In this document: piece after piece, positions 1-64,000 of the stretch | Layout: every line of letters starts with the position of its first letter | How positions within the stretch are numbered: position 1 is the stretch's first letter | Assembly (NCBI RefSeq): GCF_009827545.1 | Contig: NZ_WTYS01000001.1 | Coordinates: 2,691,772 to 2,755,771, forward strand | DNA length: 64,000 bases | Reading direction: 5' to 3' | Source of the DNA: Pontixanthobacter gangjinensis | GTDB lineage: Bacteria; Pseudomonadota; Alphaproteobacteria; Sphingomonadales; Sphingomonadaceae | Program-made: the position numbers and the translations under genes | The notes under the pieces: generated by a model | What the model saw: only the letters and a program-made list of their open reading frames with translations | Told to the model about the DNA's origin: nothing | Databases searched by the model: none

Positions 1-1545
1 CAAAAACGCTCGGTTTGTCGGTGTATCGGGCAATGCCATCGGGTTGAAGCCGGATGGAGTGCCGGCGTTGATCCGGTCATACCGGCCGTTAATCCCGCGC
101 ACGAACAGTTCCGCGCCGCGATCTTTGTCAAACAACACCGTGCGTGGCGAAAATTTCTGGGCCTGCGCCGCCAGGAAATTCATCACCACAGTCTTGCCCG
201 AACCGCTCGGCCCGATGACCGAGAAATTGCCCAGATCACCATGATGGAAATTGAAGAAAAACGGGGTGGCGCTGGTCGTTTCAAGCAGCGTTACAGCCTC
301 GCCCCAATGGTTGCCTTCGGCCTTGCCCAAGGCAAAGCCATGGAGCGATCCGAAACTGGCCATATTGGCGCTGGAGATAAGCGCACGGCGGACAATATAT
401 GATTCATTCCCGGGAAACTGGCCCCAGAAAGCCGGTTCCAGATTGGTATCCTCGCGCACCGCAATCGCGCCCGTATCCGCGAGCGCTGAAGCGCAAGCCG
501 CGGTCGCCTCGTCCAGTCTCGCCAAATCGCTTTCGCGCACCAGCACGCTAAGGTGGTGATCGCCAAACCCGACCGCGCCGTTGCCCAATGCATCACGGGC
601 GGCCATCATATCGCCGCGCTCAGCCGCCGCATCCTCGTCCGCAGAGCGCAAGCGGCGGATCGACAGATCCATCCTTTCGCGTGCAGTCTGGCGTTCTGCA
701 GGCGCATAGGTTTCGCTGACCACCATTTCATAGGGCAGGCGCAACAATCCATCGAGCAGGCCCGGCGATGTCGCATCGGGATATTCTTTCAGACTGACAA
801 TTGCGGCAAAATCGGGTTCGCCCGAACCGCGCAATTCCATCGCGTCCAGCCCGAAACTAGCCCGGCGATAGGGCAACATCAGCCCTATGTCGGTTTCATT
901 GGCGGGCCTGCGTACCGGCCGCATCTCGCCGTTATAAAGGGCGCTGAGCAGCTCCAGAATCTCGTTGTTCGAAGCCCCTTTGGCCCCGTCATAATCGCCA
1001 AGGATCTGCGCGCCATAGGCGCCAAGCGAAGATACTAGTCCGGTTGCCGCAGCTTTGAGCGACCGGATATCCTTGGGATCGGCTTCGACCTGCTTCTGAC
1101 CTTTCCTGTTCCACATCTTTGCGAAACGTTCGGCCAGACCTGCTCTGCCCCGCGCCGGTCTGCGAATGAGCGTGACAAACTGGTCATTGATAAACAGCGA
1201 CCCATGACCGAGCCGTTCTTTCCAGCGCCGGTCAATATGGGCCGACAGCGGGTCGTCAAACTCGGCGTCCAGCTCGACCTCGACGCGGCGGCGGATAACA
1301 TGGTGATACATCACAAACCGTGCATCAAGCGCCGAACGCAGCATTACTTCGCGCGTTGCCGCATGGGCATTCAGCGCATCACTGTCTTCGGTTTCAAACA
1401 GCAGTCCGGGCACTTGGATTGCAGTCAGGACCGACCCGTCGCGCAGCAACAAAGTGCTCTCATCGATCAGATGTGCATAGGGCAGCCGGTCACCCGCTTG
1501 GGCTTCCTTCGCACTCCACGCCGCTGCTCCGATCCAATTGCTCAT
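1..1545 (-). CDS. virB4: VirB4 family type IV secretion ATPase (partial, C terminus beyond window)
   Basis: Cytoplasmic ATPase that energises pilus assembly and substrate transport in type IV secretion systems. The frame is open at base 1, so only the first 515 codons are visible; VirB4 proteins are usually near 800 aa. The product starts MSNWIGAAAWSAKEAQAGDR and has the CagE/TrbE-type N-terminal region. A Walker A motif GPSGSGKTVVMNF is encoded at about 178-222 (residues ~442-456), followed by the FDKDRGAELFVR stretch typical of the family. The ATG at 1545 lies 23 bases after the virB3 stop and has GAAGG and GAGG upstream. Gene order virB1-B2-B3-B4 supports the call. Whether the full system is for conjugation or effector delivery cannot be told from this fragment. 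Confidence 0.93.
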   Translation of the reverse strand, partial: MSNWIGAAAWSAKEAQAGDRLPYAHLIDESTLLLRDGSVLTAIQVPGLLFETEDSDALNAHAATREVMLRSALDARFVMYHHVIRRRVEVELDAEFDDPLSAHIDRRWKERLGHGSLFINDQFVTLIRRPARGRAGLAERFAKMWNRKGQKQVEADPKDIRSLKAAATGLVSSLGAYGAQILGDYDGAKGASNNEILELLSALYNGEMRPVRRPANETDIGLMLPYRRASFGLDAMELRGSGEPDFAAIVSLKEYPDATSPGLLDGLLRLPYEMVVSETYAPAERQTARERMDLSIRRLRSADEDAAAERGDMMAARDALGNGAVGFGDHHLSVLVRESDLARLDEATAACASALADTGAIAVREDTNLEPAFWGQFPGNESYIVRRALISSANMASFGSLHGFALGKAEGNHWGEAVTLLETTSATPFFFNFHHGDLGNFSVIGPSGSGKTVVMNFLAAQAQKFSPRTVLFDKDRGAELFVRGINGRYDRINAGTPSGFNPMALPDTPTNRAFL

Positions 1546-1568
1546 CGCCTCAAGACCTTCTCACCTGG

Positions 1569-1853
1569 TTACGCAGCATAGCTGTTACAGCCCCAGCGCT
1601 TCCAATTCTTCACCCTTGGGCATTTGCTGACTTTGGTGATCCACAAATCAAACACCCGCGGTTCGCGCAAACACGCAAAATAGCCCACCAAATGCACCAC
1701 AATCGGTACCGGAATGATCCAGAAGCTCTTTAGAATCAGAAACGCCTCTGCCGTAACCAGCATATTGAGAATGAAGAAATTCATCGTCACCCCGCCAAAC
1801 ATTTGCGGTCTGGTCAGCGCCCTGTGGACGGGATGGCGGACAAGGTTGCTCAT
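1569..1853 (-). CDS. virB3: VirB3 family type IV secretion inner-membrane protein
   Basis: A 94-aa protein with the VirB3 pattern: a short N-terminal cytoplasmic segment (HRALTRPQMFGGVTMNFF) leading into two hydrophobic stretches (about residues 23-40 and 44-60). VirB3 sits in the inner membrane and works with VirB4 and the pilin. It starts 6 bases downstream of the virB2 stop with AAAGG just before the ATG, and virB4 follows 23 bases later, so the genes are clearly one operon. The family is short and weakly conserved, so the call rests on both the motif and the gene order. Confidence 0.88.
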   Translation of the reverse strand: MSNLVRHPVHRALTRPQMFGGVTMNFFILNMLVTAEAFLILKSFWIIPVPIVVHLVGYFACLREPRVFDLWITKVSKCPRVKNWKRWGCNSYAA

Positions 1854-1859
1854 CGCCTT

Positions 1860-2171
1860 TTAACCCGCCGCCCCCTGAATCCCGGCCACGATAGTGCCCG
1901 CACCGAACAAGATAAAGACGCCGATGATCACTGTCGCGCCGAACCGCCAGTTCATCCGGCCGGTCAGCATCATGAAGCCGATTGCGGCCACCGCCATCAC
2001 CGCGATTGCGGTCGCGACATTGCCTAACAAGGTGCCTTGCAACCATCCAACTGCCGCGACAATTGGGCCCGAACCCTGCGGGTCGGCTGCCTGGGCCAAA
2101 GCGGCACTGGGCATCAAAGCGAGGGCCGCAGTAGAAAGGGCTGCGATAGAGAGGCGTGAAATCACATTCAT
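1860..2171 (-). CDS. virB2: VirB2/TrbC family major pilin
   Basis: A 103-aa pilin precursor. The N terminus is a signal peptide ending in ALMPSAALAQA (residues ~20-30), followed by two hydrophobic helices (about 40-68 and 75-100) separated by a short polar loop TGRMNWRFG, the usual VirB2/TrbC architecture. After processing it would insert in the inner membrane and be polymerised into the conjugative or secretion pilus. Its ATG directly abuts the virB1 stop (TAA then ATG at 2171-2174), suggesting translational coupling. Confidence 0.9.
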   Translation of the reverse strand: MNVISRLSIAALSTAALALMPSAALAQAADPQGSGPIVAAVGWLQGTLLGNVATAIAVMAVAAIGFMMLTGRMNWRFGATVIIGVFILFGAGTIVAGIQGAAG

Positions 2172-2816
2172 TTACATTACACTCCGGGAATGGCTGGCTA
2201 GGCGGCCCATAATGGCCGCCACATATAGCTTGGTTTCGCGAATATTGGGGACGCCGCCAGAGCGAATAACCCGCCCCGGCCCGGCGTTGTAGGCGGCAAG
2301 CGCATGTTCGAGATTGCCATCGAAGCGAGCAAGTTGTTGGCGCAAATATCGGGCACCGCCTTCCAGATTGGCGAAGGGATCGTGCGGATTGACGCCCAAT
2401 TCACGCGCCGTGCCTGGCATCAATTGCGCCAAACCGCGTGCGCCGACCGGTGAAACCGCGTCGGCCCGCCACCTGCTTTCTTGCCAGACAACCGCTTCGA
2501 TCAAGGCCGGGCTAAGGTCGAACCTACCCGCCAGCTCTTGCACTTTTGCCACATATTGCGCCGGAACCAGCCCGGCTTGCGCAGCGGCATTGGCAATGGC
2601 TTGCGGCGGCACATGAAAGTCCGCAGCCAATTCCACCAGCTCAGCATCAGCAATAATGTCGGCTGATGCAAGGTTCGCATCGGGCACAGAGATAGAGCCG
2701 CCAGCAATCCAGCGCGCGCCATCATCATTGATTTCCATAACGTCCGCAGATGCCTGCACTGACGTAATGGCCAGCCCGATCCCGAAAGACAGGCGGACCA
2801 ATGTTTTGAGAATCAT
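2172..2816 (-). CDS. virB1: VirB1-like lytic transglycosylase
   Basis: Periplasmic lytic transglycosylase that would open peptidoglycan for the secretion apparatus. A signal peptide ends near ITSVQASA (residue ~24). The SLT domain occupies about residues 95-205 and has catalytic Glu113 in WQESRW, then GLAQLMPGTA, NLEGGARYL and ALAAYNAGPG, all hallmarks of the family. The ATG at 2816 is preferred over an in-frame TTG one codon upstream because GGAGG sits five bases before it. This is the first gene of the left-pointing virB operon; a Pho-box-like sequence lies 34 bases upstream. Confidence 0.9.
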   Translation of the reverse strand: MILKTLVRLSFGIGLAITSVQASADVMEINDDGARWIAGGSISVPDANLASADIIADAELVELAADFHVPPQAIANAAAQAGLVPAQYVAKVQELAGRFDLSPALIEAVVWQESRWRADAVSPVGARGLAQLMPGTARELGVNPHDPFANLEGGARYLRQQLARFDGNLEHALAAYNAGPGRVIRSGGVPNIRETKLYVAAIMGRLASHSRSVM

Positions 2817-2850
2817 CAAAACCTCCGTCCAATCCCCTTGCGCACACTAC

Positions 2851-2868
2851 ATGACAGTGCGGTGACAG
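2851..2868 (-). promoter_or_regulatory. Pho box candidate upstream of the virB operon
   Basis: Read on the minus strand the sequence is CTGTCAC-CGCA-CTGTCAT: two 7-base direct repeats separated by 4 bases, matching the classical PhoB site (CTGTCAT-N4-CTGTCAT) at 13 of 14 repeat positions. It is oriented towards virB1 and ends 34 bases before its ATG. The spacer is GC-rich rather than AT-rich and no clear -10 element is visible, so function is inferred from the match only. Confidence 0.6.
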
Positions 2869-2983
2869 CAAGCTGAACCAATGTGACGAAGATTTTGGAG
2901 CAATTGTGGTTGCGACGATTTTATGGTGTGTTTTCAGTTACAAAATCAATTGCAGCGGCGGCCCGGGGTGCCCCGACTTAATA

Positions 2984-3355
2984 TCAGCGCGCGGCCATCC
3001 GCGTTGGTGAACCGAATTCCTCGGCCCCCAACATTGCCAGGGCGCGATATGCCAGACGCCGCGAATCGATCCATTCTCCCTCTGCCGTTTCCAGCCGTTA
3101 GTGGGTTTCGCTGCACGCATCTGCTTCAAACATCGCCTTGGCCTCGCCAGTGCACCCTTCCCTTGCGAGCGCGACTCCCAGATTAATCAACCGGGCCGGA
3201 TCGTCTTGCTCGAGGGTATCATTGGCCTCGATCCGTTCAATAGCAGCCTGGTTGTCGAGCGCCGCCAATTCTTCAAACGCGACGTCGACCGACTGGTCGG
3301 CATGGCCGGCAGGCTGGAGCAAAGACAAGGCTGCGAGCGCGATTCCAAGGGTCAT
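2984..3355 (-). pseudogene. Small exported TPR-like protein split by an in-frame stop
   Basis: From the start at 3355 the frame encodes a signal peptide (MTLGIALAALSLLQPAGHA) and a TPR-like helical pair (INLGVALAREGCTGEAKAMF), and stops at TAA 3098-3100 after 85 aa. The same frame then continues for 37 more codons, reading ETAEGEWIDSRRLAYRALAM, before TGA at 2984-2986. That tail matches what I remember as the conserved C terminus of small TPR proteins in Sphingomonadales, so the stop looks like a single-base nonsense change (TAC to TAA would give Tyr) or a sequencing error. A short functional 85-aa form cannot be excluded. Confidence 0.6.
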
Positions 3356-3427
3356 GATTTCTCTCCATCGGTTCTGATTGAATAGAAATTGCGCGCCCGC
3401 AGCCCAAACTGCAACAAAAATGAAATA

Positions 3428-3445
3428 TTGTCATCAAAGTGTAAT
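3428..3445 (+). promoter_or_regulatory. Weak Pho-box-like site upstream of lipoprotein/TonB receptor pair
   Basis: TTGTCAT-CAAA-GTGTAAT matches the 7-4-7 PhoB site layout at 11 of 14 repeat positions, with an AT-rich spacer, and points towards the lipoprotein gene about 225 bases away. The distance is long for a single promoter, so the separate half sites nearer the gene may matter instead. Confidence 0.35.
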
Positions 3446-3615
3446 ATTCTGCTTTCGAAGCGACTCCAAGATTTGGCACAAATCAAATTCCGCAACCTCG
3501 CAAACACCAGTTTCCCCCTGTCATATTTGACACATTTCAGACCCGTTAAGTCATTTACATCAAACCGAAATATAGCAGCAAAACTGTCACGAAAGCCGCC
3601 TAGCTGACGAGTCGC

Positions 3616-3635
3616 GATAACGAATTCGCGTTATC
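3616..3635. promoter_or_regulatory. 7-base inverted repeat before the lipoprotein gene
   Basis: GATAACG and CGTTATC are perfect inverted arms separated by six bases, ending 33 bases before the GTG start. It could be an operator or a leader hairpin; nothing in the sequence decides between these. Confidence 0.4.
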
Positions 3636-3668
3636 TGATTCATCGGATTTTTAGGGGGTCTCGTTCCC

Positions 3669-5234
3669 GTGACACATATTTATCGTTCCTTGATCATTGG
3701 CTGTAGCGCGCTGGCACTGGCTGGCTGCGGCGCAGAAGAAATCGCCTCTCCCGGTACGGGCGGCAACATTACCATTAACAACCCGCCAACCCCGACACCC
3801 ACGCCGACACCGACTGGCACTGCGACGGTCACAGCGGCGGCAGGTTGCCCGACAATCAGCGACCCAGCCGGCCTGACAGATGAAGGGACCATCTCTGGTC
3901 CCACCGGCGAATACCGTGTCTGCGCATTGCCGGCACGGTTCACGGCTTCGGCCAATTTGCCCTATATCAAGGGCCTGCTTTACCGCATGAATGGCCGCGT
4001 TGATGTCGGCACCGACGGCGGCCCTGCGCCGGACACATCGGATGGCTTGAGTGATACCAATGTCCAATTGAACATCGAACCCGGCGTGATTGTCTATGCC
4101 AGCGGCTCGTCTTTCCTGATGGTCAACCGCGGCAACCGGATCAACGCAGCCGGCACATCGGCCCGTCCGATTATCTTCACCAGCCGCGACAATGTCCTTG
4201 GCCTCAACAATGAAAATTCATCGGGCCAATGGGGCGGAATTGTGCTTGGCGGCCGCGCACCGGTGACCGATTGTATTGCACCAGCCGCAGTACCGGGCAG
4301 CGTGAACTGCGAGCGGCAGGTGGAAGGCGCAGCGCAGCCGGCCATTTTTGGCGGCGCAACCACCACCGACAATTCGGGCACGCTCAGCTTTGTTCAAATC
4401 CGCTATTCCGGATTCGTTCTGTCGGGCGACAACGAATTGCAATCCTTGACCACTGGCGGAACCGGCACCGGCACAACTTTCAACAACGTCATGAGCTACA
4501 ACAGCTCTGACGATGGCGTCGAATTCTTTGGCGGCTTCGTCAATATGAAAGGCCTTGTTGTGGTCGGGGCAGAAGACGATTCGATCGACACTGACACCGG
4601 CGTTAAAGCCAATTTGCAATATGTTGTGGCTGTCCAACGTAGCGAAGTGGGTGACGGGATTATCGAAGCCGACTCAAACAACGGCCTTGAGGACCAAACC
4701 CCGCGCCAGAACACGCGGATTTCCAACGCGACCTTTATCCAGCGGCGCACCAATGATCAGTCCGTCCGTATCCGTGGCGGAACCGATTATGCACTGCTCA
4801 ACACCCTGCTGGTTGACGGATCGCAAGGCACAGCCTGTTTGCGCATCGATCTCGCCCAAACCGTGCGCGCGGCCAATGCCGGTCTTGATGATGTCGGCAC
4901 GCCGATATTCAATTCACTCAACTTGGATTGCGCAACCGACTTCCGGGACGGAAGCGGCGGCGTTACTGCGGCGAATGTCCAGACAATCTTTAACGCGGGC
5001 AGCAACAACAACGCGTCCTACGTTAATTCATTGTCCGGTTTTTACCTGAACGGCGCCAATGAAAACGCCTTAGTCGCATTCGATCCAACCACATTGTCGA
5101 CATTCTTCGACAATGCCGGTTTTGTAGGTGCGGCACGCGGTAACGACACAAGGTTCCTAGGTTGGACCTGCGATTCCGCAGCCATCACTTTCGGCAGCAA
5201 CACCGGCGCCTGCACGTCGTTGCCGGTTTACTGA
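3669..5234 (+). CDS. Outer-membrane-type beta-helix lipoprotein paired with TonB-dependent receptor
   Basis: A 521-aa lipoprotein. The signal peptide ends in the lipobox LALAGC (Cys at about residue 20), followed by a Thr-Pro repeat linker (residues ~41-54). The body contains repeated short beta-strand turns such as WGGIVLGGRAPVTDC, DDGVEFFGGFVNMKGLVVVG and QYVVAVQRSEVGDG, resembling right-handed parallel beta-helix proteins that in other bacteria are often encoded next to TonB-dependent receptors. The receptor gene follows after 108 bases. By analogy it may bind a ligand at the cell surface for the receptor; the substrate is unknown. Start is GTG with AGGGGG upstream. Six Cys in the mature part may form disulphides. 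Confidence 0.75.
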   Translation: MTHIYRSLIIGCSALALAGCGAEEIASPGTGGNITINNPPTPTPTPTPTGTATVTAAAGCPTISDPAGLTDEGTISGPTGEYRVCALPARFTASANLPYIKGLLYRMNGRVDVGTDGGPAPDTSDGLSDTNVQLNIEPGVIVYASGSSFLMVNRGNRINAAGTSARPIIFTSRDNVLGLNNENSSGQWGGIVLGGRAPVTDCIAPAAVPGSVNCERQVEGAAQPAIFGGATTTDNSGTLSFVQIRYSGFVLSGDNELQSLTTGGTGTGTTFNNVMSYNSSDDGVEFFGGFVNMKGLVVVGAEDDSIDTDTGVKANLQYVVAVQRSEVGDGIIEADSNNGLEDQTPRQNTRISNATFIQRRTNDQSVRIRGGTDYALLNTLLVDGSQGTACLRIDLAQTVRAANAGLDDVGTPIFNSLNLDCATDFRDGSGGVTAANVQTIFNAGSNNNASYVNSLSGFYLNGANENALVAFDPTTLSTFFDNAGFVGAARGNDTRFLGWTCDSAAITFGSNTGACTSLPVY

Positions 5235-5248
5235 CATCACAAAGTCAG

Positions 5249-5280
5249 GCGGGGCCGGTGCAAGATAGCAGCGGCCCCGC
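5249..5280 (+). terminator. Strong hairpin between lipoprotein and receptor genes (attenuator or processing site)
   Basis: GCGGGGCCG and CGGCCCCGC form a perfect 9-base inverted repeat with a 14-base loop, starting 14 bases after the lipoprotein stop. No T-run follows, so it is more likely an mRNA-stabilising or partial-attenuation element within the operon than a full terminator. Confidence 0.5.
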
Positions 5281-5342
5281 TGCCAATTCCAGTCTTTCAT
5301 GTTTCAGGGCGCAATGCACCGTCCGGCAATCGGGGTTAAACC

Positions 5343-8018
5343 ATGACGCGGTCTTCCAACTTGACCACCCGCCAGCAGATCACAGCTCTGCTGCTTCTTT
5401 CCACGGCGCTGACATTCCCAGCGGCAGCATTTGCCCAGGATGCGGGCGCAACGCCAGAGCCCGACTCCCAAGAAGAAGCCGTTGTGGCGCAGCAACCCGA
5501 GGAGGAGGTCGAAACCGAAATTTCGATTCCTGGCGGGGAAATCGTGGTGACTGGGCGGCTCAATCGCGATGTCACGCGCAGTTCCACCCAAGTTGTTACA
5601 GTTTTGTCGAGCGAGGAAATCGCACGAACCGGAGAAGGCGATATTGCGGGCGCACTGGGCCGCGTCACCGGCTTGTCGGTCCAAGGCAACGGATTTGTGT
5701 TTGTGCGGGGATTGGGTGACCGATATTCGCTAGCTTTGCTCAACGGATTGCCACTGCCCTCCCCTCAGCCGCTCAGCCGCGTTGTTCCGCTCGATATTTT
5801 CCCGACCAGCATTGTCGCGTCCTCGCTTGTCCAGAAAACCTATTCGGCCAATTTTCCCGGGGAATTTGGCGGCGGTGTTATCAATCTAACCACCCGCGCA
5901 GTGCCCGATGAGGGGTTCTTCAAAATCAGCGCGGGCATTAGCGGCGATGAACAGACCACGCTTTCAGCCGGCCTCGATTTCTACGGTTCCGACTACGATT
6001 GGGCCGGATTTGATGACGGCACCCGCAATATTCCTCCTGCCCTTCAATCCTTTTTCGACAGCGGTTCGCGGCTGTCCGACTTGGGCGTAGACCAGCAGGA
6101 AATTGCCAAGCAATTGGGCAATCCGAACCTGGTTCTGGTTCAAAAGATTCAGCAGATACCGGTCAATTTTTCGGGCGGTCTCACCGCCGGGGATGCGTGG
6201 GATTTTGGTTCTGACGGGCGTTTCGGAATTATCGCGAATGCCTCGCTCAACAACAAATGGCGCACGCGATCAATCGTAAAACAGTCGGCGGTCAATTCCG
6301 ACCTCGATCTTGATAGCGATTTCCGTGATTTTGTGACCGACAACCGGATTTTGGTGAACGGTCTGCTGGGCTTCGGGCTTGAGCTTGGGCAACACAAAAT
6401 TCGTTTCACAAACCTGTATATTCGCGACAGTTTGAAGCAGTCCCGGCTTTCGACCGGCACAGATTTTCAGGATGATGACAGCGAATACATCCAGAATACC
6501 GCATGGTTTGAACGGCAATTGATCGACAGCCAGCTTGTTGCCGAACTCGAATTTGGGGATCTGAATGTCGACCTGCGCGGCGGTTTTGCCCAAACCAAGC
6601 GCGAGGCCCCATATGAATACAGCTTTACCTATGTTCGCACCAACAACGCCAATGACCCACTGGGCGACAAATTCATCAACGTGCTTGATCGCCAGACGGG
6701 TAGTGCATCGGTTGCCTTTTCCAACCTCAAAGAAGATTTGTGGTATGGCGGGATAGATTTCAGCTATCCGGCAACCGACTGGCTGCGACTGACCACCGGC
6801 TATGCCTATACCAACACCGACCGGCTCTCCTCGAGGCGCGAATTCCTGTTTGATGCAGGGGCCAATTTCGATGATGCGGTCGGAGCGCTTCGCCCCGATC
6901 TGCTGCTGGGCGATGCGGTTATCGATTATTACGGCATTGGGTTAATTGAAACGACCCAATCCGATCCGGCATTTTCGGCCGGGCTGGAAATCCATGCCGG
7001 ATATCTCAAAACCGTGATCCAGCCGCTCTATGGTGTCACGATGGATCTGGGCGTTCGTTATGAAGACGCGGTGCAGACCGTGAACCCGGTCGAAGTGTTC
7101 GCGACACCCACCAACTCGGGCAGCTCGACCTTCCTTGCCAATGATTATTTCCTGCCCGGAGGCACTATCACGTGGGAGATCGGCGATTCGCTGCAATTCC
7201 GGGTCAATGCGTCCAAGACCATCGCCCGTCCGCAATTTCGCGAGCTGATATTCCAGACCTATTTCAACCCGGAAACGAACCGGCAATTCAACGGCAACCC
7301 GTTCCTGGTCGACAGCCGATTGACCAATGCCGAAGCGCGCGCCGAATATTATTTCGGACGCGGCAACCGCATTTCGCTCGCAGGTTTTTACAAAGACATC
7401 AAAAACCCGATCGAAGTGTTCTCCAGCTTTTCCGACAACGTCCAGGTCAGCGGCTTTGCCAATGCCCCCAAAGCGTCGCTTTATGGGGCGGAGTTCGACA
7501 TTCAATATGGCTATGATCTGATCGATCTGGGCGGGTCGTTTGAAAGCAAGCGCGCTATTGTCGTGGCCAATTACACCTACACCCAGTCCGAACTGCAAGT
7601 CACACAAAACGACATTGCCCGCGTGTTTCCCTTTGCCGATCAGCCAGCAACCAATTTCTTCCGCAACGGTGTGCCGCTGACGGGGCAATCAGATCATCTG
7701 GTCAATCTGCAATTGGGCATCGAAGACCTCGATAAATTGCAGCAATTTACGATCCTGATGTCTTACGCTAGCCAGCGCGTGACCAGCCGCGGCACGGCGG
7801 CACTGCCCGACATCCTCGAAGATCCGGGATTAAGCGTTGACCTTGTGGCGCGGCAGGAAGTCAAGCTGGGCAGCCGCCCGTTTGAACTCAAATTAGAGGC
7901 GCGCAATATCTTTGGCCGGGACAATTTCGAATTCCAATCCAACGGCGCCAACCGGATCGAGATTAACAGCTATCAATTGGGGCAAAGCTTCAGCCTGTCG
8001 CTCTCGACAGAATTTTAG
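5343..8018 (+). CDS. TonB-dependent receptor
   Basis: An 891-aa outer-membrane active transporter. A signal peptide ends near AAAFAQDAG (residue ~33); an acidic linker leads to the TonB-box-like segment GGEIVVTGRL (residues ~64-73). The plug domain (about 75-185) includes SSEEIARTGEGDIAGALGRV and GFVFVRGLGDRY; the remaining ~700 residues are the beta-barrel, ending in the expected terminal Phe (SLSLSTEF). Length is normal for large receptors. It lies downstream of the beta-helix lipoprotein and is probably co-transcribed with it. Pho-like sites in front of the pair suggest, but do not prove, uptake of a phosphorus-containing ligand. Confidence 0.92.
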   Translation: MTRSSNLTTRQQITALLLLSTALTFPAAAFAQDAGATPEPDSQEEAVVAQQPEEEVETEISIPGGEIVVTGRLNRDVTRSSTQVVTVLSSEEIARTGEGDIAGALGRVTGLSVQGNGFVFVRGLGDRYSLALLNGLPLPSPQPLSRVVPLDIFPTSIVASSLVQKTYSANFPGEFGGGVINLTTRAVPDEGFFKISAGISGDEQTTLSAGLDFYGSDYDWAGFDDGTRNIPPALQSFFDSGSRLSDLGVDQQEIAKQLGNPNLVLVQKIQQIPVNFSGGLTAGDAWDFGSDGRFGIIANASLNNKWRTRSIVKQSAVNSDLDLDSDFRDFVTDNRILVNGLLGFGLELGQHKIRFTNLYIRDSLKQSRLSTGTDFQDDDSEYIQNTAWFERQLIDSQLVAELEFGDLNVDLRGGFAQTKREAPYEYSFTYVRTNNANDPLGDKFINVLDRQTGSASVAFSNLKEDLWYGGIDFSYPATDWLRLTTGYAYTNTDRLSSRREFLFDAGANFDDAVGALRPDLLLGDAVIDYYGIGLIETTQSDPAFSAGLEIHAGYLKTVIQPLYGVTMDLGVRYEDAVQTVNPVEVFATPTNSGSSTFLANDYFLPGGTITWEIGDSLQFRVNASKTIARPQFRELIFQTYFNPETNRQFNGNPFLVDSRLTNAEARAEYYFGRGNRISLAGFYKDIKNPIEVFSSFSDNVQVSGFANAPKASLYGAEFDIQYGYDLIDLGGSFESKRAIVVANYTYTQSELQVTQNDIARVFPFADQPATNFFRNGVPLTGQSDHLVNLQLGIEDLDKLQQFTILMSYASQRVTSRGTAALPDILEDPGLSVDLVARQEVKLGSRPFELKLEARNIFGRDNFEFQSNGANRIEINSYQLGQSFSLSLSTEF

Positions 8019-8030
8019 CGGGATTGATTT

Positions 8031-8058
8031 GCGGGTGCCATTCTTCACCGGCATCCGC
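8031..8058. terminator. Bidirectional terminator-like hairpin between convergent genes
   Basis: GCGGGTGCC and GGCATCCGC form a nine-base inverted repeat with one mismatched position, flanked by short A/T stretches on both sides. It lies between the convergent receptor and response-regulator genes. Confidence 0.5.
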
Positions 8059-8080
8059 AATTTGACACTCTGCGGCTTCG

Positions 8081-8758
8081 CTAAAGGTCGAACACATAGC
8101 CCATGGTCCGGATAGTCCGCAGTGGATCTCCAGCACCGGCCGCGCGCAAGGAACGGCGCAATCGGCCAATCCAGACATCAACTGTCCGGTCGTCAACCAG
8201 CGGTTCCTGTTTGCCGATCCCAACAATCAATTCCTGCCGCGACAACATCCGGTTGGAATTTTCTGCGAAAAACCGAAGCAAGCGGAACTCATTGGGCCGC
8301 AATTCTATCATCGTTCCTCGCCACATCGCTTTCAACGCGGTCATATCAATCACCAGATTACCTTGTGAAAATAGATGCGGGGCGTGGCGCCGCTGCTGCG
8401 ATTGCAGGGCCATGACCCGATCGAGCACTGTGGTCCGGCCCAGCGGTCCGGTGATGTAATCATCCGCCCCGGCCTTCAAAGCTCGGCGGCGATCATCCAG
8501 ATCATCATTGTCTAACACGATCGTGATATGCGCATCGGCGGTGCGCGGGTCGGCGCGCATCCGGCGGCACATTTCCAGGCCCGAAAGATCATCCATGACC
8601 CAATCGATAAACGCCCAGACCGAACCTTCTACAAGCCTCTTTGGTCCTTCAGGTCCAATCCGGTCGAACACGAAACGAACCGTGTCATGCTGAAAATCCT
8701 CCAGACTTTCGCCCAGATGGGCAGTCACGAAAATATTGACGATTTCCATACGCGTCAT
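8081..8758 (-). CDS. Orphan OmpR/PhoB-type response regulator with degenerate receiver
   Basis: About 225 aa: an N-terminal receiver-like domain (residues 4-118) and a C-terminal winged-helix DNA-binding domain (about 130-223) with ELRPNEFRLLRFFAENSNRM and the DRTVDVWIGRLRRSLRAAG recognition region. The phosphoacceptor position is kept (Asp52 in FIDWVM), but the acidic pair near the N terminus is absent, the conserved Thr/Ser position reads IVLD, and the conserved Lys before Pro is Gly94 (ITGPL). Ordinary phosphotransfer is therefore doubtful. No sensor kinase is adjacent. The start is uncertain: ATG 8758 or ATG 8749, with AAGGGG better spaced for 8749; the frame is also open to a TTG at 8809. 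Confidence 0.82.
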   Translation of the reverse strand: MTRMEIVNIFVTAHLGESLEDFQHDTVRFVFDRIGPEGPKRLVEGSVWAFIDWVMDDLSGLEMCRRMRADPRTADAHITIVLDNDDLDDRRRALKAGADDYITGPLGRTTVLDRVMALQSQQRRHAPHLFSQGNLVIDMTALKAMWRGTMIELRPNEFRLLRFFAENSNRMLSRQELIVGIGKQEPLVDDRTVDVWIGRLRRSLRAAGAGDPLRTIRTMGYVFDL

Positions 8759-8809
8759 GCCCCTTGTCACAGCAAAGGATGCCGCGCTGATATGACGCAA
8801 CCATGACAA

Positions 8810-11803
8810 TCATGATGTTTGATGGTCCGGCAATGCAATTTCTTCGCTGCGCAATTGCCGCGCGTAGAACCAGCCGATGCCGATCAGGCTGAAACCCAGC
8901 GCAACAAAGGACGCAATCCGGATCAACCCCTCCAGCCCGTTGGCATCGAAAAGGAACACTTTCAGCACCGCACCCAACATCAACACAAGCGAACCGACCC
9001 GCCAGCTGCGGCTGTGTTTCCGCGTGCCCCAAATCAAGAAGCCAATGGCGACCAGAATGCCCACAAGCGACCTAAGCAAATCCTCGGTCTGGCCAACCGG
9101 CAGCCCGTCAAGGATGGTTCCGGCGAACAGATGCCTAAGCTCCGACAAGCACATTAGGCCGATCAATAGCATAAGCGCGGCATCGAACAGACACCGAACG
9201 ATCCAGCCCAGGCTCTTTGCTGCCTCTGCAAGCAGAACAATTGCAATACCCCCCACCAGATAGGCCGGGATCAACAGATTCGCAGCTGGCCAAGGGCCAA
9301 CGGCCTGCTGTGACCAGAGCGGATTGTGCCACCCTAGCGTAAAGATCGCGAAATGCGCCAAAGCGATGCCATAGAGGGCAATGCTGACCGGCTTTGCCCA
9401 GCTTTGTGCCGCTGCAAACCGCGCGATGGCGAGGCCCGGCCCGAGCAGCATCGCGCCCCATATTGTCCGTTCTGCAAGACCGGAATTGATAAAGGCCGCA
9501 GAACTTTGCAATGCAAGAATCTGCTTGAAGGCGATATGGCCCGCGACCGCCGTCACCATGCCAAAAGCAATCATGATTGGCCATTTCCAGTCACCAAACC
9601 CAGTAGACCTGCTCCCGATCAATAGTGCCAGCGCGACCATAAGCGGTGCTACGTCCAGGCCCAGAACCCTCCAGGCCAGATCGCCAGCGATCAACATGGG
9701 CTCTCCATAAAGAGCCGCGAGGCCTTCCATTATCCAAATGGACAGGGGCTCCGCAGCCCAAAGCAACGCAACGAAGGTAGCGGTAAGGCGCGCGGACTTA
9801 CGCTCTGCTTGCAATGCTGCGAGCGCGAGGGCAATCAAGGCAGCACACCAGGCCAGCAAATCGCCACTCAGCATTTGGGCTGCTGCGCCGTATGCTAGGA
9901 TGGTTGCGATAGCTTCTGCTGCATAGGTTACGGGGCGTATCCGGGCATGGATGGCGAATGCAAGGAAGGGAAGTGCCGCAGCAATCCACCTAATCACCCC
10001 GCGCACCATATCGGCATCGGTGGTCTGCCCGCCCAGACGGGCCGCTTCCGCATAGCTGCCCGGCGATATCAGCAGCGCGATAAGTGTCAGGACAGAACCG
10101 AAACAAGCCAGAGCAAACAAGCCCCTATCCTGCCTGCGCCAGCAAAGGCCAGTTGCGCCCAATGCAATGGCTGCCAGCACCAGCGGGGCCATCCATGCCG
10201 GCGTGGCGATCAAACCCGCCAGTGTCAGACCCAATGTCGCGATCGTGCAATTGGCCAAAGCGCCAAGCCGAAGCGGCTTATCATTCGGCTGCCACCCTAA
10301 CCAAGCCGCTGCAATCGGCAGAACGCTGATCGCGACCATAGCCATTGTCAGCAAAGGCAAGGATGCAGCCCAACCAAACTGCAGCAAAGTCACCGCCATA
10401 AGGCCGAACGAGAATCCGGCGATTTGGTAGCTGTCGATTGTGCGATGAGCCTTTCGCCAGATGTTGGCAATCGGCACCCCGGCAAAGATCGCCGCGAATG
10501 CTGCCGCGACCAACGCGAAGTTCTGCCCTGTTGGAACATGCCACAGACCAAGCATCACCAGCCCGGTAAAGCCCGCAAATGCGCTGGCCTCGCGCAGGCG
10601 GGGTTCTCTCCAGGCAAAGACCGCAAGCGCCGACGCAAGCAGGCCAAACAGCCCCCAACCCAGCATCGAATAGGCCGATTGCTGGATCATCGCGGCCAGT
10701 TGCAAGGCCGCCAACGCCGCAGCACCGGTCCGCAAGATCGGATGCGCGCCTAGGCCGCCTTCGGTCTTATCATCAGCATCGTCGGTTCTTGCCAAGGCGG
10801 GCACAATTGCACCGAGCACAACCATGAAACCGCCGAAAGCAAGCATGTCGGTTGTGCCGGTGATGCTGGTTAGCAGCATCAAACAACCCCAGCCCAATCC
10901 GCCAGCCAGCGCGGCCAAACCAAGCCAACTGCGCCCCTGCCGGTTTCCGGCATAGGTCAATCCGCCGGTGACGAGCGAGAGATACAAAGCGAGAATCGGA
11001 AGGTTGGCCTGATCGCTGCCCACCAGCATCGGGGCCGCAAAGCCGCCGATCAGACCCAAAATCGCGCTTGGCAATCCGAACCGGAACGATAACGCAATGG
11101 CCGCTCCCGTCACACCGGCCATGCCGAGGAAGGAAATCGTGCTACCAACCAGCCCGTATAGGCTGCCCGCGAGATAGAAGTTGGCATACATCGTGGCAAG
11201 GCCAGCACCCGCGAGCGCCTGACGCACGCGCGGATCAGAGATGCGGCCTTCGTTACGATACGCAGCCTCTGCCCCGCCCAGCAACGCGGTGCCAAACAGA
11301 AACCCGAGCGCCACGCGAACCTGCGGCCCAAGCAATCCCGATTCAATTGAATATTTGACCAGAAAGAACCCGGCAATGGCGAGCGTGATTCCGCCCGCCC
11401 AAATTGGTAAAAGCCGACCGAAAACATCTTCAAAATCGAATTTAGGGCCCGGTAATTTGAACGGCACTTTGAATTGCAAAGTGGGTTCTGCCGGTTCAGG
11501 CTTTGCCTCCTCTAAATCCTCAGCTTCAGCTGCCATACGCGAAGCCGGAATTGGCCCAGCAACCTTACCTGTCTTTGCTTGTGCTTTCGCTTTGAGCATT
11601 GGAGCGGCAGGAACCGGCAAGGGCAGCCCTCTCGCCACTCCTGCTTCCCCTGGCTTCAATTCTGATGGCTGGGAAACCGGCAATCTCCGCCGCAGCGAAT
11701 CAATCTGTTCTTCGAGCGAACGGATATTCGCTTCGAGCGCATCACTGCGCCTCCACAAATAGACCAGAGCGCCGCCCAATAGGACCAGAAGCAGGATTTC
11801 CAC
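8810..11803 (-). CDS. DUF2339 family large multi-pass membrane protein
   Basis: A 997-aa protein of the DUF2339 family, function unknown. An N-terminal hydrophobic segment (MEILLLVLLGGALVYLWRR) is followed by a coiled-coil-like stretch (EANIRSLEEQIDSLRRRL), a Pro/Ala/Lys-rich linker, and then from about residue 130 to the C terminus a near-continuous series of hydrophobic helices, probably more than 20. The start is GTG with GGGGAGA eight bases upstream. The divergent TetR-type gene and a paired operator-like repeat lie just upstream, so its expression is probably controlled by that regulator. Confidence 0.85.
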   Translation of the reverse strand: MEILLLVLLGGALVYLWRRSDALEANIRSLEEQIDSLRRRLPVSQPSELKPGEAGVARGLPLPVPAAPMLKAKAQAKTGKVAGPIPASRMAAEAEDLEEAKPEPAEPTLQFKVPFKLPGPKFDFEDVFGRLLPIWAGGITLAIAGFFLVKYSIESGLLGPQVRVALGFLFGTALLGGAEAAYRNEGRISDPRVRQALAGAGLATMYANFYLAGSLYGLVGSTISFLGMAGVTGAAIALSFRFGLPSAILGLIGGFAAPMLVGSDQANLPILALYLSLVTGGLTYAGNRQGRSWLGLAALAGGLGWGCLMLLTSITGTTDMLAFGGFMVVLGAIVPALARTDDADDKTEGGLGAHPILRTGAAALAALQLAAMIQQSAYSMLGWGLFGLLASALAVFAWREPRLREASAFAGFTGLVMLGLWHVPTGQNFALVAAAFAAIFAGVPIANIWRKAHRTIDSYQIAGFSFGLMAVTLLQFGWAASLPLLTMAMVAISVLPIAAAWLGWQPNDKPLRLGALANCTIATLGLTLAGLIATPAWMAPLVLAAIALGATGLCWRRQDRGLFALACFGSVLTLIALLISPGSYAEAARLGGQTTDADMVRGVIRWIAAALPFLAFAIHARIRPVTYAAEAIATILAYGAAAQMLSGDLLAWCAALIALALAALQAERKSARLTATFVALLWAAEPLSIWIMEGLAALYGEPMLIAGDLAWRVLGLDVAPLMVALALLIGSRSTGFGDWKWPIMIAFGMVTAVAGHIAFKQILALQSSAAFINSGLAERTIWGAMLLGPGLAIARFAAAQSWAKPVSIALYGIALAHFAIFTLGWHNPLWSQQAVGPWPAANLLIPAYLVGGIAIVLLAEAAKSLGWIVRCLFDAALMLLIGLMCLSELRHLFAGTILDGLPVGQTEDLLRSLVGILVAIGFLIWGTRKHSRSWRVGSLVLMLGAVLKVFLFDANGLEGLIRIASFVALGFSLIGIGWFYARQLRSEEIALPDHQTS

Positions 11804-11844
11804 GCCGAATTCTCCCCAAGCTGAGCGCGCGACCTATCGGCAAA

Positions 11845-11882
11845 CTGAACACTGTTCAATATAAAAATTAGACAGTGTTCAG
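11845..11882. promoter_or_regulatory. Paired operator in the DUF2339/TetR divergent promoter
   Basis: CTGAACACTGT (11845-11855) and ACAGTGTTCAG (11872-11882) are perfect 11-base inverted arms separated by 16 AT-rich bases. Each half also contains a near-palindromic GAACA-N-TGTTC core. The location between a TetR-type gene and a divergent gene is classic for autoregulation. Confidence 0.65.
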
Positions 11883-11905
11883 TTTTTTTGGCAGATGGGC
11901 TGGCT

Positions 11906-12499
11906 ATGGGACGACGCTCAGATCATTCTCGCACCGAATTGCGCGGCTTGCTCCTGCACGAAGGCCACCGATTGATGGCCGAGGTTGGCTATGCCCAATT
12001 TTCCGGCAGACAGGTTGCGCGGCGTGCGGGATACACGGTCGGGACCATCTATAATGTATTCGGCTCGCTCGAGGGATTACTCGCGGCGATCAACACTCAC
12101 ACGTTCGTGCTATGGGCGGAGCATCTTAAGTTGGAGTTGGACCAAGGCGGTGATGACCGCATTGCCAGCTTGGTGCATGGCTACTTCGCCTTTGCGCAGA
12201 CAAACCCCAATCTGTGGTCGGCAATCTATGAACACAGATTGCCCGTAGGTGCCTCATTGTCAGAGGCAGACTTGCAAGGCCGTGGGGAGTTGACGCATAT
12301 CGTCGAGCAGGAGGTCCGTGCTGCTTTGCCCGCCGATACTGAACTGGATGTGCCGCGATACGCGCGCTCGCTGATTGCGGCAGTGCATGGACATTGTAGC
12401 TATGTCATCAGCGGAAGCTTCGCCTTATTGGATGAGACCGACCCAGTGGGTAGCGCATTGGAAAGAGTGCGCGAGTCGCTTGCATTCCACAGGATCTAG
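11906..12499 (+). CDS. TetR/AcrR family transcriptional regulator
   Basis: A 197-aa DNA-binding repressor-type protein. The N-terminal helix-turn-helix (about residues 10-55) reads GHRLMAEVGYAQFSGRQVAR and AGYTVGTIYNVFGSLEGLLA, the standard TetR signature. The remaining all-helical part would be the ligand-binding and dimerisation domain (LVHGYFAFAQTNPNLWSAIYEHRL resembles the TetR C-terminal domain of the WHG type). The first in-frame ATG is at 11906; a TTG at 11888 is in frame but overlaps the operator. It probably represses itself and the divergent DUF2339 gene; the effector is unknown. Confidence 0.88.
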   Translation: MGRRSDHSRTELRGLLLHEGHRLMAEVGYAQFSGRQVARRAGYTVGTIYNVFGSLEGLLAAINTHTFVLWAEHLKLELDQGGDDRIASLVHGYFAFAQTNPNLWSAIYEHRLPVGASLSEADLQGRGELTHIVEQEVRAALPADTELDVPRYARSLIAAVHGHCSYVISGSFALLDETDPVGSALERVRESLAFHRI

Positions 12500-12508
12500 A
12501 ACTGACTT

Positions 12509-12520
12509 CACATTGATGTG
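12509..12520. promoter_or_regulatory. CACAT-N2-ATGTG dyad upstream of the RibB fusion gene
   Basis: CACATTGATGTG carries perfect five-base inverted arms. A second dyad with the same arms lies 60 bases downstream, which suggests a pair of binding sites. Confidence 0.35.
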
Positions 12521-12580
12521 GTCAAACCAGTCAATTTCTCCGATAATTTCGCCGCAATCCAACATTTCATGGCTCTCGAT

Positions 12581-12594
12581 CACATTTAAATGTG
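12581..12594. promoter_or_regulatory. 14-base perfect palindrome upstream of the RibB fusion gene
   Basis: CACATTTAAATGTG is a perfect palindrome 43 bases before the ATG at 12638, sharing CACAT/ATGTG arms with the dyad at 12509. No FMN-riboswitch-like structure was recognised in this short leader. Confidence 0.45.
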
Positions 12595-12637
12595 AGGCAG
12601 CTATTGCACCGTCACATTCTGCTGCTATTTTGCCCAC

Positions 12638-13942
12638 ATGACCGAACTCACCATCCAATCCGTCCAAAAGAAAATCCGCGCCATCGTTGATAGCGCCAAA
12701 ATGTCACGCGCTGGGATCGCCCGTGCCGCCGGACTTCATGCAAATTCCTTGCGAGAATGTACCGAGGAAAGCTGGAACCCGACCGCAGATACATTAGGAA
12801 AGCTCGAAACTTTCCTCAAGGCGAATGATGACCGCCCGGTGCTTGCAACCATCGAAGAGATTATCGACGAGGCGCGTAATGGCCGGATGTTCGTGCTAGT
12901 CGATGATGAAGACCGCGAGAATGAGGGCGATCTGGTAATCCCTGCACAGATGGCTACGCCCGCCGCGATTAATTTTATGGCCACGCATGGTAAGGGCCTG
13001 ATCTGCCTGTCACTCACCAAGCAGCGCAGCAATGATCTGGGCCTCGAACTGATGAGCCAGAACAATAGAACCCAGCATGAGACCGCTTTCACCACGTCCA
13101 TAGAAGCGCGCGAAGGCGTTACAACAGGCATCAGCGCTGGCGACCGTGCGCGCACCATCAGCGTGGCGACCGATGCTGCAAAGACAAAAGAAGACATCGT
13201 AACACCCGGCCACGTGTTCCCGCTGATCGCACGCGATGGCGGTGTTCTGGTGCGGGCCGGCCATACGGAGGCGGCGGTGGATATTTCGCGGCTGGCTGGG
13301 CTCAATCCCTCAGGTGTGATCTGCGAGATTATGAATGATGATGGCACAATGGCGCGGATGGAAGATTTGGTCGGCTTCGCGCGCAAGCATGATCTGAAAA
13401 TGGGCACAATACGCGATCTGATCGCGTATCGGATGCGGCACGACCATTTGGCCGAAGTCCGCAATGAAGCACGCTTCACCAGTCGGTGGGGCGGCGAATG
13501 GACGGCGCTTGCATTTTTCAACAACGCGACCCAGACCGAACAGATTGTCCTAAAGAAAGGCCATGTTGATCCGGCTAAGCCAACGCTTGTCCGCATGCAT
13601 GCGCTCGATATTTTCAGTGACATTTTCGGGCTAGAAGGCCCGAAGGACCGGATGCTGCAAAAATCGATGGAGATCATCGGCAAGGAAGGCTCCGGCCTGA
13701 TTGTGATGATCCCGCAATCGGGCAATGGCTTCCTCAACAATCAGGTTCGCAAGCTGAAGGGCGAGCCGATGCCGCCGATGGAGGAATTGCGAGACTACGG
13801 AGTAGGTGCCCAGATTCTGACCGCGCTCGGCGTGCAGGATATGGAGCTGCTGACCAACTCATCGCACTCGTTGGTCGGACTTGAAGGTTATGGATTGTCG
13901 ATTATCGGTGAACGTCCAATCGTAGTTCCCGAAAGCGAGTAG
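12638..13942 (+). CDS. ribB: 3,4-dihydroxy-2-butanone 4-phosphate synthase with HTH N terminus and degenerate GTP cyclohydrolase II domain (RibBX-like)
   Basis: A 434-aa three-part protein for riboflavin synthesis. Residues 1-65 resemble a helix-turn-helix (MSRAGIARAAGLHANSLRE). Residues ~68-275 are a RibB domain with DRENEGD at 92-98 and HTEAAVD plus GVICEI, so conversion of ribulose 5-phosphate to the four-carbon riboflavin precursor looks intact. The C-terminal part (~280-434) is RibA-like but lacks the zinc-binding cysteines: the place of the usual SECLTGDVFGS...C-x-C segment reads MHALDIFSDIFGLEG, so GTP cyclohydrolase activity is unlikely. The layout fits the known RibBX variant plus an extra N-terminal domain. 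Another ribA must exist elsewhere if the strain makes riboflavin. Confidence 0.88.
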   Translation: MTELTIQSVQKKIRAIVDSAKMSRAGIARAAGLHANSLRECTEESWNPTADTLGKLETFLKANDDRPVLATIEEIIDEARNGRMFVLVDDEDRENEGDLVIPAQMATPAAINFMATHGKGLICLSLTKQRSNDLGLELMSQNNRTQHETAFTTSIEAREGVTTGISAGDRARTISVATDAAKTKEDIVTPGHVFPLIARDGGVLVRAGHTEAAVDISRLAGLNPSGVICEIMNDDGTMARMEDLVGFARKHDLKMGTIRDLIAYRMRHDHLAEVRNEARFTSRWGGEWTALAFFNNATQTEQIVLKKGHVDPAKPTLVRMHALDIFSDIFGLEGPKDRMLQKSMEIIGKEGSGLIVMIPQSGNGFLNNQVRKLKGEPMPPMEELRDYGVGAQILTALGVQDMELLTNSSHSLVGLEGYGLSIIGERPIVVPESE

Positions 13943-13954
13943 AAAACCTGCACT

Positions 13955-14743
13955 TCACCCTGCGAGCACCTCACCCAAAGTCCGGTCGCTACCCCAGATT
14001 TTATTCGTATTAGTCAAATGGAGCAGCCAGTGCTGTTCGGCCGCGTCAGGATCAGCCGCTTCGATCAAATCGATGAGTTTTGAAATCGACTTCACCCCCT
14101 TCTCGCGGCCACGCTTCCGGTCCGCCGCTTCGGACGCAGTGGTGACGTAGCGTTTCTGATACTGAGCGATCACATCTTCGAGAACGCGGGTCAGAAAATG
14201 CAGCGTCGCATTGCCGCCCACTTCCATCAGCACACTGTGGAACCGGGCAGACGCCATCATATAATCGCGTTCTTGATCACTTTCATAGAAGCCCGCGAGA
14301 CGCGATGCCTCTGCCCGCAAACGGTCCACAGCAACCGCTGATGGTTCGCTTGCCAATTTGCGCACGACATGCGGCTCTAAGGCCAGCCTCGCCTCGTAAA
14401 TGTCGCTGACCTTCACCCCGCTCGACTGTAGGTAATAGCTCGCATAGCGAGACACGCTCTCCACCTTAGGCAGACTGACTCTAGCGCCCGAACGCGAACC
14501 GCGCTTGACCGTGATCAGCCGCTCGGCTTCCAAGATGCGAAACGCCTCGCGCAAGCTAGGCCGCGAAATACCGAATTGCTCCATCAGTTGCGCTTCGGGT
14601 GGGAGAGTATCTCCTTCGCACAAATCGCCTTGGATAATCCGGCGACGGATAGAATTTGCAACAAGCTCGGCCGTTTTCGGCACGCGGAAGGGGCCGTCTG
14701 ATGCGGTCCCTTCCCCTAGTTCTGACTGGCCAAGCTCGTTCAC
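13955..14743 (-). CDS. FadR-type GntR family transcriptional regulator (FCD domain)
   Basis: A 262-aa regulator. Residues ~22-90 form a GntR winged helix (PPEAQLMEQFGISRPSLREA then FRILEAERLITVKRGSRSGA). The C-terminal part (~110-235) is an FCD-type helical domain with the metal/ligand His positions ARFHSVLMEVGGN and QHWLLHL. The start is GTG at 14743, nine bases after the acyl-CoA dehydrogenase stop, so the two genes form one operon and the regulator probably controls acyl-CoA or fatty-acid catabolism here. The effector, perhaps an acyl-CoA or carboxylic acid, is not determinable. Confidence 0.88.
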   Translation of the reverse strand: MNELGQSELGEGTASDGPFRVPKTAELVANSIRRRIIQGDLCEGDTLPPEAQLMEQFGISRPSLREAFRILEAERLITVKRGSRSGARVSLPKVESVSRYASYYLQSSGVKVSDIYEARLALEPHVVRKLASEPSAVAVDRLRAEASRLAGFYESDQERDYMMASARFHSVLMEVGGNATLHFLTRVLEDVIAQYQKRYVTTASEAADRKRGREKGVKSISKLIDLIEAADPDAAEQHWLLHLTNTNKIWGSDRTLGEVLAG

Positions 14744-14752
14744 AATGTCAGC

Positions 14753-15916
14753 TTACATCGACCGTGCGATGACCATTTTCATGATCTCGTTCGAACCGCC
14801 GAAAATCCGCGCAATTCGCGTGTCGCGGTACATCCGCGCAATCGGATAATCATTGATGTAGCCAGCTCCGCCGTGGAACTGGAGGCACTTATCGACCACT
14901 TCGCTTTGCAAATCGGTGACCATCAATTTCGCCATACAGGCGGTTGGCACATCCAGCTTGCCTTCCAGGTGTTTTGCAATGCAATCATTGACAAATACCC
15001 GCGCCGCGGTGCCCCGCGCTGCCAATTCTGCCAGCGTAAATTGCGTGTTTTGGAATTCCCAGATCGGCTGGCCGAACGCCTTGCGTTCTTTGGTGAATTC
15101 CAACGTTATTTCGAGCGCCTTTTCGATGCCGGTCATCGCGCCCATTGCGATAATCAGCCGTTCCTGCGGCAATTCGCCCATCAACTGATAGAAGCCCTTG
15201 CCCTCAACCCCGCCCAAGACGTTGTCGCCAGGAATGAACACATCATCGAAGAACAGTTCTGAGGTATCCGCCGCATCCAGCCCGATCTTGTCCAGCTTCT
15301 TGCCGCGCTGGAATCCCTCGGCACCTTCGGTTTCGAGCAACATCAACGAAATGCCCTTGGCCCGTTCATTCGGATCGGTTTTCGCAACAACGATAATGAA
15401 ATCGGCCGTCTGGCCGTTGGAAATATAGGTCTTCGCGCCATTCAAGCGGTAGCCATTCCCGTCTTTCAGCGCGGTGGTGGTGATGCTCTGCAGATCTGAG
15501 CCGACGCCCGGTTCGGTCATTGCGATTGCGCTCACCAACTCGCCAGTAACCAGTTTCGGCAGATATTTCTTTTTCTGCTCCTCGGTACCATGACGGACAA
15601 GGTAGGGCAGGATAATGGTGTTGTGCAGGCTGGCGGCGAAGCCCTCAACGCCGTGCTGCGCTTGCTGGTCAATCACCACCATATCATGGCGAAAATCACC
15701 GCCATGGCCGCCATATTCTTCGGGAACAGACACACCGAGTAGACCGGCGGCTCCGGCTTCATTCCAGAACTCGCGCTCTACCTGACCTTCGTCTCGCCAT
15801 TTCAGGATGCGTTTTTCGGGCGCCTTGTCCTGATAGAACTTGCCAACCGCATCGGCAAAGATCGAAATCTCCTCATCTTCCATAAATTCAGGCTGGGGAA
15901 CGTTGATTGCGGGCAT
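14753..15916 (-). CDS. Acyl-CoA dehydrogenase
   Basis: A 387-aa flavoenzyme that would introduce the alpha-beta double bond in an acyl-CoA, passing electrons to ETF. The family marks are clear: AMTEPGVGSDLQSITT (FAD/substrate binding), RKAFGQPIWEFQNTQF, QFHGGAGYINDYPIARMYRD and IFGGSNEIMK near the C terminus. ATG 15916 (MPAINVPQPEFMEDEE) is chosen over an upstream GTG at 15952 because AAAGG lies about nine bases before it and because known members start here. Substrate chain length is unknown. It is followed directly by the FadR-type regulator. Confidence 0.93.
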   Translation of the reverse strand: MPAINVPQPEFMEDEEISIFADAVGKFYQDKAPEKRILKWRDEGQVEREFWNEAGAAGLLGVSVPEEYGGHGGDFRHDMVVIDQQAQHGVEGFAASLHNTIILPYLVRHGTEEQKKKYLPKLVTGELVSAIAMTEPGVGSDLQSITTTALKDGNGYRLNGAKTYISNGQTADFIIVVAKTDPNERAKGISLMLLETEGAEGFQRGKKLDKIGLDAADTSELFFDDVFIPGDNVLGGVEGKGFYQLMGELPQERLIIAMGAMTGIEKALEITLEFTKERKAFGQPIWEFQNTQFTLAELAARGTAARVFVNDCIAKHLEGKLDVPTACMAKLMVTDLQSEVVDKCLQFHGGAGYINDYPIARMYRDTRIARIFGGSNEIMKMVIARSM

Positions 15917-16021
15917 GATTGCGGCCTTTCGGGTTTGAGTCTCTCTAATCACTCTCTTGTATCACTTAGTTAGCTATGTGCAACGCTTGCATGAATCGCA
16001 ACTTACCACCAAAGAACCGCC

Positions 16022-16897
16022 ATGGATTTAATCGGACCCACTTCGCAAAGTTTCATCTCCCAGCGCACCAAACTGCATTACGCCGATTGGGGTAATCAGG
16101 ATGCGCCGCCGCTGATCCTGTTGCATGGCGGGCGCGACCATTGCCGCAGCTGGGATTGGGCGGCGGAGGAACTGCGCAAGGACTACCATGTAATTTGCCC
16201 CGATCTGCGCGGGCATGGTGACAGTGAATGGAACAACACCGGCTATTACACGACGATCGGTTATGTGTATGATCTGGCACAGTTAATTCATCAACTAGAT
16301 CTATCGCCTGTAACGATTGTCGCGCATTCGATGGGCGGGAATATTTCGGTCCGCTATACTGGTCTGTATCCTGAAAATGTCCGGAAACTCGTCGCAATCG
16401 AGGGATTGGGCCCCAGCCCGAAAGTCCAATCCGAACGCAGCAAGCAGCCGTTCCATAAACATTGGACCGACTGGATCGACAAGAAACGTGATGCCAGTTC
16501 GCGCAGCATCCGCAAATATGACAGCTTCAAAACCGCGCTCGACAGGATGCACGAAGCCAACACCTATTTAACCCGCGATCAGGCTGAACATCTGACCCGC
16601 CATGCAGTAATCCGTAACGAAGACGGCACGTATAGTTGGAAATTCGACCCGCATCTGCATGCGTGGCCGATGGATGATATGTCAATCAAGCATCAGCAGG
16701 AATTATGGGGCCGCATTACCTGCCCCACCCGCTTCATCTATGGTGCGGACAGCTGGGCCTCAAACCCCGAAACCGATGGCAGGATGAAATATTTCGGCGA
16801 TAATGCCAGCGTCACCGAATATGACCGCGCCGGCCATTGGGTGCACCATGACCGGTTCGACGATTTTATGGCCGAGGTAAAAGCGTTTATTGAGTGA
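16022..16897 (+). CDS. Alpha/beta hydrolase
   Basis: A 291-aa alpha/beta-hydrolase-fold protein without signal peptide, so cytoplasmic. Visible elements are the oxyanion region LILLHGGRDHCRSWD, the strand-turn DLRGHGDS, the nucleophile elbow AHSMGGN (Ser at about residue 103), Asp in FIYGADSW and the catalytic His in AGHWVHHD. It could be an esterase, lipase-like or C-C hydrolase. It is divergent from the acyl-CoA dehydrogenase, suggesting a role in acyl or ester catabolism, but the substrate cannot be named. Confidence 0.9.
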   Translation: MDLIGPTSQSFISQRTKLHYADWGNQDAPPLILLHGGRDHCRSWDWAAEELRKDYHVICPDLRGHGDSEWNNTGYYTTIGYVYDLAQLIHQLDLSPVTIVAHSMGGNISVRYTGLYPENVRKLVAIEGLGPSPKVQSERSKQPFHKHWTDWIDKKRDASSRSIRKYDSFKTALDRMHEANTYLTRDQAEHLTRHAVIRNEDGTYSWKFDPHLHAWPMDDMSIKHQQELWGRITCPTRFIYGADSWASNPETDGRMKYFGDNASVTEYDRAGHWVHHDRFDDFMAEVKAFIE

Positions 16898-16930
16898 TTT
16901 AACCCGCGCCGTCCCGTCAATTGGACGCGG

Positions 16931-17647
16931 TCATTCCTGCGACCGCCGATATCCTGCCCGCAGGGCCTGTTCCTCAGTACAGAAAAAATCCTCTGGCCGG
17001 GTTCGTTCATAATATTTCATTCCCGGTAGATGGTATATCCATTGCCCCCGGCGATTTCGGTTACCCTTGATCGCGCAGCCAAACTGGTTGCGGTAACTGC
17101 GTGCGGTATTAGCTGATGGCGCAGGATCTGATCGGACGCTGGCCCGCCGTTCTGCCGGTTTTGGTTTAGGGGCAGGATATTTCAAACGCCAATCTGCGGG
17201 GTGATCAAACTGAGATGACCATATGCCGATTCTATGCGTTTTCCTGAGCGCTTCAGCAGCAGCATACTGATGCCCCCCACTAGCGAGAGCGACGGCCAGG
17301 CCAGCTTCTACCATCGTCAGACCAAGGTCGAGATCGCCGCTGGTGCATGATGCCAGCAGATTGCCGAACTCATCCGCGCCGCGCGATTGGCATTTGAGAT
17401 TTTGCCCCTCAATAAGCTGGGCTAGCATCGCGGCAGCCTCGCGCCCGCACTGCCAATCCTGACTATCACGAATGCAGCTTTGCTTTAATTCTGGGGCGTC
17501 AATTCCCAGCAACCGAACGGATGCGCCTGAAAAATTGAGTGTATCGCCATCGGCGGCTGTCGCGGTGCCGCTGATTACGGATTCTGTGGCGACCGCGGGG
17601 CCGCTCGCGGTGAGTATCAACACGGCCAGAATCAAATAAGTTTTCAC
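16931..17647 (-). CDS. Exported staphylococcal-nuclease-like protein, catalytic Arg apparently missing
   Basis: A 238-aa protein with a signal peptide (MKTYLILAVLILTASGPAVA) and an SNase domain at about 24-140. Asp33/Asp35 (DGDT), Arg45 and Glu53 in VRLLGIDAPEL match active-site residues, but the usual YGR arginine is replaced: the sequence reads ADEFGNLLA, Asn at 96. Residues ~185-238 form a separate conserved-looking module (GCAIKGNRNRRGQWIYHLPG, then YYERTRPEDFFC) found in other nuclease-like and exported proteins. The location suggests the periplasm or cell surface. Nuclease activity is therefore doubtful. Confidence 0.85.
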   Translation of the reverse strand: MKTYLILAVLILTASGPAVATESVISGTATAADGDTLNFSGASVRLLGIDAPELKQSCIRDSQDWQCGREAAAMLAQLIEGQNLKCQSRGADEFGNLLASCTSGDLDLGLTMVEAGLAVALASGGHQYAAAEALRKTHRIGIWSSQFDHPADWRLKYPAPKPKPAERRASVRSDPAPSANTARSYRNQFGCAIKGNRNRRGQWIYHLPGMKYYERTRPEDFFCTEEQALRAGYRRSQE

Positions 17648-17723
17648 GCCATACCTCTTTGTTTTACAAGGCTTAGTCGCTTACATTCGTTACTATTCCG
17701 TATTCGGGCAGGCGTTCAGACCT

Positions 17724-18872
17724 TCAGGCAATCGTTCCTGCATCGCGAAGCGCGCTGCGATCAGCTTCACTTATGCCTAGCGTCTCCAATATCGCATCGG
17801 TGTCATCGCCCGGCATAGGGGCCGGTGATGGTTTAGTGGTCTGGGTGCCGCTGTAGCGCGGCGCTGGTGCAGGCTGGAGATCGCCAGCAACCTTAATGAA
17901 CGTCCCGCGCGCAACGTTGTGCGGATGCTCCTTCGCCTCGCTCATGGTCAAGACCGGCGCGTAGCAAACATCGGTATGCTCCATGATCGCGTTCCATTGA
18001 TCGCGGGTTTTGGATTTGAACAGTGTTGTCAGCTTGTCCTTCAGCGGCCCCCAAGCTGCACGGTCATGTTGAGCGTCAAACGCGCTATCATCAGCAAGTC
18101 CCGCCAACCGCCGAAGCTCCGCATAGAATTGCGGTTCGATGCTGCCGATCGAGATAAACTTACCGTCCGATGTCTCGTAAGTGTCGTAGAAATGCGCGCC
18201 AGTGTCGAGCATGTTTGCGCCCTGTTCCTCCGACCAAACACCCATATTGGCCATGCCGTGAATCATGCCCATCAGCGCAGCAGTGCCATCGGTCATCGCG
18301 CAATCGATCACCTGCCCTTCTCCGCCGCGAGCAACGTTCAGCAAGGCCGATGACATGCCGAATGCAAGCATCATCCCACCGCCGCCGAAATCGCCGACCA
18401 TATTGATCGGCGGGGTAGGTTTCTCGCCCTTGCGCCCAAAATGCGCGAGCGCACCGGCCAGTGCGATATAGTTGATATCGTGACCCGCCGCTTGGGCATA
18501 GGGCCCAGTTTGGCCCCAGCCGGTCATCCGACCGTAAACCAGTTTGGGATTGTCTGTCAGTAATGCATCAGGACCAAGACCCAACCGCTCCATCACACCA
18601 GGTCGGAAGCCTTCTATAATCCCGTCGGCACTGGCGCAAAGTTTGCGTGCCAAAGCGACGCCTTCTTCGGATTTCAGATTGATCGCAATGCTCTTGCGCC
18701 CGCGCGCCAACACATCTTTGGTGCTAAGCGGGGTCGAGCCGCCACGGCCGCCAGATGCCCGGTCGATCCGGATCACTTCTGCGCCGTGATCAGCCAGCAT
18801 CATTCCGCAAAACGGACCGGGACCGATCCCGGCAAATTCAACGATGCGAATTCCCTGTAGCGGTCCCGGCAT
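17724..18872 (-). CDS. CaiB/BaiF family CoA transferase (alpha-methylacyl-CoA racemase-like)
   Basis: A 382-aa class III CoA transferase family enzyme. The N terminus GIRIVEFAGIGPGPFCGMML and IRIDR, the segment INLKSEEG, and the Asp-containing PPINMVGDFGGGGMMLAFG are typical of alpha-methylacyl-CoA racemases and related transferases. GNRG-like loops and C-terminal PAPAPRYSGTQTTK also fit. It starts five bases after the enoyl-CoA hydratase stop, so the two are one operon and presumably act on branched or otherwise unusual acyl-CoAs. Racemase versus CoA-transferase function cannot be separated by eye. Confidence 0.9.
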   Translation of the reverse strand: MPGPLQGIRIVEFAGIGPGPFCGMMLADHGAEVIRIDRASGGRGGSTPLSTKDVLARGRKSIAINLKSEEGVALARKLCASADGIIEGFRPGVMERLGLGPDALLTDNPKLVYGRMTGWGQTGPYAQAAGHDINYIALAGALAHFGRKGEKPTPPINMVGDFGGGGMMLAFGMSSALLNVARGGEGQVIDCAMTDGTAALMGMIHGMANMGVWSEEQGANMLDTGAHFYDTYETSDGKFISIGSIEPQFYAELRRLAGLADDSAFDAQHDRAAWGPLKDKLTTLFKSKTRDQWNAIMEHTDVCYAPVLTMSEAKEHPHNVARGTFIKVAGDLQPAPAPRYSGTQTTKPSPAPMPGDDTDAILETLGISEADRSALRDAGTIA

Positions 18873-18877
18873 CTAGA

Positions 18878-19639
18878 CTACTTACCCGTCCAATTAGGCG
18901 TGCGCTTCTCAGCGAAGGCCAGCGAACCTTCGCGTGCATCAGCGGACATAAATACCTGCGGCAACAATTCAGCCTGTTTGGCGTAGCGTTCTTCCAACGC
19001 CCAGCCGCGCGACTCTTCCATGATTTGCTTGGATACACGCACCGCAGTCGGGCCGTTTGCTGTGATCGAAGCAGCCAGTTCCTTCGCCGCCGATAGCGCA
19101 TCACCTTCAGTAATCCGGTTGATCATACCGAGTTCGTAAGCGCGCTGAGCGGTGATGAAATCGCCGGTTAGCGCCAATTCCATCGCCACCTTGTGCGGGA
19201 TCAGATCAGGCAGAACCATCAATCCGCCAGCTGCAGCCGCAAGGCCTCGCTTGGCTTCCGGAATTCCGAATTTTGCTTTGCTGTTGGCCACCACCAGATC
19301 GCAAGCAATCATCAATTCAAGTCCGCCTGCGAGCGCATAGCCTTCAACCGCAGCAATCAATGGTTTGGCCGGTTTCTGTTCAGTCAAACCGCCAAATCCG
19401 CGCCCTTCGACCGAAGGACGCTCGCCCTTAAGAAAGCCCTTAAGATCCATGCCCGAACAAAAAGTGCCCCCAGCTCCGGTAAGAATGCCCACGCGCAGAT
19501 GATCCTCCGCATCAAGCCGATCAAGCGCGGCCGCAATCGCTTCCGATGCCGCCTTGGTCATCGCGTTCTTGGCCTCGGGACGGTTAATCGTAATGATCAG
19601 AATGCCGCCTTCTTCTTGGGTCAGGACTTCTTGTGTCAT
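18878..19639 (-). CDS. Enoyl-CoA hydratase/isomerase (crotonase) family protein
   Basis: A 253-aa crotonase-fold enzyme of beta-oxidation type. The oxyanion-hole segments GGTFCSGMDLKGF and AVEGYALAGGLELMIACDLV are present, as is the hexamer-type PEAKRGLAAAAGGL loop. Catalytic glutamates appear in FGIPEAKRGL; the second typical Glu position is less clear, so isomerase or other crotonase chemistry is possible. It is the first gene of a two-gene operon with the CoA transferase and divergent from the thiolase gene, with 118 bases between. Confidence 0.9.
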   Translation of the reverse strand: MTQEVLTQEEGGILIITINRPEAKNAMTKAASEAIAAALDRLDAEDHLRVGILTGAGGTFCSGMDLKGFLKGERPSVEGRGFGGLTEQKPAKPLIAAVEGYALAGGLELMIACDLVVANSKAKFGIPEAKRGLAAAAGGLMVLPDLIPHKVAMELALTGDFITAQRAYELGMINRITEGDALSAAKELAASITANGPTAVRVSKQIMEESRGWALEERYAKQAELLPQVFMSADAREGSLAFAEKRTPNWTGK

Positions 19640-19757
19640 GAATATCTCTCCGCTTGATGTTTCGAGCAGCCACTTGCCGCCGCCCTTTGGCTGACATATA
19701 TAACTAGGTGAACCAGCTTGTCTACGGACTCTACTCGCTCAATAAGGAACCCAATTC

Positions 19758-21023
19758 ATGGCCGAAGCCTATATCATCGACGCAGTGCGCACACCTCGCG
19801 GGATCGGAAAAGTTGGCAAGGGCGCACTGTCGAACGAGCACCCGCAACACCTCGCGGCCACGGTCATGAAAGCGCTGAAAGAGCGAAACAATCTCGATAC
19901 CAGCACTGTCGATGATGTGATCTGGTCTGTCTCGACCCAGGATGGCAAGCAAGCCGGCGACCTTGGCCGGATGGCTGCGCTCGATGCCGGTTTCGACATC
20001 ACTTCCAGCGGAACAACACTTGACCGCTTTTGCGGCGGCGGCATCACTTCCGTGAACTTCGCGGCGGCACAAATTATGTCTGGCATGGAAGATTGCGTCG
20101 TAGCAGGCGGTACGGAAATGATGAGCTTAACCGGCCAGATGATGCAGGAAAAGATGGCCGCAGGCATTAAGCCGGCCATGATGGGCAGCTATAATGAGCG
20201 CTTGCAGAAAGTTCATCCGCAATCACATCAGGGGATATGCGGCGATGCGATTGCATCGATGGAAGGCTACACCCGCGAAGAATTAGACGAAGTTGGTTAT
20301 CGCAGCCAGCAACGCGCTGCTGCTGCAATTGCAGCTGGCAAATTCGACAAGAGCCTCGTCCCTGTCACGGACGATGAAGGTAATGTGATCCTTGATCATG
20401 ACGAGTATCCGCGTCCCGAAACCACTCGCGAGGGCCTCGCAGAACTCAACCCCGCTTTCGGCAAAATTGCCGACATGCCGCTTGATGCCAATGGCACTAC
20501 TTTCCGCGGATTGGTAAACCAGAAATATCCGGACCTCGAAATCAAGAACTTTCACCACGCTGGTAACAGTTCAGGCGTAGTTGACGGCGCGGCAGGCGTG
20601 CTCGTCACATCCGAAGCATACGCGAAAAAGCATGACTTAAAGCCGCGCGGCCGCATCGTCGCCACCGCCAATATGGGTGATGATCCGACGCTGATGCTAA
20701 ACGCGCCAGTACCAGCGGCAAAGAAGGTTCTGGCCAAAGCCGGCTTGACGAAAGACGGTATCGATTTGTGGGAAATCAACGAGGCATTTGCTGTCGTCGC
20801 GCACAAATTTGTAACCGACCTAGGCCTGAGCTGGGACAATGTGAACGTCAATGGCGGTTCGATTGCGCTCGGCCATCCGATCGGCGCAACCGGTTCAATC
20901 CTGATCGGCACTGTGCTTGATGAATTGGAGCGCACCGGTGGACGTTACGGCCTTGTAACCATGTGCGCAGCCGGCGGCATGGCTCCGGCGATTATCATCG
21001 AACGCGTCGAAGACTTCATTTGA
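19758..21023 (+). CDS. Acetyl-CoA C-acyltransferase (thiolase)
   Basis: A 421-aa thiolase. The acyl-accepting Cys lies in DRFCGGGITSVNFAAAQIM (about residue 91), the C-terminal active-site His in GGSIALGHPIGATGS and the second Cys in MCAAGGMAP. NEAFAVVAH is also typical. Length is normal. It would cleave 3-ketoacyl-CoA in fatty-acid breakdown or condense acetyl-CoA; the neighbouring hydratase, dehydrogenase and CoA transferase genes favour degradation. A strong terminator follows. Confidence 0.95.
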   Translation: MAEAYIIDAVRTPRGIGKVGKGALSNEHPQHLAATVMKALKERNNLDTSTVDDVIWSVSTQDGKQAGDLGRMAALDAGFDITSSGTTLDRFCGGGITSVNFAAAQIMSGMEDCVVAGGTEMMSLTGQMMQEKMAAGIKPAMMGSYNERLQKVHPQSHQGICGDAIASMEGYTREELDEVGYRSQQRAAAAIAAGKFDKSLVPVTDDEGNVILDHDEYPRPETTREGLAELNPAFGKIADMPLDANGTTFRGLVNQKYPDLEIKNFHHAGNSSGVVDGAAGVLVTSEAYAKKHDLKPRGRIVATANMGDDPTLMLNAPVPAAKKVLAKAGLTKDGIDLWEINEAFAVVAHKFVTDLGLSWDNVNVNGGSIALGHPIGATGSILIGTVLDELERTGGRYGLVTMCAAGGMAPAIIIERVEDFI

Positions 21024-21053
21024 TAGAAACGCACTGAATTTGGCTTCAAGGAA

Positions 21054-21087
21054 GGGCGGCTGCGCAATTTGCGTGGCCGCCCTTTTT
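21054..21087 (+). terminator. Rho-independent terminator after thiolase gene
   Basis: GGGCGGC (21054-21060) pairs with GCCGCCC (21076-21082), followed at once by TTTTT. It separates the thiolase gene from the convergent 328-aa protein gene. Confidence 0.85.
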
Positions 21088-21102
21088 GATCCTAGGTGAC
21101 CA

Positions 21103-22089
21103 TCAGAGGTGACGAAGTAATTTCTTGATAAAGTCACCAATCTTATCAAGCTCGGTATCGACTACAGCATCAATCGGTTTGAATTCCGTTCCATCAAAAT
21201 AGCGCGGATTGCTGCGCTGTCCGTCAGGGCTTTTGTGATCGACATCGATTGAATGGCGCCAGAAATCCGCATGGTTCTTCCATTTGATCCTATCGACAAG
21301 TTCAGGCGCGGTGAACCAGATATTCCATGACAATTTGTTGCCGGATTTTAGCAGGTTTCCTGCGCCCAGATTGAACGCGTCAACGATCAGCTGGTTGAAT
21401 TCATCGACCAACTTATTGCCCGTTGGTTCAACATCACCAATTTGAACTTCGATATTGGCAACATCCCAAGCCTCATCCACATGCCGAGCAAATTCCGGGC
21501 TCTTGAAGCGCGTGATCTCTCCTTGAACGAACGGGAAGATCGGTTCTTCGGAATGGTCATCATGACTGGTCTTGATTACAATCGCATGATCCTTATCAAA
21601 CGGAAACGGCCAACCTGTTTGTTCAAACAGCCACATAAGCGTTTTGACGATCTTCTTCTCTTTGGCGTCTTCGGTGAACCAGACTTTACCAACCACTGTC
21701 ATATCGGCGGCCATAGTCTTGGTATCTTCATCGACCCAACCGCGTTGGCCGGTGACTGTGACCTCTACATTCAGGTCGCCGAAGATGGGAGAGTAAGTGC
21801 CCTGCTGCGGACAAATAATCGAGAAGATCCTCCCTTCTTTTGTGTATCCAATCCGCGATATTTGCGGGGCGAATTTCTGGAAGCAGCGGGTCTCTTCATC
21901 GCCCGGGACAGTTTGCCAGCTAAATTCTGGCCATTTGATGCTTTCCATGCGGTCCAGCTTGTCAATATTGGCCATGTTGCAAAGCATTGGCAAGGATTTG
22001 AGATCAGGGTCAGGGTATGCAAATGCTGGATTGGATTGGGCAAAGCCGCCCACCCAACCAGGAGCCGGACTATCATTTGAATCATTCAT
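21103..22089 (-). CDS. Unrecognised 328-aa protein, last gene of the isoprenoid cluster
   Basis: I do not recognise this family. The protein starts MNDSNDSPAPGWVGGFAQSN, has no signal peptide or membrane segment, and is rich in aromatic residues (for example SIKWPEFSWQTVPGDEETR, LMWLFEQTGWPFPFDKDH, LSWNIWFTAPELVDRIKWKN). It is mostly soluble beta-type in appearance with acidic patches. It is encoded 130 bases after the cyclic-nucleotide-binding flavoprotein, in the same direction as the prenyl synthase and flavoenzyme genes, and may have its own promoter. AAAGGA lies ten bases before the start. Its GC content appears lower than the surrounding genome (25 of 60 in bases 21541-21600). A role in the isoprenoid pathway is guessed from position only. 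Confidence 0.7.
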   Translation of the reverse strand: MNDSNDSPAPGWVGGFAQSNPAFAYPDPDLKSLPMLCNMANIDKLDRMESIKWPEFSWQTVPGDEETRCFQKFAPQISRIGYTKEGRIFSIICPQQGTYSPIFGDLNVEVTVTGQRGWVDEDTKTMAADMTVVGKVWFTEDAKEKKIVKTLMWLFEQTGWPFPFDKDHAIVIKTSHDDHSEEPIFPFVQGEITRFKSPEFARHVDEAWDVANIEVQIGDVEPTGNKLVDEFNQLIVDAFNLGAGNLLKSGNKLSWNIWFTAPELVDRIKWKNHADFWRHSIDVDHKSPDGQRSNPRYFDGTEFKPIDAVVDTELDKIGDFIKKLLRHL

Positions 22090-22219
22090 AATTTTTCGGT
22101 TCCTTTAAAAAAGATATTTATAACGACCGAATTATTGCTCATCACTCTGTGGTGAATTGGATCAGAAGATAGGCTTTGCATGCGAAGTCGATTGGATACT
22201 TGCGACACACAAACATTAT

Positions 22220-23845
22220 TTATTCTGATTCAAGGGGCGGGGCATTAATGTGGTTCCAGATAGCGGACATAACTACGGAGCCCTCGCCTACAGCAGACGC
22301 CACTCGCTTTACAGAACTGGCTCTCACGTCCCCGACCGCAAATATTCCTTTGGTTGAGGTTTGGAACGGCGATGCTTCGCCTATCATCTCACCCGTCTTG
22401 ACGAAATTTCTGTGATCCAGATCCACCAATCCTGAAAGCCAGCAGGTATTGGGTTCAGCCCCAACCATAACAAACAGCCCGCCGCAGTCCATTTCCGTTT
22501 CGCCCTCAGGCGTTTCAAGAATGATTTTTTCCAACCATTTTTCACCATGCAGCGACGACACCTTTATGCCGTAATGAACGGTAATTGCCTCATCCGCCTC
22601 CAGCCGGTCACGCAAATAGGCTGACATGGAGTCAGCCAGACTATCGCCGCGGATCATCATGTGAACATGATGGGCAGTTCGTGACAAATACATTGCTGCC
22701 TGACCCGCTGAATTGCCACCACCAATAATAACTACGGGCTTCTTGTTACAGAACCGCGCTTCCATATCGGTGGCAGCATAGAACACCCCTGCTCCTTCGA
22801 ATTCCTCCCGACCTTCAAGCGGAAGCTTTCGGTATTGCACACCGGTCGCAACCAATACGGCCCTTGCGCATATTTCGTCACCATCATCCAACGTGGCACA
22901 AAAATTTCCGTCGTCATTTTTGACCATCGCTTCAACCCGCCGCGGCATTGCAAAACGGGTGCCGAATTTCATGGCTTGGATTTGTCCGCGGTAAACAAGG
23001 TCTGCGCCGGAAATGCCGGTTGGAAAACCCATATAGTTTTCAATTCTGCTTGATGTGCCTGCTTGTCCGCCGATGGCAACATCCTCGACCACCAGCGCGC
23101 ATAGCCCCTCTGCTCCGGCATAGACGGCCGCGGCCACACCAGCCGGTCCGCCACCAACAATCAGGACGTCCACATCGAGGCCCTTCTCAACATCAAGATC
23201 TAACCCGAGCAAGCCCGCAACTTTACGCGGCGTAGGTTCTTCCACGACATGGTTCTTTGCATAAATTACCGATGGTTTGTGCGATGCGATCGTGCAGATT
23301 TCAGCGGTCTCTTCATCGTCGCTATCCATGTCAAATGATTGGAAGGGAATACGGTTGCGCGAAAGGAAGCTGGCAATATCCTGTATTTTCGCATCGCGGT
23401 CGGCACCGATTAACTTGATTGAACTGCGGTTGGCCTCGAACTGTTTGCGCCGCCTCGCGGAAAACACGGTAATTATGTGATCCGACAGCTCGGGAATGTC
23501 GCTCATCAATTTGAGCATTTCTTCTCTCGGGACTTCCAAAGTCGATGTCGATTTGGCCGCCCGCATCGGAATTGTCATGGTTCCGGCGTTTAGAAATGCG
23601 ATCTCGCCCATAAATTGGGTTGGACCCAACACGGCTTCTCCCCAACGCTCCCCACTGTACGGGTTAACCACCTCGATTTCGCCGTCGAGTACATAGACGA
23701 ACCTGTCCATTGCATCGCCGACTTTGGCAACCATGTCTCCAGCAAGATAGCTGACTTCCTTGGCAATTTCACGAATGGCGGCAACATGCTTGTCACTAAG
23801 CGGCTGACGCTTCATCACCTCAAGATCGGCACCAATCGATTCCAT
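22220..23845 (-). CDS. Cyclic-nucleotide-binding domain fused to thioredoxin-reductase-like FAD oxidoreductase
   Basis: A 541-aa fusion. Residues ~15-130 form a CAP_ED-type domain (VYVLDGEIEVVNPYSGERWG, FMGEIAFLNAG). A glutaredoxin-like linker follows (~140-215). Residues ~220-535 are a thioredoxin-reductase-like flavoprotein: VLIVGGGPAGVAAAVYAGAE (FAD), GGQAGTSSRIENYMGFPTG, VVIIGGGNSAGQAAMYLS (NADPH) and GIFAVGDVRA. Where thioredoxin reductases carry the CxxC this protein reads FYAATDMEARFC, so disulphide reductase activity is not expected. It may act as an NADPH-dependent flavin reductase or electron donor to the two flavoenzymes upstream. The cyclic-nucleotide-like domain could bind an effector or be structural. 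Confidence 0.88.
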   Translation of the reverse strand: MESIGADLEVMKRQPLSDKHVAAIREIAKEVSYLAGDMVAKVGDAMDRFVYVLDGEIEVVNPYSGERWGEAVLGPTQFMGEIAFLNAGTMTIPMRAAKSTSTLEVPREEMLKLMSDIPELSDHIITVFSARRRKQFEANRSSIKLIGADRDAKIQDIASFLSRNRIPFQSFDMDSDDEETAEICTIASHKPSVIYAKNHVVEEPTPRKVAGLLGLDLDVEKGLDVDVLIVGGGPAGVAAAVYAGAEGLCALVVEDVAIGGQAGTSSRIENYMGFPTGISGADLVYRGQIQAMKFGTRFAMPRRVEAMVKNDDGNFCATLDDGDEICARAVLVATGVQYRKLPLEGREEFEGAGVFYAATDMEARFCNKKPVVIIGGGNSAGQAAMYLSRTAHHVHMMIRGDSLADSMSAYLRDRLEADEAITVHYGIKVSSLHGEKWLEKIILETPEGETEMDCGGLFVMVGAEPNTCWLSGLVDLDHRNFVKTGEMIGEASPFQTSTKGIFAVGDVRASSVKRVASAVGEGSVVMSAIWNHINAPPLESE

Positions 23846-23933
23846 TCCACCAACCCTCTAAATCGCAGATGGACAAGCATCTAACCAGATGTCTGCGCGA
23901 CACAAGTAATCTAACCCTGCAATATCTGTCCGC

Positions 23934-24875
23934 TTATCGCCGAGAGAGTTCGCGCGTGTAATCCACCAGTTCAACCAGAACCCCGGCATCAGCGGTTTGT
24001 GTTTGCGCCTGCCATTTTGCATCTTTTGCCAATTTATCCAGATGGGCGTCGGCTGCCGGTAATTGGGCGATCATGGCATATTTGATTTTTTCCAATTCGT
24101 CAGATGTCGGAGTTGGCTTGCAAAACAAATCACAAATCTCGCGGTCTTGAATGGCGAGCGAAGCCGGAAGCGTCAAAATGCCGTCGCGCAAGTCCTCTTC
24201 ACCGCCACCGCCAAGTCCCTCCAGCCCTTTCACATCGCCCACATCATCGCAGCCGTGATAAAGCATTCCGATCAAGCGGCCGAATTTCCGCAAACTGTCA
24301 TCGCGGGTTGCAAGACAGGCGCAGGTTTCGAACATGGAGCCGGTGTCTTCGCCGGCAATTTGCTCCCAATCGGCTATGCCCAGCGGTTGGCGACGCAGTC
24401 GCCACTGCGCGCATTCGGCAACCCCCAGCCGCTTCACCAAGTCAGCAAACAGGCGGATGTCATGCGGGTCTTGCGCGGACATATCAAAACCGTCAGCAAC
24501 TATGAAACCCGAAGCCATGAGTGCTGGAAGTAACCCGAATTTTGCATGGAGCGAAGGTATCCCGCGCCGCTCGTCGGACTGATCGAGAATATCATCAACG
24601 ATCAATGTCATATTATGCATCATCTCAAGCACTGCGGCGGAGCGGATCATTGCATCGGGTATTTCCCCGCCAAACTTCGCCCGGTAACACCCGAAAATTG
24701 TCAGAGGCCGGAAATACTTCGACCCTTCGACAAATTGCCATTTCAACATAGGCTCCAGATCAGGGCCGACACCTTCAATCCACGAATTCAGAAAATTGCG
24801 GACACGGTCCATCTCCTCGACGAAACCGAGATCGGCGACAATACCTGCAGTCACTGTATCCAATCCTGAATTCAA
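23934..24875 (-). CDS. Polyprenyl diphosphate synthase-like protein with missing lysines
   Basis: A 313-aa all-helical isoprenyl synthase relative. It keeps the isopentenyl-diphosphate site GSKYFRP (51-57), the first Asp-rich motif DDILDQSDERRG (94-105) and the second, DDVGD (210-214). However, the conserved Lys of the KT motif is Asp177 (GEDTGSMF), and the Lys of the GKxTLP motif is Ile233 (DGILTLP). Both lysines normally hold the allylic diphosphate, so it could be an altered synthase, a non-catalytic subunit or a cyclase-like enzyme. The start is TTG at 24875 with AAAGGA eight bases upstream; no in-frame ATG is nearer. It sits between two flavoenzyme genes in the same operon. Confidence 0.85.
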   Translation of the reverse strand: MNSGLDTVTAGIVADLGFVEEMDRVRNFLNSWIEGVGPDLEPMLKWQFVEGSKYFRPLTIFGCYRAKFGGEIPDAMIRSAAVLEMMHNMTLIVDDILDQSDERRGIPSLHAKFGLLPALMASGFIVADGFDMSAQDPHDIRLFADLVKRLGVAECAQWRLRRQPLGIADWEQIAGEDTGSMFETCACLATRDDSLRKFGRLIGMLYHGCDDVGDVKGLEGLGGGGEEDLRDGILTLPASLAIQDREICDLFCKPTPTSDELEKIKYAMIAQLPAADAHLDKLAKDAKWQAQTQTADAGVLVELVDYTRELSRR

Positions 24876-24921
24876 CGCACATTTCCTTTGTTAAATCGTG
24901 CAATTCCAGTGGTTTGCTGCT

Positions 24922-26895
24922 CTAGCGCTTTGGCCGCCAGCGGCGTTTGTGGGAATTTTCCAGAGACGAAGCATCCGCCACTTTGATACCTGCGCGCTTT
25001 TGACATTGTTCGCTGGCATACGATGCGAACTCGCCCAAAACCATTAGCGCCGCGGCACCAAATCCTATAAATTTGTCATCGCTATGGTCGGCTGGGCCTA
25101 GGGGCCTCTCATCTTCATCAGGCGACAAAGCTGCGTCCCAGAACCAATAGGCGTTGGTCCACCAATCAACCACATATTGCATCGGCAACAATGCGAGATG
25201 TTCCGATTGCAGCGAATTGCCCAAGGCCTTCAATTGGCTCCGTCCATCATCAGGCGAAATCTGCGTCCACGCTTTGGCTGCATAGGCAAAGGGCATGAGC
25301 GCTAGCTTAGCCGCACGCAACGCTGTGTTGCCATAAGTGGTGTGTTTGATGATAGAAATCGGTTTGGCAGGCATCGGTACGCTGCGCCGTTTCGCATCAT
25401 ATTCCTGCACCAGAGAAGCCGCTCTAACGCCGCTTTCAACCGCGCCTTCAACCGTTGCCATATCGACATTACTACGCGCCAAATCGCCAGCAAAAAACAA
25501 CCCAGGCAGAGTATCTGGATACGCCGGTGCCGGTCGCCAATCCCAACTGCCAACATCATTCAGAAACAGCGGATAATCCGCATTCGACCGGAAATAGGTT
25601 TTATCCCAATCCACATCGCAATCACGATCGCCATACTTTTTACCGACGTTGATCTCGGGGTAATATTGCTTGAGTTCCAGCAACATCGCTCTGACCATTT
25701 CCTCCGGTTCATTGCTCGGCAGGCCTTCTCCTTCAGAAGCCGCCAAAACCAGAGCGGTCTTTCCGTCAAATTTTGAAGCAGGCCATAATTGAGCGATATC
25801 TACCACCGACAGGCCGTATTTCGCTTTTGCGAGGCCGATGTTTTCGGCAGGAAAACCAGGCAATTTACGCTTCAGATAGAGGTTCAGCACCGGAATTGGC
25901 ACCGAACGCAGCCTGCGCGTCTGTGCCAGCGACGGTTCTCGCTTTACAATCCGGTCACCCGGACTGCTTTCATCCCCGCCGAAAATAAGCTCGCAAAGCG
26001 GAATATTGGGAAGCGCCATTACCACTGCATCAAAATGCTGCGATTTCTTCGCCGCCTTGCTGCCAGTCCTGCCCCATTCCAATTGCGTACCGCTATCCAC
26101 CAAGCGCACGCTGGAAACCTCAGTCGACACTCGAACATCGGCGCCCAGCGTTGCCAACAATTCAGCGATCGGTGCGATTAAAGCGTCTTGCAGGCTATTC
26201 TTGAGCATATGCGCGAATGGCGCCCCATTGGGGAAGGACAAAGTATGCCGCAAGAAATCTTGATAGGTAGCTGCGGTGGTTTGCTCAGCCTTAATCGACC
26301 AGATTAGCTGGAGCATGTAATTCATCATTTCTGCAACCGGTTCTGTCGATGTGCTTGATGAATACAGAAAACCGTTCACGCTCAATTCGTCGAGCTGTTT
26401 GTAACCCTCTCGATTGAACGGATATCCAGCCAAATCGAGCGTGGAATATCCCATAAGCAGCATTTCGGCGGGCGACATAACCCCTGATTTCAGATTGGCA
26501 ATGATCGCGTCCATTTTCGTGGGATTGAACAATTCACGGTAGTCAGTTGAGCCTTGTTCGAGCATTTTGACGCCCGCCCGAGCGTCGAAATTGGCCTCTC
26601 GGCTGAGGCCCAATTCGTTCTCATAAAGGTCCCAGAAATTTTCGTACCAATCGCAGAACATGTGCGGGTAAACATCATGCTCGATCCCATTGACCCGGCG
26701 CGAAGACATGTTGCCGCCCAACCTCTCGTTACGTTCAAACAATGTGACCGAATATCCGGCGCGGAGAAGCTTTATTGCAGCGGTCAACCCAGCGATGCCG
26801 CCGCCGACGATCGCGATGGAGGTTTGGTTTGCGGACTTCTCTAATTCGGCCGTCTTCGCTTTGGCCGCCGCTTTGCGTTTAGCTGGACTATTCAT
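24922..26895 (-). CDS. Phytoene-desaturase-like FAD-dependent oxidoreductase with C-terminal extension
   Basis: A 657-aa flavoprotein of the amine-oxidase/phytoene-desaturase type. After a basic Ala/Lys-rich N terminus, the FAD-binding GGGIAGLTAAIKLLRAGYSV and ERNERLGGNMSSRRV (about 30-68) are clear, and the C-terminal FAD motif is PGLFFAGDLARSNVDMATVE (~490-510). Residues ~520-657 form an extension not expected in desaturases (PMQYVVDWWTNAYWFWDAAL). Its ATG overlaps the stop of the geranylgeranyl-reductase-like gene (ATGA at 26892-26895), so the two are translationally coupled. It may desaturate or dehydrogenate a polyisoprenoid; hydroxysqualene dehydroxylase or carotene desaturase chemistry are alternatives. 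Confidence 0.87.
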   Translation of the reverse strand: MNSPAKRKAAAKAKTAELEKSANQTSIAIVGGGIAGLTAAIKLLRAGYSVTLFERNERLGGNMSSRRVNGIEHDVYPHMFCDWYENFWDLYENELGLSREANFDARAGVKMLEQGSTDYRELFNPTKMDAIIANLKSGVMSPAEMLLMGYSTLDLAGYPFNREGYKQLDELSVNGFLYSSSTSTEPVAEMMNYMLQLIWSIKAEQTTAATYQDFLRHTLSFPNGAPFAHMLKNSLQDALIAPIAELLATLGADVRVSTEVSSVRLVDSGTQLEWGRTGSKAAKKSQHFDAVVMALPNIPLCELIFGGDESSPGDRIVKREPSLAQTRRLRSVPIPVLNLYLKRKLPGFPAENIGLAKAKYGLSVVDIAQLWPASKFDGKTALVLAASEGEGLPSNEPEEMVRAMLLELKQYYPEINVGKKYGDRDCDVDWDKTYFRSNADYPLFLNDVGSWDWRPAPAYPDTLPGLFFAGDLARSNVDMATVEGAVESGVRAASLVQEYDAKRRSVPMPAKPISIIKHTTYGNTALRAAKLALMPFAYAAKAWTQISPDDGRSQLKALGNSLQSEHLALLPMQYVVDWWTNAYWFWDAALSPDEDERPLGPADHSDDKFIGFGAAALMVLGEFASYASEQCQKRAGIKVADASSLENSHKRRWRPKR

Positions 26896-28388
26896 GAGCC
26901 GAATTCCATCTCAAACGGCCCTTTCAGCCGTGGGTTTTCTTTCTGAGTGAATGATGGGCCAAGTTTTGATGCCGCGTGAACAATATCGCCCAGCCAATCC
27001 ATGTGCCAGCCAACATCGGCGCTGACAGAGGCACGCCAGCCGCACTGCCACAGGTTCCAATCACCGACAAATCCATCCAGCGGCACCCCGCGACCAGCCA
27101 GCAAATCAGCGAGAACTGCTTTCCCTCCATCCAGAATATGCCGTGCAATCCCATACCAAATTTGCGCCGCCATCGCCGCTGGTTGGACATTCAACCCGCC
27201 GAACCCCGTTCCTGAAAGTCGAGCAAATTCGCGGTCATGCTGCGCCCGCTCGAAACCTTGCTGGGTCATGCTCAGGAAGAAATCGCCAAAATGGCGGTTG
27301 CGCATCATCGTTGCGTAGAAGCTGAGATACAGCATACCGTGATCGAAATAGGACCGAAAGTCCTGATCAAAACGGGCAAAGTCGGCCTGCTCGAACCGGC
27401 CACGCTCCAGCGCCTCAGCGATTGTCTTCGCACCAATGATGGAGGACTCCATGCCTTGCGTGATCCCCTCAGCTGTCATCGGATCAACAAATCCACCAGC
27501 GTCACCCACGAGCAATCCGCCCGCGAAATGATTGCGCGTAATCCCGCCATACATATGCACCGCGCCACCCAGAGGCTTGCTGCACATGGTCGCATTGGCA
27601 CATGAAGGATGACGGAATTTCAGGCGGTCTAGGCTTTCGCGAAAGCATTTCTGGAGCGAGATATCAAATCGTTCGGTCGTTTCGCTCAGCATTCCCATCC
27701 CAGCATTCGCGCGCCCATCACCAGCAGGAAAGACCCAGCCATACCCGGGGTAGTGATCCTCATCAAACCAGATACAGGCTTCGCTCTCATCCATCTCGAC
27801 CCCTTCGAGATAGACGCGCTGCGAAATGCCAATGTGCTTCTTATCATCGCGCCGCAGCCCAGCATGTGCAGCAACAACAGATTGGACTCCATCTGCGCCA
27901 ACCACAACGGGCGCAATTAATTCTGAAGTGCCCTTATTTGTCTTGGTTGTGACGCTCATCAGGCCGTTTTCACGGCGTACTTGCTTGACCGCGGCACCCT
28001 GAAAAACGCTTGCTCCGGCGCGCGCGGCGTTTTCAAGCAGTGCCGTGTCCAATTGATCCCTCGGCACCACATGCCCGTACGGCGGCATCGCCATTTCACC
28101 TTCGTAATAGGCCACTTCATTCTGATACGCGATGTGTGGTCCGTAATAGGCGCGGACTTTATTGATTGCAGTGCGTCCGCCAAGGTCCAATGCTTCGGTA
28201 CAGCCCATTTTGTCGATGATCCGCAGGCCAGCGGGCTCAACAAAATCTCCGCAGACTTTCTCTCTCGGGAAAGTGCTCCGTTCGATCACAGCAACCGATA
28301 TGCCACGCGATGCAAGCGACCAAGCCATCGTCGATCCCGATGGGCCACCGCCCACGACGATGACATCAAATCTGCCAGACGATTTCAT
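26892..28388 (-). CDS. Geranylgeranyl reductase family flavoprotein
   Basis: A 498-aa FAD protein of the geranylgeranyl reductase family, which saturates double bonds in prenyl chains. FAD is bound by VIVVGGGPSGSTMAWSLASR and ERSTFPREKVCGD (residues ~9-48); the family motif YPGYGWVFPAGDGRANAGMG (~215-235) and the second FAD motif GLLVGDAGGFVDPMTAEGI (~295-315) are present. Typical members are about 400 aa; here the last ~100 residues are an extra Trp-rich region (GDWNLWQCGWRASVSADVGW). It is the first gene of the five-gene left-pointing cluster, and about 170 bases of non-coding sequence separate it from the preceding terminator. The substrate is unknown. Confidence 0.88.
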   Translation of the reverse strand: MKSSGRFDVIVVGGGPSGSTMAWSLASRGISVAVIERSTFPREKVCGDFVEPAGLRIIDKMGCTEALDLGGRTAINKVRAYYGPHIAYQNEVAYYEGEMAMPPYGHVVPRDQLDTALLENAARAGASVFQGAAVKQVRRENGLMSVTTKTNKGTSELIAPVVVGADGVQSVVAAHAGLRRDDKKHIGISQRVYLEGVEMDESEACIWFDEDHYPGYGWVFPAGDGRANAGMGMLSETTERFDISLQKCFRESLDRLKFRHPSCANATMCSKPLGGAVHMYGGITRNHFAGGLLVGDAGGFVDPMTAEGITQGMESSIIGAKTIAEALERGRFEQADFARFDQDFRSYFDHGMLYLSFYATMMRNRHFGDFFLSMTQQGFERAQHDREFARLSGTGFGGLNVQPAAMAAQIWYGIARHILDGGKAVLADLLAGRGVPLDGFVGDWNLWQCGWRASVSADVGWHMDWLGDIVHAASKLGPSFTQKENPRLKGPFEMEFGS

Positions 28389-28559
28389 AAATTGCCCCCA
28401 AGGAGGCTGACACCTTAGTCATGCCGCCTCATCTTCAAGCTGGCGCGGCCATCCACTCTTTGCAAGCGGATTTAGTGAGATTTTTTACAAAATGCGCTGC
28501 TCAAACTCATGATTTGCGCAGTCGTTGGATCGTTTACATCTCAAACTCTTCTGGCAAGC

Positions 28560-28599
28560 AAAAAGCCGAGCAGATCCCTTGAGAGAGCTGCTCGGCTTT
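28560..28599 (-). terminator. Rho-independent terminator of the 84-aa protein gene
   Basis: AGCCGAGCAG pairs with CTGCTCGGCT; on the minus strand the stem is followed by TTTTT. It lies about 40 bases after the stop of the small protein gene. Confidence 0.8.
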
Positions 28600-28638
28600 G
28601 AGAACTGCTTCATGCGCCTGTATTCAGGCGCGCTCATT

Positions 28639-28893
28639 TCAGACAGTATTTGGAATTGGGGCTGGATCAACCTTGATCTCGACATTGGACGGAGTATTGC
28701 CCGCGTTCTTCTTTTCGGCGAACTTCTTGAACGCATATCCACCCACGGCGACAGCAGCCATCGCGGGCAGGCTCATCCGCCGAAGCAGAATGGTGGATGC
28801 CACACCAATGGCGGCGCCTGCTGGACCACCGATGTTGCGTGTTTGCTGTGCTGCTTTCGAACCAATAAAGGCCCCCAGAATTTTGCCGAACAT
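28639..28893 (-). CDS. Small conserved hypothetical protein with glycine-rich hydrophobic segments
   Basis: An 84-aa protein, MFGKILGAFIGSKAAQQTRN..., with two Gly/Ala-rich hydrophobic segments (about 3-12 with 22-35, and 42-55) and a charged, Pro-rich tail. It may be a small membrane-associated protein of the glycine-zipper kind. A good start context (AAGGAGA upstream) and its own terminator support that it is real. No function can be assigned. Confidence 0.65.
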   Translation of the reverse strand: MFGKILGAFIGSKAAQQTRNIGGPAGAAIGVASTILLRRMSLPAMAAVAVGGYAFKKFAEKKNAGNTPSNVEIKVDPAPIPNTV

Positions 28894-29022
28894 TTGAATC
28901 TCCTTGTTGCCTTATCAACAGGTTAATTGAAGGTTTGTTCCGTATTCTTATAAGTTTTTGCAGCCTGGCCCCGGATCGCCTCGCCTCCATCGCGAAGCTG
29001 CGCGGTTTTCTTTGGCTTTGGA

Positions 29023-29658
29023 TTATTCGGCCAATAGCTCGATCATAACCTCATTGCGCCGCATTGGACCCGGCACCCACGGCGCATCGTAAAATGCATA
29101 AGTAGCGTCACCAGCCGTTTCCATGCCTTGCTCAACCAAATATGTCTGTAGTTCCTTTGTGCGCGCATCGAGCGAGGCCATTCCGCCGCGACCCGAGAAC
29201 CTGATCGCCGCAAATTTTCGCGCGGGAATCTCTCTTATCTCCACCTCAGAATTGGCCGGTCTTGGTAAAGTCATCATCGTATATTCGGACGGCATGATGA
29301 AGCGGACTTGCCAAACACCATCGGTTTGCTGCTGAGTGACCGGAGCGGTCATGGCAATGTCTTCGCTCGCCGGCTGTTGCGTCACGGGCGAAGTCATAGC
29401 GATTTCTTGCGAGGCGATATTGTTGCCGAAGATGTAGTCAGCGATGATTCGGAAGCCACGGTTCATCGCTGTGCTGCGGTCGCCTGTCACCTTAGCTTCA
29501 GCGACGATCATCGGTTCATATGCGCGGATCTCGATATTGCCTGCCGTCTGGAGGATAGCATAGGCTGGCTCCTCCACGTCATTAGCCGCAGCGCCCCATG
29601 AGACTGCACCGGCCGCAAGAACTCCAATTGCCGCAAATGCGGCCCAGCGCTTTTTCAT
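29023..29658 (-). CDS. SOUL family heme-binding protein
   Basis: A 211-aa exported protein. An N-terminal signal peptide/anchor (KKRWAAFAAIGVLAAGAVSW) precedes a SOUL/HBP domain with typical features: IEIRAYEPMIVAEAKV, GFRIIADYIFGNN, EIAMTSPVTQQ repeated as DIAMTAPVTQQ, VRFIMPSEYT and the C-terminal MRRNEVMIEL. SOUL proteins bind heme or other tetrapyrroles, although bacterial roles are unclear. Length and domain order are normal. Confidence 0.9.
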   Translation of the reverse strand: MKKRWAAFAAIGVLAAGAVSWGAAANDVEEPAYAILQTAGNIEIRAYEPMIVAEAKVTGDRSTAMNRGFRIIADYIFGNNIASQEIAMTSPVTQQPASEDIAMTAPVTQQQTDGVWQVRFIMPSEYTMMTLPRPANSEVEIREIPARKFAAIRFSGRGGMASLDARTKELQTYLVEQGMETAGDATYAFYDAPWVPGPMRRNEVMIELLAE

Positions 29659-29700
29659 AATTCATTACCTTAAGGACTGTGTCCCTTTTGGAATGGCCAA

Positions 29701-29955
29701 TCACTCCATTGGTTCCGTCGGGTAAGATCGAGCAGCCGCTCTTGCTTGCCGTGAACGTTCAGCTTCTGCACTGAAACTTCGTGGCTGTGCACCAGCATTT
29801 CCTTCCGCGAAGATCACAACATCGCCTGGCGCGATTTCATCCGCTGCATATTGGTCCCACGCTTCATGGATCGCATCCGGCTCCCCCCAAATACGAACTG
29901 CGTTCCAGTATCGGTCATCGCGAAAACCGACAAAATGCAGCAAAGAACGAGTCAT
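29701..29955 (-). CDS. Small conserved hypothetical protein
   Basis: An 84-aa protein starting [20 protein letters not shown], a sequence I associate with a short conserved protein of Sphingomonadales of unknown function. It contains a compact alpha/beta-looking core ([33 protein letters not shown]). An upstream in-frame ATG at 30024 would overlap the serS start region; 29955 is preferred because the conserved part begins there, though neither start has a strong ribosome site. It is divergent from serS. Confidence 0.65.
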
Positions 29956-30018
29956 CAGCGTAGGATTAGGGCCGGCGGGCGCTTGAGGCCAATTCAAAAC
30001 GAGTCCATAGCGCGGTGC

Positions 30019-31311
30019 ATGCATGACATTCGTTTTATCCGAGACAATCCCGAAGCATTCGATGGGGCGTTAGCTAGGCGCGGGATCGAGCCTGTATCGG
30101 CCGCCCTTCTTGACTTGGACGAGCGCAAGCGCGCCGTCGCAACCAAAATGCAGATCACTCAAAGCCGCCGCAACGAGGCCTCGAAGCTGATCGGTCAGGC
30201 GATGGGCAAAGGCGACAAGGAAGCCGCTGAAGTGCTCAAGGCAGAAGTCGCCGAACTCAAGACAATTTTGCCGGTGTTGGAAGAAGAAGACCGGCAACTT
30301 TCCGCACAATTGCAAGACGCATTGTCGGTTCTTGCTAACCTGCCTGCCGATGATGTCCCTGACGGCGAAGATGAAGAGGGAAATGTAGAAATTGCGCGTT
30401 GGGGGACTTTGCGCGATTTTGATTTCGCACCGCAAGAGCACGCCGATATGGGACCAGTGCTAGGCCTAGATTTCGAAACGGGCACGAAGCTATCCGGTGC
30501 GCGGTTCACTTTTTTGCGCGGCCAGATGGCGCGGTTGCACCGTGCGCTTGGCCAATTCATGCTCAATCATCAGACAGGCGCAAATGGCTACATCGAATGC
30601 GCCCCGCCCGTGCTTGTGCGTGACGAGGCCATGTATGGCACAGACAAATTACCTAAATTTGCAGAGGATTCCTTTCAAACTACAGAGGGCCGCTGGCTTA
30701 TTCCAACCGCCGAAGTCAGTTTAACCGCTTCGGTCCAGGGCGAAATATTGGACGATGCCAAGCTGCCAATTCGTATGACAGCCCTGACGCTTTGCTTCCG
30801 CAGCGAAGCTGGTTCTGCTGGCAAGGACACACGCGGCTTCATCCGCCAGCACCAATTTGAGAAATGCGAACTGGTCAGCGTGGTTCGTCCCGAAGACAGC
30901 GAAGCCGAGCATGAACGGATGACCAGATGCGCAGAGGAAATTCTGGAAGCGCTCGAGTTGCCCTACCGCAAATTGTTGCTTTGCACCGGCGATATGGGTT
31001 TTGGCGCGCGCAAGACATACGATCTGGAGGTCTGGCTGCCAGGGCAAGGAGCGTATCGCGAGATCAGCTCTTGCTCCAACACTGGCGATTTTCAGGCGCG
31101 GCGGATGAATACGCGTTACCGGCCGGTCAAGGATGGCGTGGCGGAAAAGAAGACCGAATTTCCTCATACGCTGAATGGTTCTGGCTTGGCCGTCGGACGA
31201 ACCCTCGTGGCGGTCCTCGAGAATTACCAACAGGCGGATGGAAGCGTTTCAATCCCAGCCGTCTTGCACCCGTATATGGGCGGGATTACAACGCTAAATC
31301 CGGAGAGCTGA
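30019..31311 (+). CDS. serS: Seryl-tRNA synthetase
   Basis: A 430-aa class II aminoacyl-tRNA synthetase that charges tRNA-Ser. The N-terminal coiled-coil arm (residues ~1-110) starts [20 protein letters not shown] and has the heptad-rich [20 protein letters not shown]; the catalytic domain has the motif 2 region [20 protein letters not shown] and [11 protein letters not shown], and motif 3 [16 protein letters not shown]. The ATG at 30019 matches the conserved N terminus; the frame is open further upstream without a good start. Its stop overlaps the surE start in TGATG. Confidence 0.97.
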
Positions 31312-32069
31312 TGCGCATTCTGCTGACCAATGATGATGGTATCTTCGCCCCCGGACTGACAGTTCTTGAAGAGATTGCCGCCCAGTTCAGCGATGATGTG
31401 TGGATTTGCGCCCCGCATGAGGAACAATCGGGCGCTGGCCATTCGCTATCGCTCAACGCACCGGTCAGATTGCACAAACACGGCCCGCGCCGCTTTTCGG
31501 TCACTGGCACACCAACCGATTCAGTCACGCTGGCATTGCGCACCGTGCTGGACAGCCCGCCAGATGTCATTTTGTCGGGTGTCAATCGCGGCGCCAACCT
31601 TGGCGATGACATTACCTATTCGGGAACGGTTTCTGCAGCGATCGAAGGCGCGCTTGCAGGCATCCGCTCGATCGCCCTCAGCCAAGTGCTCGACAGGTCC
31701 GCAAACCACGAACAATTCGAGGCAACTCGTGAATGGGGGGCAAAGGCAATCGCGCCGCTGCTCGACACACCGCTGCCAGCGCGCACTTTGGTAAATGTAA
31801 ACTTTCCTCCATTTCCTGCCAATAAAGTTGCGGGGATTCGCGCCGTCCGGCAGGGTTTCCATGACTATTCGCGCGGCTCTGTGGTCGAAGGGCGAGACCC
31901 TCGCGGTCTGCCTTATTACTGGTTCGGGCTGCACGCGATTGAGCACACACTCGATCACGGGACAGATTTGGAAGCAATTGATGAAGGGTTTGTCTCGGTT
32001 ACACCGCTGCAATTGGACCTGACGCATCACGCTTCGCTCGATGCTTTGGCTGGGAGATATACAGTATGA
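31311..32069 (+). CDS. surE: 5'/3'-nucleotidase SurE
   Basis: A 252-aa survival protein E, a metal-dependent phosphatase of nucleoside monophosphates. The metal-binding [15 protein letters not shown] at the N terminus, PHEEQSGAGHSLSL, the PTDSV segment and LSGVNRGANLGDDITYSGTV (second metal site) are all present. It overlaps serS by one base and the following LysM/M23 gene by ATGA, so the three form a tight operon, an order often seen in alphaproteobacteria. Confidence 0.96.
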   Translation: MRILLTNDDGIFAPGLTVLEEIAAQFSDDVWICAPHEEQSGAGHSLSLNAPVRLHKHGPRRFSVTGTPTDSVTLALRTVLDSPPDVILSGVNRGANLGDDITYSGTVSAAIEGALAGIRSIALSQVLDRSANHEQFEATREWGAKAIAPLLDTPLPARTLVNVNFPPFPANKVAGIRAVRQGFHDYSRGSVVEGRDPRGLPYYWFGLHAIEHTLDHGTDLEAIDEGFVSVTPLQLDLTHHASLDALAGRYTV

Positions 32070-32854
32070 TACGCTTGGCTCACAAATTGGTATTGCTGGC
32101 CGCGGCACCTTTGCTTCTCGCGGCGGGTGACCCTGCATCCGAAACCGAACACACTGTCGAATCCGGCGAAACGCTTGGCGGGATCGCGGGTCGCGCAAAA
32201 GTGCCCGCGGCTGTAATCGCCGCCGCCAATGGTCTTCGCGAGCCCTACAATTTGCGCGACGGCCAAGTTTTGCAGATACCCCGCCAACGCGTCCATGTTG
32301 TGAAGGGTGGCGACACGGGCTTCGGGATCGCGCAAAAATATGGCGTACCATTTTCAAACATTGCCATCGCGAACGGGTTGGAAGAACCATACGATCTTGC
32401 CACCGGAAAGAGGCTAATTATCCCCGCAGTGTTAAAAGCGGCTCCTATCACTCAACAGACGGCGATCAGCACCACTCCCTATTTTCGCTGGCCGCATGAT
32501 GGACGCGTCATGCTTGGCTTTGCCTTGCGCGCAGATGGCGGCGGTCATGATGGGCTCGATTTCGAAGCCAATCTGGGTGATATGATTCGCGCATCATCAT
32601 CGGGCACCGTCGTTTTCGCCGATGATGAGCCCAAGCGGTTTGGACGTTTGGTCGTAATCGACCATGGTAATGGCTGGCGCACCCGTTATGGCCATTTGCA
32701 ACGCATGACGGTAAACTTGGGCGATGTCGTTAAGACTGGCGAGCGGATTGGCACCGCAGGCCAAGCAGGAATCGCAACCCGCCCCGAACTTCATTTTGAA
32801 ATCATGAAAGATAACAAGCGGATTGACCCCAAGGCCAAGCTGCCGCAACGCTAA
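32066..32854 (+). CDS. LysM and M23 (LytM) domain murein hydrolase factor, NlpD-like
   Basis: A 262-aa exported protein. A signal peptide (LVLLAAAPLLLAAGD) is followed by two LysM modules (about 27-72 and 74-120) for peptidoglycan binding, and an M23 domain (~145-255). Zinc ligands His161 and Asp165 (HDGLDFE) and His243 are kept, as is YGHL, but the catalytic His of the HxH motif is Glu241 (PELHFEI). It therefore probably lacks endopeptidase activity and may activate an amidase as NlpD and EnvC do. Operon with surE. Confidence 0.9.
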   Translation: MIRLAHKLVLLAAAPLLLAAGDPASETEHTVESGETLGGIAGRAKVPAAVIAAANGLREPYNLRDGQVLQIPRQRVHVVKGGDTGFGIAQKYGVPFSNIAIANGLEEPYDLATGKRLIIPAVLKAAPITQQTAISTTPYFRWPHDGRVMLGFALRADGGGHDGLDFEANLGDMIRASSSGTVVFADDEPKRFGRLVVIDHGNGWRTRYGHLQRMTVNLGDVVKTGERIGTAGQAGIATRPELHFEIMKDNKRIDPKAKLPQR

Positions 32855-32860
32855 TCTGCA

Positions 32861-33961
32861 ATGAATGAACAAATCGACCGGATAGTTACAGGCGGCAGCG
32901 GACGGCGTGTGCGGGGACCAAAGTTCCAGCCGTTAAGGCGTGCGTCACGCGTTCCGGTTTGGGGCGATCTTGCTATCCGTCTCGGCCTCGCGATTTTCCT
33001 GCTGGCGATAGTGGTCGTCATACATTGGTGGGACCGAGAGGGCTTGGTCGACAATCTGGATGGTGAAGTTAGCTTCACCGATGTCGTCTATTTCACGATG
33101 ATCTCTGTCACCACGACCGGATTTGGCGATATAGCCCCGATCAGCGACCGGGCGCGGATGGTGGAGGCGATAATTGTCACTCCTATTCGCTTTGCCGTAT
33201 TCTTCATTTTTGTGGGCACCGCCTATAATTTCATTATCAAACGCAGCTGGGAGAAATTTCGCATGGCGCGCATTCAGGAAAAGCTGTCCGACCACATCGT
33301 TGTATTGGGATATGGCGTCTCCGGCTCTGAGTCGGTCAGCGAGCTGATCGAACGCGGAACCGACCCGAGTGATATCGTGGTTATTGATCCCAGCGAAGAA
33401 CGCCTGATCGAAGCCGAAAAGCTTGGTTGCAATATTATGGCTGGCGACTCCACGCGCAACGAGATCCTAAATGCTGTTCGGATTACCAAAGCTCGCAATG
33501 TGCTCGTTTCGGCAGGCCGCGATGACACCTCGATCTTGATCGTGCTTACCGTCCGGCAGCTTGCCCCCAAAGTGCCGATAAGCGTAGTTGTGCGAGCTGA
33601 TGACAATGAGTCTCTTGCTCGTCAGGCAGGAGCCGACAATGTCATCAATCCGGTGCGGTTCACCGGCCTGCTGCTCGCCGGGTCCGCCAAGGGCGCGCAC
33701 ATAGCCGATTATCTTGCCGATCTCGCTTCGGTCACGGGCCGGGTCCAACTGGTCGAGCGCGAAGTTACTGAAGAGGAATGCGGCTGCGCGATCACCGACC
33801 TTGGGACCGGCGGTCGCGGCTTGCGCGTTTACCGCGACGGTAAAGTGCTCGGCTTTTGGGAAGACGAATGCCAGAACCTTCTAAAAGGTGACATTATCGT
33901 CGAAATCGTCCCAACCGAAAACGGCGAAAAGCGGGGTGATGGTCACAACGGCCGCAAATGA
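32861..33961 (+). CDS. Two-transmembrane potassium channel with RCK (TrkA-N) domain
   Basis: A 366-aa ion channel subunit. Two transmembrane helices (about 38-56 and 105-125) flank the pore loop, whose selectivity filter is TTTGFGD (residues ~86-92). The C-terminal cytosolic part is an RCK/TrkA-N domain beginning HIVVLGYGVSGSESV (Rossmann fold) with VVIDPSEERLIEAEKLGCNI and VRADDNESLARQAGADNVINP; a TrkA-C-like segment follows (~290-350). Such channels assemble as tetramers and gate potassium flow in response to bound ligand or ion. It starts six bases after the M23 gene stop. Confidence 0.92.
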   Translation: MNEQIDRIVTGGSGRRVRGPKFQPLRRASRVPVWGDLAIRLGLAIFLLAIVVVIHWWDREGLVDNLDGEVSFTDVVYFTMISVTTTGFGDIAPISDRARMVEAIIVTPIRFAVFFIFVGTAYNFIIKRSWEKFRMARIQEKLSDHIVVLGYGVSGSESVSELIERGTDPSDIVVIDPSEERLIEAEKLGCNIMAGDSTRNEILNAVRITKARNVLVSAGRDDTSILIVLTVRQLAPKVPISVVVRADDNESLARQAGADNVINPVRFTGLLLAGSAKGAHIADYLADLASVTGRVQLVEREVTEEECGCAITDLGTGGRGLRVYRDGKVLGFWEDECQNLLKGDIIVEIVPTENGEKRGDGHNGRK

Positions 33962-33980
33962 CCCCGCTCTTCCAAAGTCG

Positions 33981-34385
33981 CTACGGCAAATACGCGTGGA
34001 CTGTCCCCATCGCGAGGTAGAAGATTAGCCAATATCCTGCGTCTATAAAGAAGAGCAATTTCGATTTTTGCGAGAACAGGTAATTTGTCCCGATCGCCGG
34101 AACAATGAAACCAAGTGCTACTCCGAATGCGGTCATAATCTTCGCAAACACAGACAGATCATAACCATAACTCGCGAAAGTATGCGCCATTGTCCAGCTG
34201 GCAAGCAGTGAAAATGCGAATGCTCCGCCATAAATCAGACCCATATTGCCTTCCTTGATCTGATCCTCGGTCAGGCCGACCGCGCCGATCCATTTCTTGC
34301 CCATCACCGGGCCATACCAGATTCCACCCACAACAAATCCCGCAAGTGCCCCCAGCACAATCGCCAGCCAGTTCACATCAAACAT
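33981..34385 (-). CDS. DUF1761 family membrane protein
   Basis: A 134-aa protein with four hydrophobic segments (about 6-26, 50-70, 78-100 and 108-130) and the family marks [15 protein letters not shown] and [15 protein letters not shown]. Function unknown. It is convergent with the potassium channel gene and divergent from rimO. Confidence 0.85.
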
Positions 34386-34479
34386 ATCAATCTCCCTCCG
34401 CAGTGATCAGACCCAATCTGGTTTCTGTAGCGCAATCGAGCAATCGGGTGTAGGGCGCCCGAATTATTGGAACATTGGC

Positions 34480-35847
34480 ATGAACACGACAACACTCCCC
34501 GAGGCCAAGAAGGTCGGCATGGTCAGCCTCGGTTGCCCCAAGGCTTTGGTCGATTCCGAGCGTATTCTTACGCGCCTGCGGGCAGACGGCTATGCGATGT
34601 CGCCCGATTATGCCGGGGCAGATGTGGTGCTGGTCAACACTTGCGGCTTCCTCGATAGCGCCAAGGAGGAAAGCCTCCAGGCTATCGGTGAAGCCATCGC
34701 AGAAAACGGCCGCGTGATCGTAACCGGTTGTATGGGCGAAGAAGCCGACGCGATCCGCGCCGCTCACCCCCAAGTCCTCGCCGTTACTGGCGCGCATCAG
34801 TATGAGCAGGTGGTCGAAGCGGTTCACCTCTACGCGCCGCCCAGCCAGGGGCCGTTCGTCGACCTGATCCCGCAACCGGATATCAAACTCACTCCGCGTC
34901 ATTACAGCTATCTCAAGATTTCGGAGGGCTGCAACCATTCCTGCTCCTTCTGCATTATCCCCGATCTGCGCGGCAAGTTGGCCAGCCGCCGAATTGATGC
35001 CGTCCTGCGCGAGGCAGAGAAATTGGTCGCCGCCGGCACCAAGGAACTGCTCGTCATCAGTCAGGACACCTCTGCTTACGGCGTTGATACCCGCCATGAT
35101 CCGCGCCAATGGAAGGGCCGCGAAGTCCGCGCCCACATGACCGACCTCGCCCGCGAGCTTGGCCAATTGCGCACGCCGGAGGGTGACACCCCCTGGACCC
35201 GGCTCCATTATGTCTACCCCTACCCGCATGTTGACGCGGTGATCCCGCTGATGGCGGAGGGGCTGCTGACGCCATACCTCGATATTCCTTTCCAGCACGC
35301 CAGCCCCAAAGTCCTTAAGGCGATGAAACGCCCCGCGAACGAGGCGAAAGTCCTCGAACGCCTTAAAAACTGGCGCGAAATCTGCCCCGAAATCGCGGTC
35401 CGCAGCAGCTTCGTCGTCGGCTTCCCCGGCGAGACCGAGGATGACTTTAAATATCTGATCGACTGGCTGGAAGAAGCGCAGCTCGACCGCGTTGGCGCCT
35501 TCCGCTTTGAACCCGTCGAAGGCGCTCAGGCCAATGCCCTGCCAGACCCCGTGCCCGAGGAAATCAAGGAAGAGCGATACGCCCGGCTGATGGAAGTCAC
35601 CGCCCGTATCAGCGCCGCCAAGCTGACCGCCAAAATCGGCAAAACCCTGCCCGTCATCATCGACGAGGTTGGCGATCCTGACGAAGATGGTGACATCGGC
35701 GCCACCGCCCGCAGCCAAGCTGACGCACCCGAAATCGACGGCAATGTCTTCCTGCGCAACGTGCCTGCCACGCTGAAATCAGGCGACTTCATCACCGTTG
35801 AAATCGAAGATGCCGACGCGCATGATTTGTTCGGCGTGCCTGCGTAA
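34480..35847 (+). CDS. rimO: Ribosomal protein S12 methylthiotransferase RimO
   Basis: A 455-aa radical SAM enzyme that methylthiolates Asp88 of ribosomal protein S12. The N-terminal UPF0004 domain has [26 protein letters not shown] and TGCMGEEA, carrying the cluster-binding cysteines; the radical SAM motif is [15 protein letters not shown] (about residues 150-165); a TRAM domain forms the C terminus. ATG 34480 ([15 protein letters not shown]) is the only sensible start for the family, although the frame is open upstream. Confidence 0.96.
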
Positions 35848-36349
35848 AATTCTCCTGAAATGACAATACAGGCAAAACCGCCCGAATCACTGTGTTAGGT
35901 GACAGGTGTAACCCCGTTTCCAACATGAAAACCGCAATATTCCAGACATTTGCACGCCCCCGCTCGGGTTACACATTTGCTCGCCCTGCCCGCCATGGCC
36001 TCCAATGGCCGCCCGAACCGCTCGGGCGCACAAACCGCCGACAGGAAAGACCCGCAAGCAACGCTTGCAAGCGATACGATTGTAGGAAAATGCTTTTGCC
36101 GGCGCATTTCAGGCTTTTCCACCAGCTGCCAGCCTAAGCTGGTAGCCTGCGGCTGCAAGTTGCGCTTCTTTGGAATGGCGATGCGCCGGACAACCCCGAT
36201 GGATGTTTGGAGCAATTGTCGCTAATCTTGCAACATTGTCCTTCACCATCCCCAGGGCTTCGCTCGCTCCAAACAGCAAGCTGCGCCACCCTCCTCCCAT
36301 CGCGGGAGGAGAAAAGTCCGTTTCTCTCCTCTTATGAATCGTACCAGCC
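35848..36349. repeat. Intergenic region rich in inverted repeats
   Basis: About 500 bases with no convincing gene, though a GC-biased open frame exists on either strand. Dyads seen: GTGTAACCC (35906-35914) with GGGTTACAC (35966-35974); GCCCGA-N5-TCGGGC (36011-36027); GCAAGC-N3-GCTTGC (36055-36069); CCAGCT with AGCTGG (about 36122-36142); CTCCTCCC-N5-GGGAGGAG (36291-36311). The density resembles REP/MITE-like repeats, which are usually multicopy. Copy number cannot be tested within this window. Confidence 0.45.
36291..36311. repeat. Perfect 8-base hairpin before transglutaminase-like gene
   Basis: CTCCTCCC and GGGAGGAG flank a five-base loop, followed by AAAA. It lies 39 bases before the next gene start and could be part of the surrounding repeat element or a leader hairpin. 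Confidence 0.45.
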
Positions 36350-37159
36350 ATGCCCATAGACATCTCCGCCAAATTCGCTTTTGAAACCACTGAGCCGACA
36401 GATATCCTGCTTCAGTTCGAGGCGGCTGCTATCCCTGAGCAGCGCATCCTGTCTTCCAACACCAGCCTGTCCGATGCGGCGCATTGTGCGCGGGTTCCCG
36501 CAGGGGATGATATCGGGGAGCGGATCTGGCTGGACAGCACAGGCCGTTTTGATGTCGAATATAGCGCCACGGTGGAGCTTGAGCGGATGCTCAGCCCGAT
36601 CAGTAGTCTGGCCCGCGTGGATCCGCATGATTTGCCGGGCGAAGCGGTCAAATATCTGTTCGATTCGCGCTATTGTCAGGCGGACCGGTTGCAAAGCTTT
36701 GCCCATGACAAATTCGGCGATTTGACGGGCGGCGCGCGGGTAATGGCCATGCACGGCTGGATCGCTGAAAATTTCCAATATGTCCCCGGCAGTTCGGATG
36801 CGAAAACCACCGCAGTCGACAGCTTTATCGAACGGCGCGGAATTTGCCGCGATTACGCCCATGTCATGGTCACCTTTGCCCGGGCCAGCGGAATTCCGGC
36901 GCGGTTCGTCAGTTGCTATGCGCCGCAGGTCACGCCGCAGGATTTCCACGCGGTCGCCGAGGTTTTCCTTGAGGACCCGACTATTCCCGGCGGGGGTGCC
37001 CGGGGCGGCGCATGGTATCTGATCGACGCGACCAATATGGCCAACGCCGAAGACATTGTGAAGATTGGCGTGGGCCGTGATGCTGCCGATGTCAGCTTCA
37101 TGACCAGTTTCGGGCAAAGCGAGTTTCTGTTCAGCGAAGTGGCCGTCAGCACCTCCTGA
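36350..37159 (+). CDS. Transglutaminase-like cysteine protease family protein
   Basis: A 269-aa protein with the bacterial transglutaminase-like N-terminal region (residues 1-~95) and a transglutaminase core (~150-245). The catalytic triad is visible: Cys in ERRGICRDYAHVMV, His in DFHAVAEVFL and Asp in AWYLIDATN. No signal peptide is seen, so it is probably cytoplasmic. Members may act as proteases or amidases; the substrate is unknown. It precedes the Entner-Doudoroff operon by about 110 bases. Confidence 0.88.
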   Translation: MPIDISAKFAFETTEPTDILLQFEAAAIPEQRILSSNTSLSDAAHCARVPAGDDIGERIWLDSTGRFDVEYSATVELERMLSPISSLARVDPHDLPGEAVKYLFDSRYCQADRLQSFAHDKFGDLTGGARVMAMHGWIAENFQYVPGSSDAKTTAVDSFIERRGICRDYAHVMVTFARASGIPARFVSCYAPQVTPQDFHAVAEVFLEDPTIPGGGARGGAWYLIDATNMANAEDIVKIGVGRDAADVSFMTSFGQSEFLFSEVAVSTS

Positions 37160-37270
37160 ATGCGATGAATACGATTGCGACTGGCCCTAAAAGGGGCTTG
37201 CGGGGTGCGCGGCGGGGATGGCAATGCTACCACCCTGTCCAACGCAGTGCATTCTGGGAGAATTGTGCGC

Positions 37271-38722
37271 ATGAGTTTTACCGCCGACCGCCTGCTGTTG
37301 TTCGGGGCCACGGGTGATCTGTCGCAGCGAATGTTGCTGCCCTCGCTGTGCGCGCTCCATGCTGACGAGCTGATCGCTGAAGATGTGAAGATCATCGGCA
37401 CCGCCCGGTCCGAGATGACCGATGCCGAGTTTCGCAATTTCGCGCGCGAGGCGCTGGAGAAACATCTGCCTGCCGACCGGCGCGGCGGTATGGCGGAGTT
37501 TTTGAACCGGCTGAGTTATCAGGCATTGGACGCGACGAAGCCGGACGGATTTGAATCTCTGGCAGAAAAGGTCGGCACGCCCGAGCGCGGCCTCGCGATT
37601 TTCCTGTCGACCGCGCCCAGCCTGTTCGAACCGACGATCAAGGGCTTGCAACACGCAGGACTCGTCGGCGAAAATGTCCGCATGTGTCTGGAAAAGCCGC
37701 TCGGCACAGATTTGGCCAGCAGCTGCGAGATTAACGACGCGGTAGCCAGCGCCTTTCCCGAAGACCGCATTTTCCGGATTGACCATTATCTGGGCAAGGA
37801 AACGGTGCAGAATCTGCTCGCTTTGCGCTTTGCCAACATCATGTTCGAACCGCTGTGGAATGCCGCCCATATTGACCATGTGCAGATCACTGTGGGCGAA
37901 ACCGTCGGCCTCGAAAGCCGCGTCGCCTATTATGACGATTCAGGCGCAATCCGGGACATGGTGCAGAACCATATGCTGCAGTTGCTGGCGCTGGTGGCGA
38001 TGGAGCCTCCGGGCAATTTCGACGCGACTTCGGTGCGTGATGAAAAGGTCAAAGTGCTGCGGTCTTTGCGCGATGTGAAGGAAGGCGAAACGGTAACCGG
38101 CCAATATCGTGCAGGCGCGATCAAGGGCGAAGCTGTGCCGGGCTATGATGACGAATTGGGCAAGCAATCGGACACTGAAACTTTCGTGGCGATCAAGGCT
38201 CACGTCGACAATTGGCGCTGGAAAGGCGTGCCGTTCTATCTGCGCACGGGCAAACGTCTGCCTGAACGGGTGACCGAAATCATCGTCCAGTTCCGCTCTG
38301 TTCCGCATTCCATCTTCGCCGGAGCCAAGGGATCATCCGCGCCCAAAATGGTCGCAAACAAGCTGGTCATCGGCATCCAGCCGAAGGAAAATATCTCGCT
38401 CAACCTAATGGCCAAAGTTCCCGGACTGGACCGCGACGGTATTCGCCTGCGTAGCGTTCCGCTCGACATTGCGATGCCCGATGCCTTTACCGGCACGCAT
38501 AAACGGATTGCCTATGAGCGGCTGCTTCTCGATTTAATTGAAGGCGACCAGACCCTGTTCGTCCGCCGCGACGAGGTGGAGGCGCAATGGAACTGGATCG
38601 ATGCCATCCGCGCTGGCTGGTCCGACCATGGTCAGACCCCGCAAACCTACACATCGGGCAGCTGGGGCCCAAGCGCCGCGATCGCCCTTGCCGAACGCGA
38701 CGGAGTAAGCTGGCATGAGTAG
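37271..38722 (+). CDS. zwf: Glucose-6-phosphate 1-dehydrogenase
   Basis: A 483-aa enzyme converting glucose 6-phosphate to 6-phosphogluconolactone with NADP+ or NAD+. Coenzyme motif [19 protein letters not shown] at the N terminus and the active-site motif [20 protein letters not shown] (about 170-190) are clear; length is normal. ATG 37271 is chosen because the conserved N terminus begins there, with GGGAGA upstream. It overlaps edd by eight bases; no pgl (lactonase) gene lies in between. Confidence 0.97.
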
Positions 38723-40526
38723 TCTCCACGATACCCTCCACCGAGTTACGCAGCGGGTTATTGCCAATTCGAAAGATGGCCGCGCGCGCTATCTGGAACT
38801 GATTAAGCGCGAAGCGGATAATCAGCCTGACCGAAATGCAGTATCCTGTTCGAACCTTGCCCATGCCTATGCGGGCGCAGAGGAAGACCAGAAGGCGCTG
38901 ATGGCGCATCGCGGCCCCAATATCGGGATCGTCACCAGCTATAACGACATGCTCTCGGCGCATCAGCCCTATGGCCGCTATCCTGACCGCCTGAAGATCT
39001 ACGCCAGAGAGATCGGCGCAACCGCGCAAGTCGCAGGCGCCACTCCGGCAATGTGCGACGGCGTGACGCAGGGTGAAACGGGCATGGAATTGTCACTGTT
39101 CAGCCGCGACGTGATCGCACTTAGCACCAGCGTCGCGCTCAGCCATGCGATGTATGACGGCGCGCTGATGCTGGGCATTTGCGACAAGATCGTTCCCGGC
39201 TTGCTGATGGGCGCATTGCGCTTCGGCCATTTACCTGCGATTTTCGTGCCCAGCGGCCCAATGCCCAGCGGTATTTCAAACAAGCAGAAACAAGCGACGC
39301 GCCAGCTGTATGCAGAGGGCAAGGCCACCCGCGCCGAATTGCTGGAAAGCGAGCTTGGAAGCTACCATTCGCCGGGAACTTGCACTTTCTACGGCACCGC
39401 CAATTCCAACCAGATGATGATGGAGATGATGGGCCTGCATATTCCGGGCAGCGCGTTCATCCAGCCCGGCACCAAACTTCGGCAAGCGCTCGACCGCGCG
39501 GCGGTTCACCGCGTCGCCGAGATTGGGATCAATGGCGATGACTACCGCCCGTTGGGCCATTGCGTCGATGAAAAGGCGATCATCAACGCCGCCGTGGGCC
39601 TGCTTGCAACCGGCGGATCGACCAATCATGCGATCCATATTCCGGCGATGGCGCGCGCTGCTGGAGTTCAGTTTGACTGGAATGATCTTTCGGAACTGTC
39701 GCACGTCGTCCCGCTGATGGCGAAGGTCTATCCCAACGGTTCGGGGGATGTGAACCATTTCCACGACGCAGGCGGTATGGGCTATATTATTCAGGAATTG
39801 CTCGCCGCCGGATTGGCGCATCAGGACCTGCTGACCGTGGGTGACAGCGATCTTGCACGCTATGCCCAAGAACCCGGTCTCGATGGTGACGCGCTGACTT
39901 GGCGGGAAGTCGGACCAAGCGGTGATGACGATATGCTGCGGCCACCCGGCAATCCGTTTCACCACGATGGCGGGATGACGCTAGTCGAAGGCAATCTTGG
40001 CCGCGCCTGTTTCAAAACCAGCGCCGTTTCGGAAGATCGCTACACTGTCGAGGCGCCATGCCGCGTATTTGAAAACCAAGCCGACGTCGCCGCTGCGTTT
40101 AAAGCTGGCGAGCTGGAAAAGGACGTGGTGGTTGTAGTCCGTTTCCAAGGGCCTCGCGCCAACGGAATGCCCGAATTGCACTCTCTCACCCCGCCGCTCG
40201 CAGTCTTGCAGGACCGCGGATACAAAGTCGCGTTGGTCACAGACGGGCGCATGTCAGGCGCGAGCGGCAAGGTTCCGGCGGCCATCCACTGCACACCCGA
40301 AGCGCTGGGCGGCGGCCCGCTGGCGAAATTGCAAGACGGCGACGTTGTGCGTCTTTGCGCGAAAACGGGGGCTCTCAGCACCACAGCCGATCTGGCCGCG
40401 CGAGAGGCCGCGCCCGACCCACGCAACGAAGCCGGGTTTGGCCGCGAATTGTTCACAATGTTCCGCGCCCATGCGGATGGGGCGGAACAAGGCGGTTCAT
40501 CGATGATGTCACAGGCGGGATTATAG
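38715..40526 (+). CDS. edd: 6-phosphogluconate dehydratase
   Basis: A 603-aa iron-sulfur dehydratase of the IlvD/Edd family that forms 2-keto-3-deoxy-6-phosphogluconate. Cluster-related sequences [20 protein letters not shown] and [20 protein letters not shown] are present, as are [19 protein letters not shown] and the C-terminal [19 protein letters not shown]. Length matches the family. It is the second gene of the Entner-Doudoroff operon, overlapping zwf by eight bases and followed four bases later by glk. Confidence 0.97.
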
Positions 40527-40530
40527 GCCA

Positions 40531-41517
40531 ATGAACACCCAACTCGTAGCCGTTGATATCGGTGGCACCCATGCCCGCTTTGCCATTGCGACCATCGCTG
40601 CTGATGGCGCAATCGTATTGGGCGAACCTGAAACGCTTCACACCAAAGACCACGCCAGTTTTCAAACCGCTTGGGAAGATTTCCGCGAGCGTAATGGCGG
40701 GACCTTACCCAAGGCAGTTGCCATGGCGATTGCAGGCCCCGTTGGCGGCGATGTCATTCGTTTTACCAACAATCCGTGGATCATCAGACCCGCGCTCACC
40801 AAGGAAAAGCTTGGCGTAGATAGTTTTACCATCGTCAATGATTTTGAAGCTGTTGCGCACGCGGTGGCACGCGCCAGTGAAGACCAGTTCATCCATTTAA
40901 CCGGCCCCAAAGGCGCGTTGCCTGCAACGGGTAGGCTGACCGTGCTTGGTCCCGGCACCGGACTTGGCGTCGCGCACCTCTATCGTGAACCAAACGGCAC
41001 ATATCGCGTTTCGGCGACCGAAGGAGGCCACGTCGATTTCGCCCCACTCGACAGTATTGAAGACGCAATCCTTGCCCGTCTGCGCAAACGCCATAACCGC
41101 GTTTCGGTGGAACGCGTGGTCGCTGGCCCCGCTATCTCGGATATCTATCAAACACTCGCAGCGATGGAGGGGAAGCCGGTTTCGGAAGAAGATGACGTGG
41201 CGATCTGGACCCGGGGGCAAGACGGCAGCGACAGTCTCGCTGCCGCTGCGGTTGACCGGTTTTGCCTCTCGCTAGGCAGCGTTGCGGGCGATATGGCGCT
41301 GGCTCACGGCGCTAAGGGTGTCGTAATTGCAGGCGGGCTTGGTTACCGCATCCGCGATACTCTGTTGTCATCGGGCTTTGCCGAACGGTTCCGCGCCAAG
41401 GGGCGCTTCGAGAGCATGATGTCCACCCTGCCAGTAAAATTAATCGTCCATCCGCAACCCGGATTGTTCGGTGCCGCAGCTGCCTATGCATCTGAATTTC
41501 TTGGAGATAAATCGTGA
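40531..41517 (+). CDS. glk: Glucokinase
   Basis: A 328-aa Glk-family enzyme that phosphorylates glucose with ATP. ATP-binding phosphate motif VDIGGTHARFAIA at the N terminus, substrate-binding FTNNPWII and NDFEAVAHAV, LGPGTGLGVAHL and the EGGHVDFAP segment are all typical. It overlaps eda by ATGA-like GTGA at 41514-41517. In this operon it feeds glucose 6-phosphate into the pathway, implying uptake of free glucose rather than by a sugar PTS. Confidence 0.95.
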   Translation: MNTQLVAVDIGGTHARFAIATIAADGAIVLGEPETLHTKDHASFQTAWEDFRERNGGTLPKAVAMAIAGPVGGDVIRFTNNPWIIRPALTKEKLGVDSFTIVNDFEAVAHAVARASEDQFIHLTGPKGALPATGRLTVLGPGTGLGVAHLYREPNGTYRVSATEGGHVDFAPLDSIEDAILARLRKRHNRVSVERVVAGPAISDIYQTLAAMEGKPVSEEDDVAIWTRGQDGSDSLAAAAVDRFCLSLGSVAGDMALAHGAKGVVIAGGLGYRIRDTLLSSGFAERFRAKGRFESMMSTLPVKLIVHPQPGLFGAAAAYASEFLGDKS

Positions 41518-42128
41518 GTGATATCGAAACCATCATGCGCACAGCGCCCGTCATTCCGGTAATTGTAATTGAAGATGTCGAGCATGCGGTTCCTTTGGCC
41601 GAAGCCTTGGTCGCAGGCGGTTTGCGTGCATTGGAAGTTACTTTGCGAACACCTGCCGCGCTCGCTGCAATCCGCGCGATGAAGCAGGTTCCCGGTGCGA
41701 TTGTTGGCGCAGGTACCGTGACCAATCAGGAGGAACTGGAAGATGCAATCGCTGCGGGAAGCGAATTCATTGTTTCGCCGGGCCTGACAGAAACACTCGG
41801 GCGCGCCGCGATCCGCCACGAAATTCCATTTTTGCCCGGTATTGCCAATGCCGGTGACATTATGCGCGGCCTCGACCTCGGCCTAACCCATTTCAAATTC
41901 TTCCCAGCGATGGCAGCTGGCGGATTGCCCGCATTGAAGGCGCTTGCTGCGCCGTTTAGCCAATGCCGGTTCTGCCCGACCGGCGGCATTAGCGCGGGCA
42001 ACGCGGCTGAATGGCTTGCCTTTGATCCGGTGCTTTGCGTCGGCGGAAGCTGGGTTGCGCCCAAGGGTGCACCCGACAAAACCGCAATCGAAAAGATGGC
42101 CCGCGAAGCGATGAACCTGCGGACATGA
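41514..42128 (+). CDS. eda: 2-keto-3-deoxy-6-phosphogluconate aldolase
   Basis: A 204-aa class I aldolase that splits KDPG to pyruvate and glyceraldehyde 3-phosphate. The Schiff-base Lys lies in THFKFFPAMAAGG (about residue 129), the catalytic Glu in LEVTLRTPAAL, and CPTGGISAGNAAEWL is the phosphate-binding part. The start is GTG overlapping the glk stop, and its own stop overlaps the next start in ATGA. Confidence 0.96.
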   Translation: MSDIETIMRTAPVIPVIVIEDVEHAVPLAEALVAGGLRALEVTLRTPAALAAIRAMKQVPGAIVGAGTVTNQEELEDAIAAGSEFIVSPGLTETLGRAAIRHEIPFLPGIANAGDIMRGLDLGLTHFKFFPAMAAGGLPALKALAAPFSQCRFCPTGGISAGNAAEWLAFDPVLCVGGSWVAPKGAPDKTAIEKMAREAMNLRT

Positions 42129-44902
42129 AGACCGTCGCCGAACTGACCGAGCGCCTGAGCCAGCTGCACCAGCAAACGCGCGAGACGCCGCTGTTCAATC
42201 CGGTGTTCCAACTTTCGCTCGATTTGTCGCGGGATCTCGAAGGCGGCGCAATCAGCCTCGACGATATTGAAAGCATGATTGCCGAACTTGAGTGTCAATC
42301 GCTGAAGAGTCGCGCAAAACGTCTTCGGCATAATTTGTCGCCGGTATCGCAAGATGCAAATGTCGAAGCGGTGCGCGATGCGTGCGAACACGGCGAATTC
42401 GACACTTTCAAGGCGCAATGGGAACACCCAGGCTTGCACGCGGTTTTCACCGCGCATCCGACATTCCTGCTTACGCCTGAACAAACTGAAGCGGTTGCCA
42501 CCTCTGCCAGCAGCGATGCAGAAATCTCCGACGCGGCCTGCGTAGCCAATGCCGCACGCCCCGACATAACGCTGCGCTATGAGCACCGGCGCGCCATGCT
42601 CGCCATCGCGCATGCGCAGGACGCACGCGATACGATTGTCGGTCAATCGCTGGCCAAGGCGCAGGAATTGTGGCCCGATAAATGGTTTACCGCGCACCCT
42701 CTGCCGTTCCGTTTCGCCAGTTGGGTAGGCTACGATATGGATGGCCGGACCGACATCAAATGGTTCGATTCCATCGGGTTCCGCTTGTCGGAAAAGGCGG
42801 AGCGGCTTGATCGCTACATCAATTCGCTGGAAAAAGTGGATGCAGAGCATCCGCTGCTTGAAACCTTGCGCAATGCGGCGGTCTATTCACACAAACGAAC
42901 GACCGACTTCCGCGCTGATCTGTCGGACCCCGCCGCTCTTTCCGCTGCCGCCAATACGCTCACTGCGGACCATCCGCATAAATTGCTGTCGCTGGCCCCA
43001 CTGATTGATTTACTTGAAGCCGAGGCGCAGGGCGCTGACGCGAACCGAGCAATCGGGCTGAAAACAGTCGCTGCTGCCATGCGCGCGGACGGACTTGGCA
43101 TGGGCTGGATCCACTTCCGGGTGAACTCCAGCCAGTTACACAACGCAATCCGCCGCCGGATTGACCCGGACAACACGCTCGATCTGGGAAGTAAGGGCGC
43201 GATGGCGACGTTGCGCGAGTTGCTCGAAAATGTGCGGCCCCTGCGGAGCAATTTTGCCGCACTTGCGATTGAAAGCAGCACCGCCATCCGTCAGTTTCTG
43301 GCAATGGCGCAGATCATCCAGCATGTTGATGGCGACGCGCCGATCCGGATGCTGATTGCCGAATGCGAACAGCCTTCCACCATTCTGGCGGCGCTGTATT
43401 TCTCGAAATTGTTCGGGATCGAGGACAAGGTCGATGTCTCGCCTTTGTTCGAAACCGAAAGCGCGCTGGAACATGGCGGGCGGTTCCTCGACGCTTTATT
43501 GTCCGAAGAGATCTACCAGAATTACGCACGGAAGCGCGGCCGCGTGGCAATCCAGACCGGATTTTCCGATGCTGGGCGGTTCGTCGGCCAAATTCCCGCA
43601 AGTCTCGCAATCGAGCGCCTGCAGGGCCGCCTCGCCGACGCAATGCGAGACAACGGCCTGACCGATGTGGCCGCACTAATTTTCAACACCCACGGCGAAA
43701 GCATGGGGCGCGGCGCGCATCCGGGCGGCTTCAAGGACCGGCTCGAATGGCCGCTTAGCCCATGGGCAAGGCGCCGGTTTGTGCGCGCAGGCATCCGGCT
43801 CGAGCCGGAAGTCAGCTTTCAGGGCGGCGATGGCTATCTCCATTTCGCAACGCCCGAACTGGCGCTTGCAACATTAACCCGGATTGCCACGCACCGACCA
43901 TCTTCGACTGATCCCGATGCGCCGACAGATCAATTCTACCGCCGCACTGATATTAGTCTCGATTTCTACCGGGCTGTGCGGTCAAACCAGCGCAATCATT
44001 TGGAAAGCCAGACATACAGCCGCGCATTGACGGCATTCGGGCTGGGCCTGCTGAATAACACCGGTAGCCGCGTATCCCGCCGCCAATCCGATCTGAGCGC
44101 CGACCGCGATATGAACCTGCGCCAAATTCGCGCAATCCCGCACAACGCAATCCTGCAACAGCTTGGCTACCCGGTGAATGTTATCTCGGGCGTTGGCACC
44201 GCGGCTGACGGGAATTATGAAGACCTTGCTTCACTGCTCACCGAAAGCGAACGGGGGCGGCAATTGGTCCGTTTGGTTCGTGCCTCCAACGCACTGGCCA
44301 GTATCAAGACAGTTGCGGCCTTTGGCGAATTGTTCAACTCCGCTTATTGGGCCAGCCGCCCTTATCGCGGCACAGAAGGCCATTTGTCCGACGCATGCGA
44401 GGTGCTCGCAGAATATCTTACCAAGGATGACAGGACTGGCACTTTCCGCCGGCTTGCCTCCCGGCTGCGGGTTGATGCGCTCAAGCTTCACCGATTGCTC
44501 GACCTGATACCGGACGAGGAACCGCACCCTGAGCGCGAGCCTGTGCGCCGGTCAATCGGGGCGCTTCAGGCGCTTCGCCTCACTTTGTTGCAGCATATGT
44601 TTATCAAGGCCGTGTCGGTCCCGGCGTTCAGCCGCGCCAATGACATCAGCCGCGATGATGTGCTGGAAATGGTGTTCACCTTGCGCGTGGATGACGCCCT
44701 TGCCCAATTGCGCCGCGCATATCCGACAAGCTTCCCGAGCGTTGACGATTTCACCGTCGATGAGCCGAGTGATTATCCTGATGGCGATGGCACCGGCTAT
44801 ACCCAAATCCAGCGCGATTACATCGACCCGCTGGAACGTGCTTACGGGTTAAGCCTGCGGATCGGCACGGCAATCGCCAATGAGTTCGGAGCGCATGGAT
44901 AG
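42125..44902 (+). CDS. ppc: Divergent phosphoenolpyruvate carboxylase-like protein
   Basis: A 925-aa protein of the PEP carboxylase family. HAVFTAHPT (~residues 103-111) retains the catalytic His region, and GSR..RR with IRAIPHN (~650-685) matches PEP-binding arginines. Other key sites differ: the usual WxGGDRDGNP reads WVGYDMDGRTD; HGRGGxxGRGG reads THGESMGRGAHPGG, losing one Arg; the GYSDSxKD segment reads GFSDAGR; and the C terminus ends FGAHG instead of the conserved NTG. It is the last gene of the Entner-Doudoroff operon, coupled by ATGA. It may be an active variant supplying oxaloacetate, or have other chemistry. The start at 42125 is the first Met (MKTVAELTERL). Confidence 0.78.
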   Translation: MKTVAELTERLSQLHQQTRETPLFNPVFQLSLDLSRDLEGGAISLDDIESMIAELECQSLKSRAKRLRHNLSPVSQDANVEAVRDACEHGEFDTFKAQWEHPGLHAVFTAHPTFLLTPEQTEAVATSASSDAEISDAACVANAARPDITLRYEHRRAMLAIAHAQDARDTIVGQSLAKAQELWPDKWFTAHPLPFRFASWVGYDMDGRTDIKWFDSIGFRLSEKAERLDRYINSLEKVDAEHPLLETLRNAAVYSHKRTTDFRADLSDPAALSAAANTLTADHPHKLLSLAPLIDLLEAEAQGADANRAIGLKTVAAAMRADGLGMGWIHFRVNSSQLHNAIRRRIDPDNTLDLGSKGAMATLRELLENVRPLRSNFAALAIESSTAIRQFLAMAQIIQHVDGDAPIRMLIAECEQPSTILAALYFSKLFGIEDKVDVSPLFETESALEHGGRFLDALLSEEIYQNYARKRGRVAIQTGFSDAGRFVGQIPASLAIERLQGRLADAMRDNGLTDVAALIFNTHGESMGRGAHPGGFKDRLEWPLSPWARRRFVRAGIRLEPEVSFQGGDGYLHFATPELALATLTRIATHRPSSTDPDAPTDQFYRRTDISLDFYRAVRSNQRNHLESQTYSRALTAFGLGLLNNTGSRVSRRQSDLSADRDMNLRQIRAIPHNAILQQLGYPVNVISGVGTAADGNYEDLASLLTESERGRQLVRLVRASNALASIKTVAAFGELFNSAYWASRPYRGTEGHLSDACEVLAEYLTKDDRTGTFRRLASRLRVDALKLHRLLDLIPDEEPHPEREPVRRSIGALQALRLTLLQHMFIKAVSVPAFSRANDISRDDVLEMVFTLRVDDALAQLRRAYPTSFPSVDDFTVDEPSDYPDGDGTGYTQIQRDYIDPLERAYGLSLRIGTAIANEFGAHG

Positions 44903-45015
44903 GCTGCCGATATAGGCTTTCAGCTGGTTACTTTTTGACCAATAGCCGTCTCGCAACGGGACGCACGAAAAGCCTAGGATAGAATAACGAGACGTTTTTT
45001 GGCATAGAGCCATCT

Positions 45016-45723
45016 ATGAACCCGATGATAAAATGGATTGGCGGCGCAACCGCCGCACTGGTACTGGCTCTCGGCGGCGCAACGCTGGCGAGCGGCTGGA
45101 TGGCAGGCAATTCTGTCGAGGCTGCGCCTTCGATCGAGGAAGCAGTTCCGGCCGATGAAGGCATGATGTCCGACGCGGACGCCGCGGGCACCGAACAAAC
45201 CGAATTTGTCTCGGAAGAAGTTGTCCAGGCAGTGCCTGAACCTAAGCCGGATCCCAAAGACGAACGCTTCGTGATCAAGCGCGTGTTGCCCATCACTGGC
45301 CCGATCAAATACGGCGAGTGGCATTGGGACGATGAAGGCATCGCAGATGGTCCGCTGGTTATGACCGTCGATTTGAAGGCGCGGGTTATCTCGGTATTCA
45401 AAGGCGGCTACGAAATCGGCGCAGCGGCGGTTCTTCTCGGCACTGATGCGCATCCGACCCCGCTCGGCACATTCCCGATCAGATATAAGATGCGGCATAA
45501 TGTCTCCGAAAAATACAACAATGCGCCGATGCCCTATTCCATGTTCCTGACCTCTGACGGCGTCGCTCTCCACGGCGCAGAAGTAGAAAACGGTTTCGCC
45601 AGCCACGGCTGCGTAGGCATGCCAGATGGCTTCGCTGCGAAAGTCTTCGCAGTCGCCAAGAAGGGCGACAAAGTCATTATCACCGATGGCAAGACCATCG
45701 GAATGGGCGATTCAATTATTTGA
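45016..45723 (+). CDS. L,D-transpeptidase (YkuD domain)
   Basis: A 235-aa envelope protein. An N-terminal membrane anchor (residues ~5-28, WIGGATAALVLALGGATLASG) is followed by an acidic linker and a YkuD domain (~115-230). The active-site motif is HGAEVENGFASHGCVGMP with Cys about residue 203; the common Arg after Val is Gly here, a known variant pattern. It would crosslink peptidoglycan or attach proteins to it in the periplasm. It is convergent with tilS, their ends overlapping by 12 bases. Confidence 0.9.
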   Translation: MNPMIKWIGGATAALVLALGGATLASGWMAGNSVEAAPSIEEAVPADEGMMSDADAAGTEQTEFVSEEVVQAVPEPKPDPKDERFVIKRVLPITGPIKYGEWHWDDEGIADGPLVMTVDLKARVISVFKGGYEIGAAAVLLGTDAHPTPLGTFPIRYKMRHNVSEKYNNAPMPYSMFLTSDGVALHGAEVENGFASHGCVGMPDGFAAKVFAVAKKGDKVIITDGKTIGMGDSII

Positions 45724-46743
45724 TTTGGGGCGCGATCCCGCCTTGCGGGGCGGTTCGCTTTCAAATTTCCAACCGGCCTGGCTCGAATTGGGGCCTGTAG
45801 GATGCATGATTTTGCGCACTTGAATTCCGGCCAATGAGGTCTTTTTCTCTTCAAGCATCCTGTTCAAAAGTTGGTCTGCTTCCGAGCGGCTGACTTTTTT
45901 GCCCATTTGCTCGCATATCCAAAGCACATTCTCGATCTCAAACACGCGGCCCGCACTGCCGAAAAAGACAAATCCATCATCTTGTCTGACCACACTTCTG
46001 TTGAGTTTGGCGCTCGCTTCCCACTCAACATCGCTCCAGACTTCGCCAAGCAATTGCGCGCTCTTGGACAAAGCGACCGGATCTAGCCAGTCCTGCTCTG
46101 CCAGCGCTTTGCGGACCCGCACACGGTCGAAATTATCGTCCTCGTTTGACGGGTCACTGATCCAGCCTATATTTGCGCGACGGGTAACTTCTATCAATTC
46201 AGATTTACGCCAACCGAGCAGCGGTCGCAGCAACCTGTACTCGCCCCCTGTTTCCTTGGGGCGAATCCATGATTTTGCCCGAATGCCGGCAAGGCCAGAC
46301 AGGCCGCTGCCGCGATTGAGCCGCATCAACAAAGTTTCTGCCTGATCGTCTGCGTGGTGGGCGGTCGCGAGCGCACCTAAACTGCGCCGGTCGTGCCAAT
46401 TGGCAAGCGCGGCATAGCGCGCCTCGCGAGCATTGGCCTGAAGGTTTCCGCTTTCAACGGTAACTTTCAAAGTGACATGGGGGATTTCGAGCCTGTCGCA
46501 AATTTCTACGACATGCTGCGCTTCCTTGGCACTTTCCGGCCTTAGCCCATGGTCAATTGTTGCGGCTTCAACCATTCCGGGCAACGCTTCGCGGGCAAGC
46601 AGCAGCAATGCAAGGCTATCTGCGCCGCCTGAAACGGCAACGCCCAGCTTGGCATCAGTTGCCCAAAGGCCGCCGATATCGTGCCGGAAACGCTCGACTA
46701 AATCGCGGTCAACCAGACTATCAATTGCACGTAACCTTGCCAA
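45712..46743 (-). CDS. tilS: tRNA(Ile)-lysidine synthase
   Basis: An N-type ATP pyrophosphatase that converts C34 of tRNA-Ile2 to lysidine. The PP-loop SGGADSLALLLL, then TIDHGLRPESAKEA, ATAHHADDQAETLLMRL, GSGLSGLAGI and DPSNEDDNFDRVRVR are diagnostic. The start is uncertain: the frame is open up to an ATG at 46839 deep inside cpoB, but conserved sequence begins near LVERFRHDI; the TTG at 46743, just before the cpoB stop, is a reasonable choice though it has no clear ribosome site. Translational coupling to cpoB is likely. Confidence 0.9.
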   Translation of the reverse strand: MARLRAIDSLVDRDLVERFRHDIGGLWATDAKLGVAVSGGADSLALLLLAREALPGMVEAATIDHGLRPESAKEAQHVVEICDRLEIPHVTLKVTVESGNLQANAREARYAALANWHDRRSLGALATAHHADDQAETLLMRLNRGSGLSGLAGIRAKSWIRPKETGGEYRLLRPLLGWRKSELIEVTRRANIGWISDPSNEDDNFDRVRVRKALAEQDWLDPVALSKSAQLLGEVWSDVEWEASAKLNRSVVRQDDGFVFFGSAGRVFEIENVLWICEQMGKKVSRSEADQLLNRMLEEKKTSLAGIQVRKIMHPTGPNSSQAGWKFESEPPRKAGSRPKSNN

Positions 46744-47638
46744 GATTGCGTTGATATTGGTCAGCCAACCGCCCCGACGCAAGCGCAGGATAGGTGTCAG
46801 CAAACTCAGCCAGGGCGATACACGCACGATTGGTGTCATTCATGGCAATCATCGTTTCACCCAAGTACAACAGGCTGTCAGGTGCCCGTGCATCCTGCTT
46901 GTTCGTTTGGTAATTCTTGAAGAACCACGGTGCGGCGTCGCTTGGCTTGCCATCATCGAGATAAGCGCGGCCCAGCAAGTTCCTGCCATAGGTGGCGCGC
47001 CAATGGCTTGGGTATTTCTCGACAAACATGGTCAATTGCTGCTGCGCTTCGGGATAGAAGCCAGCATTCCACAGGCGGTAACCATAGGAATATTCGTCAT
47101 CTGCTGCATCGTCAGTTTGGGGTTTGGCGATTTGCTGAACGGCTTCGAGCCGTGCTGCCGTTGGCGCAGCAGCCACGACGGCGGGTGTGGCTGCCGGGGG
47201 CGATGCAGTGGGAACTCTAGCCGCCGGAGCCGATGGGCTCGGTGTGGGAACAATCGCGGAAGAGCCTGTGCCCGGCGCGTTTTCCATCGCTACCAATCGC
47301 TGGGTCAGCGTCATAATCGCGTTCGAATTCTCTTCGGTTTGCGATGTCAGCGAAGCAATTTGCGCTTCCAACGCGTCGAGCCGGATCAGAATGTCGGTAA
47401 CCGCTGTTGTCGATGGGGCCGCACCGCTTGTGGCCGATGGCGCAGAGCCGGTTATCTGAGGTTCGAAATATTTACCGTCACCACCAGGAAACACAGTGCG
47501 CTGCAGGGCGCGAACTTCTGCCTCAATTTTGCGCAAGCGGGCTTCGTCGCCGCTTTGCGCAGATACCGGCATCGATGTGCCGACCGCGGCAAAAAGCGCC
47601 AGACCAGCAACTATGGCGCGGCTCTTATGACTAATCAT
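46721..47638 (-). CDS. cpoB: Tol-Pal system protein YbgF/CpoB
   Basis: A 305-aa periplasmic protein. A signal peptide ends near MPVSAQSGD; a coiled-coil N-terminal part (EARLRKIEAEVRALQRTVF and the heptad-like stretch at ~85-115) allows trimerisation; a long Pro/Ala-rich linker follows, then TPR repeats (~190-300) including YSYGYRLWNAGFYPEAQQQL and SLLYLGETMIAMNDTNRA. CpoB links Tol-Pal with peptidoglycan synthesis at division. No tol genes are present in the window. It overlaps the probable tilS start. Confidence 0.9.
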   Translation of the reverse strand: MISHKSRAIVAGLALFAAVGTSMPVSAQSGDEARLRKIEAEVRALQRTVFPGGDGKYFEPQITGSAPSATSGAAPSTTAVTDILIRLDALEAQIASLTSQTEENSNAIMTLTQRLVAMENAPGTGSSAIVPTPSPSAPAARVPTASPPAATPAVVAAAPTAARLEAVQQIAKPQTDDAADDEYSYGYRLWNAGFYPEAQQQLTMFVEKYPSHWRATYGRNLLGRAYLDDGKPSDAAPWFFKNYQTNKQDARAPDSLLYLGETMIAMNDTNRACIALAEFADTYPALASGRLADQYQRNLGKVTCN

Positions 47639-47798
47639 TCTTCGAATGCTCCTGTCTCATTACCCGGCCTGTTATGACGTCATGCCGCCATACCCAGGCT
47701 GAACAACCTAGTTTTTCGTGCAGCAACGCCCCCAAATTGTCGAGCCGCGCCACCACCTAATCGGTGGAGACCTTGGGCCGCATGCCCAATCAGGCCCC

Positions 47799-48644
47799 CT
47801 AGTTTGTTTCGTCCGCCACTTCGCCAGCTTCGCCGTCCGCGGCAGTTTCACTTTCCTCAGCACGGGCAATAAGCGCATCCGCCGTAACCGGCAGATCTCG
47901 CAATATCTCGCTCTCGTCAGACAAATTACCAATCGAGGTGCCGCCAATTGAAACCATCAGGGCCTCTGGCTGACCGGTCCAAATTTGCGGCCCCTGAGAA
48001 TCGCTTGGCACCGAGTATTTTTCGCCCTTGGCCATTTCGCGTTCCATCAAGCGTTCGCCATCCTGATCGTAAAACTTTACCCAAACCCCGTCGGCAAGCG
48101 ATGTAAATACCACTTCCCCGGTGGGCTTGGATGAAGAGGTGACGATGTCCGCACCGTCGCCTCCGGTCACCGTTTCTTCGGAAACTTCGGTTGGCTCTAC
48201 AATAGAGCCAGGCCCGGAGCCGGGGATGAAATATCCACGGAAAAACGCAAATGCACCAGCCACAAGCAGCAGCACCGCAAAGGCGCTGAACCATGCAAGA
48301 CCGCGTGACGGGATGCGCGCCGGATCGCCCGGTTCGAATCTTGCCGGTCGCTCATTTTCGTAGTCGTTGTTAGCCGCCAATTCGCTGCGTACTTGATCGG
48401 CAATTTCGATCTCATCCAAACCAACAGCTTTGGCATAGGTCCGCGAAAAGCCAACCGCATAGGTTCGCGCGGGCAGTGCCGCAAAATTGCCGTCTTCAAT
48501 GACTTGCAAATGACGAATCGGGATGCGGGTTTCAGCTGCGATTTGATCGATAGACTTGCCGGCATCCTTGCGGGCGCGAAGCAACCGCTGCCCAGCCCCA
48601 TCAAGCGGAAGTTGGTCTACCGACTCCTCAATTTCATCGCTCAT
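47799..48644 (-). CDS. RodZ-like helix-turn-helix membrane protein
   Basis: A 281-aa protein with a cytoplasmic HTH domain (residues ~18-85; DAGKSIDQIAAETRIPIRHL), a linker, one transmembrane helix (~112-132, AFAVLLLVAGAFAFFRGYFI) and a periplasmic DUF4115-like beta domain (~170-245, VVFTSLADGVWVKFYDQDGE). This is the RodZ arrangement, a protein that ties MreB to the envelope; in alphaproteobacteria the same layout is often annotated only as HTH domain protein. About 160 bases upstream of cpoB carry no clear gene. Confidence 0.85.
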   Translation of the reverse strand: MSDEIEESVDQLPLDGAGQRLLRARKDAGKSIDQIAAETRIPIRHLQVIEDGNFAALPARTYAVGFSRTYAKAVGLDEIEIADQVRSELAANNDYENERPARFEPGDPARIPSRGLAWFSAFAVLLLVAGAFAFFRGYFIPGSGPGSIVEPTEVSEETVTGGDGADIVTSSSKPTGEVVFTSLADGVWVKFYDQDGERLMEREMAKGEKYSVPSDSQGPQIWTGQPEALMVSIGGTSIGNLSDESEILRDLPVTADALIARAEESETAADGEAGEVADETN

Positions 48645-48805
48645 AAATCATCCCATACGGCCCGTGTTCTATTTTGCGGCAGAAGAAGAGGTCTGAGGCC
48701 TTGCTGTCAAGCGCAGAAGCCAGTCACTGAAAACTAAATCGCCAAGCCGAGTGTAAACAGAGATAAATGCACGCGGCGCCCCGGAAGTAGACACCATCAA
48801 ACAGC

Positions 48806-51076
48806 TTAATCGATGAGAATCCCTTGGTCAGCCGCCCATTTAGTCAGTTCGGCGCGCAAATCTGCCGGAGGATTGAACAACCACCCGTTCATCGCTTCGG
48901 TTATTTGCGCCAGATCGACTTGTCTCACCAGTTCCTTGATCGGCCCGACCGAAACAGGAGTGATTGACAATCGCCGGAAGCCGAGGCCCATCAGCGCAAG
49001 CGCTTCCAGCTGACGCCCGCCCATTTCGCCGCACACGGCCAGATCGACCTGTTGGCCCACGGTCGCTTGCGCAATCCGGCGCAAGAACCGCAAAATTGCC
49101 GGGCTCAACCAATCATACCGCTCCGCAAGCTTGGGGTTGGCCCGGTCCGCTGCGAACAGAAACTGGGTCAAATCATTGGTACCGACCGAAATGAACGACA
49201 CTTTGGGAATGAGGATATCGAGCACCTCGGCCAAGGCCGGAACCTCCAGCATCGCGCCGTAACGGATCGATTCAGGTGGCTGTCTTTTTTGCGATGTAAG
49301 GAAAGCCAGTTGATCGTCGAAGACCTTCTTCGCTGCATCGAATTCCCAAGGTTCTGACACCATAGGGAACATGACATTAAGCTGGCGCCCCGATGCCGCC
49401 TCTAGCAAGGCTCTAGCCTGAGCTTTCAGTAAGCCTTCGCGTTCCAGCGCCAGCCGCAATGCGCGCCAACCCATTGCCGGATTTTCCTCATTTTCAACAT
49501 CTTCGTTGCGAAGATAGGGCACCGCCTTATCTCCGCCAATATCGACCGTACGAAATATGACCGGGCGGTTGCCCGCCGCATCGAGAACATCACGGTAGAG
49601 CCGCAATTGCTTTTCACGCTGCGGCAGCGTTGCTGAAACCAGAAATTGAAATTCGGTACGAAACAGGCCGATACCGTCAGCGCCAACCAGATTAAGGTTG
49701 GAAATATCCTCTCGCAAACCGGCATTCATCATCACCTGAATCCGCGTGCCGCAGCGGGTGAAAGGTTCGACATCGCGCAACTCGGCGTAAAGCGCCTGCT
49801 TCTCTTTTGATTTGGCAAAGCGCGTTTCGAAAGCGTCGAACACTTGCTGCGCTGGCCGCACAGTTGCCACACCCGCATCAGCGTCGAGCAAAATCTCGTC
49901 ACCCTCACGAACGATTCCGCGCAGGCCCCGCGCGCGGCCAAGCACAGGCACACCCATCGCGCGCGCGACAATCACCACATGCGCGGTGAGCGAACCTTCT
50001 TCCAGGATCACCCCCTTCAAGCGCCGCCGGTCATATTCGAGCAATTCTGCAGGCCCGAGGTTCTTGGCAATCAGGATAGCATCCTTGCGCAAACCCTGAC
50101 TGGCCGCAGTGCCCAACTGGCCCGACACGATCCGCAGCAAACGGTTGGATAAATCCTCCAGATCATGCATCCGGTCGGCCAGCAGCGCATCGTCAATTTC
50201 ACGCATCCGCATTCTGGTTCTCTGCTGGACGCGCTCGATCGCCGCCTCTGCAGTCAAACCTGAATCAATCGCCTCATTGATCCGGCGGCCCCAACCTTCA
50301 TCATAGGCGAACATTTTATAGGTTTCGAGAACCTCTTCATGCTCGCCGCCGGTGCGAAACTCGGCCTGGCTGGTCATGTTGTCGATCTGCTCGCGCATCT
50401 TGTCGAAAGCGCGGTAGACCCGCTGGCGCTCAACCTCGGTATCTTCGGCCATGACTTGGTCAATATTGACACGCGGTTGGTGATAGACCGCGGTGCCAAC
50501 CGCCAGACCTTTGACCAGTGTCAGGCCCGGAACATTGACAGGGCCGGTCATCTCCGGACCTCTGCCCAACGCTTCTTCTTCGTCGATCAACTCGTTGTTC
50601 GAAATCAATTCGGACAGCACCATTGCGGTGGTTTGCAAGGCCTCCAGCTCGACTTCCTCATAACGGCGCGGTTCGACATGCTGCACGCACAGCACGCCAA
50701 CGGCGCGTTCCCGATAGACAATCGGAACCCCCGCGAAGGAATGGAATTTTTCCTCGCCTGTCTCGGGCCGGTACTGGAAATCAGGGTGCGCCTTTGCTTC
50801 GGCCAGATTGAGCGTTTCAACCTTGTCGGCGATGCTGCCGGTCAACCCTTCGCCCATTGCCAAACGGGTAACGTGGACCGCAGCAGCGTTAAGGCCATGC
50901 GTGGCAAACAGCTCCAGCATCCCCTCGCGCAAAAGGTAGATCGAGCAGACCTCGCTATCCAGGCTCTCTGCAATGATATCGACGACACGGTCAAGTTTAC
51001 CCTGCGCATGGAGGCGCGAGGCCATGACCTCGTGAAGCTGGGTCAGAATCAAGCGGGCGGCTGCGGCTGCGGTCAT
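48806..51076 (-). CDS. ptsP: Phosphoenolpyruvate-protein phosphotransferase PtsP (EI-Ntr)
   Basis: A 756-aa enzyme I of the nitrogen-related phosphotransferase system. An N-terminal GAF domain (about 15-155, HSFAGVPIVYRERAVGVLCV) precedes the enzyme I domains: the swivelling domain with the phosphohistidine in GSLTAHVVIVARAMGVPVLG and the PEP-binding TIM barrel with GLFRTEFQFL, FRTVDIGGDKAVPY, SVGTNDLTQF and AVCGEMGG. It passes phosphate from PEP to NPr and EIIA-Ntr and regulates rather than transports. Presence of glk in the window fits absence of sugar PTS. Confidence 0.96.
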   Translation of the reverse strand: MTAAAAARLILTQLHEVMASRLHAQGKLDRVVDIIAESLDSEVCSIYLLREGMLELFATHGLNAAAVHVTRLAMGEGLTGSIADKVETLNLAEAKAHPDFQYRPETGEEKFHSFAGVPIVYRERAVGVLCVQHVEPRRYEEVELEALQTTAMVLSELISNNELIDEEEALGRGPEMTGPVNVPGLTLVKGLAVGTAVYHQPRVNIDQVMAEDTEVERQRVYRAFDKMREQIDNMTSQAEFRTGGEHEEVLETYKMFAYDEGWGRRINEAIDSGLTAEAAIERVQQRTRMRMREIDDALLADRMHDLEDLSNRLLRIVSGQLGTAASQGLRKDAILIAKNLGPAELLEYDRRRLKGVILEEGSLTAHVVIVARAMGVPVLGRARGLRGIVREGDEILLDADAGVATVRPAQQVFDAFETRFAKSKEKQALYAELRDVEPFTRCGTRIQVMMNAGLREDISNLNLVGADGIGLFRTEFQFLVSATLPQREKQLRLYRDVLDAAGNRPVIFRTVDIGGDKAVPYLRNEDVENEENPAMGWRALRLALEREGLLKAQARALLEAASGRQLNVMFPMVSEPWEFDAAKKVFDDQLAFLTSQKRQPPESIRYGAMLEVPALAEVLDILIPKVSFISVGTNDLTQFLFAADRANPKLAERYDWLSPAILRFLRRIAQATVGQQVDLAVCGEMGGRQLEALALMGLGFRRLSITPVSVGPIKELVRQVDLAQITEAMNGWLFNPPADLRAELTKWAADQGILID

Positions 51077-51157
51077 AATTGTAACTTACACCACCGCAGT
51101 CGCAAAGTTAATGGCCCAATTTTACTGGCTAAGAACCGAAAATCTCTGGAAACAGGG

Positions 51158-51313
51158 CTAGGCTGAGGCCAATTCTTCCTTAATTCGTAATTTTTTCTTC
51201 TTGAGAGTCTGGATTGTCGCGGTGTCTGGTGCCGGCCGGTTTTCCTCTTCGCGAAGCTTTGCTTCGATTCCGGCATGTTTGGACTGTAGGGCGTTGACGT
51301 GCGACGTTGCCAT
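51158..51313 (-). CDS. YdcH/DUF465 family small protein
   Basis: A 51-aa protein, MATSHVNALQSKHAGIEAKL and TIQTLKKKKLRIKEELASA, with the short helical hairpin typical of DUF465: one helix with a heptad pattern, a turn at RPAPDTAT, and a basic KKKKLRIKEE helix. GGAGAGCC lies just upstream of the ATG. Function unknown. It lies between ptsP and a second, divergently transcribed DUF465 gene. Confidence 0.85.
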   Translation of the reverse strand: MATSHVNALQSKHAGIEAKLREEENRPAPDTATIQTLKKKKLRIKEELASA

Positions 51314-51504
51314 CTGGCTCTCCTTATGCGTTCCAAGGTTTGGGGCTCAAACCCCAAGCAAGCGACTCGTCCATCACGGACAAACCGCGTATTGGTATAC
51401 AACCACAGATGAAGCTATTTGCGAAGTGCTGATTAATCCTTAAGCGGTAAGCTACGTTGCATTAACGACAAAATGCATTCGCCCATGATTGAGGACCAGA
51501 CCCA

Positions 51505-51702
51505 GTGACCGAACAGGAGATGCGCAAACGACTGGCGCTGCTGAAAACCGAACACCGCGATATGGATGCAGCAATCGATGCGCTGCTTGCATCGGGGTCG
51601 CACGATCAATTGCAAATTGCCCGGTTGAAAAAGCGCAAGCTGAATTTGCGCGATCAGGTGAGCAGGATGGAGGATGCGCTCCTGCCCGATATTATTGCGT
51701 AG
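51505..51702 (+). CDS. YdcH/DUF465 family small protein
   Basis: A 65-aa helical hairpin protein (MTEQEMRKRLALLKTEHRDM, then LKKRKLNLRDQVSRMEDALL), second DUF465 member in the window and divergent from the first. The start is GTG at 51505. The pair share the pattern of a first helix with HxDxDxxI-like residues and a second basic KKRKLxLRD helix. Function unknown. Confidence 0.85.
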   Translation: MTEQEMRKRLALLKTEHRDMDAAIDALLASGSHDQLQIARLKKRKLNLRDQVSRMEDALLPDIIA

Positions 51703-51774
51703 CTTTTTAGCATCAACCGCCGGCGCTTGATGCCAACCAAAAATTTCCCCGAATTCCGCTCCAAAACGGCACAG

Positions 51775-51792
51775 TCCCGATATGGTTCGGGA
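51775..51792 (+). terminator. Weak terminator-like hairpin
   Basis: TCCCGA and TCGGGA pair across a six-base loop and are followed by TAGTTTTC. It lies about 75 bases after the small DUF465 gene and 56 bases before the RcdA-like gene. Confidence 0.4.
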
Positions 51793-51847
51793 TAGTTTTC
51801 GGCTGGCACTGGCTCTTCGCGGTTGCCTCTCTTAACACGGCATCTCC

Positions 51848-52309
51848 ATGGGGAACCCGAAAGACATAAACCAGCCGATTATCGAGGCGCTGTATTGCGA
51901 GGCGTTGCTGCTCGCTGATGAAGTCCGTCAGGTATTCGACCTTAACCCCATTCGCGAAACTGGCGAAGCGGCGGACAAGGTCAGGCTGGCAATTTCGGTT
52001 GAAGGTTTGCGGACTACGACCCGGGTTATGCATGTGCTTGCTTGGCTGCTTAATCACCGCGCCTATTATTCGGGCGAGCTAACCGAGTTTCAATTGCGCC
52101 GCCACAGCAAATTGCCCGTGGACCGGCCTTCCGAAGCTGGCAACCTCGCTCTGCTGCAGCAGCCGACATCCGCACTGATCCAAGAAAGTGAAAAGCTTCA
52201 TGCCCGGATTGCGCGATTGGATGCCGCATGGCGTGATCGGTTTGAAATGCGGCCGGCAGCGATCCTACGCTTGCAGGAACGTTTGAACCAAATGGCCGAC
52301 TATCGCTAG
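51848..52309 (+). CDS. DUF1465 family protein, RcdA-like cell-cycle adaptor candidate
   Basis: A 153-aa helical protein beginning MGNPKDINQPIIEALYCEAL. The family pattern includes LLADEVRQVFDL, ISVEGLRTTTRVMHVLAWLL and a C-terminal RLQERLNQMADYR. DUF1465 is the Pfam family I associate with RcdA, the adaptor that helps ClpXP degrade CtrA in Caulobacter. The match is from memory, so the regulatory role is tentative. Confidence 0.7.
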   Translation: MGNPKDINQPIIEALYCEALLLADEVRQVFDLNPIRETGEAADKVRLAISVEGLRTTTRVMHVLAWLLNHRAYYSGELTEFQLRRHSKLPVDRPSEAGNLALLQQPTSALIQESEKLHARIARLDAAWRDRFEMRPAAILRLQERLNQMADYR

Positions 52310-52351
52310 CTTAAGCTCCGGTCGAAGTCTCTCGGCCTAGATTGCAAACAC

Positions 52352-53821
52352 TCAAATCGCTGACAGGGCCCGCCGCCAATTGACCAGACGTTGCTGTTTG
52401 GCCCGCTCGTCTATTTCCGGCTCAAACCTTCCCACCGATCCGCGCATAACCTTGCTCGCTTCGTTCAAGGACGGCACCAGTCCAGCACCCTTCGCCGCCA
52501 GCATTGCCGCGCCCAGTGCTGTGGTTTCGACAAAATCAGGCCGTTCAACCGGCAGGCCGAGCATATTGGCGATGTCTTGCGCCATCCAGTCATTCGCGCT
52601 CATCCCGCCATCTACTTTCAGCGAGGTCCATTTGGCCCCGTCCGCTGCAAAGGCTTCCGCCAGATCATAGGTCTGATGTGCCATCGCCTCCAACGCGGCG
52701 CGGGCAATCTGGGCGCGGCCAGTGGCAAAGCTGAGACCAGCAATCACGCCGAGCGCTTCGGGCTGCCAATGCGGCGCGCCCAGGCCGGACATTGCCGGAA
52801 CGATCACCACGCCTCCGCTATCGGAAATTGACCGCGCGAGCGTCTCGGTCTCGGATGCTGTCCCTAACAGCCCAAGAGAATCTCGTAGCCATTGGACCAA
52901 ACTGCCCGCGACGAAGACGGAGCCTTCGAGCGCATAGGTGCGCTCTCCATTATCCTGATACAAAACAGTGCCGAGCAAGCGGTTGTTCGATCCCGGAATT
53001 TCTGTGCCTTTATTGGCGAGGATAAATGCGCCGGTTCCATAAGTGGCCTTGGTCTCGCCCGGTGACAGGCACCCTTGGCCAATGGTGGCGGATTGCTGGT
53101 CGCCCACCAATCCCGTGATCGGGATTGGCGCACCGAACAATTCCTTCAAGGTTACACCGAAATGTCCGGAATTGTCGGTGACCTGGGCCAGCGCGGATTT
53201 GGGAACACCGAGCAGATCGCACAGCCCGTCATCAAATTGCGCGCCGCCCAGCGGCAGCAACAGCGTCCGGCTGGCGTTGCTGGCATCGCTGATAAAATTG
53301 CCGCCGGTCAGCTTGTAGACAAGCCAGCTTTCAATCGTGCCGAGCGATAGCGTGCCAGCCTCCGCCGCAGCGGCAACAGCCGGTTCATTGTCGAGCAGCC
53401 AGCGCATTTTGGTGCCGGAAAAATAGGGGTCAAGCAGCAACCCGGTTTGCTCCTGCACCGCCGCCTCATGCCCTGCCTGTTTCAATTCATCGCAAAACTC
53501 AGCGGTCCTGCGGTCTTGCCACACCAGCGCCCGAGCGAGCGGTTCGCCAGTACTACGATCCCATGCGACCACCGTTTCGCGTTGGTTGGTGATACCGATC
53601 CCGGCAATCCGATCTGCCCCGCCCGCCTTTTCAACCATCTCGCGCGCGCAGGCGAGCGTCCGGTGCCAAATCTCCGTCGCATCATGCTCAACGCGGCCCG
53701 GCGCGGGATAATGCTGTGTCAGTTCCTGCTGCGCGCTGCCGAGCAACTTGCCCGTTGCTGTAAACAACATAGCGCGGGTCGATGTGGTGCCTTCATCAAG
53801 GACAAGAATGGATTGAGTCAT
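52352..53821 (-). CDS. glpK: Glycerol kinase
   Basis: A 489-aa FGGY-family kinase making glycerol 3-phosphate. N-terminal SILVLDEGTTSTRAMLF, substrate residues in TNQRETVVAWDRSTGEPLAR, VWQDRRTAEF, the phosphate motif GTGAFILANKG and C-terminal SLKVDGGMSANDWMAQDIAN are typical. ATG 53821 (MTQSILVLDEG) is preferred over an upstream ATG at 53839 because it matches the conserved start. No glpF or glpD is adjacent. It is convergent with the RcdA-like gene. Confidence 0.96.
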   Translation of the reverse strand: MTQSILVLDEGTTSTRAMLFTATGKLLGSAQQELTQHYPAPGRVEHDATEIWHRTLACAREMVEKAGGADRIAGIGITNQRETVVAWDRSTGEPLARALVWQDRRTAEFCDELKQAGHEAAVQEQTGLLLDPYFSGTKMRWLLDNEPAVAAAAEAGTLSLGTIESWLVYKLTGGNFISDASNASRTLLLPLGGAQFDDGLCDLLGVPKSALAQVTDNSGHFGVTLKELFGAPIPITGLVGDQQSATIGQGCLSPGETKATYGTGAFILANKGTEIPGSNNRLLGTVLYQDNGERTYALEGSVFVAGSLVQWLRDSLGLLGTASETETLARSISDSGGVVIVPAMSGLGAPHWQPEALGVIAGLSFATGRAQIARAALEAMAHQTYDLAEAFAADGAKWTSLKVDGGMSANDWMAQDIANMLGLPVERPDFVETTALGAAMLAAKGAGLVPSLNEASKVMRGSVGRFEPEIDERAKQQRLVNWRRALSAI

Positions 53822-53962
53822 ACGCCACCATAAACACAATCGTTATCTTAGCGAAAGCTGGGATAGGCGTGAACACAGTCAATCCTAGTGGATAGCGATC
53901 ACGGCATGCGCTGCGTTGACGTAGTTATGGACAGGCGCGTGCCGGAACTCCATACTATCAGC

Positions 53963-54832
53963 ATGGCAATTCCCCCAGAACCGTGGCCCACTGGGCTTGT
54001 CGAGCAGCCCGAACCGCTGGTTCGCCGCGTACTTGCGCCAAACCCTTCACCATATACCTATACAGGCACCCAGACCTATCTGGTTGGGGCGGAAGACTCG
54101 ATTGCGGTCATTGACCCGGGACCGGACGAGCCGGCTCATATTGATGCGCTTATTGCCGCCATTGGCGATGCCAAAGTGTCCGCGATAATGTGCACTCACA
54201 CGCACCGCGACCATTCCCCTGCCGCCGCCCCTCTGGCAAAGCGAACAGGCGCGCCAATTGTCGGCTGCGCGCCACTTGTGCTTGAGGTCGATGGGCCACG
54301 TTCGGACGAAGCTTTCGATAAAACCTACGCGCCCGATCGCGTGCTCGAAGATGGCGAGCAAATGACCGGGCCCGGCTGGACACTCACTGCGGTCCACACG
54401 CCGGGCCATACGTCCAACCATTTATGTTTCGCGCTGGAAGAAAGCGGCGCGCTGTTCACCGGCGACCATGTGATGGGCTGGTCCACCAGCGTGGTCATTC
54501 CGCCCGATGGAAATATGGGCGATTATATGCGTAGCCTTGATAAGCTCTACGCCCGGGAAGACCGCATCTATTACGCCGCGCATGGCGCGCCGATGGAAAA
54601 GCCGCGCCAATTGGTTCGCGGAATGATGGGCCACCGCCGCCAGCGGGAGAACCAGATACTCCGCCTGCTGGGCGAAGCGGCGCAAAGCATCGAAAACCTG
54701 GTTCCGAAAATGTATAAGGGCCTCGACCCGCGATTAGTCGGCGCGGCCGGGATGTCGGTGAAGGCGCATTTGCTCGATCTGGAACAAAGGGGAATGGTCA
54801 TCCATTCTAACGGCATATGGCAGACACAGTAA
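53963..54832 (+). CDS. Metallo-beta-lactamase fold hydrolase
   Basis: A 289-aa MBL-fold protein resembling LACTB2-type hydrolases. Zinc ligands are visible in THTHRDHSP (HxHxDH), HTPGHTSNHL, FTGDHVMGW and the terminal His in YYAAHGAPM; a C-terminal winged-helix-like tail follows (LLGEAAQSIENLV... MSVKAHLLDLEQRGMV). ATG 53963 (MAIPPEPWPTG) is chosen over the further upstream start at 53888 since the domain begins after it. Substrate unknown, perhaps an RNA or thioester. It overlaps the DUF4230 gene by 16 bases. Confidence 0.88.
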   Translation: MAIPPEPWPTGLVEQPEPLVRRVLAPNPSPYTYTGTQTYLVGAEDSIAVIDPGPDEPAHIDALIAAIGDAKVSAIMCTHTHRDHSPAAAPLAKRTGAPIVGCAPLVLEVDGPRSDEAFDKTYAPDRVLEDGEQMTGPGWTLTAVHTPGHTSNHLCFALEESGALFTGDHVMGWSTSVVIPPDGNMGDYMRSLDKLYAREDRIYYAAHGAPMEKPRQLVRGMMGHRRQRENQILRLLGEAAQSIENLVPKMYKGLDPRLVGAAGMSVKAHLLDLEQRGMVIHSNGIWQTQ

Positions 54833-55527
54833 CAAAGCAGGATATTCGAATGGGCGGCGATGACTCTGCGCCGGTCTCGGAATCGCAATATCAGGGGAAG
54901 TCTCTTGCCCGCATTCAGGCCGTTCCGTGGCTGATCGTCATTCTGCTGATGGCGCTGACTGCATGGCTGGGCTGGCGTGCGTTCTTCTATCAGGAAGAAG
55001 GCGATCCGGTGGGCAGCGCGATGCTCGCGTTTGAGAAGCAAAACTCGCTGACCGTATTTAGTTCGCGGTTCGAAGTGGTCGCCGAAAGCGTCAACACCAC
55101 ATCACTGGGCCCAATCAATCTGGCAGAATCCCGCCAAGCAGCAATCATTCCCGCGACCATTGAATACCGTCTCGATTTGTCGACCATCGACCGTGACCGG
55201 TTTAATTGGGATGCTGGCGACGAGACTTTGGATATTACTCTGCCAGCACTCAAAATCTCCAAACCCAATCTTGACGAGGCGCAGCAAAAAACCTTCACCG
55301 AAGGTGTATGGGTCAGCCGCGGCGCGTCAGAAAACCTCAGCCGCGAAAATTCGCGTCAGGCTGAGGTGAAAGCCGCTGCCTTCGCTAAGAACCCGCAGGT
55401 TTTGGCAATGGCGAGAAGCGCCGCTAAGGAAGCGGTCAGACAAAATTTGACGATTCCGCTGCAAATCGCAGGATATGGCGATGTAACCGTAAATGTCCGG
55501 TTTGACGGAGAGAAGGTCCAGAAATGA
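54817..55527 (+). CDS. DUF4230 family membrane-anchored protein
   Basis: A 236-aa protein with one N-terminal transmembrane helix (about 33-54, IQAVPWLIVILLMALTAWLG) and a DUF4230-like extracytoplasmic domain (~65-230): NSLTVFSSRFEVVAESV, PATIEYRLDLS and the terminal helix MARSAAKEAVRQNLTIPLQI. Function unknown. It lies between the MBL-fold gene and nadA, with overlaps on both sides, so all three are one operon. Confidence 0.82.
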   Translation: MADTVTKQDIRMGGDDSAPVSESQYQGKSLARIQAVPWLIVILLMALTAWLGWRAFFYQEEGDPVGSAMLAFEKQNSLTVFSSRFEVVAESVNTTSLGPINLAESRQAAIIPATIEYRLDLSTIDRDRFNWDAGDETLDITLPALKISKPNLDEAQQKTFTEGVWVSRGASENLSRENSRQAEVKAAAFAKNPQVLAMARSAAKEAVRQNLTIPLQIAGYGDVTVNVRFDGEKVQK

Positions 55528-56510
55528 GCGTTCAGGATAAAGTACCAGCAGGCGCGGATTTGCTCGCGGAAATCAATCGCCTGCGTAAAGAACGCAACGC
55601 GGTTATCCTCGCGCATTATTACCAGCGGCCCGAAATTCAGGATTTGGCCGATTATGTCGGGGATAGTTTGCAGCTGAGCCAGATGGCGGCGGAAACCGAT
55701 GCCGATGTCATCGCCTTTTGCGGGGTCAAATTCATGGCCGATACCGCCAAAATCCTCAGCCCCGACAAAATCGTGGTGTTGCCCGATATGGATGCAGGGT
55801 GCAGTCTGGAAGACAGCTGCCCGCCGGACAAATTCAAAGCCTTCCGCGAGGCGCATCCCGACCACATCGCGCTGACTTACATCAATTGCTCGACAGAGGT
55901 GAAGGCGCTGTCCGATGTGATCGTAACCAGTTCCAGCGCGGAAACGATCCTGCAACAAATCCCCAAAGACCAGAAGATTATCTTCGGCCCCGACCGTCAC
56001 TTGGGCGGCTATCTCAGCCGCAAATTTGACCGCGAAATGCTGCTCTGGCCCGGTGTCTGCATCGTCCACGAAGCGTTCAGCGAAACCGAGCTGCTCAAGC
56101 TGAAAGAACAGCATCCCGATGCGCCGATTGCTGCGCATCCCGAATGCCCTCCCACTATTGTCGACCATGCCGATTATGTCGGGTCGACCAGCGGCATCCT
56201 AAAATTCGCCCAAGATTTTGAAGGCGATACGCTGATCGTCGCGACAGAGCCGCACATCATCCACCAAATGGAAAAGGCACTGCCGGAGAAAAACTTCATC
56301 GGCGCGCCCGGTGCAGACGGCAACTGCAATTGCAATATCTGCCCCTATATGGCGCTCAACACGCTTGAAAAACTCTACACCGCGCTCCGCGATCTTGAAC
56401 CGCGCATCGAGATTGAAGAAGGTCTGCGTTTGCGCGCCAAGAAGAGCCTCGACGCAATGCTGGAAATGGCGAGCGGCACGGTCGGCAAGGGTGATTTGGG
56501 TCCGGCCTGA
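55524..56510 (+). CDS. nadA: Quinolinate synthase
   Basis: A 328-aa [4Fe-4S] enzyme that condenses iminoaspartate with dihydroxyacetone phosphate to quinolinate for NAD synthesis. Typical parts are ILAHYYQRPEIQDLADYVGD at the N terminus, FCGVKFMADTAKILSP, YINCSTEVKALSDV, VHEAFSE, AHPECPPTIVDHADYVGSTS and the C-terminal cluster-binding NCNCNICPYMALNTLEKL. It overlaps the preceding gene by ATGA. nadB and nadC are not in the window. Confidence 0.96.
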   Translation: MSVQDKVPAGADLLAEINRLRKERNAVILAHYYQRPEIQDLADYVGDSLQLSQMAAETDADVIAFCGVKFMADTAKILSPDKIVVLPDMDAGCSLEDSCPPDKFKAFREAHPDHIALTYINCSTEVKALSDVIVTSSSAETILQQIPKDQKIIFGPDRHLGGYLSRKFDREMLLWPGVCIVHEAFSETELLKLKEQHPDAPIAAHPECPPTIVDHADYVGSTSGILKFAQDFEGDTLIVATEPHIIHQMEKALPEKNFIGAPGADGNCNCNICPYMALNTLEKLYTALRDLEPRIEIEEGLRLRAKKSLDAMLEMASGTVGKGDLGPA

Positions 56511-56564
56511 CAAGCCCTTCGCCCGTTTTGAGACCGTAACCGCGCCTAGAGGGAACGCCGACCA

Positions 56565-57887
56565 ATGCTGACACGCCTTCGCGCTGCTGCGCATTCGATC
56601 AATGCCAGCTATTGGTTCTTCCCTGCGCTATTTGCAATACTGGCGCTGCTGCTGGCATCGCTGACAATCCAGCTCGACCGATCAGGCTGGGCTGATTGGC
56701 TCGGCGAGATTGTGTGGCTGCACCCTGCGCGTCCTGATGGTGCGAGCAATATGCTCACCGTCATTGCTGGCAGTATGATCGGCGTCGCCTCAACTGTGTT
56801 TTCGATCACCATTGCCGCTGTCGCTTATGCAAGCGGCACCTATGGTCCGCGCTTGCTGACCAATTTCATGGAAGACCGCGGCAACCAGTTAAGTCTTGCG
56901 ACCTTTATCGGCACGTTTGTCTATTCGCTCACCGTGCTGCGCACTGTGCGGACGAGCGAGGAGCAGAATCTTCTATCCACTGCCGGTGGTATCGGAGATA
57001 TGTCCGGATTTGTGCCGCAATTGTCGCTGCTGGTTGCCTACGGGTTGATGGCGCTGTCTATCGCTGTGCTGGTCTATTTCCTCAACCACATCCCCGCTTC
57101 AATCCGGATCAATACCGTTTTACAGGAAATCGGTGAGCGGCTGATACATGACATTGGCACAATTTTCCCCGATCCTGCTGACGGCGGAGTCGAGATGAAA
57201 GCCCCGCAAGGGACGCCGGTCAACTCGCAGGACACCGGCTATATTCAAGTGATCGATTTTGAAGGGCTGGACGCGCTTGCCCGCGGTCACGATGCGGTGA
57301 TGAAACTGGCAGTGCGGACCGGCGATTTTATTCACCGCGATTTGCCACTGGTCTATTGGGCGGGTGACAAGCCGCCAAAGGACATAGACGGCGAGGTGCG
57401 CGATTGTTTCGCTTTGGGAGGGATGCGCACGCCCAATCAGGATTTGCATTTCCTGATCGACGAGCTGGTCGAAATCGGGCTGCGCGCACTATCTCCGGGG
57501 ATCAATGATCCGTTTACGGCGGTCACATCGGTCCATTGGCTGGGCGCGGCGACCGCGCAATTGGGCCAGCGCAAGCTTGTTCGCAGTTTTGGCGAGGCAC
57601 GGAATCCGAATGAGGATTGCCTGGTGCTGCTGAACGATGATTTCGCCCATTATATCCAGCGCGGTTTTGGCGGATTGCGTTCCGCGATGGCGGCCAGCCC
57701 AATCGCTGCGATAGTCGGCTTCGATGCAATGGCCAAGGCAGCGACGACGCTTGAAGATGCCTCCCGGCGCGCCGATTTGGCAAACGAAGTGGACCAATTA
57801 ATGCGGCAGGCGCGAGAATGTTTGACCGGGCCCGATTTGGAGCAGGTCGAGGCAAGCTATCAAGAGCTAAAAGCCAAACGCAACTAG
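56565..57887 (+). CDS. DUF2254 family membrane protein
   Basis: A 440-aa predicted inner-membrane protein. Four hydrophobic segments lie in the first ~180 residues (about 16-38, 60-88, 102-125 and 143-170), followed by a soluble C-terminal domain with GYIQVIDFEGLDALARGHD, RTGDFIHRDLPLVYW and LGLRALSPGINDPFTAVTSV-like family sequence. Function unknown. It follows nadA by 54 bases and overlaps the convergent EamA transporter gene by four bases. Confidence 0.87.
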   Translation: MLTRLRAAAHSINASYWFFPALFAILALLLASLTIQLDRSGWADWLGEIVWLHPARPDGASNMLTVIAGSMIGVASTVFSITIAAVAYASGTYGPRLLTNFMEDRGNQLSLATFIGTFVYSLTVLRTVRTSEEQNLLSTAGGIGDMSGFVPQLSLLVAYGLMALSIAVLVYFLNHIPASIRINTVLQEIGERLIHDIGTIFPDPADGGVEMKAPQGTPVNSQDTGYIQVIDFEGLDALARGHDAVMKLAVRTGDFIHRDLPLVYWAGDKPPKDIDGEVRDCFALGGMRTPNQDLHFLIDELVEIGLRALSPGINDPFTAVTSVHWLGAATAQLGQRKLVRSFGEARNPNEDCLVLLNDDFAHYIQRGFGGLRSAMAASPIAAIVGFDAMAKAATTLEDASRRADLANEVDQLMRQARECLTGPDLEQVEASYQELKAKRN

Positions 57888-58843
57888 CCGCTGGTTAAGC
57901 TGGGCGGCGTTGGCCGTTCATCACGCTTCAACCGCGCCACCAACAACGCCCCGCCCAGCAAGGCCATGCCAAGCACATCCATCGGCATCAGTACTTCGTC
58001 GAATACGCTGTACCCTATCACCGCCGCAATCGCAGGCTGCGTCAGCAATGCCAACCCGATGATCAGTGGCGGGAAGTGGCGTAGGCTGAACACCAGCAAC
58101 CCCTGCCCTATCAATTGACTGGTAACAAACAGGATGATCACGGGCGTCCAGTTAGTCGGCCAGACCGGTTCTCCCAAAAGCAGCGCCAGAGCCAAAATTA
58201 CCGGGCATGCGAATATGCTGACCCAAACAAGCAGGCTCCATGCACCGATGCCTTTGCGCGCATCTTGCAGAGTGAGCAGATAAACCGCGTAAAACAGACC
58301 AGCGGCAAGGCAAAACAGATCTCCGATCAAGGTCGCGACGCTGATTTCCAGACTGCGGCCCATCAAAATACTCGCCCCGCCTAGCGCGAATAGAATCGCG
58401 AGCCATTCGAGCCCCTTCGGCAGACTGCGGCTAATTATGAAGGTCCAGAACAACAGGACGAGGCTGCCCGCATTGCCGAACAAAGTCGCATTTCCGAGCC
58501 GCGTTTGCTCGATCCCAATATGCCAACTAGATAAATCCAGCGCAAAAGCGACCGCCCCAAGCGCGACCAGTATCAAAGTTGGCTTGGGGATTCCGGTTAA
58601 AGCTTGCCCGGTCGCCCGCGCGAACAAGGCGAGAAACGGCAATGCCAGAAAGAGCCGCCAGAATGCAGATGAAACTGGCCCAGTATCGGCCAGCCTGACA
58701 AACCATGGTCCGGTTGCCAAGGCCACATTGCCCAACAGCAACGCAGCAAGCAACACCCAGCGCGGCCAAGTTGCGCTGTCTGGGCTGATTGGTTTTGTTG
58801 CGCTTGAATTGGTCACGCACTCGCCATAGCTGTGTTGTAACAT
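57884..58843 (-). CDS. EamA/DMT family transporter
   Basis: A 319-aa protein with ten predicted hydrophobic helices in two EamA repeats (about 25-155 and 165-305), including SSAFWRLFLALPFLALFARA and LLTQPAIAAVIGYSVFDEVL, typical of drug/metabolite exporters. Substrate unknown. The start could be ATG 58843 or GTG 58816 (VTNSSATKPIS); the latter has GGCGAG upstream but close spacing. It is divergent from the OYE reductase gene with very little space. Confidence 0.88.
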   Translation of the reverse strand: MLQHSYGECVTNSSATKPISPDSATWPRWVLLAALLLGNVALATGPWFVRLADTGPVSSAFWRLFLALPFLALFARATGQALTGIPKPTLILVALGAVAFALDLSSWHIGIEQTRLGNATLFGNAGSLVLLFWTFIISRSLPKGLEWLAILFALGGASILMGRSLEISVATLIGDLFCLAAGLFYAVYLLTLQDARKGIGAWSLLVWVSIFACPVILALALLLGEPVWPTNWTPVIILFVTSQLIGQGLLVFSLRHFPPLIIGLALLTQPAIAAVIGYSVFDEVLMPMDVLGMALLGGALLVARLKRDERPTPPSLTSG

Positions 58844-58858
58844 CAGAATAAACGAAAA

Positions 58859-59971
58859 GTGAGACAGAATTTGACCGACATCTTGTTCCAGCCGATTAAA
58901 CTTGGCGCTTTTGAAGCGAAGAACCGCATCCTGATGGCGCCGCTAACACGCGGGCGGGCGACCACACCCGGCTTCGTTCCGAACGAAATGATGGTGACCT
59001 ATTACCGCCAGCGGGCAAGTGCTGGCCTGATTATCAGCGAAGCAACCGGCATCAGCGTTGAAGGACTCGGTTGGCCGTCTGCGCCAGGCATTTGGAGCGA
59101 TGAACAAGTTGTTGGCTGGAAAGCCGTGACCGATGCGGTGCACGCAGAAGGCGGCAAAATCGTGCTGCAAATGTGGCATATGGGCCGGATTGTTCACCCC
59201 GTCTTCCTGGACGGTCAGCCGCCGGTTTCCGCATCGGCAACAACCGCGCCGGGGCATGCGCACACGCCAACCGGACGGCAGGACCATCAACAGGCTCGGG
59301 CGCTCGAAACAGATGAAATTGCCCGCGTCGTTGCTGACTATCGCCACGCTGCAGAGAACGCCAAGAAAGCCGGTTTTGACGGAGTGCAATTGCACGGCGC
59401 GAACGGCTATCTGGTCGACCAATTTCTGCGCGAGACGACAAATTTGCGGACAGATAAATATGGCGGCTCGCCCGAAAACCGCACCCGTTTCCTGCGCGAA
59501 GTCCTGGAGGCGTTGGTTGATGTTTGGGGCGCCGACCGTGTTAGCGTGCGCCTGTCGCCAAATGGCGAAACTCAAGGCGCGGATGACAGCGACCCTGCGG
59601 CAATTTTCGGGGCAGCGGCAAAAGTGGTCGAAGATCTGAAGCTCGGCTTTCTCGAACTTCGCGAGCCCGGCCCCGAGGGAACTTTTGGCCAGACTGATGT
59701 GCCCAAGCAAAGCCCGATGATCCGCAAAATATATTCAGGCCCGCTGGTGCTGAATTCCGACTACACAGCCGAAGATGCGGTACGCGATATCGAATCCGGC
59801 CTGTGCGACGCGGTTGCATTTGGCCGGCCGTTCATCTCCAACCCCGATCTGCCCGATCGCATTGCCAAGGGCGCAGAATGGGCAGAAAACGTCAATGTCC
59901 CGCAAAGCTGGTATCTGCCCGGCGCGGCGGGATACGTTGATTATCCCACGCTCGCCGAGCAAGACGGATAA
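58859..59971 (+). CDS. Old yellow enzyme family FMN-dependent reductase (NemA-like)
   Basis: A 370-aa FMN-containing ene-reductase. The N terminus IKLGAFEAKNRILMAPLTRG, YYRQRASAGLIISEATGISV, LQMWHMGRIVHPVF, FDGVQLHGANGYLVDQFLR, TDKYGGSPENRTRFLREV, VSVRLSPNGE and the FMN phosphate region AVAFGRPFISNPDLP are diagnostic. Such enzymes reduce activated C=C bonds, nitro compounds or nitrate esters using NAD(P)H. Start uncertain: GTG 58859 or TTG 58871; neither has a strong ribosome site. Confidence 0.93.
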   Translation: MRQNLTDILFQPIKLGAFEAKNRILMAPLTRGRATTPGFVPNEMMVTYYRQRASAGLIISEATGISVEGLGWPSAPGIWSDEQVVGWKAVTDAVHAEGGKIVLQMWHMGRIVHPVFLDGQPPVSASATTAPGHAHTPTGRQDHQQARALETDEIARVVADYRHAAENAKKAGFDGVQLHGANGYLVDQFLRETTNLRTDKYGGSPENRTRFLREVLEALVDVWGADRVSVRLSPNGETQGADDSDPAAIFGAAAKVVEDLKLGFLELREPGPEGTFGQTDVPKQSPMIRKIYSGPLVLNSDYTAEDAVRDIESGLCDAVAFGRPFISNPDLPDRIAKGAEWAENVNVPQSWYLPGAAGYVDYPTLAEQDG

Positions 59972-60012
59972 GGGCAATCACTCCTTAAGAATTTGGCGCT
60001 ATCGCAATATCC

Positions 60013-60891
60013 ATGAGATCATGGTTATTTATCGATGGCGATAGCGCCACCAAACTGACGAAAGCCCCAATGGTCGGCGCCGATGCCGTCGTGGTGGATA
60101 TTTCCAAAATCGCAATCAGCGATGAAAGCCCTAAGATCATGGAGGGCATCGCAGATTGGCTGACGGCATACAGCGATCCACTCATCCTCAATAAAGCGTT
60201 CGCCCGGTGGCTGCGAATTAAACCGCTTGATGCTCCGCATTGGCGCGAAGACCTGCTGATCGCCATGAAGGGCGCGCCCGATGGTGTGGTGCTGCCAAAA
60301 ACCAGCGGGCCGGATCAAATTCGCACGCTGGCTTCTGAATTGTACGAAGTTGAGCAAAAACTTGGGCTGAAACACAACAGCACCAAGATCATCCCGCAAA
60401 TTGGCGAAACTGCACGCGCAGCGTTGACTATGAGCGATTTGACCCGCGATCCGCAGCCGCGCTTAACCGGCTTTGCCTGGAATGCGGACAATGTAGCGCG
60501 GGCGCTTGGTGCGACCCGCACTCACGATAAAGACGGCAATTGGACCGATTCCATGCGCCATGTCCGTGCAACAACACTGTTTCTTGCAAAGGCGATGGGG
60601 GTGATGGCAATCGAAACATCTGCATCCAACCCACGCGATGTCGAAGCCGGAATTGCAGAGGCTCGCGCTGCGAAGCACGATGGCTTCACCGGAGTCAGCG
60701 CGGTGCATCCGCGGCAAATTTCCGCGATCAATCAAGCTTTCTCGCTATCTGCGCAGGAGCGTGCAGAGGCAGAAGCAATTATCGGCCTTTTTGCCACCAA
60801 TCCGGGGGTTAAGACAGTCGAACATGAAGGCAAGCGATTGGACCAAAAAGATTTGGCTCAAATGAAGGAAGTTCGCGCGCTGGGCTGTTAA
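60013..60891 (+). CDS. HpcH/HpaI aldolase/citrate lyase family protein (CitE-like)
   Basis: A 292-aa CitE-like TIM-barrel protein. The N-terminal pattern LFIDGDSATKLTKAPMVGAD matches the family, but the usual acidic DLEDAV reads DISKIAI. The metal-binding Glu region is IPQIGETARAAL and the Asp region WNADNVARALGA, both kept; HPRQISAINQAF is the typical C-terminal strand. It may act on a CoA thioester such as malyl-CoA, or a related compound, but the altered motif leaves the reaction open. Confidence 0.82.
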   Translation: MRSWLFIDGDSATKLTKAPMVGADAVVVDISKIAISDESPKIMEGIADWLTAYSDPLILNKAFARWLRIKPLDAPHWREDLLIAMKGAPDGVVLPKTSGPDQIRTLASELYEVEQKLGLKHNSTKIIPQIGETARAALTMSDLTRDPQPRLTGFAWNADNVARALGATRTHDKDGNWTDSMRHVRATTLFLAKAMGVMAIETSASNPRDVEAGIAEARAAKHDGFTGVSAVHPRQISAINQAFSLSAQERAEAEAIIGLFATNPGVKTVEHEGKRLDQKDLAQMKEVRALGC

Positions 60892-60908
60892 TGGGCGAGT
60901 AAACTGGC

Positions 60909-61232
60909 CTATTGTGTATCGGCCTCAGCGGTTTCTTTACCGCTATCATCACCATTTTCCGCAATCACAGGGTCCGCTGCAATATCAGCAGCTTCATTGG
61001 GCGCCGAAGCCGGAGCTTTGGGATCGTTAGTGGCTTTGGCTGCAGGTGATTGCGAAGTGATCGTATCGAGCGGTAGCATTTCATCGCTGATTGACCCCTT
61101 CAGAACATCGCCCTCCGCCGCCTGCGTTTCATTTTCTGGCGTCGGCGCGGCAGGCTCGTCTTTACAGGCGGTAAGCAGCGCGAGCGTACACAGTGGTGCT
61201 GCAATTCGGCTTAGATTTCGGCGGGTCATCAT
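60909..61232 (-). CDS. Small hypothetical lipoprotein
   Basis: About 107 aa from ATG 61232 ([20 protein letters not shown]). The lipobox LLTAC gives Cys near residue 23; the mature part is low-complexity, acidic and Ala/Pro-rich with no recognisable domain. The start overlaps the lipB stop (ATGATGA), so it is translated with lipB. Function unknown. Confidence 0.65.
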
Positions 61233-61906
61233 ATTTTCGCTCCAGTATTCTGGCTGAGCATATCGAGGAAAGCGTCCTTGCGCGCAAGCAGGGCATCGTC
61301 CCATTGCTCCGCGCTGATATTCATCCCCAGCCGTGCCAAGCTCGTCACGCCAAATTCAGCAATACCGCAGGGGACAATTCCTGCAAAATGCGACAGATCC
61401 GGGTCGAGATTGACCGAAAAGCCATGCATCGTCACCCAGCGGCGCACGCGCACACCGATTGCGCCAATTTTCGCTTCCTGCCCGTCAATATCGCGGGTCC
61501 AAATGCCGATGCGGCCATCGGCGCGCCAGCTTTCAACGCCCAAATCGGCCAGCGTCGCAATCACCCATCCTTCGAGACTATGGACGAAATGCCGCACGTC
61601 GCGGCCGCGTTTGGTCAGGTCGAGCAAGACATAGCCGATCCGCTGGCCGGGGCCGTGATAGGTATAACGTCCCCCTCGTCCCGCTTCGACCACCTCGAAC
61701 CGTGGATCGAGCAATTCACCCTCGCCCGCGCTGGTGCCAGCGGTGTAAACCGGCGGATGCTCCAGCAGCCACAGCAATTCGCTTGCCTCGCCAGCAGAGA
61801 TCGCGCGGTTGCGGCGGTCCATTTCATCCAATGCAGTGCGATACGGCACTTGGTCGGCGGCGCGGATGATTTCTACTGTCTTGTCGGCTGGCGATGTCAT
61901 AAACAT
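61229..61906 (-). CDS. lipB: Octanoyl-[ACP]:protein N-octanoyltransferase
   Basis: A 225-aa LipB that moves octanoyl from acyl carrier protein to lipoyl domains. The signature [41 protein letters not shown] with the catalytic Lys, and the catalytic Cys in GIVPCGI are present. Length is normal. Starts at Met1 or Met3 (61906 or 61900) are both possible. A small lipoprotein gene follows with an overlap. Confidence 0.95.
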
Positions 61907-61969
61907 TGCGTGGCGTGCGATGGTTGGCTTATCAAGAGCAATAACGAGAGATCTAGGGGAATATAAGCA

Positions 61970-62785
61970 ATGACATTCGATATGGGCCGGGCGTGGAATG
62001 ACGCTGTTAAGATACTCGCCGCCAATAAGGATGTGCTTGCCATCGTCGCTGGCGTGTTCTTTTTCCTACCTTCACTGGCGCTTAGTATCCTTGCGCCAGG
62101 GACAGAGTTGGAGGCTGCCGCAGGCGACCCCGACCGGATGCAAGCAGCGTTAATCGCTTATGCCAGCCAATTCGGATGGCTTTTTGCAATGTATGTTATC
62201 GCGACCACTGTCGGGACTTTAACCTTATACGCCTTGCTCGGCAGGCATCACCGGCCGAATGTTGGCGAGGCGATCAAGATCGGTTTTACCGCATTGCTAC
62301 CGTTTTTCGCAAGCAGCCTGATTGTCGGCATGTCCTTCGTGGTGTTGTTCCTGCTGGTGGGCCTGCTGGCGGGGGCGACTGGCTCCAGCGCTGTCGGAAT
62401 TATCCTCGGGATTGCGCTTGTGGGCCTATTTGTCTTCGTCTCGTTCCGCCTGATATTGGTCGGCCCGATCATGGCAATTGAAGGTATTTACAATCCCGTC
62501 GCGGCAATTTCACGCTCTTGGAGTCTGATTAAAGGCAATACCCGCTATATCATCGCGTTTGTTATCCTGGTGGTTCTGGCGATGATAATTGTTGGCGCGG
62601 TGCTGGGCATGATGTTTGCTTTGGTCGGCGCGTTAATGGGCGCAACCGCTGCCCTGTGGGTGAATGCGATACTCAGCGGCCTGCTGAGCGCAGTCATGTC
62701 GGTCATCATGCTGTCGATATATTGCGCAATCCACCAGCAGCTGGCTGGCGGCACATCGCAGGCCGATCTGGAAACCTTCGAGTAG
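61970..62785 (+). CDS. Multi-pass membrane protein of unknown function (YciC-like)
   Basis: A 271-aa protein with six hydrophobic helices (about 22-45, 65-90, 105-135, 138-165, 195-225 and 228-255). The segments [20 protein letters not shown] and [20 protein letters not shown] resemble the DUF7847/YciC-type and glycerophosphodiester-phosphodiesterase membrane domains. No catalytic motif is seen. GGGGAA lies upstream of the ATG. It stands alone, divergent from lipB. Confidence 0.78.
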
Positions 62786-62790
62786 TCGTT

Positions 62791-62804
62791 AGCCCAAGCG
62801 GGCT
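62791..62804 (+). terminator. Short hairpin after membrane protein gene
   Basis: AGCCC-AAGC-GGGCT forms a five-base stem six bases after the stop codon, between convergent genes. There is no T-run, so its effect is uncertain. Confidence 0.35.
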
Positions 62805-62827
62805 CGGCGTTTAAGGGGGTCCGGCGT

Positions 62828-63475
62828 TTAAACGGCGGTTTGGGCGGGTAGATCTTTCCAACCCCAGAACAGCTTGCACGGCAGCACGTTCCAGAATTCA
62901 AATCCCGCATCAATCCGGGTGAAGTGCTTAGCCATAAAGTCGCGCGCCTTGGCGCTGAATTGATAGACCAGGAATGCGCCGCCGGGCCGCAAAACGCGGT
63001 GCGTGGCGGCGGCGATGGCCGGGCCAACTCCGCCGGGTAAGGTGGAAAACGGCAGGCCGGACAGCACATAGTCCGCGTGATCATGGCCATGGTCGCGGAC
63101 GATGGCTTCGACATCAACCGCAGAGCCGAGGACAGCGGTAAAGCGCGGGTCGTCGATCGTCCGGTTAAGGTAATCGATAAACAGCGGATTGGTGTCGATT
63201 ACGATCAACGCGCCATCGGGGCGTAAGTGGGCCAAGACCGGATCGCAAAATGTCCCCACACCGGGGCCATATTCGACGAACAATTTGCACTCGTCCCACT
63301 TAACCGGCGCGAGCATTTTGCCGATGGTAAAGCGTGACGAGGGAATGATCGAACCAACCATTTTCGGATGCTCGATAAAGCCGCGAAGGAACACACCCCA
63401 CTGACCCAAAAAACGGTTTGGCCGCTTGGCGTTCTTGCTATGCGCTGCGGGAACAGCATGCTTGGTGTCTTTCAA
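62828..63475 (-). CDS. SAM-dependent methyltransferase, phospholipid N-methyltransferase-like (PmtA-like)
   Basis: A 215-aa class I methyltransferase. The N-terminal FLRGFIEHPKMVGSIIPSSR is typical of PmtA-like phospholipid N-methyltransferases and relatives. The SAM motif I is FVEYGPGVGTFCDPVLAHLR (residues ~67-86), motif II has LIVIDTNPLFIDYL, and SGLPFSTLP resembles motif IV. It may methylate phosphatidylethanolamine toward phosphatidylcholine; rRNA-type or other substrates cannot be excluded. Confidence 0.82.
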   Translation of the reverse strand: MKDTKHAVPAAHSKNAKRPNRFLGQWGVFLRGFIEHPKMVGSIIPSSRFTIGKMLAPVKWDECKLFVEYGPGVGTFCDPVLAHLRPDGALIVIDTNPLFIDYLNRTIDDPRFTAVLGSAVDVEAIVRDHGHDHADYVLSGLPFSTLPGGVGPAIAAATHRVLRPGGAFLVYQFSAKARDFMAKHFTRIDAGFEFWNVLPCKLFWGWKDLPAQTAV

Positions 63476-63635
63476 AATGATTTCCGTTACTTAAAGCTCA
63501 AACATCTGCGCAGGCGGCCCTTACGTAACAGCCGCGTTGGCAAATTCAGCGATGCTTGGCAAGCTGCAGCCGGGCTTAACCTGAAACACTGCGGCCCATT
63601 GCCTATTCAGCCATAGCGGACTAGCCGCTGAACCC

Positions 63636-64000
63636 ATGGCCGATATCGACCCATCAGCGCCGCAGAATTCTGCAAACAAAGCACCGCTGCCGCTTGGCCA
63701 AAAGCCGATTTCGCGTGGGCGCATGACCTTGCTTTTCATTGTGATGCTCACAACCGCAGCGGGTAACACCGCAATGCAATCGGTCATGCCCTCGATCGGT
63801 ACGGAGCTTCAGGTCGATGATGTGTGGATCAGTCTGGCCTATACGTGGTCGGCTCTGCTGTGGGTGATATTCGCCCCAATCTGGGCACGCCGGTCTGACA
63901 AGCGCGGCCGGAAATCGATGATGGCGCTGGGAATGATGGGCTTCATCTTGTCATTCGGGCTTGGCGGCTTGATCCTTGTGCTCGGCCTTGGCGGGATGCT
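63636..64000 (+). CDS. MFS transporter (partial, C terminus beyond window)
   Basis: The first 121 codons of a major facilitator protein, cut by the window edge. After a polar N terminus, hydrophobic helices cover about residues 30-52, 65-82 and 95-118, with the loop between the second and third helix carrying ARRSDKRGRKSMM, a match to MFS motif A (GxLaDrxGrkxxl). MPSIGTELQVDDVWISLAYT is typical of drug-efflux or siderophore-type MFS proteins. Substrate unknown. Confidence 0.85.
   Translation, partial: MADIDPSAPQNSANKAPLPLGQKPISRGRMTLLFIVMLTTAAGNTAMQSVMPSIGTELQVDDVWISLAYTWSALLWVIFAPIWARRSDKRGRKSMMALGMMGFILSFGLGGLILVLGLGGM

What the first reader, a model, noticed from the sequence alone, without database searches (positions are those of the whole stretch)
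21103..28388. Five-gene cluster that looks like an uncharacterised isoprenoid-modifying pathway
A prenyl diphosphate synthase-like gene lies in one left-pointing run with two flavoenzyme genes of the geranylgeranyl-reductase and phytoene-desaturase families (overlapping ATGA), a cyclic-nucleotide-binding/flavin oxidoreductase fusion and an unrecognised 328-aa protein. No phytoene synthase, squalene synthase or known terpene cyclase accompanies them. Seen: gene order, overlaps and motifs. Known: these families act on prenyl chains. Inferred: a pathway that builds, desaturates or saturates an unusual polyisoprenoid, with the TrxR-like protein as possible electron donor.
Basis: partly seen in the sequence, partly recalled or inferred. 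Interest (0 to 1): 0.75.

Follow-up and report, generated by a model that had tools for sequence, protein, structure and literature searches.

The report
Orphan three-gene isoprenoid enzyme operon
A small group of mostly marine bacteria carries three linked genes for an unknown terpenoid-type product; one of them is a prenyl-chain synthase whose active site is altered in the same way in every carrier examined, so it probably no longer does its textbook reaction.

Summary
The five genes are there as described: one left-pointing run, ATGA overlap included. They are not one conserved five-gene pathway. The unit that travels together is three genes: geranylgeranyl-reductase-type E (26892-28388), HpnE/CrtI-type flavoenzyme D (24922-26895) and polyprenyl-synthase-like C (23934-24875). 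C occurs in 15 of 397 genomes of the family, in four genera; E-D-C order is kept in all 14 carriers whose contig reaches that far, in different gene surroundings. The cyclic-nucleotide/TrxR-like gene B adjoins C only in Pontixanthobacter (7 of 8), and the 328-aa gene A occurs in 3 of 8. C is not an ordinary prenyl synthase: it keeps both Asp-rich metal motifs, but in 15 of 15 orthologues two lysines, present in 49 of 49 comparison synthases, are Asp and Gly. In 6 of 7 carriers outside Pontixanthobacter, a large AAA_16 protein with a cyclase or TIR domain lies beside the triad. It is neither the carotenoid locus, which lies elsewhere, nor a hopanoid locus. Product and reaction are unknown. Best reading: a dedicated isoprenoid-tailoring operon, probably moving as a unit, built round a neofunctionalised synthase.

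The parts
26892..28388 (-). Gene E: geranylgeranyl-reductase-superfamily flavoenzyme, 498 aa; first gene of the conserved triad
   Evidence: TIGR02032 200.9 bits, over cut-off; YxWxFP (216-221) and Cys46 invariant in 10 of 10 aligned orthologues, both named as GGR catalytic features in PMC12004948
24922..26895 (-). Gene D: HpnE/CrtI/PPOX-type FAD enzyme, 657 aa, with Lys/Ala-rich N-terminus (by eye) and a ~150-aa C-terminal region of no known family
   Evidence: PF01593 113 bits; HpnE model 117.7 bits but below cut-off; fold search best hits protoporphyrinogen oxidase and phytoene desaturase, from a weak model (mean pLDDT 50.7, TM-scores about 0.2-0.35); C-terminal piece has no Pfam match at E<=10
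23934..24875 (-). Gene C: polyprenyl-synthase-fold enzyme with altered active site, 313 aa (TTG start)
   Evidence: PF00348 97.9 bits; KT Lys -> D177 and LGK Lys -> G223 in 15 of 15 orthologues against Lys in 49 of 49 other synthases; dN/dS median 0.119
26892..26895 (-). ATGA overlap of E stop and D start
22220..23845 (-). Gene B: cyclic-nucleotide-binding domain fused to a TrxR-like FAD/NAD oxidoreductase, 541 aa; genus-specific neighbour, not part of the core
   Evidence: the CATC of the genome's own TrxR falls on YAAT; beside C in 7 of 8 Pontixanthobacter and in 0 of 7 other carriers
21103..22089 (-). Gene A: 328-aa orphan, patchy rider
   Evidence: 3 of 78 relatives (own genome included), all in the same genus; the other two copies are 79 and 60 % identical; no family match over cut-off

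Best explanation
E-D-C is a dedicated three-enzyme isoprenoid-tailoring operon that is inherited, and at least once probably transferred, as a unit. C is a neofunctionalised trans-prenyl-synthase-fold enzyme. It still has the residues that bind the Mg-diphosphate cluster and the Lys/Arg of the isopentenyl-diphosphate side, but it has lost the two lysines that normally hold the allylic diphosphate (their role is recalled), so it most likely does not build long chains. It probably acts on FPP or GGPP supplied by the housekeeping IspA-like enzyme, ionising it to a rearranged or cyclised terpene or transferring it to something else. D then oxidises, isomerises or dehydroxylates the chain, and E reduces double bonds, giving a partly saturated C15-C20-type terpenoid. 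Shown: gene order, co-inheritance, families, altered but conserved active site, purifying selection. Inferred: substrates, order of steps, product. A and B are not needed.
For: E-D-C order in 14 of 14 carriers with enough contig (one has an N gap inside D). C in 15 of 397 family genomes, the weakest carrier at 1.3e-164 and nothing between that and 1e-60 (at most five candidates scored per genome). Pairwise identities of C, D and E track each other (r 0.88-0.95) better than they track ispB (0.49-0.70) or ispA (0.59-0.77), over 28 non-independent pairs. G319 and G370 share the triad at 94-96 % while their ispB and ispA are 84-86 % identical, and G027 of that genus lacks C, which suggests transfer as a unit. 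In C, 14 columns that are the same in at least 48 of 49 comparison synthases carry another residue in all 15 orthologues, a single fixed residue in 12 of the 14, while all six Asp of the two DDxxD motifs, K53, R56 and R103 are kept; the clade has a long stem and support 1.0; median dN/dS is close to that of ispB (0.119 v 0.123). Each of the 8 carriers examined has three PF00348 genes, C plus two others. E has the GGR motifs.
Against: C keeps the Arg (R56) of the GxKxxRP motif; loss of the equivalent Arg helps turn a fungal GGPP synthase into a terpene synthase (passages of PMC7484799; the equivalence is my reading), and its second motif is DDxxD, not an NSD triad, so it does not show the published marks of synthase-to-cyclase conversion. 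No product, substrate or expression data. Families alone do not prove an isoprenoid substrate for D, whose fold also serves amines and porphyrins. The role of the two lysines in holding the allylic diphosphate is recalled, not tested here.
Confidence: 0.42

Rival explanations
1. C is still a chain-elongating prenyl synthase with unusual diphosphate binding; it makes a specific chain (C20-C35) that D and E desaturate and saturate.
For: FARM, SARM, the K and R of GxKxxRP, and R103/G105 kept in 15 of 15; nearest branch in the tree is an actinobacterial synthase of a menaquinone cluster, though on a long branch.
Against: KT Lys, LGK Lys, the Gln before SARM, the GD pair and a third Lys are each replaced in 15 of 15.
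Confidence: 0.22
2. C is a non-catalytic or modulating partner that binds IspA or IspB and changes their product length, as small subunits of heteromeric synthases do (recalled).
For: Loss of two lysines with strong conservation elsewhere.
Against: Both metal motifs are fully kept in 15 of 15; non-catalytic subunits usually lose them (recalled).
Confidence: 0.12
3. The triad modifies pre-existing carotenoids or quinone side chains made elsewhere in the genome.
For: The genome has a crtY-crtI-(LOG-like)-crtB locus; GGR relatives act on menaquinone and sterol chains; D resembles phytoene desaturase.
Against: 382 of 397 family genomes lack C although carotenoid pigments are described for many genera of the family (passages of PMC7660246); it does not explain why a changed prenyl synthase is always linked; predominant quinone of the genus is plain Q-10 (same paper).
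Confidence: 0.12
4. All five genes form one pathway, with B as electron donor and A as an accessory protein.
For: Same strand and short gaps in this genome.
Against: A in 3 of the 8 genomes of the genus; B absent from G007 and G141, with one in-frame stop in G001, and not beside the triad in any carrier outside the genus.
Confidence: 0.07
5. The triad is the output of a signalling or defence-like module: the adjacent AAA_16 protein with TIR or cyclase domain senses something and the enzymes make a signal or membrane change.
For: The AAA_16 gene lies beside the triad in 6 of 7 carriers outside the genus and is absent from 10 of 10 non-carriers in the same call; in a family sample 3 of about 314 non-carriers have a distant relative (two candidates scored per genome; Fisher p 1.2e-8, assuming that G141 was in that sample).
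Against: 0 of 7 Pontixanthobacter carriers (0 of 8) and not G141 have it; PADLOC hits of these proteins are only to the TIR or cyclase domain; the two forms differ in domain make-up.
Confidence: 0.08

Closest known systems
HpnC-HpnD-HpnE squalene/hopanoid loci
   Same: D is nearest to HpnE among NCBIfam models (117.7 bits); isoprenoid flavoenzyme next to a class I prenyl enzyme
   Different: Below the HpnE cut-off; own genome has a single SQS_PSY gene, best matched by CrtB; shc is listed as absent from Pontixanthobacter, Allopontixanthobacter and Parerythrobacter (passage of PMC12583986)
Carotenoid crt loci (crtE/crtB/crtI/crtY)
   Same: Prenyl synthase plus CrtI-like flavoenzyme
   Different: No phytoene synthase at the locus; crtI_fam model 41 bits against a cut-off of 238; the genome's crt locus is elsewhere
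Geranylgeranyl reductase family (archaeal GGR, MenJ, ChlP/BchP, myxobacterial sterol C-24 reductase Bsr)
   Same: E passes TIGR02032 and has YxWxFP and the active-site Cys
   Different: The C-terminal ~150 residues have no Pfam match; fails the MenJ, BchP and DGGGPL model cut-offs
IDS-like terpene synthases of fungi and insects
   Same: A prenyl-synthase fold with changed catalytic residues (passages of PMC7484799, PMC13143122)
   Different: C changes other residues (KT and LGK lysines) and keeps the Arg and DDxxD that many of those change; no relationship shown
Gromomycin cluster of Streptomyces
   Same: Polyprenyl synthetase groD and a reductase groE in a cluster that antiSMASH did not recognise (passages of PMC12105684)
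   Different: No Rieske, P450, PAP2 or cyclase genes noticed among the triad's neighbours (by eye); no HpnE-type enzyme in the paper's Table 1

Membership tests
trans-isoprenyl diphosphate synthases | PF00348 domain over gathering score | tested here: met
   97.9 bits, cut-off 27
trans-isoprenyl diphosphate synthases | two Asp-rich DDxxD motifs | tested here: met
   D94, D95, D98 and D210, D211, D214 in 15 of 15
trans-isoprenyl diphosphate synthases | Lys of the KT motif | tested here: not met
   Asp in 15 of 15 C; Lys in 49 of 49 others
trans-isoprenyl diphosphate synthases | Lys of the LGK motif after SARM | tested here: not met
   Gly in 15 of 15; Lys in 49 of 49
trans-isoprenyl diphosphate synthases | chain-elongating activity | not testable with these tools
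   needs enzyme assay
IDS-like terpene synthases | loss of the IPP-side Arg of GxKxxRP | tested here: not met
   R56 in 15 of 15; marker from passages of PMC7484799
IDS-like terpene synthases | NSD triad in place of SARM | tested here: not met
   DDVGD kept; the paper says the triad is not absolutely required
geranylgeranyl reductases | TIGR02032 over cut-off | tested here: met
   200.9 against 158.8
geranylgeranyl reductases | YxWxFP motif and active-site Cys | tested here: met
   Y216, W218, F220, P221 and C46 invariant in 10 of 10; features from PMC12004948; that C46 is the equivalent Cys is by motif, not by structure
geranylgeranyl reductases | PF22578 GGR_cat over gathering score | tested here: not met
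   26.0 against 27, just below
HpnE hydroxysqualene dehydroxylase | TIGR03467 over cut-off | tested here: not met
   117.7 against 283.05
HpnE hydroxysqualene dehydroxylase | HpnC and HpnD in the genome | tested here: not met
   one SQS_PSY gene in G000; its best model is CrtB (299.8, cut-off 480, not reached), and HpnD (161.4 of 278.6) and HpnC (100.1 of 250.45) are not reached either
CrtI phytoene desaturases | TIGR02734 over cut-off | tested here: not met
   41.0 against 238.1
thioredoxin reductases (gene B) | redox CxxC | tested here: not met
   CATC of the genome's own TrxR falls on YAAT
thioredoxin reductases (gene B) | TIGR01292 over cut-off | tested here: not met
   220.5 against 343.45
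archaeal-type lipid loci | GGGP and DGGGP synthase genes | tested here: inconclusive
   none recognised by eye among the read neighbours; no genome-wide search was made

The most novel reading that the evidence does not exclude
C founds a new family of bacterial class I enzymes derived from chain-elongating prenyl synthases: the metal-binding Asp are kept, the two allylic-diphosphate lysines are replaced by a fixed Asp and Gly, and C-specific invariant residues (such as R159, R161, C185, C187, H207) appear. With D and E it makes an undescribed terpenoid, in three genera beside a TIR or cyclase AAA_16 sensor protein.
Probability: 0.3. Interest if true: 0.72.

Novelty: new variant of a known kind. 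Interest (0 to 1): 0.5.

Why it matters
Conversions of chain-building prenyl synthases into other enzymes are described in the passages read for fungi and insects; the literature searches made here listed no bacterial operon like this one. This is a compact, testable case: three genes, 15 natural variants and a clear set of replaced residues. It may also mark a product class that routine cluster tools miss, as happened with gromomycins. If C proves to be an ordinary synthase after all, it would show that two textbook lysines are dispensable.

Tried and rejected
Five-gene pathway: rejected from gene order.

Link to beta-oxidation: a CaiB-family CoA-transferase (looks like alpha-methylacyl-CoA racemase from memory; no NCBIfam model over cut-off) with ECH and thiolase genes sits about 4-6 kb from C in Pontixanthobacter, and the CaiB gene about 6 kb from E, on the other side, in the two g96 genomes. 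In 5 of 5 carriers of the other two genera it is distant or on another contig, so I do not count it as part of the system.

Hopanoid, squalene and carotenoid locus: rejected.

Wider relatives of C and D: none other than the window's own genome in 385 class genomes at 1e-35, in 398 phylum genomes at 1e-25 and, for D, in 318 class genomes at 1e-45. These searches score only a few first-look candidates per genome (up to five for C, three for D), and those samples show no match in the other known carriers, which I take to mean that they were not drawn. On plasmids: no C match at 1e-20; eight weak C matches at 1e-6, all under 60 % identity, three annotated polyprenyl synthetase, three ispB and two without annotation; no D match at 1e-10; no A match at 0.01. 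Phyla other than the window's could not be reached by the genome search. The scan of genome contigs returned 10 loci: seven titled Pontixanthobacter, Allopontixanthobacter or Parerythrobacter and three MAGs titled Erythrobacter, Erythrobacteraceae and Sphingomonadaceae; it sees only close relatives, and no locus matching the two g21 carriers was among them.

Structure: the model of A is unusable (mean pLDDT 38.8); that of D is weak (50.7) and its fold hits show only the broad family. Phasin-like reading of D's C-terminus: no Pfam support. D also matches two PADLOC models weakly over its FAD-binding start, which I read as generic. Promoter and terminator counts are near chance.

Literature: searches listed no paper recognisable as being on this gene set; two gave background only; PMC10040529 on Pontixanthobacter genomes has none of five terpene-related terms. 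Erythrolic acids and erythrazoles, Erythrobacter meroterpenoids with diterpene chains (structures recalled; only named in a passage), were a lead that could not be tested.
Full report
Identity of the window. The window is G000:C1:2691772-2755771 of a 2.888-Mb genome in one contig. The genus is inferred as Pontixanthobacter: same-genus genomes G003, G005, G006 and G007 have C at coordinates that match named Pontixanthobacter records L009, L010, L007 and L011.

Observation. A is an orphan with no family match over cut-off.

Conservation. A search for C in 397 genomes of the family gave 15 carriers at E<=1e-60, the weakest at 1.3e-164: all 8 seen of the genus, 3 of g16 (two of them Parerythrobacter by coordinate match), 2 of g96 (Allopontixanthobacter and an Erythrobacteraceae MAG by coordinate match) and 2 of an unnamed genus g21. 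In the class sample 1 of 385 (own genome; 1e-35) and in the phylum sample 1 of 398 (own; 1e-25). D in the class: 1 of 318 (own; 1e-45). In the loci fetched, E-D-C order is present in 14 of 14 carriers where the contig reaches far enough; the fifteenth (L008/G002) ends inside D, and one of the 14 (L016/G001) has a run of 100 N inside D. Genes around the triad differ between genera.

A and B are not part of the unit. A: 3 of 78 relatives, own genome included, all in the genus, 3 of 8 there. B: beside C in 7 of 8 Pontixanthobacter (not G007). A copy of 45 % identity or more exists in 13 of 15 carriers (split over two contigs in G370, with one TAG in G001; those of G177 and G229, at 45 %, may be paralogues), none in G007 and G141, and none beside the triad in any carrier outside the genus. 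In G022, B lies 2.2 kb from the CaiB-family gene and 2.2 Mb (contig coordinates) from the triad; in G319 both lie on contig C22 while the triad is on C17; in G202 all three are far apart. B also lacks the CxxC of thioredoxin reductase: CATC in the genome's own TrxR falls on YAAT.

Co-inheritance. For 8 genomes with ispA and ispB in hand, the 28 pairwise identities of C, D and E correlate with each other at 0.88-0.95, with ispB at 0.70, 0.49 and 0.64, and with ispA at 0.77, 0.59 and 0.64; the pairs are not independent. The two g21 carriers share C, D and E at 96.4, 95.5 and 94.2 % although their ispB and ispA are 86.0 and 84.3 % identical, and a third g21 genome, G027, lacks C. This suggests movement of the triad as a unit. 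All three genes are under purifying selection: median dN/dS 0.119 for C (73 of 78 pairs with dS<3), 0.279 for D (68 of 78), 0.184 for E (74 of 78); ispB 0.123 (23 of 28) and ispA 0.156 (19 of 28).

C is a rebuilt synthase. Each of 8 carriers examined has three PF00348 genes, C and two others. I aligned 15 C proteins with 49 other synthases (46 from the 24 genomes plus E. coli IspA, IspB and one Tsukamurella enzyme; one of 47 loci gave no candidate). The Lys of the KT motif (IspA 181) is Lys in 49 of 49 and Asp in 15 of 15 C; the Lys of LGK (IspA 237) is Lys in 49 of 49 and Gly in 15 of 15. Fourteen columns that are the same in at least 48 of 49 others carry another residue in all 15 C (S52 or P, Y54, V/I93, M120, S122, G123, I125, A153, D177, M181, Y206, H207, G223, I233), while D94, D95, D98, D210, D211, D214, K53, R56, R103, E84, H87 and T178 are kept. 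Twelve of the 14 are a single fixed residue in C, which looks like a new active site, not decay. C forms one clade with support 1.0 on a long stem; its nearest neighbour there is a Tsukamurella synthase from a menaquinone cluster, a placement I do not trust because of the long branch. A termite study says that the Thr of the KT motif is conserved in all IDS enzymes and that changing it alters product formation (passages of PMC13143122); C keeps that Thr (T178). Against the terpene-synthase reading, C keeps the Arg whose change converts a fungal GGPP synthase (passages of PMC7484799).

E and D. E passes the GGR superfamily cut-off and has both catalytic features named in PMC12004948; it misses PF22578 by one bit. 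D is a phytoene-desaturase/PPOX-type flavoenzyme with HpnE as best NCBIfam model, below cut-off. The genome has a separate crtY-crtI-(LOG-like)-crtB locus and only one SQS_PSY gene; a survey lists Pontixanthobacter, Allopontixanthobacter and Parerythrobacter among genera without shc (passage of PMC12583986). So this is neither the carotenoid nor a hopanoid locus.

An unexpected companion. Beside the triad in G022, G177, G202, G229, G319 and G370 lies a gene for a 1064-1205-aa AAA_16 protein. The TIR-bearing forms also match TPR families, over cut-off in two of the three scanned; the g21 form scanned shows none. In the first four it starts with a TIR domain (three by Pfam, L014 by alignment), and the cyclase-like region that follows has lost both Asp that I take, from memory, for the metal ligands (the positions read E, R, R, S and P, H, H, H); in g21 there is no TIR, both Asp are kept, and the one scanned (L032) matches the cyclase family over cut-off. 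The two forms align over about 950 residues at 34 % identity. In one search it is found in 6 of 7 carriers outside the genus, 0 of 7 Pontixanthobacter carriers and 0 of 10 non-carriers. In a family sample of 328 genomes, two candidates scored per genome, it is found in 8: five carriers and three non-carriers (G085, G100, G179) with 27-33 % identity and no triad gene on the stretches read (the G179 contig is only 5 kb). Fisher p is 1.2e-8 without the Pontixanthobacter genomes and 3.4e-6 when they count as carriers without it, both if G141 was in that sample. The G141 locus has what looks, by eye, like the same acyl-CoA ligase next to the triad as G022 and G202, with the AAA_16 gene missing. I take it as a likely regulator, unproved.

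Mechanism and verdict. The best-supported account is a compact isoprenoid-tailoring operon in which C no longer elongates chains in the usual way, and D and E adjust the oxidation level of its product. What is shown is genetic and sequence-based; substrate, reaction and product are inferred. The literature searches made listed no description of this gene set, within a library that lacks most subscription papers. I rate it a new variant of a known kind, with moderate interest, higher if C proves to be a new class I enzyme.

Noticed in passing
L012:10938-14555, L014:10941-14471, L015:10939-14418, L034:3793-7401, L032:13238-16438, L033:792-3986: A family of AAA_16 proteins in which four members have a TIR domain and a cyclase-like region without the two Asp, and two have an apparently intact cyclase and no TIR: an output-domain swap beside the same triad.
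   Followed up: partly
L015:4213-6270 and L034:12423-14411: Proteins of 685 and 662 aa next to gene E in two g16 genomes with no Pfam match at 0.001 and no PADLOC match at 1e-5.
   Followed up: no
window 29023-29658: SOUL haem-binding protein (PF04832, 151 bits) just upstream of the triad in this genome.
   Followed up: no
L057:7089-11489 (G000 about 1.036-1.040 Mb): Carotenoid locus crtY-crtI-crtB with a short reading frame that looks like a LOG-type lysine-decarboxylase-like protein between crtI and crtB (that naming by eye).
   Followed up: no
L105 (G428:C58): A synthase-like protein with DDINN at the second Asp motif and an isolated branch in the tree.
   Followed up: no
G001:C17:6119-7729: Gene B carries one in-frame TAG in this genome: pseudogene or sequencing error.
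   Followed up: no
L012:1627-3936 and L014:1697-3979: Proteins of about 765 aa that look like two CaiB-type CoA-transferase halves fused, beside a gene best matched by an acetyl-CoA acetyltransferase model (scanned in L012 only, under its cut-off), upstream of the triad (fusion judged by eye).
   Followed up: no
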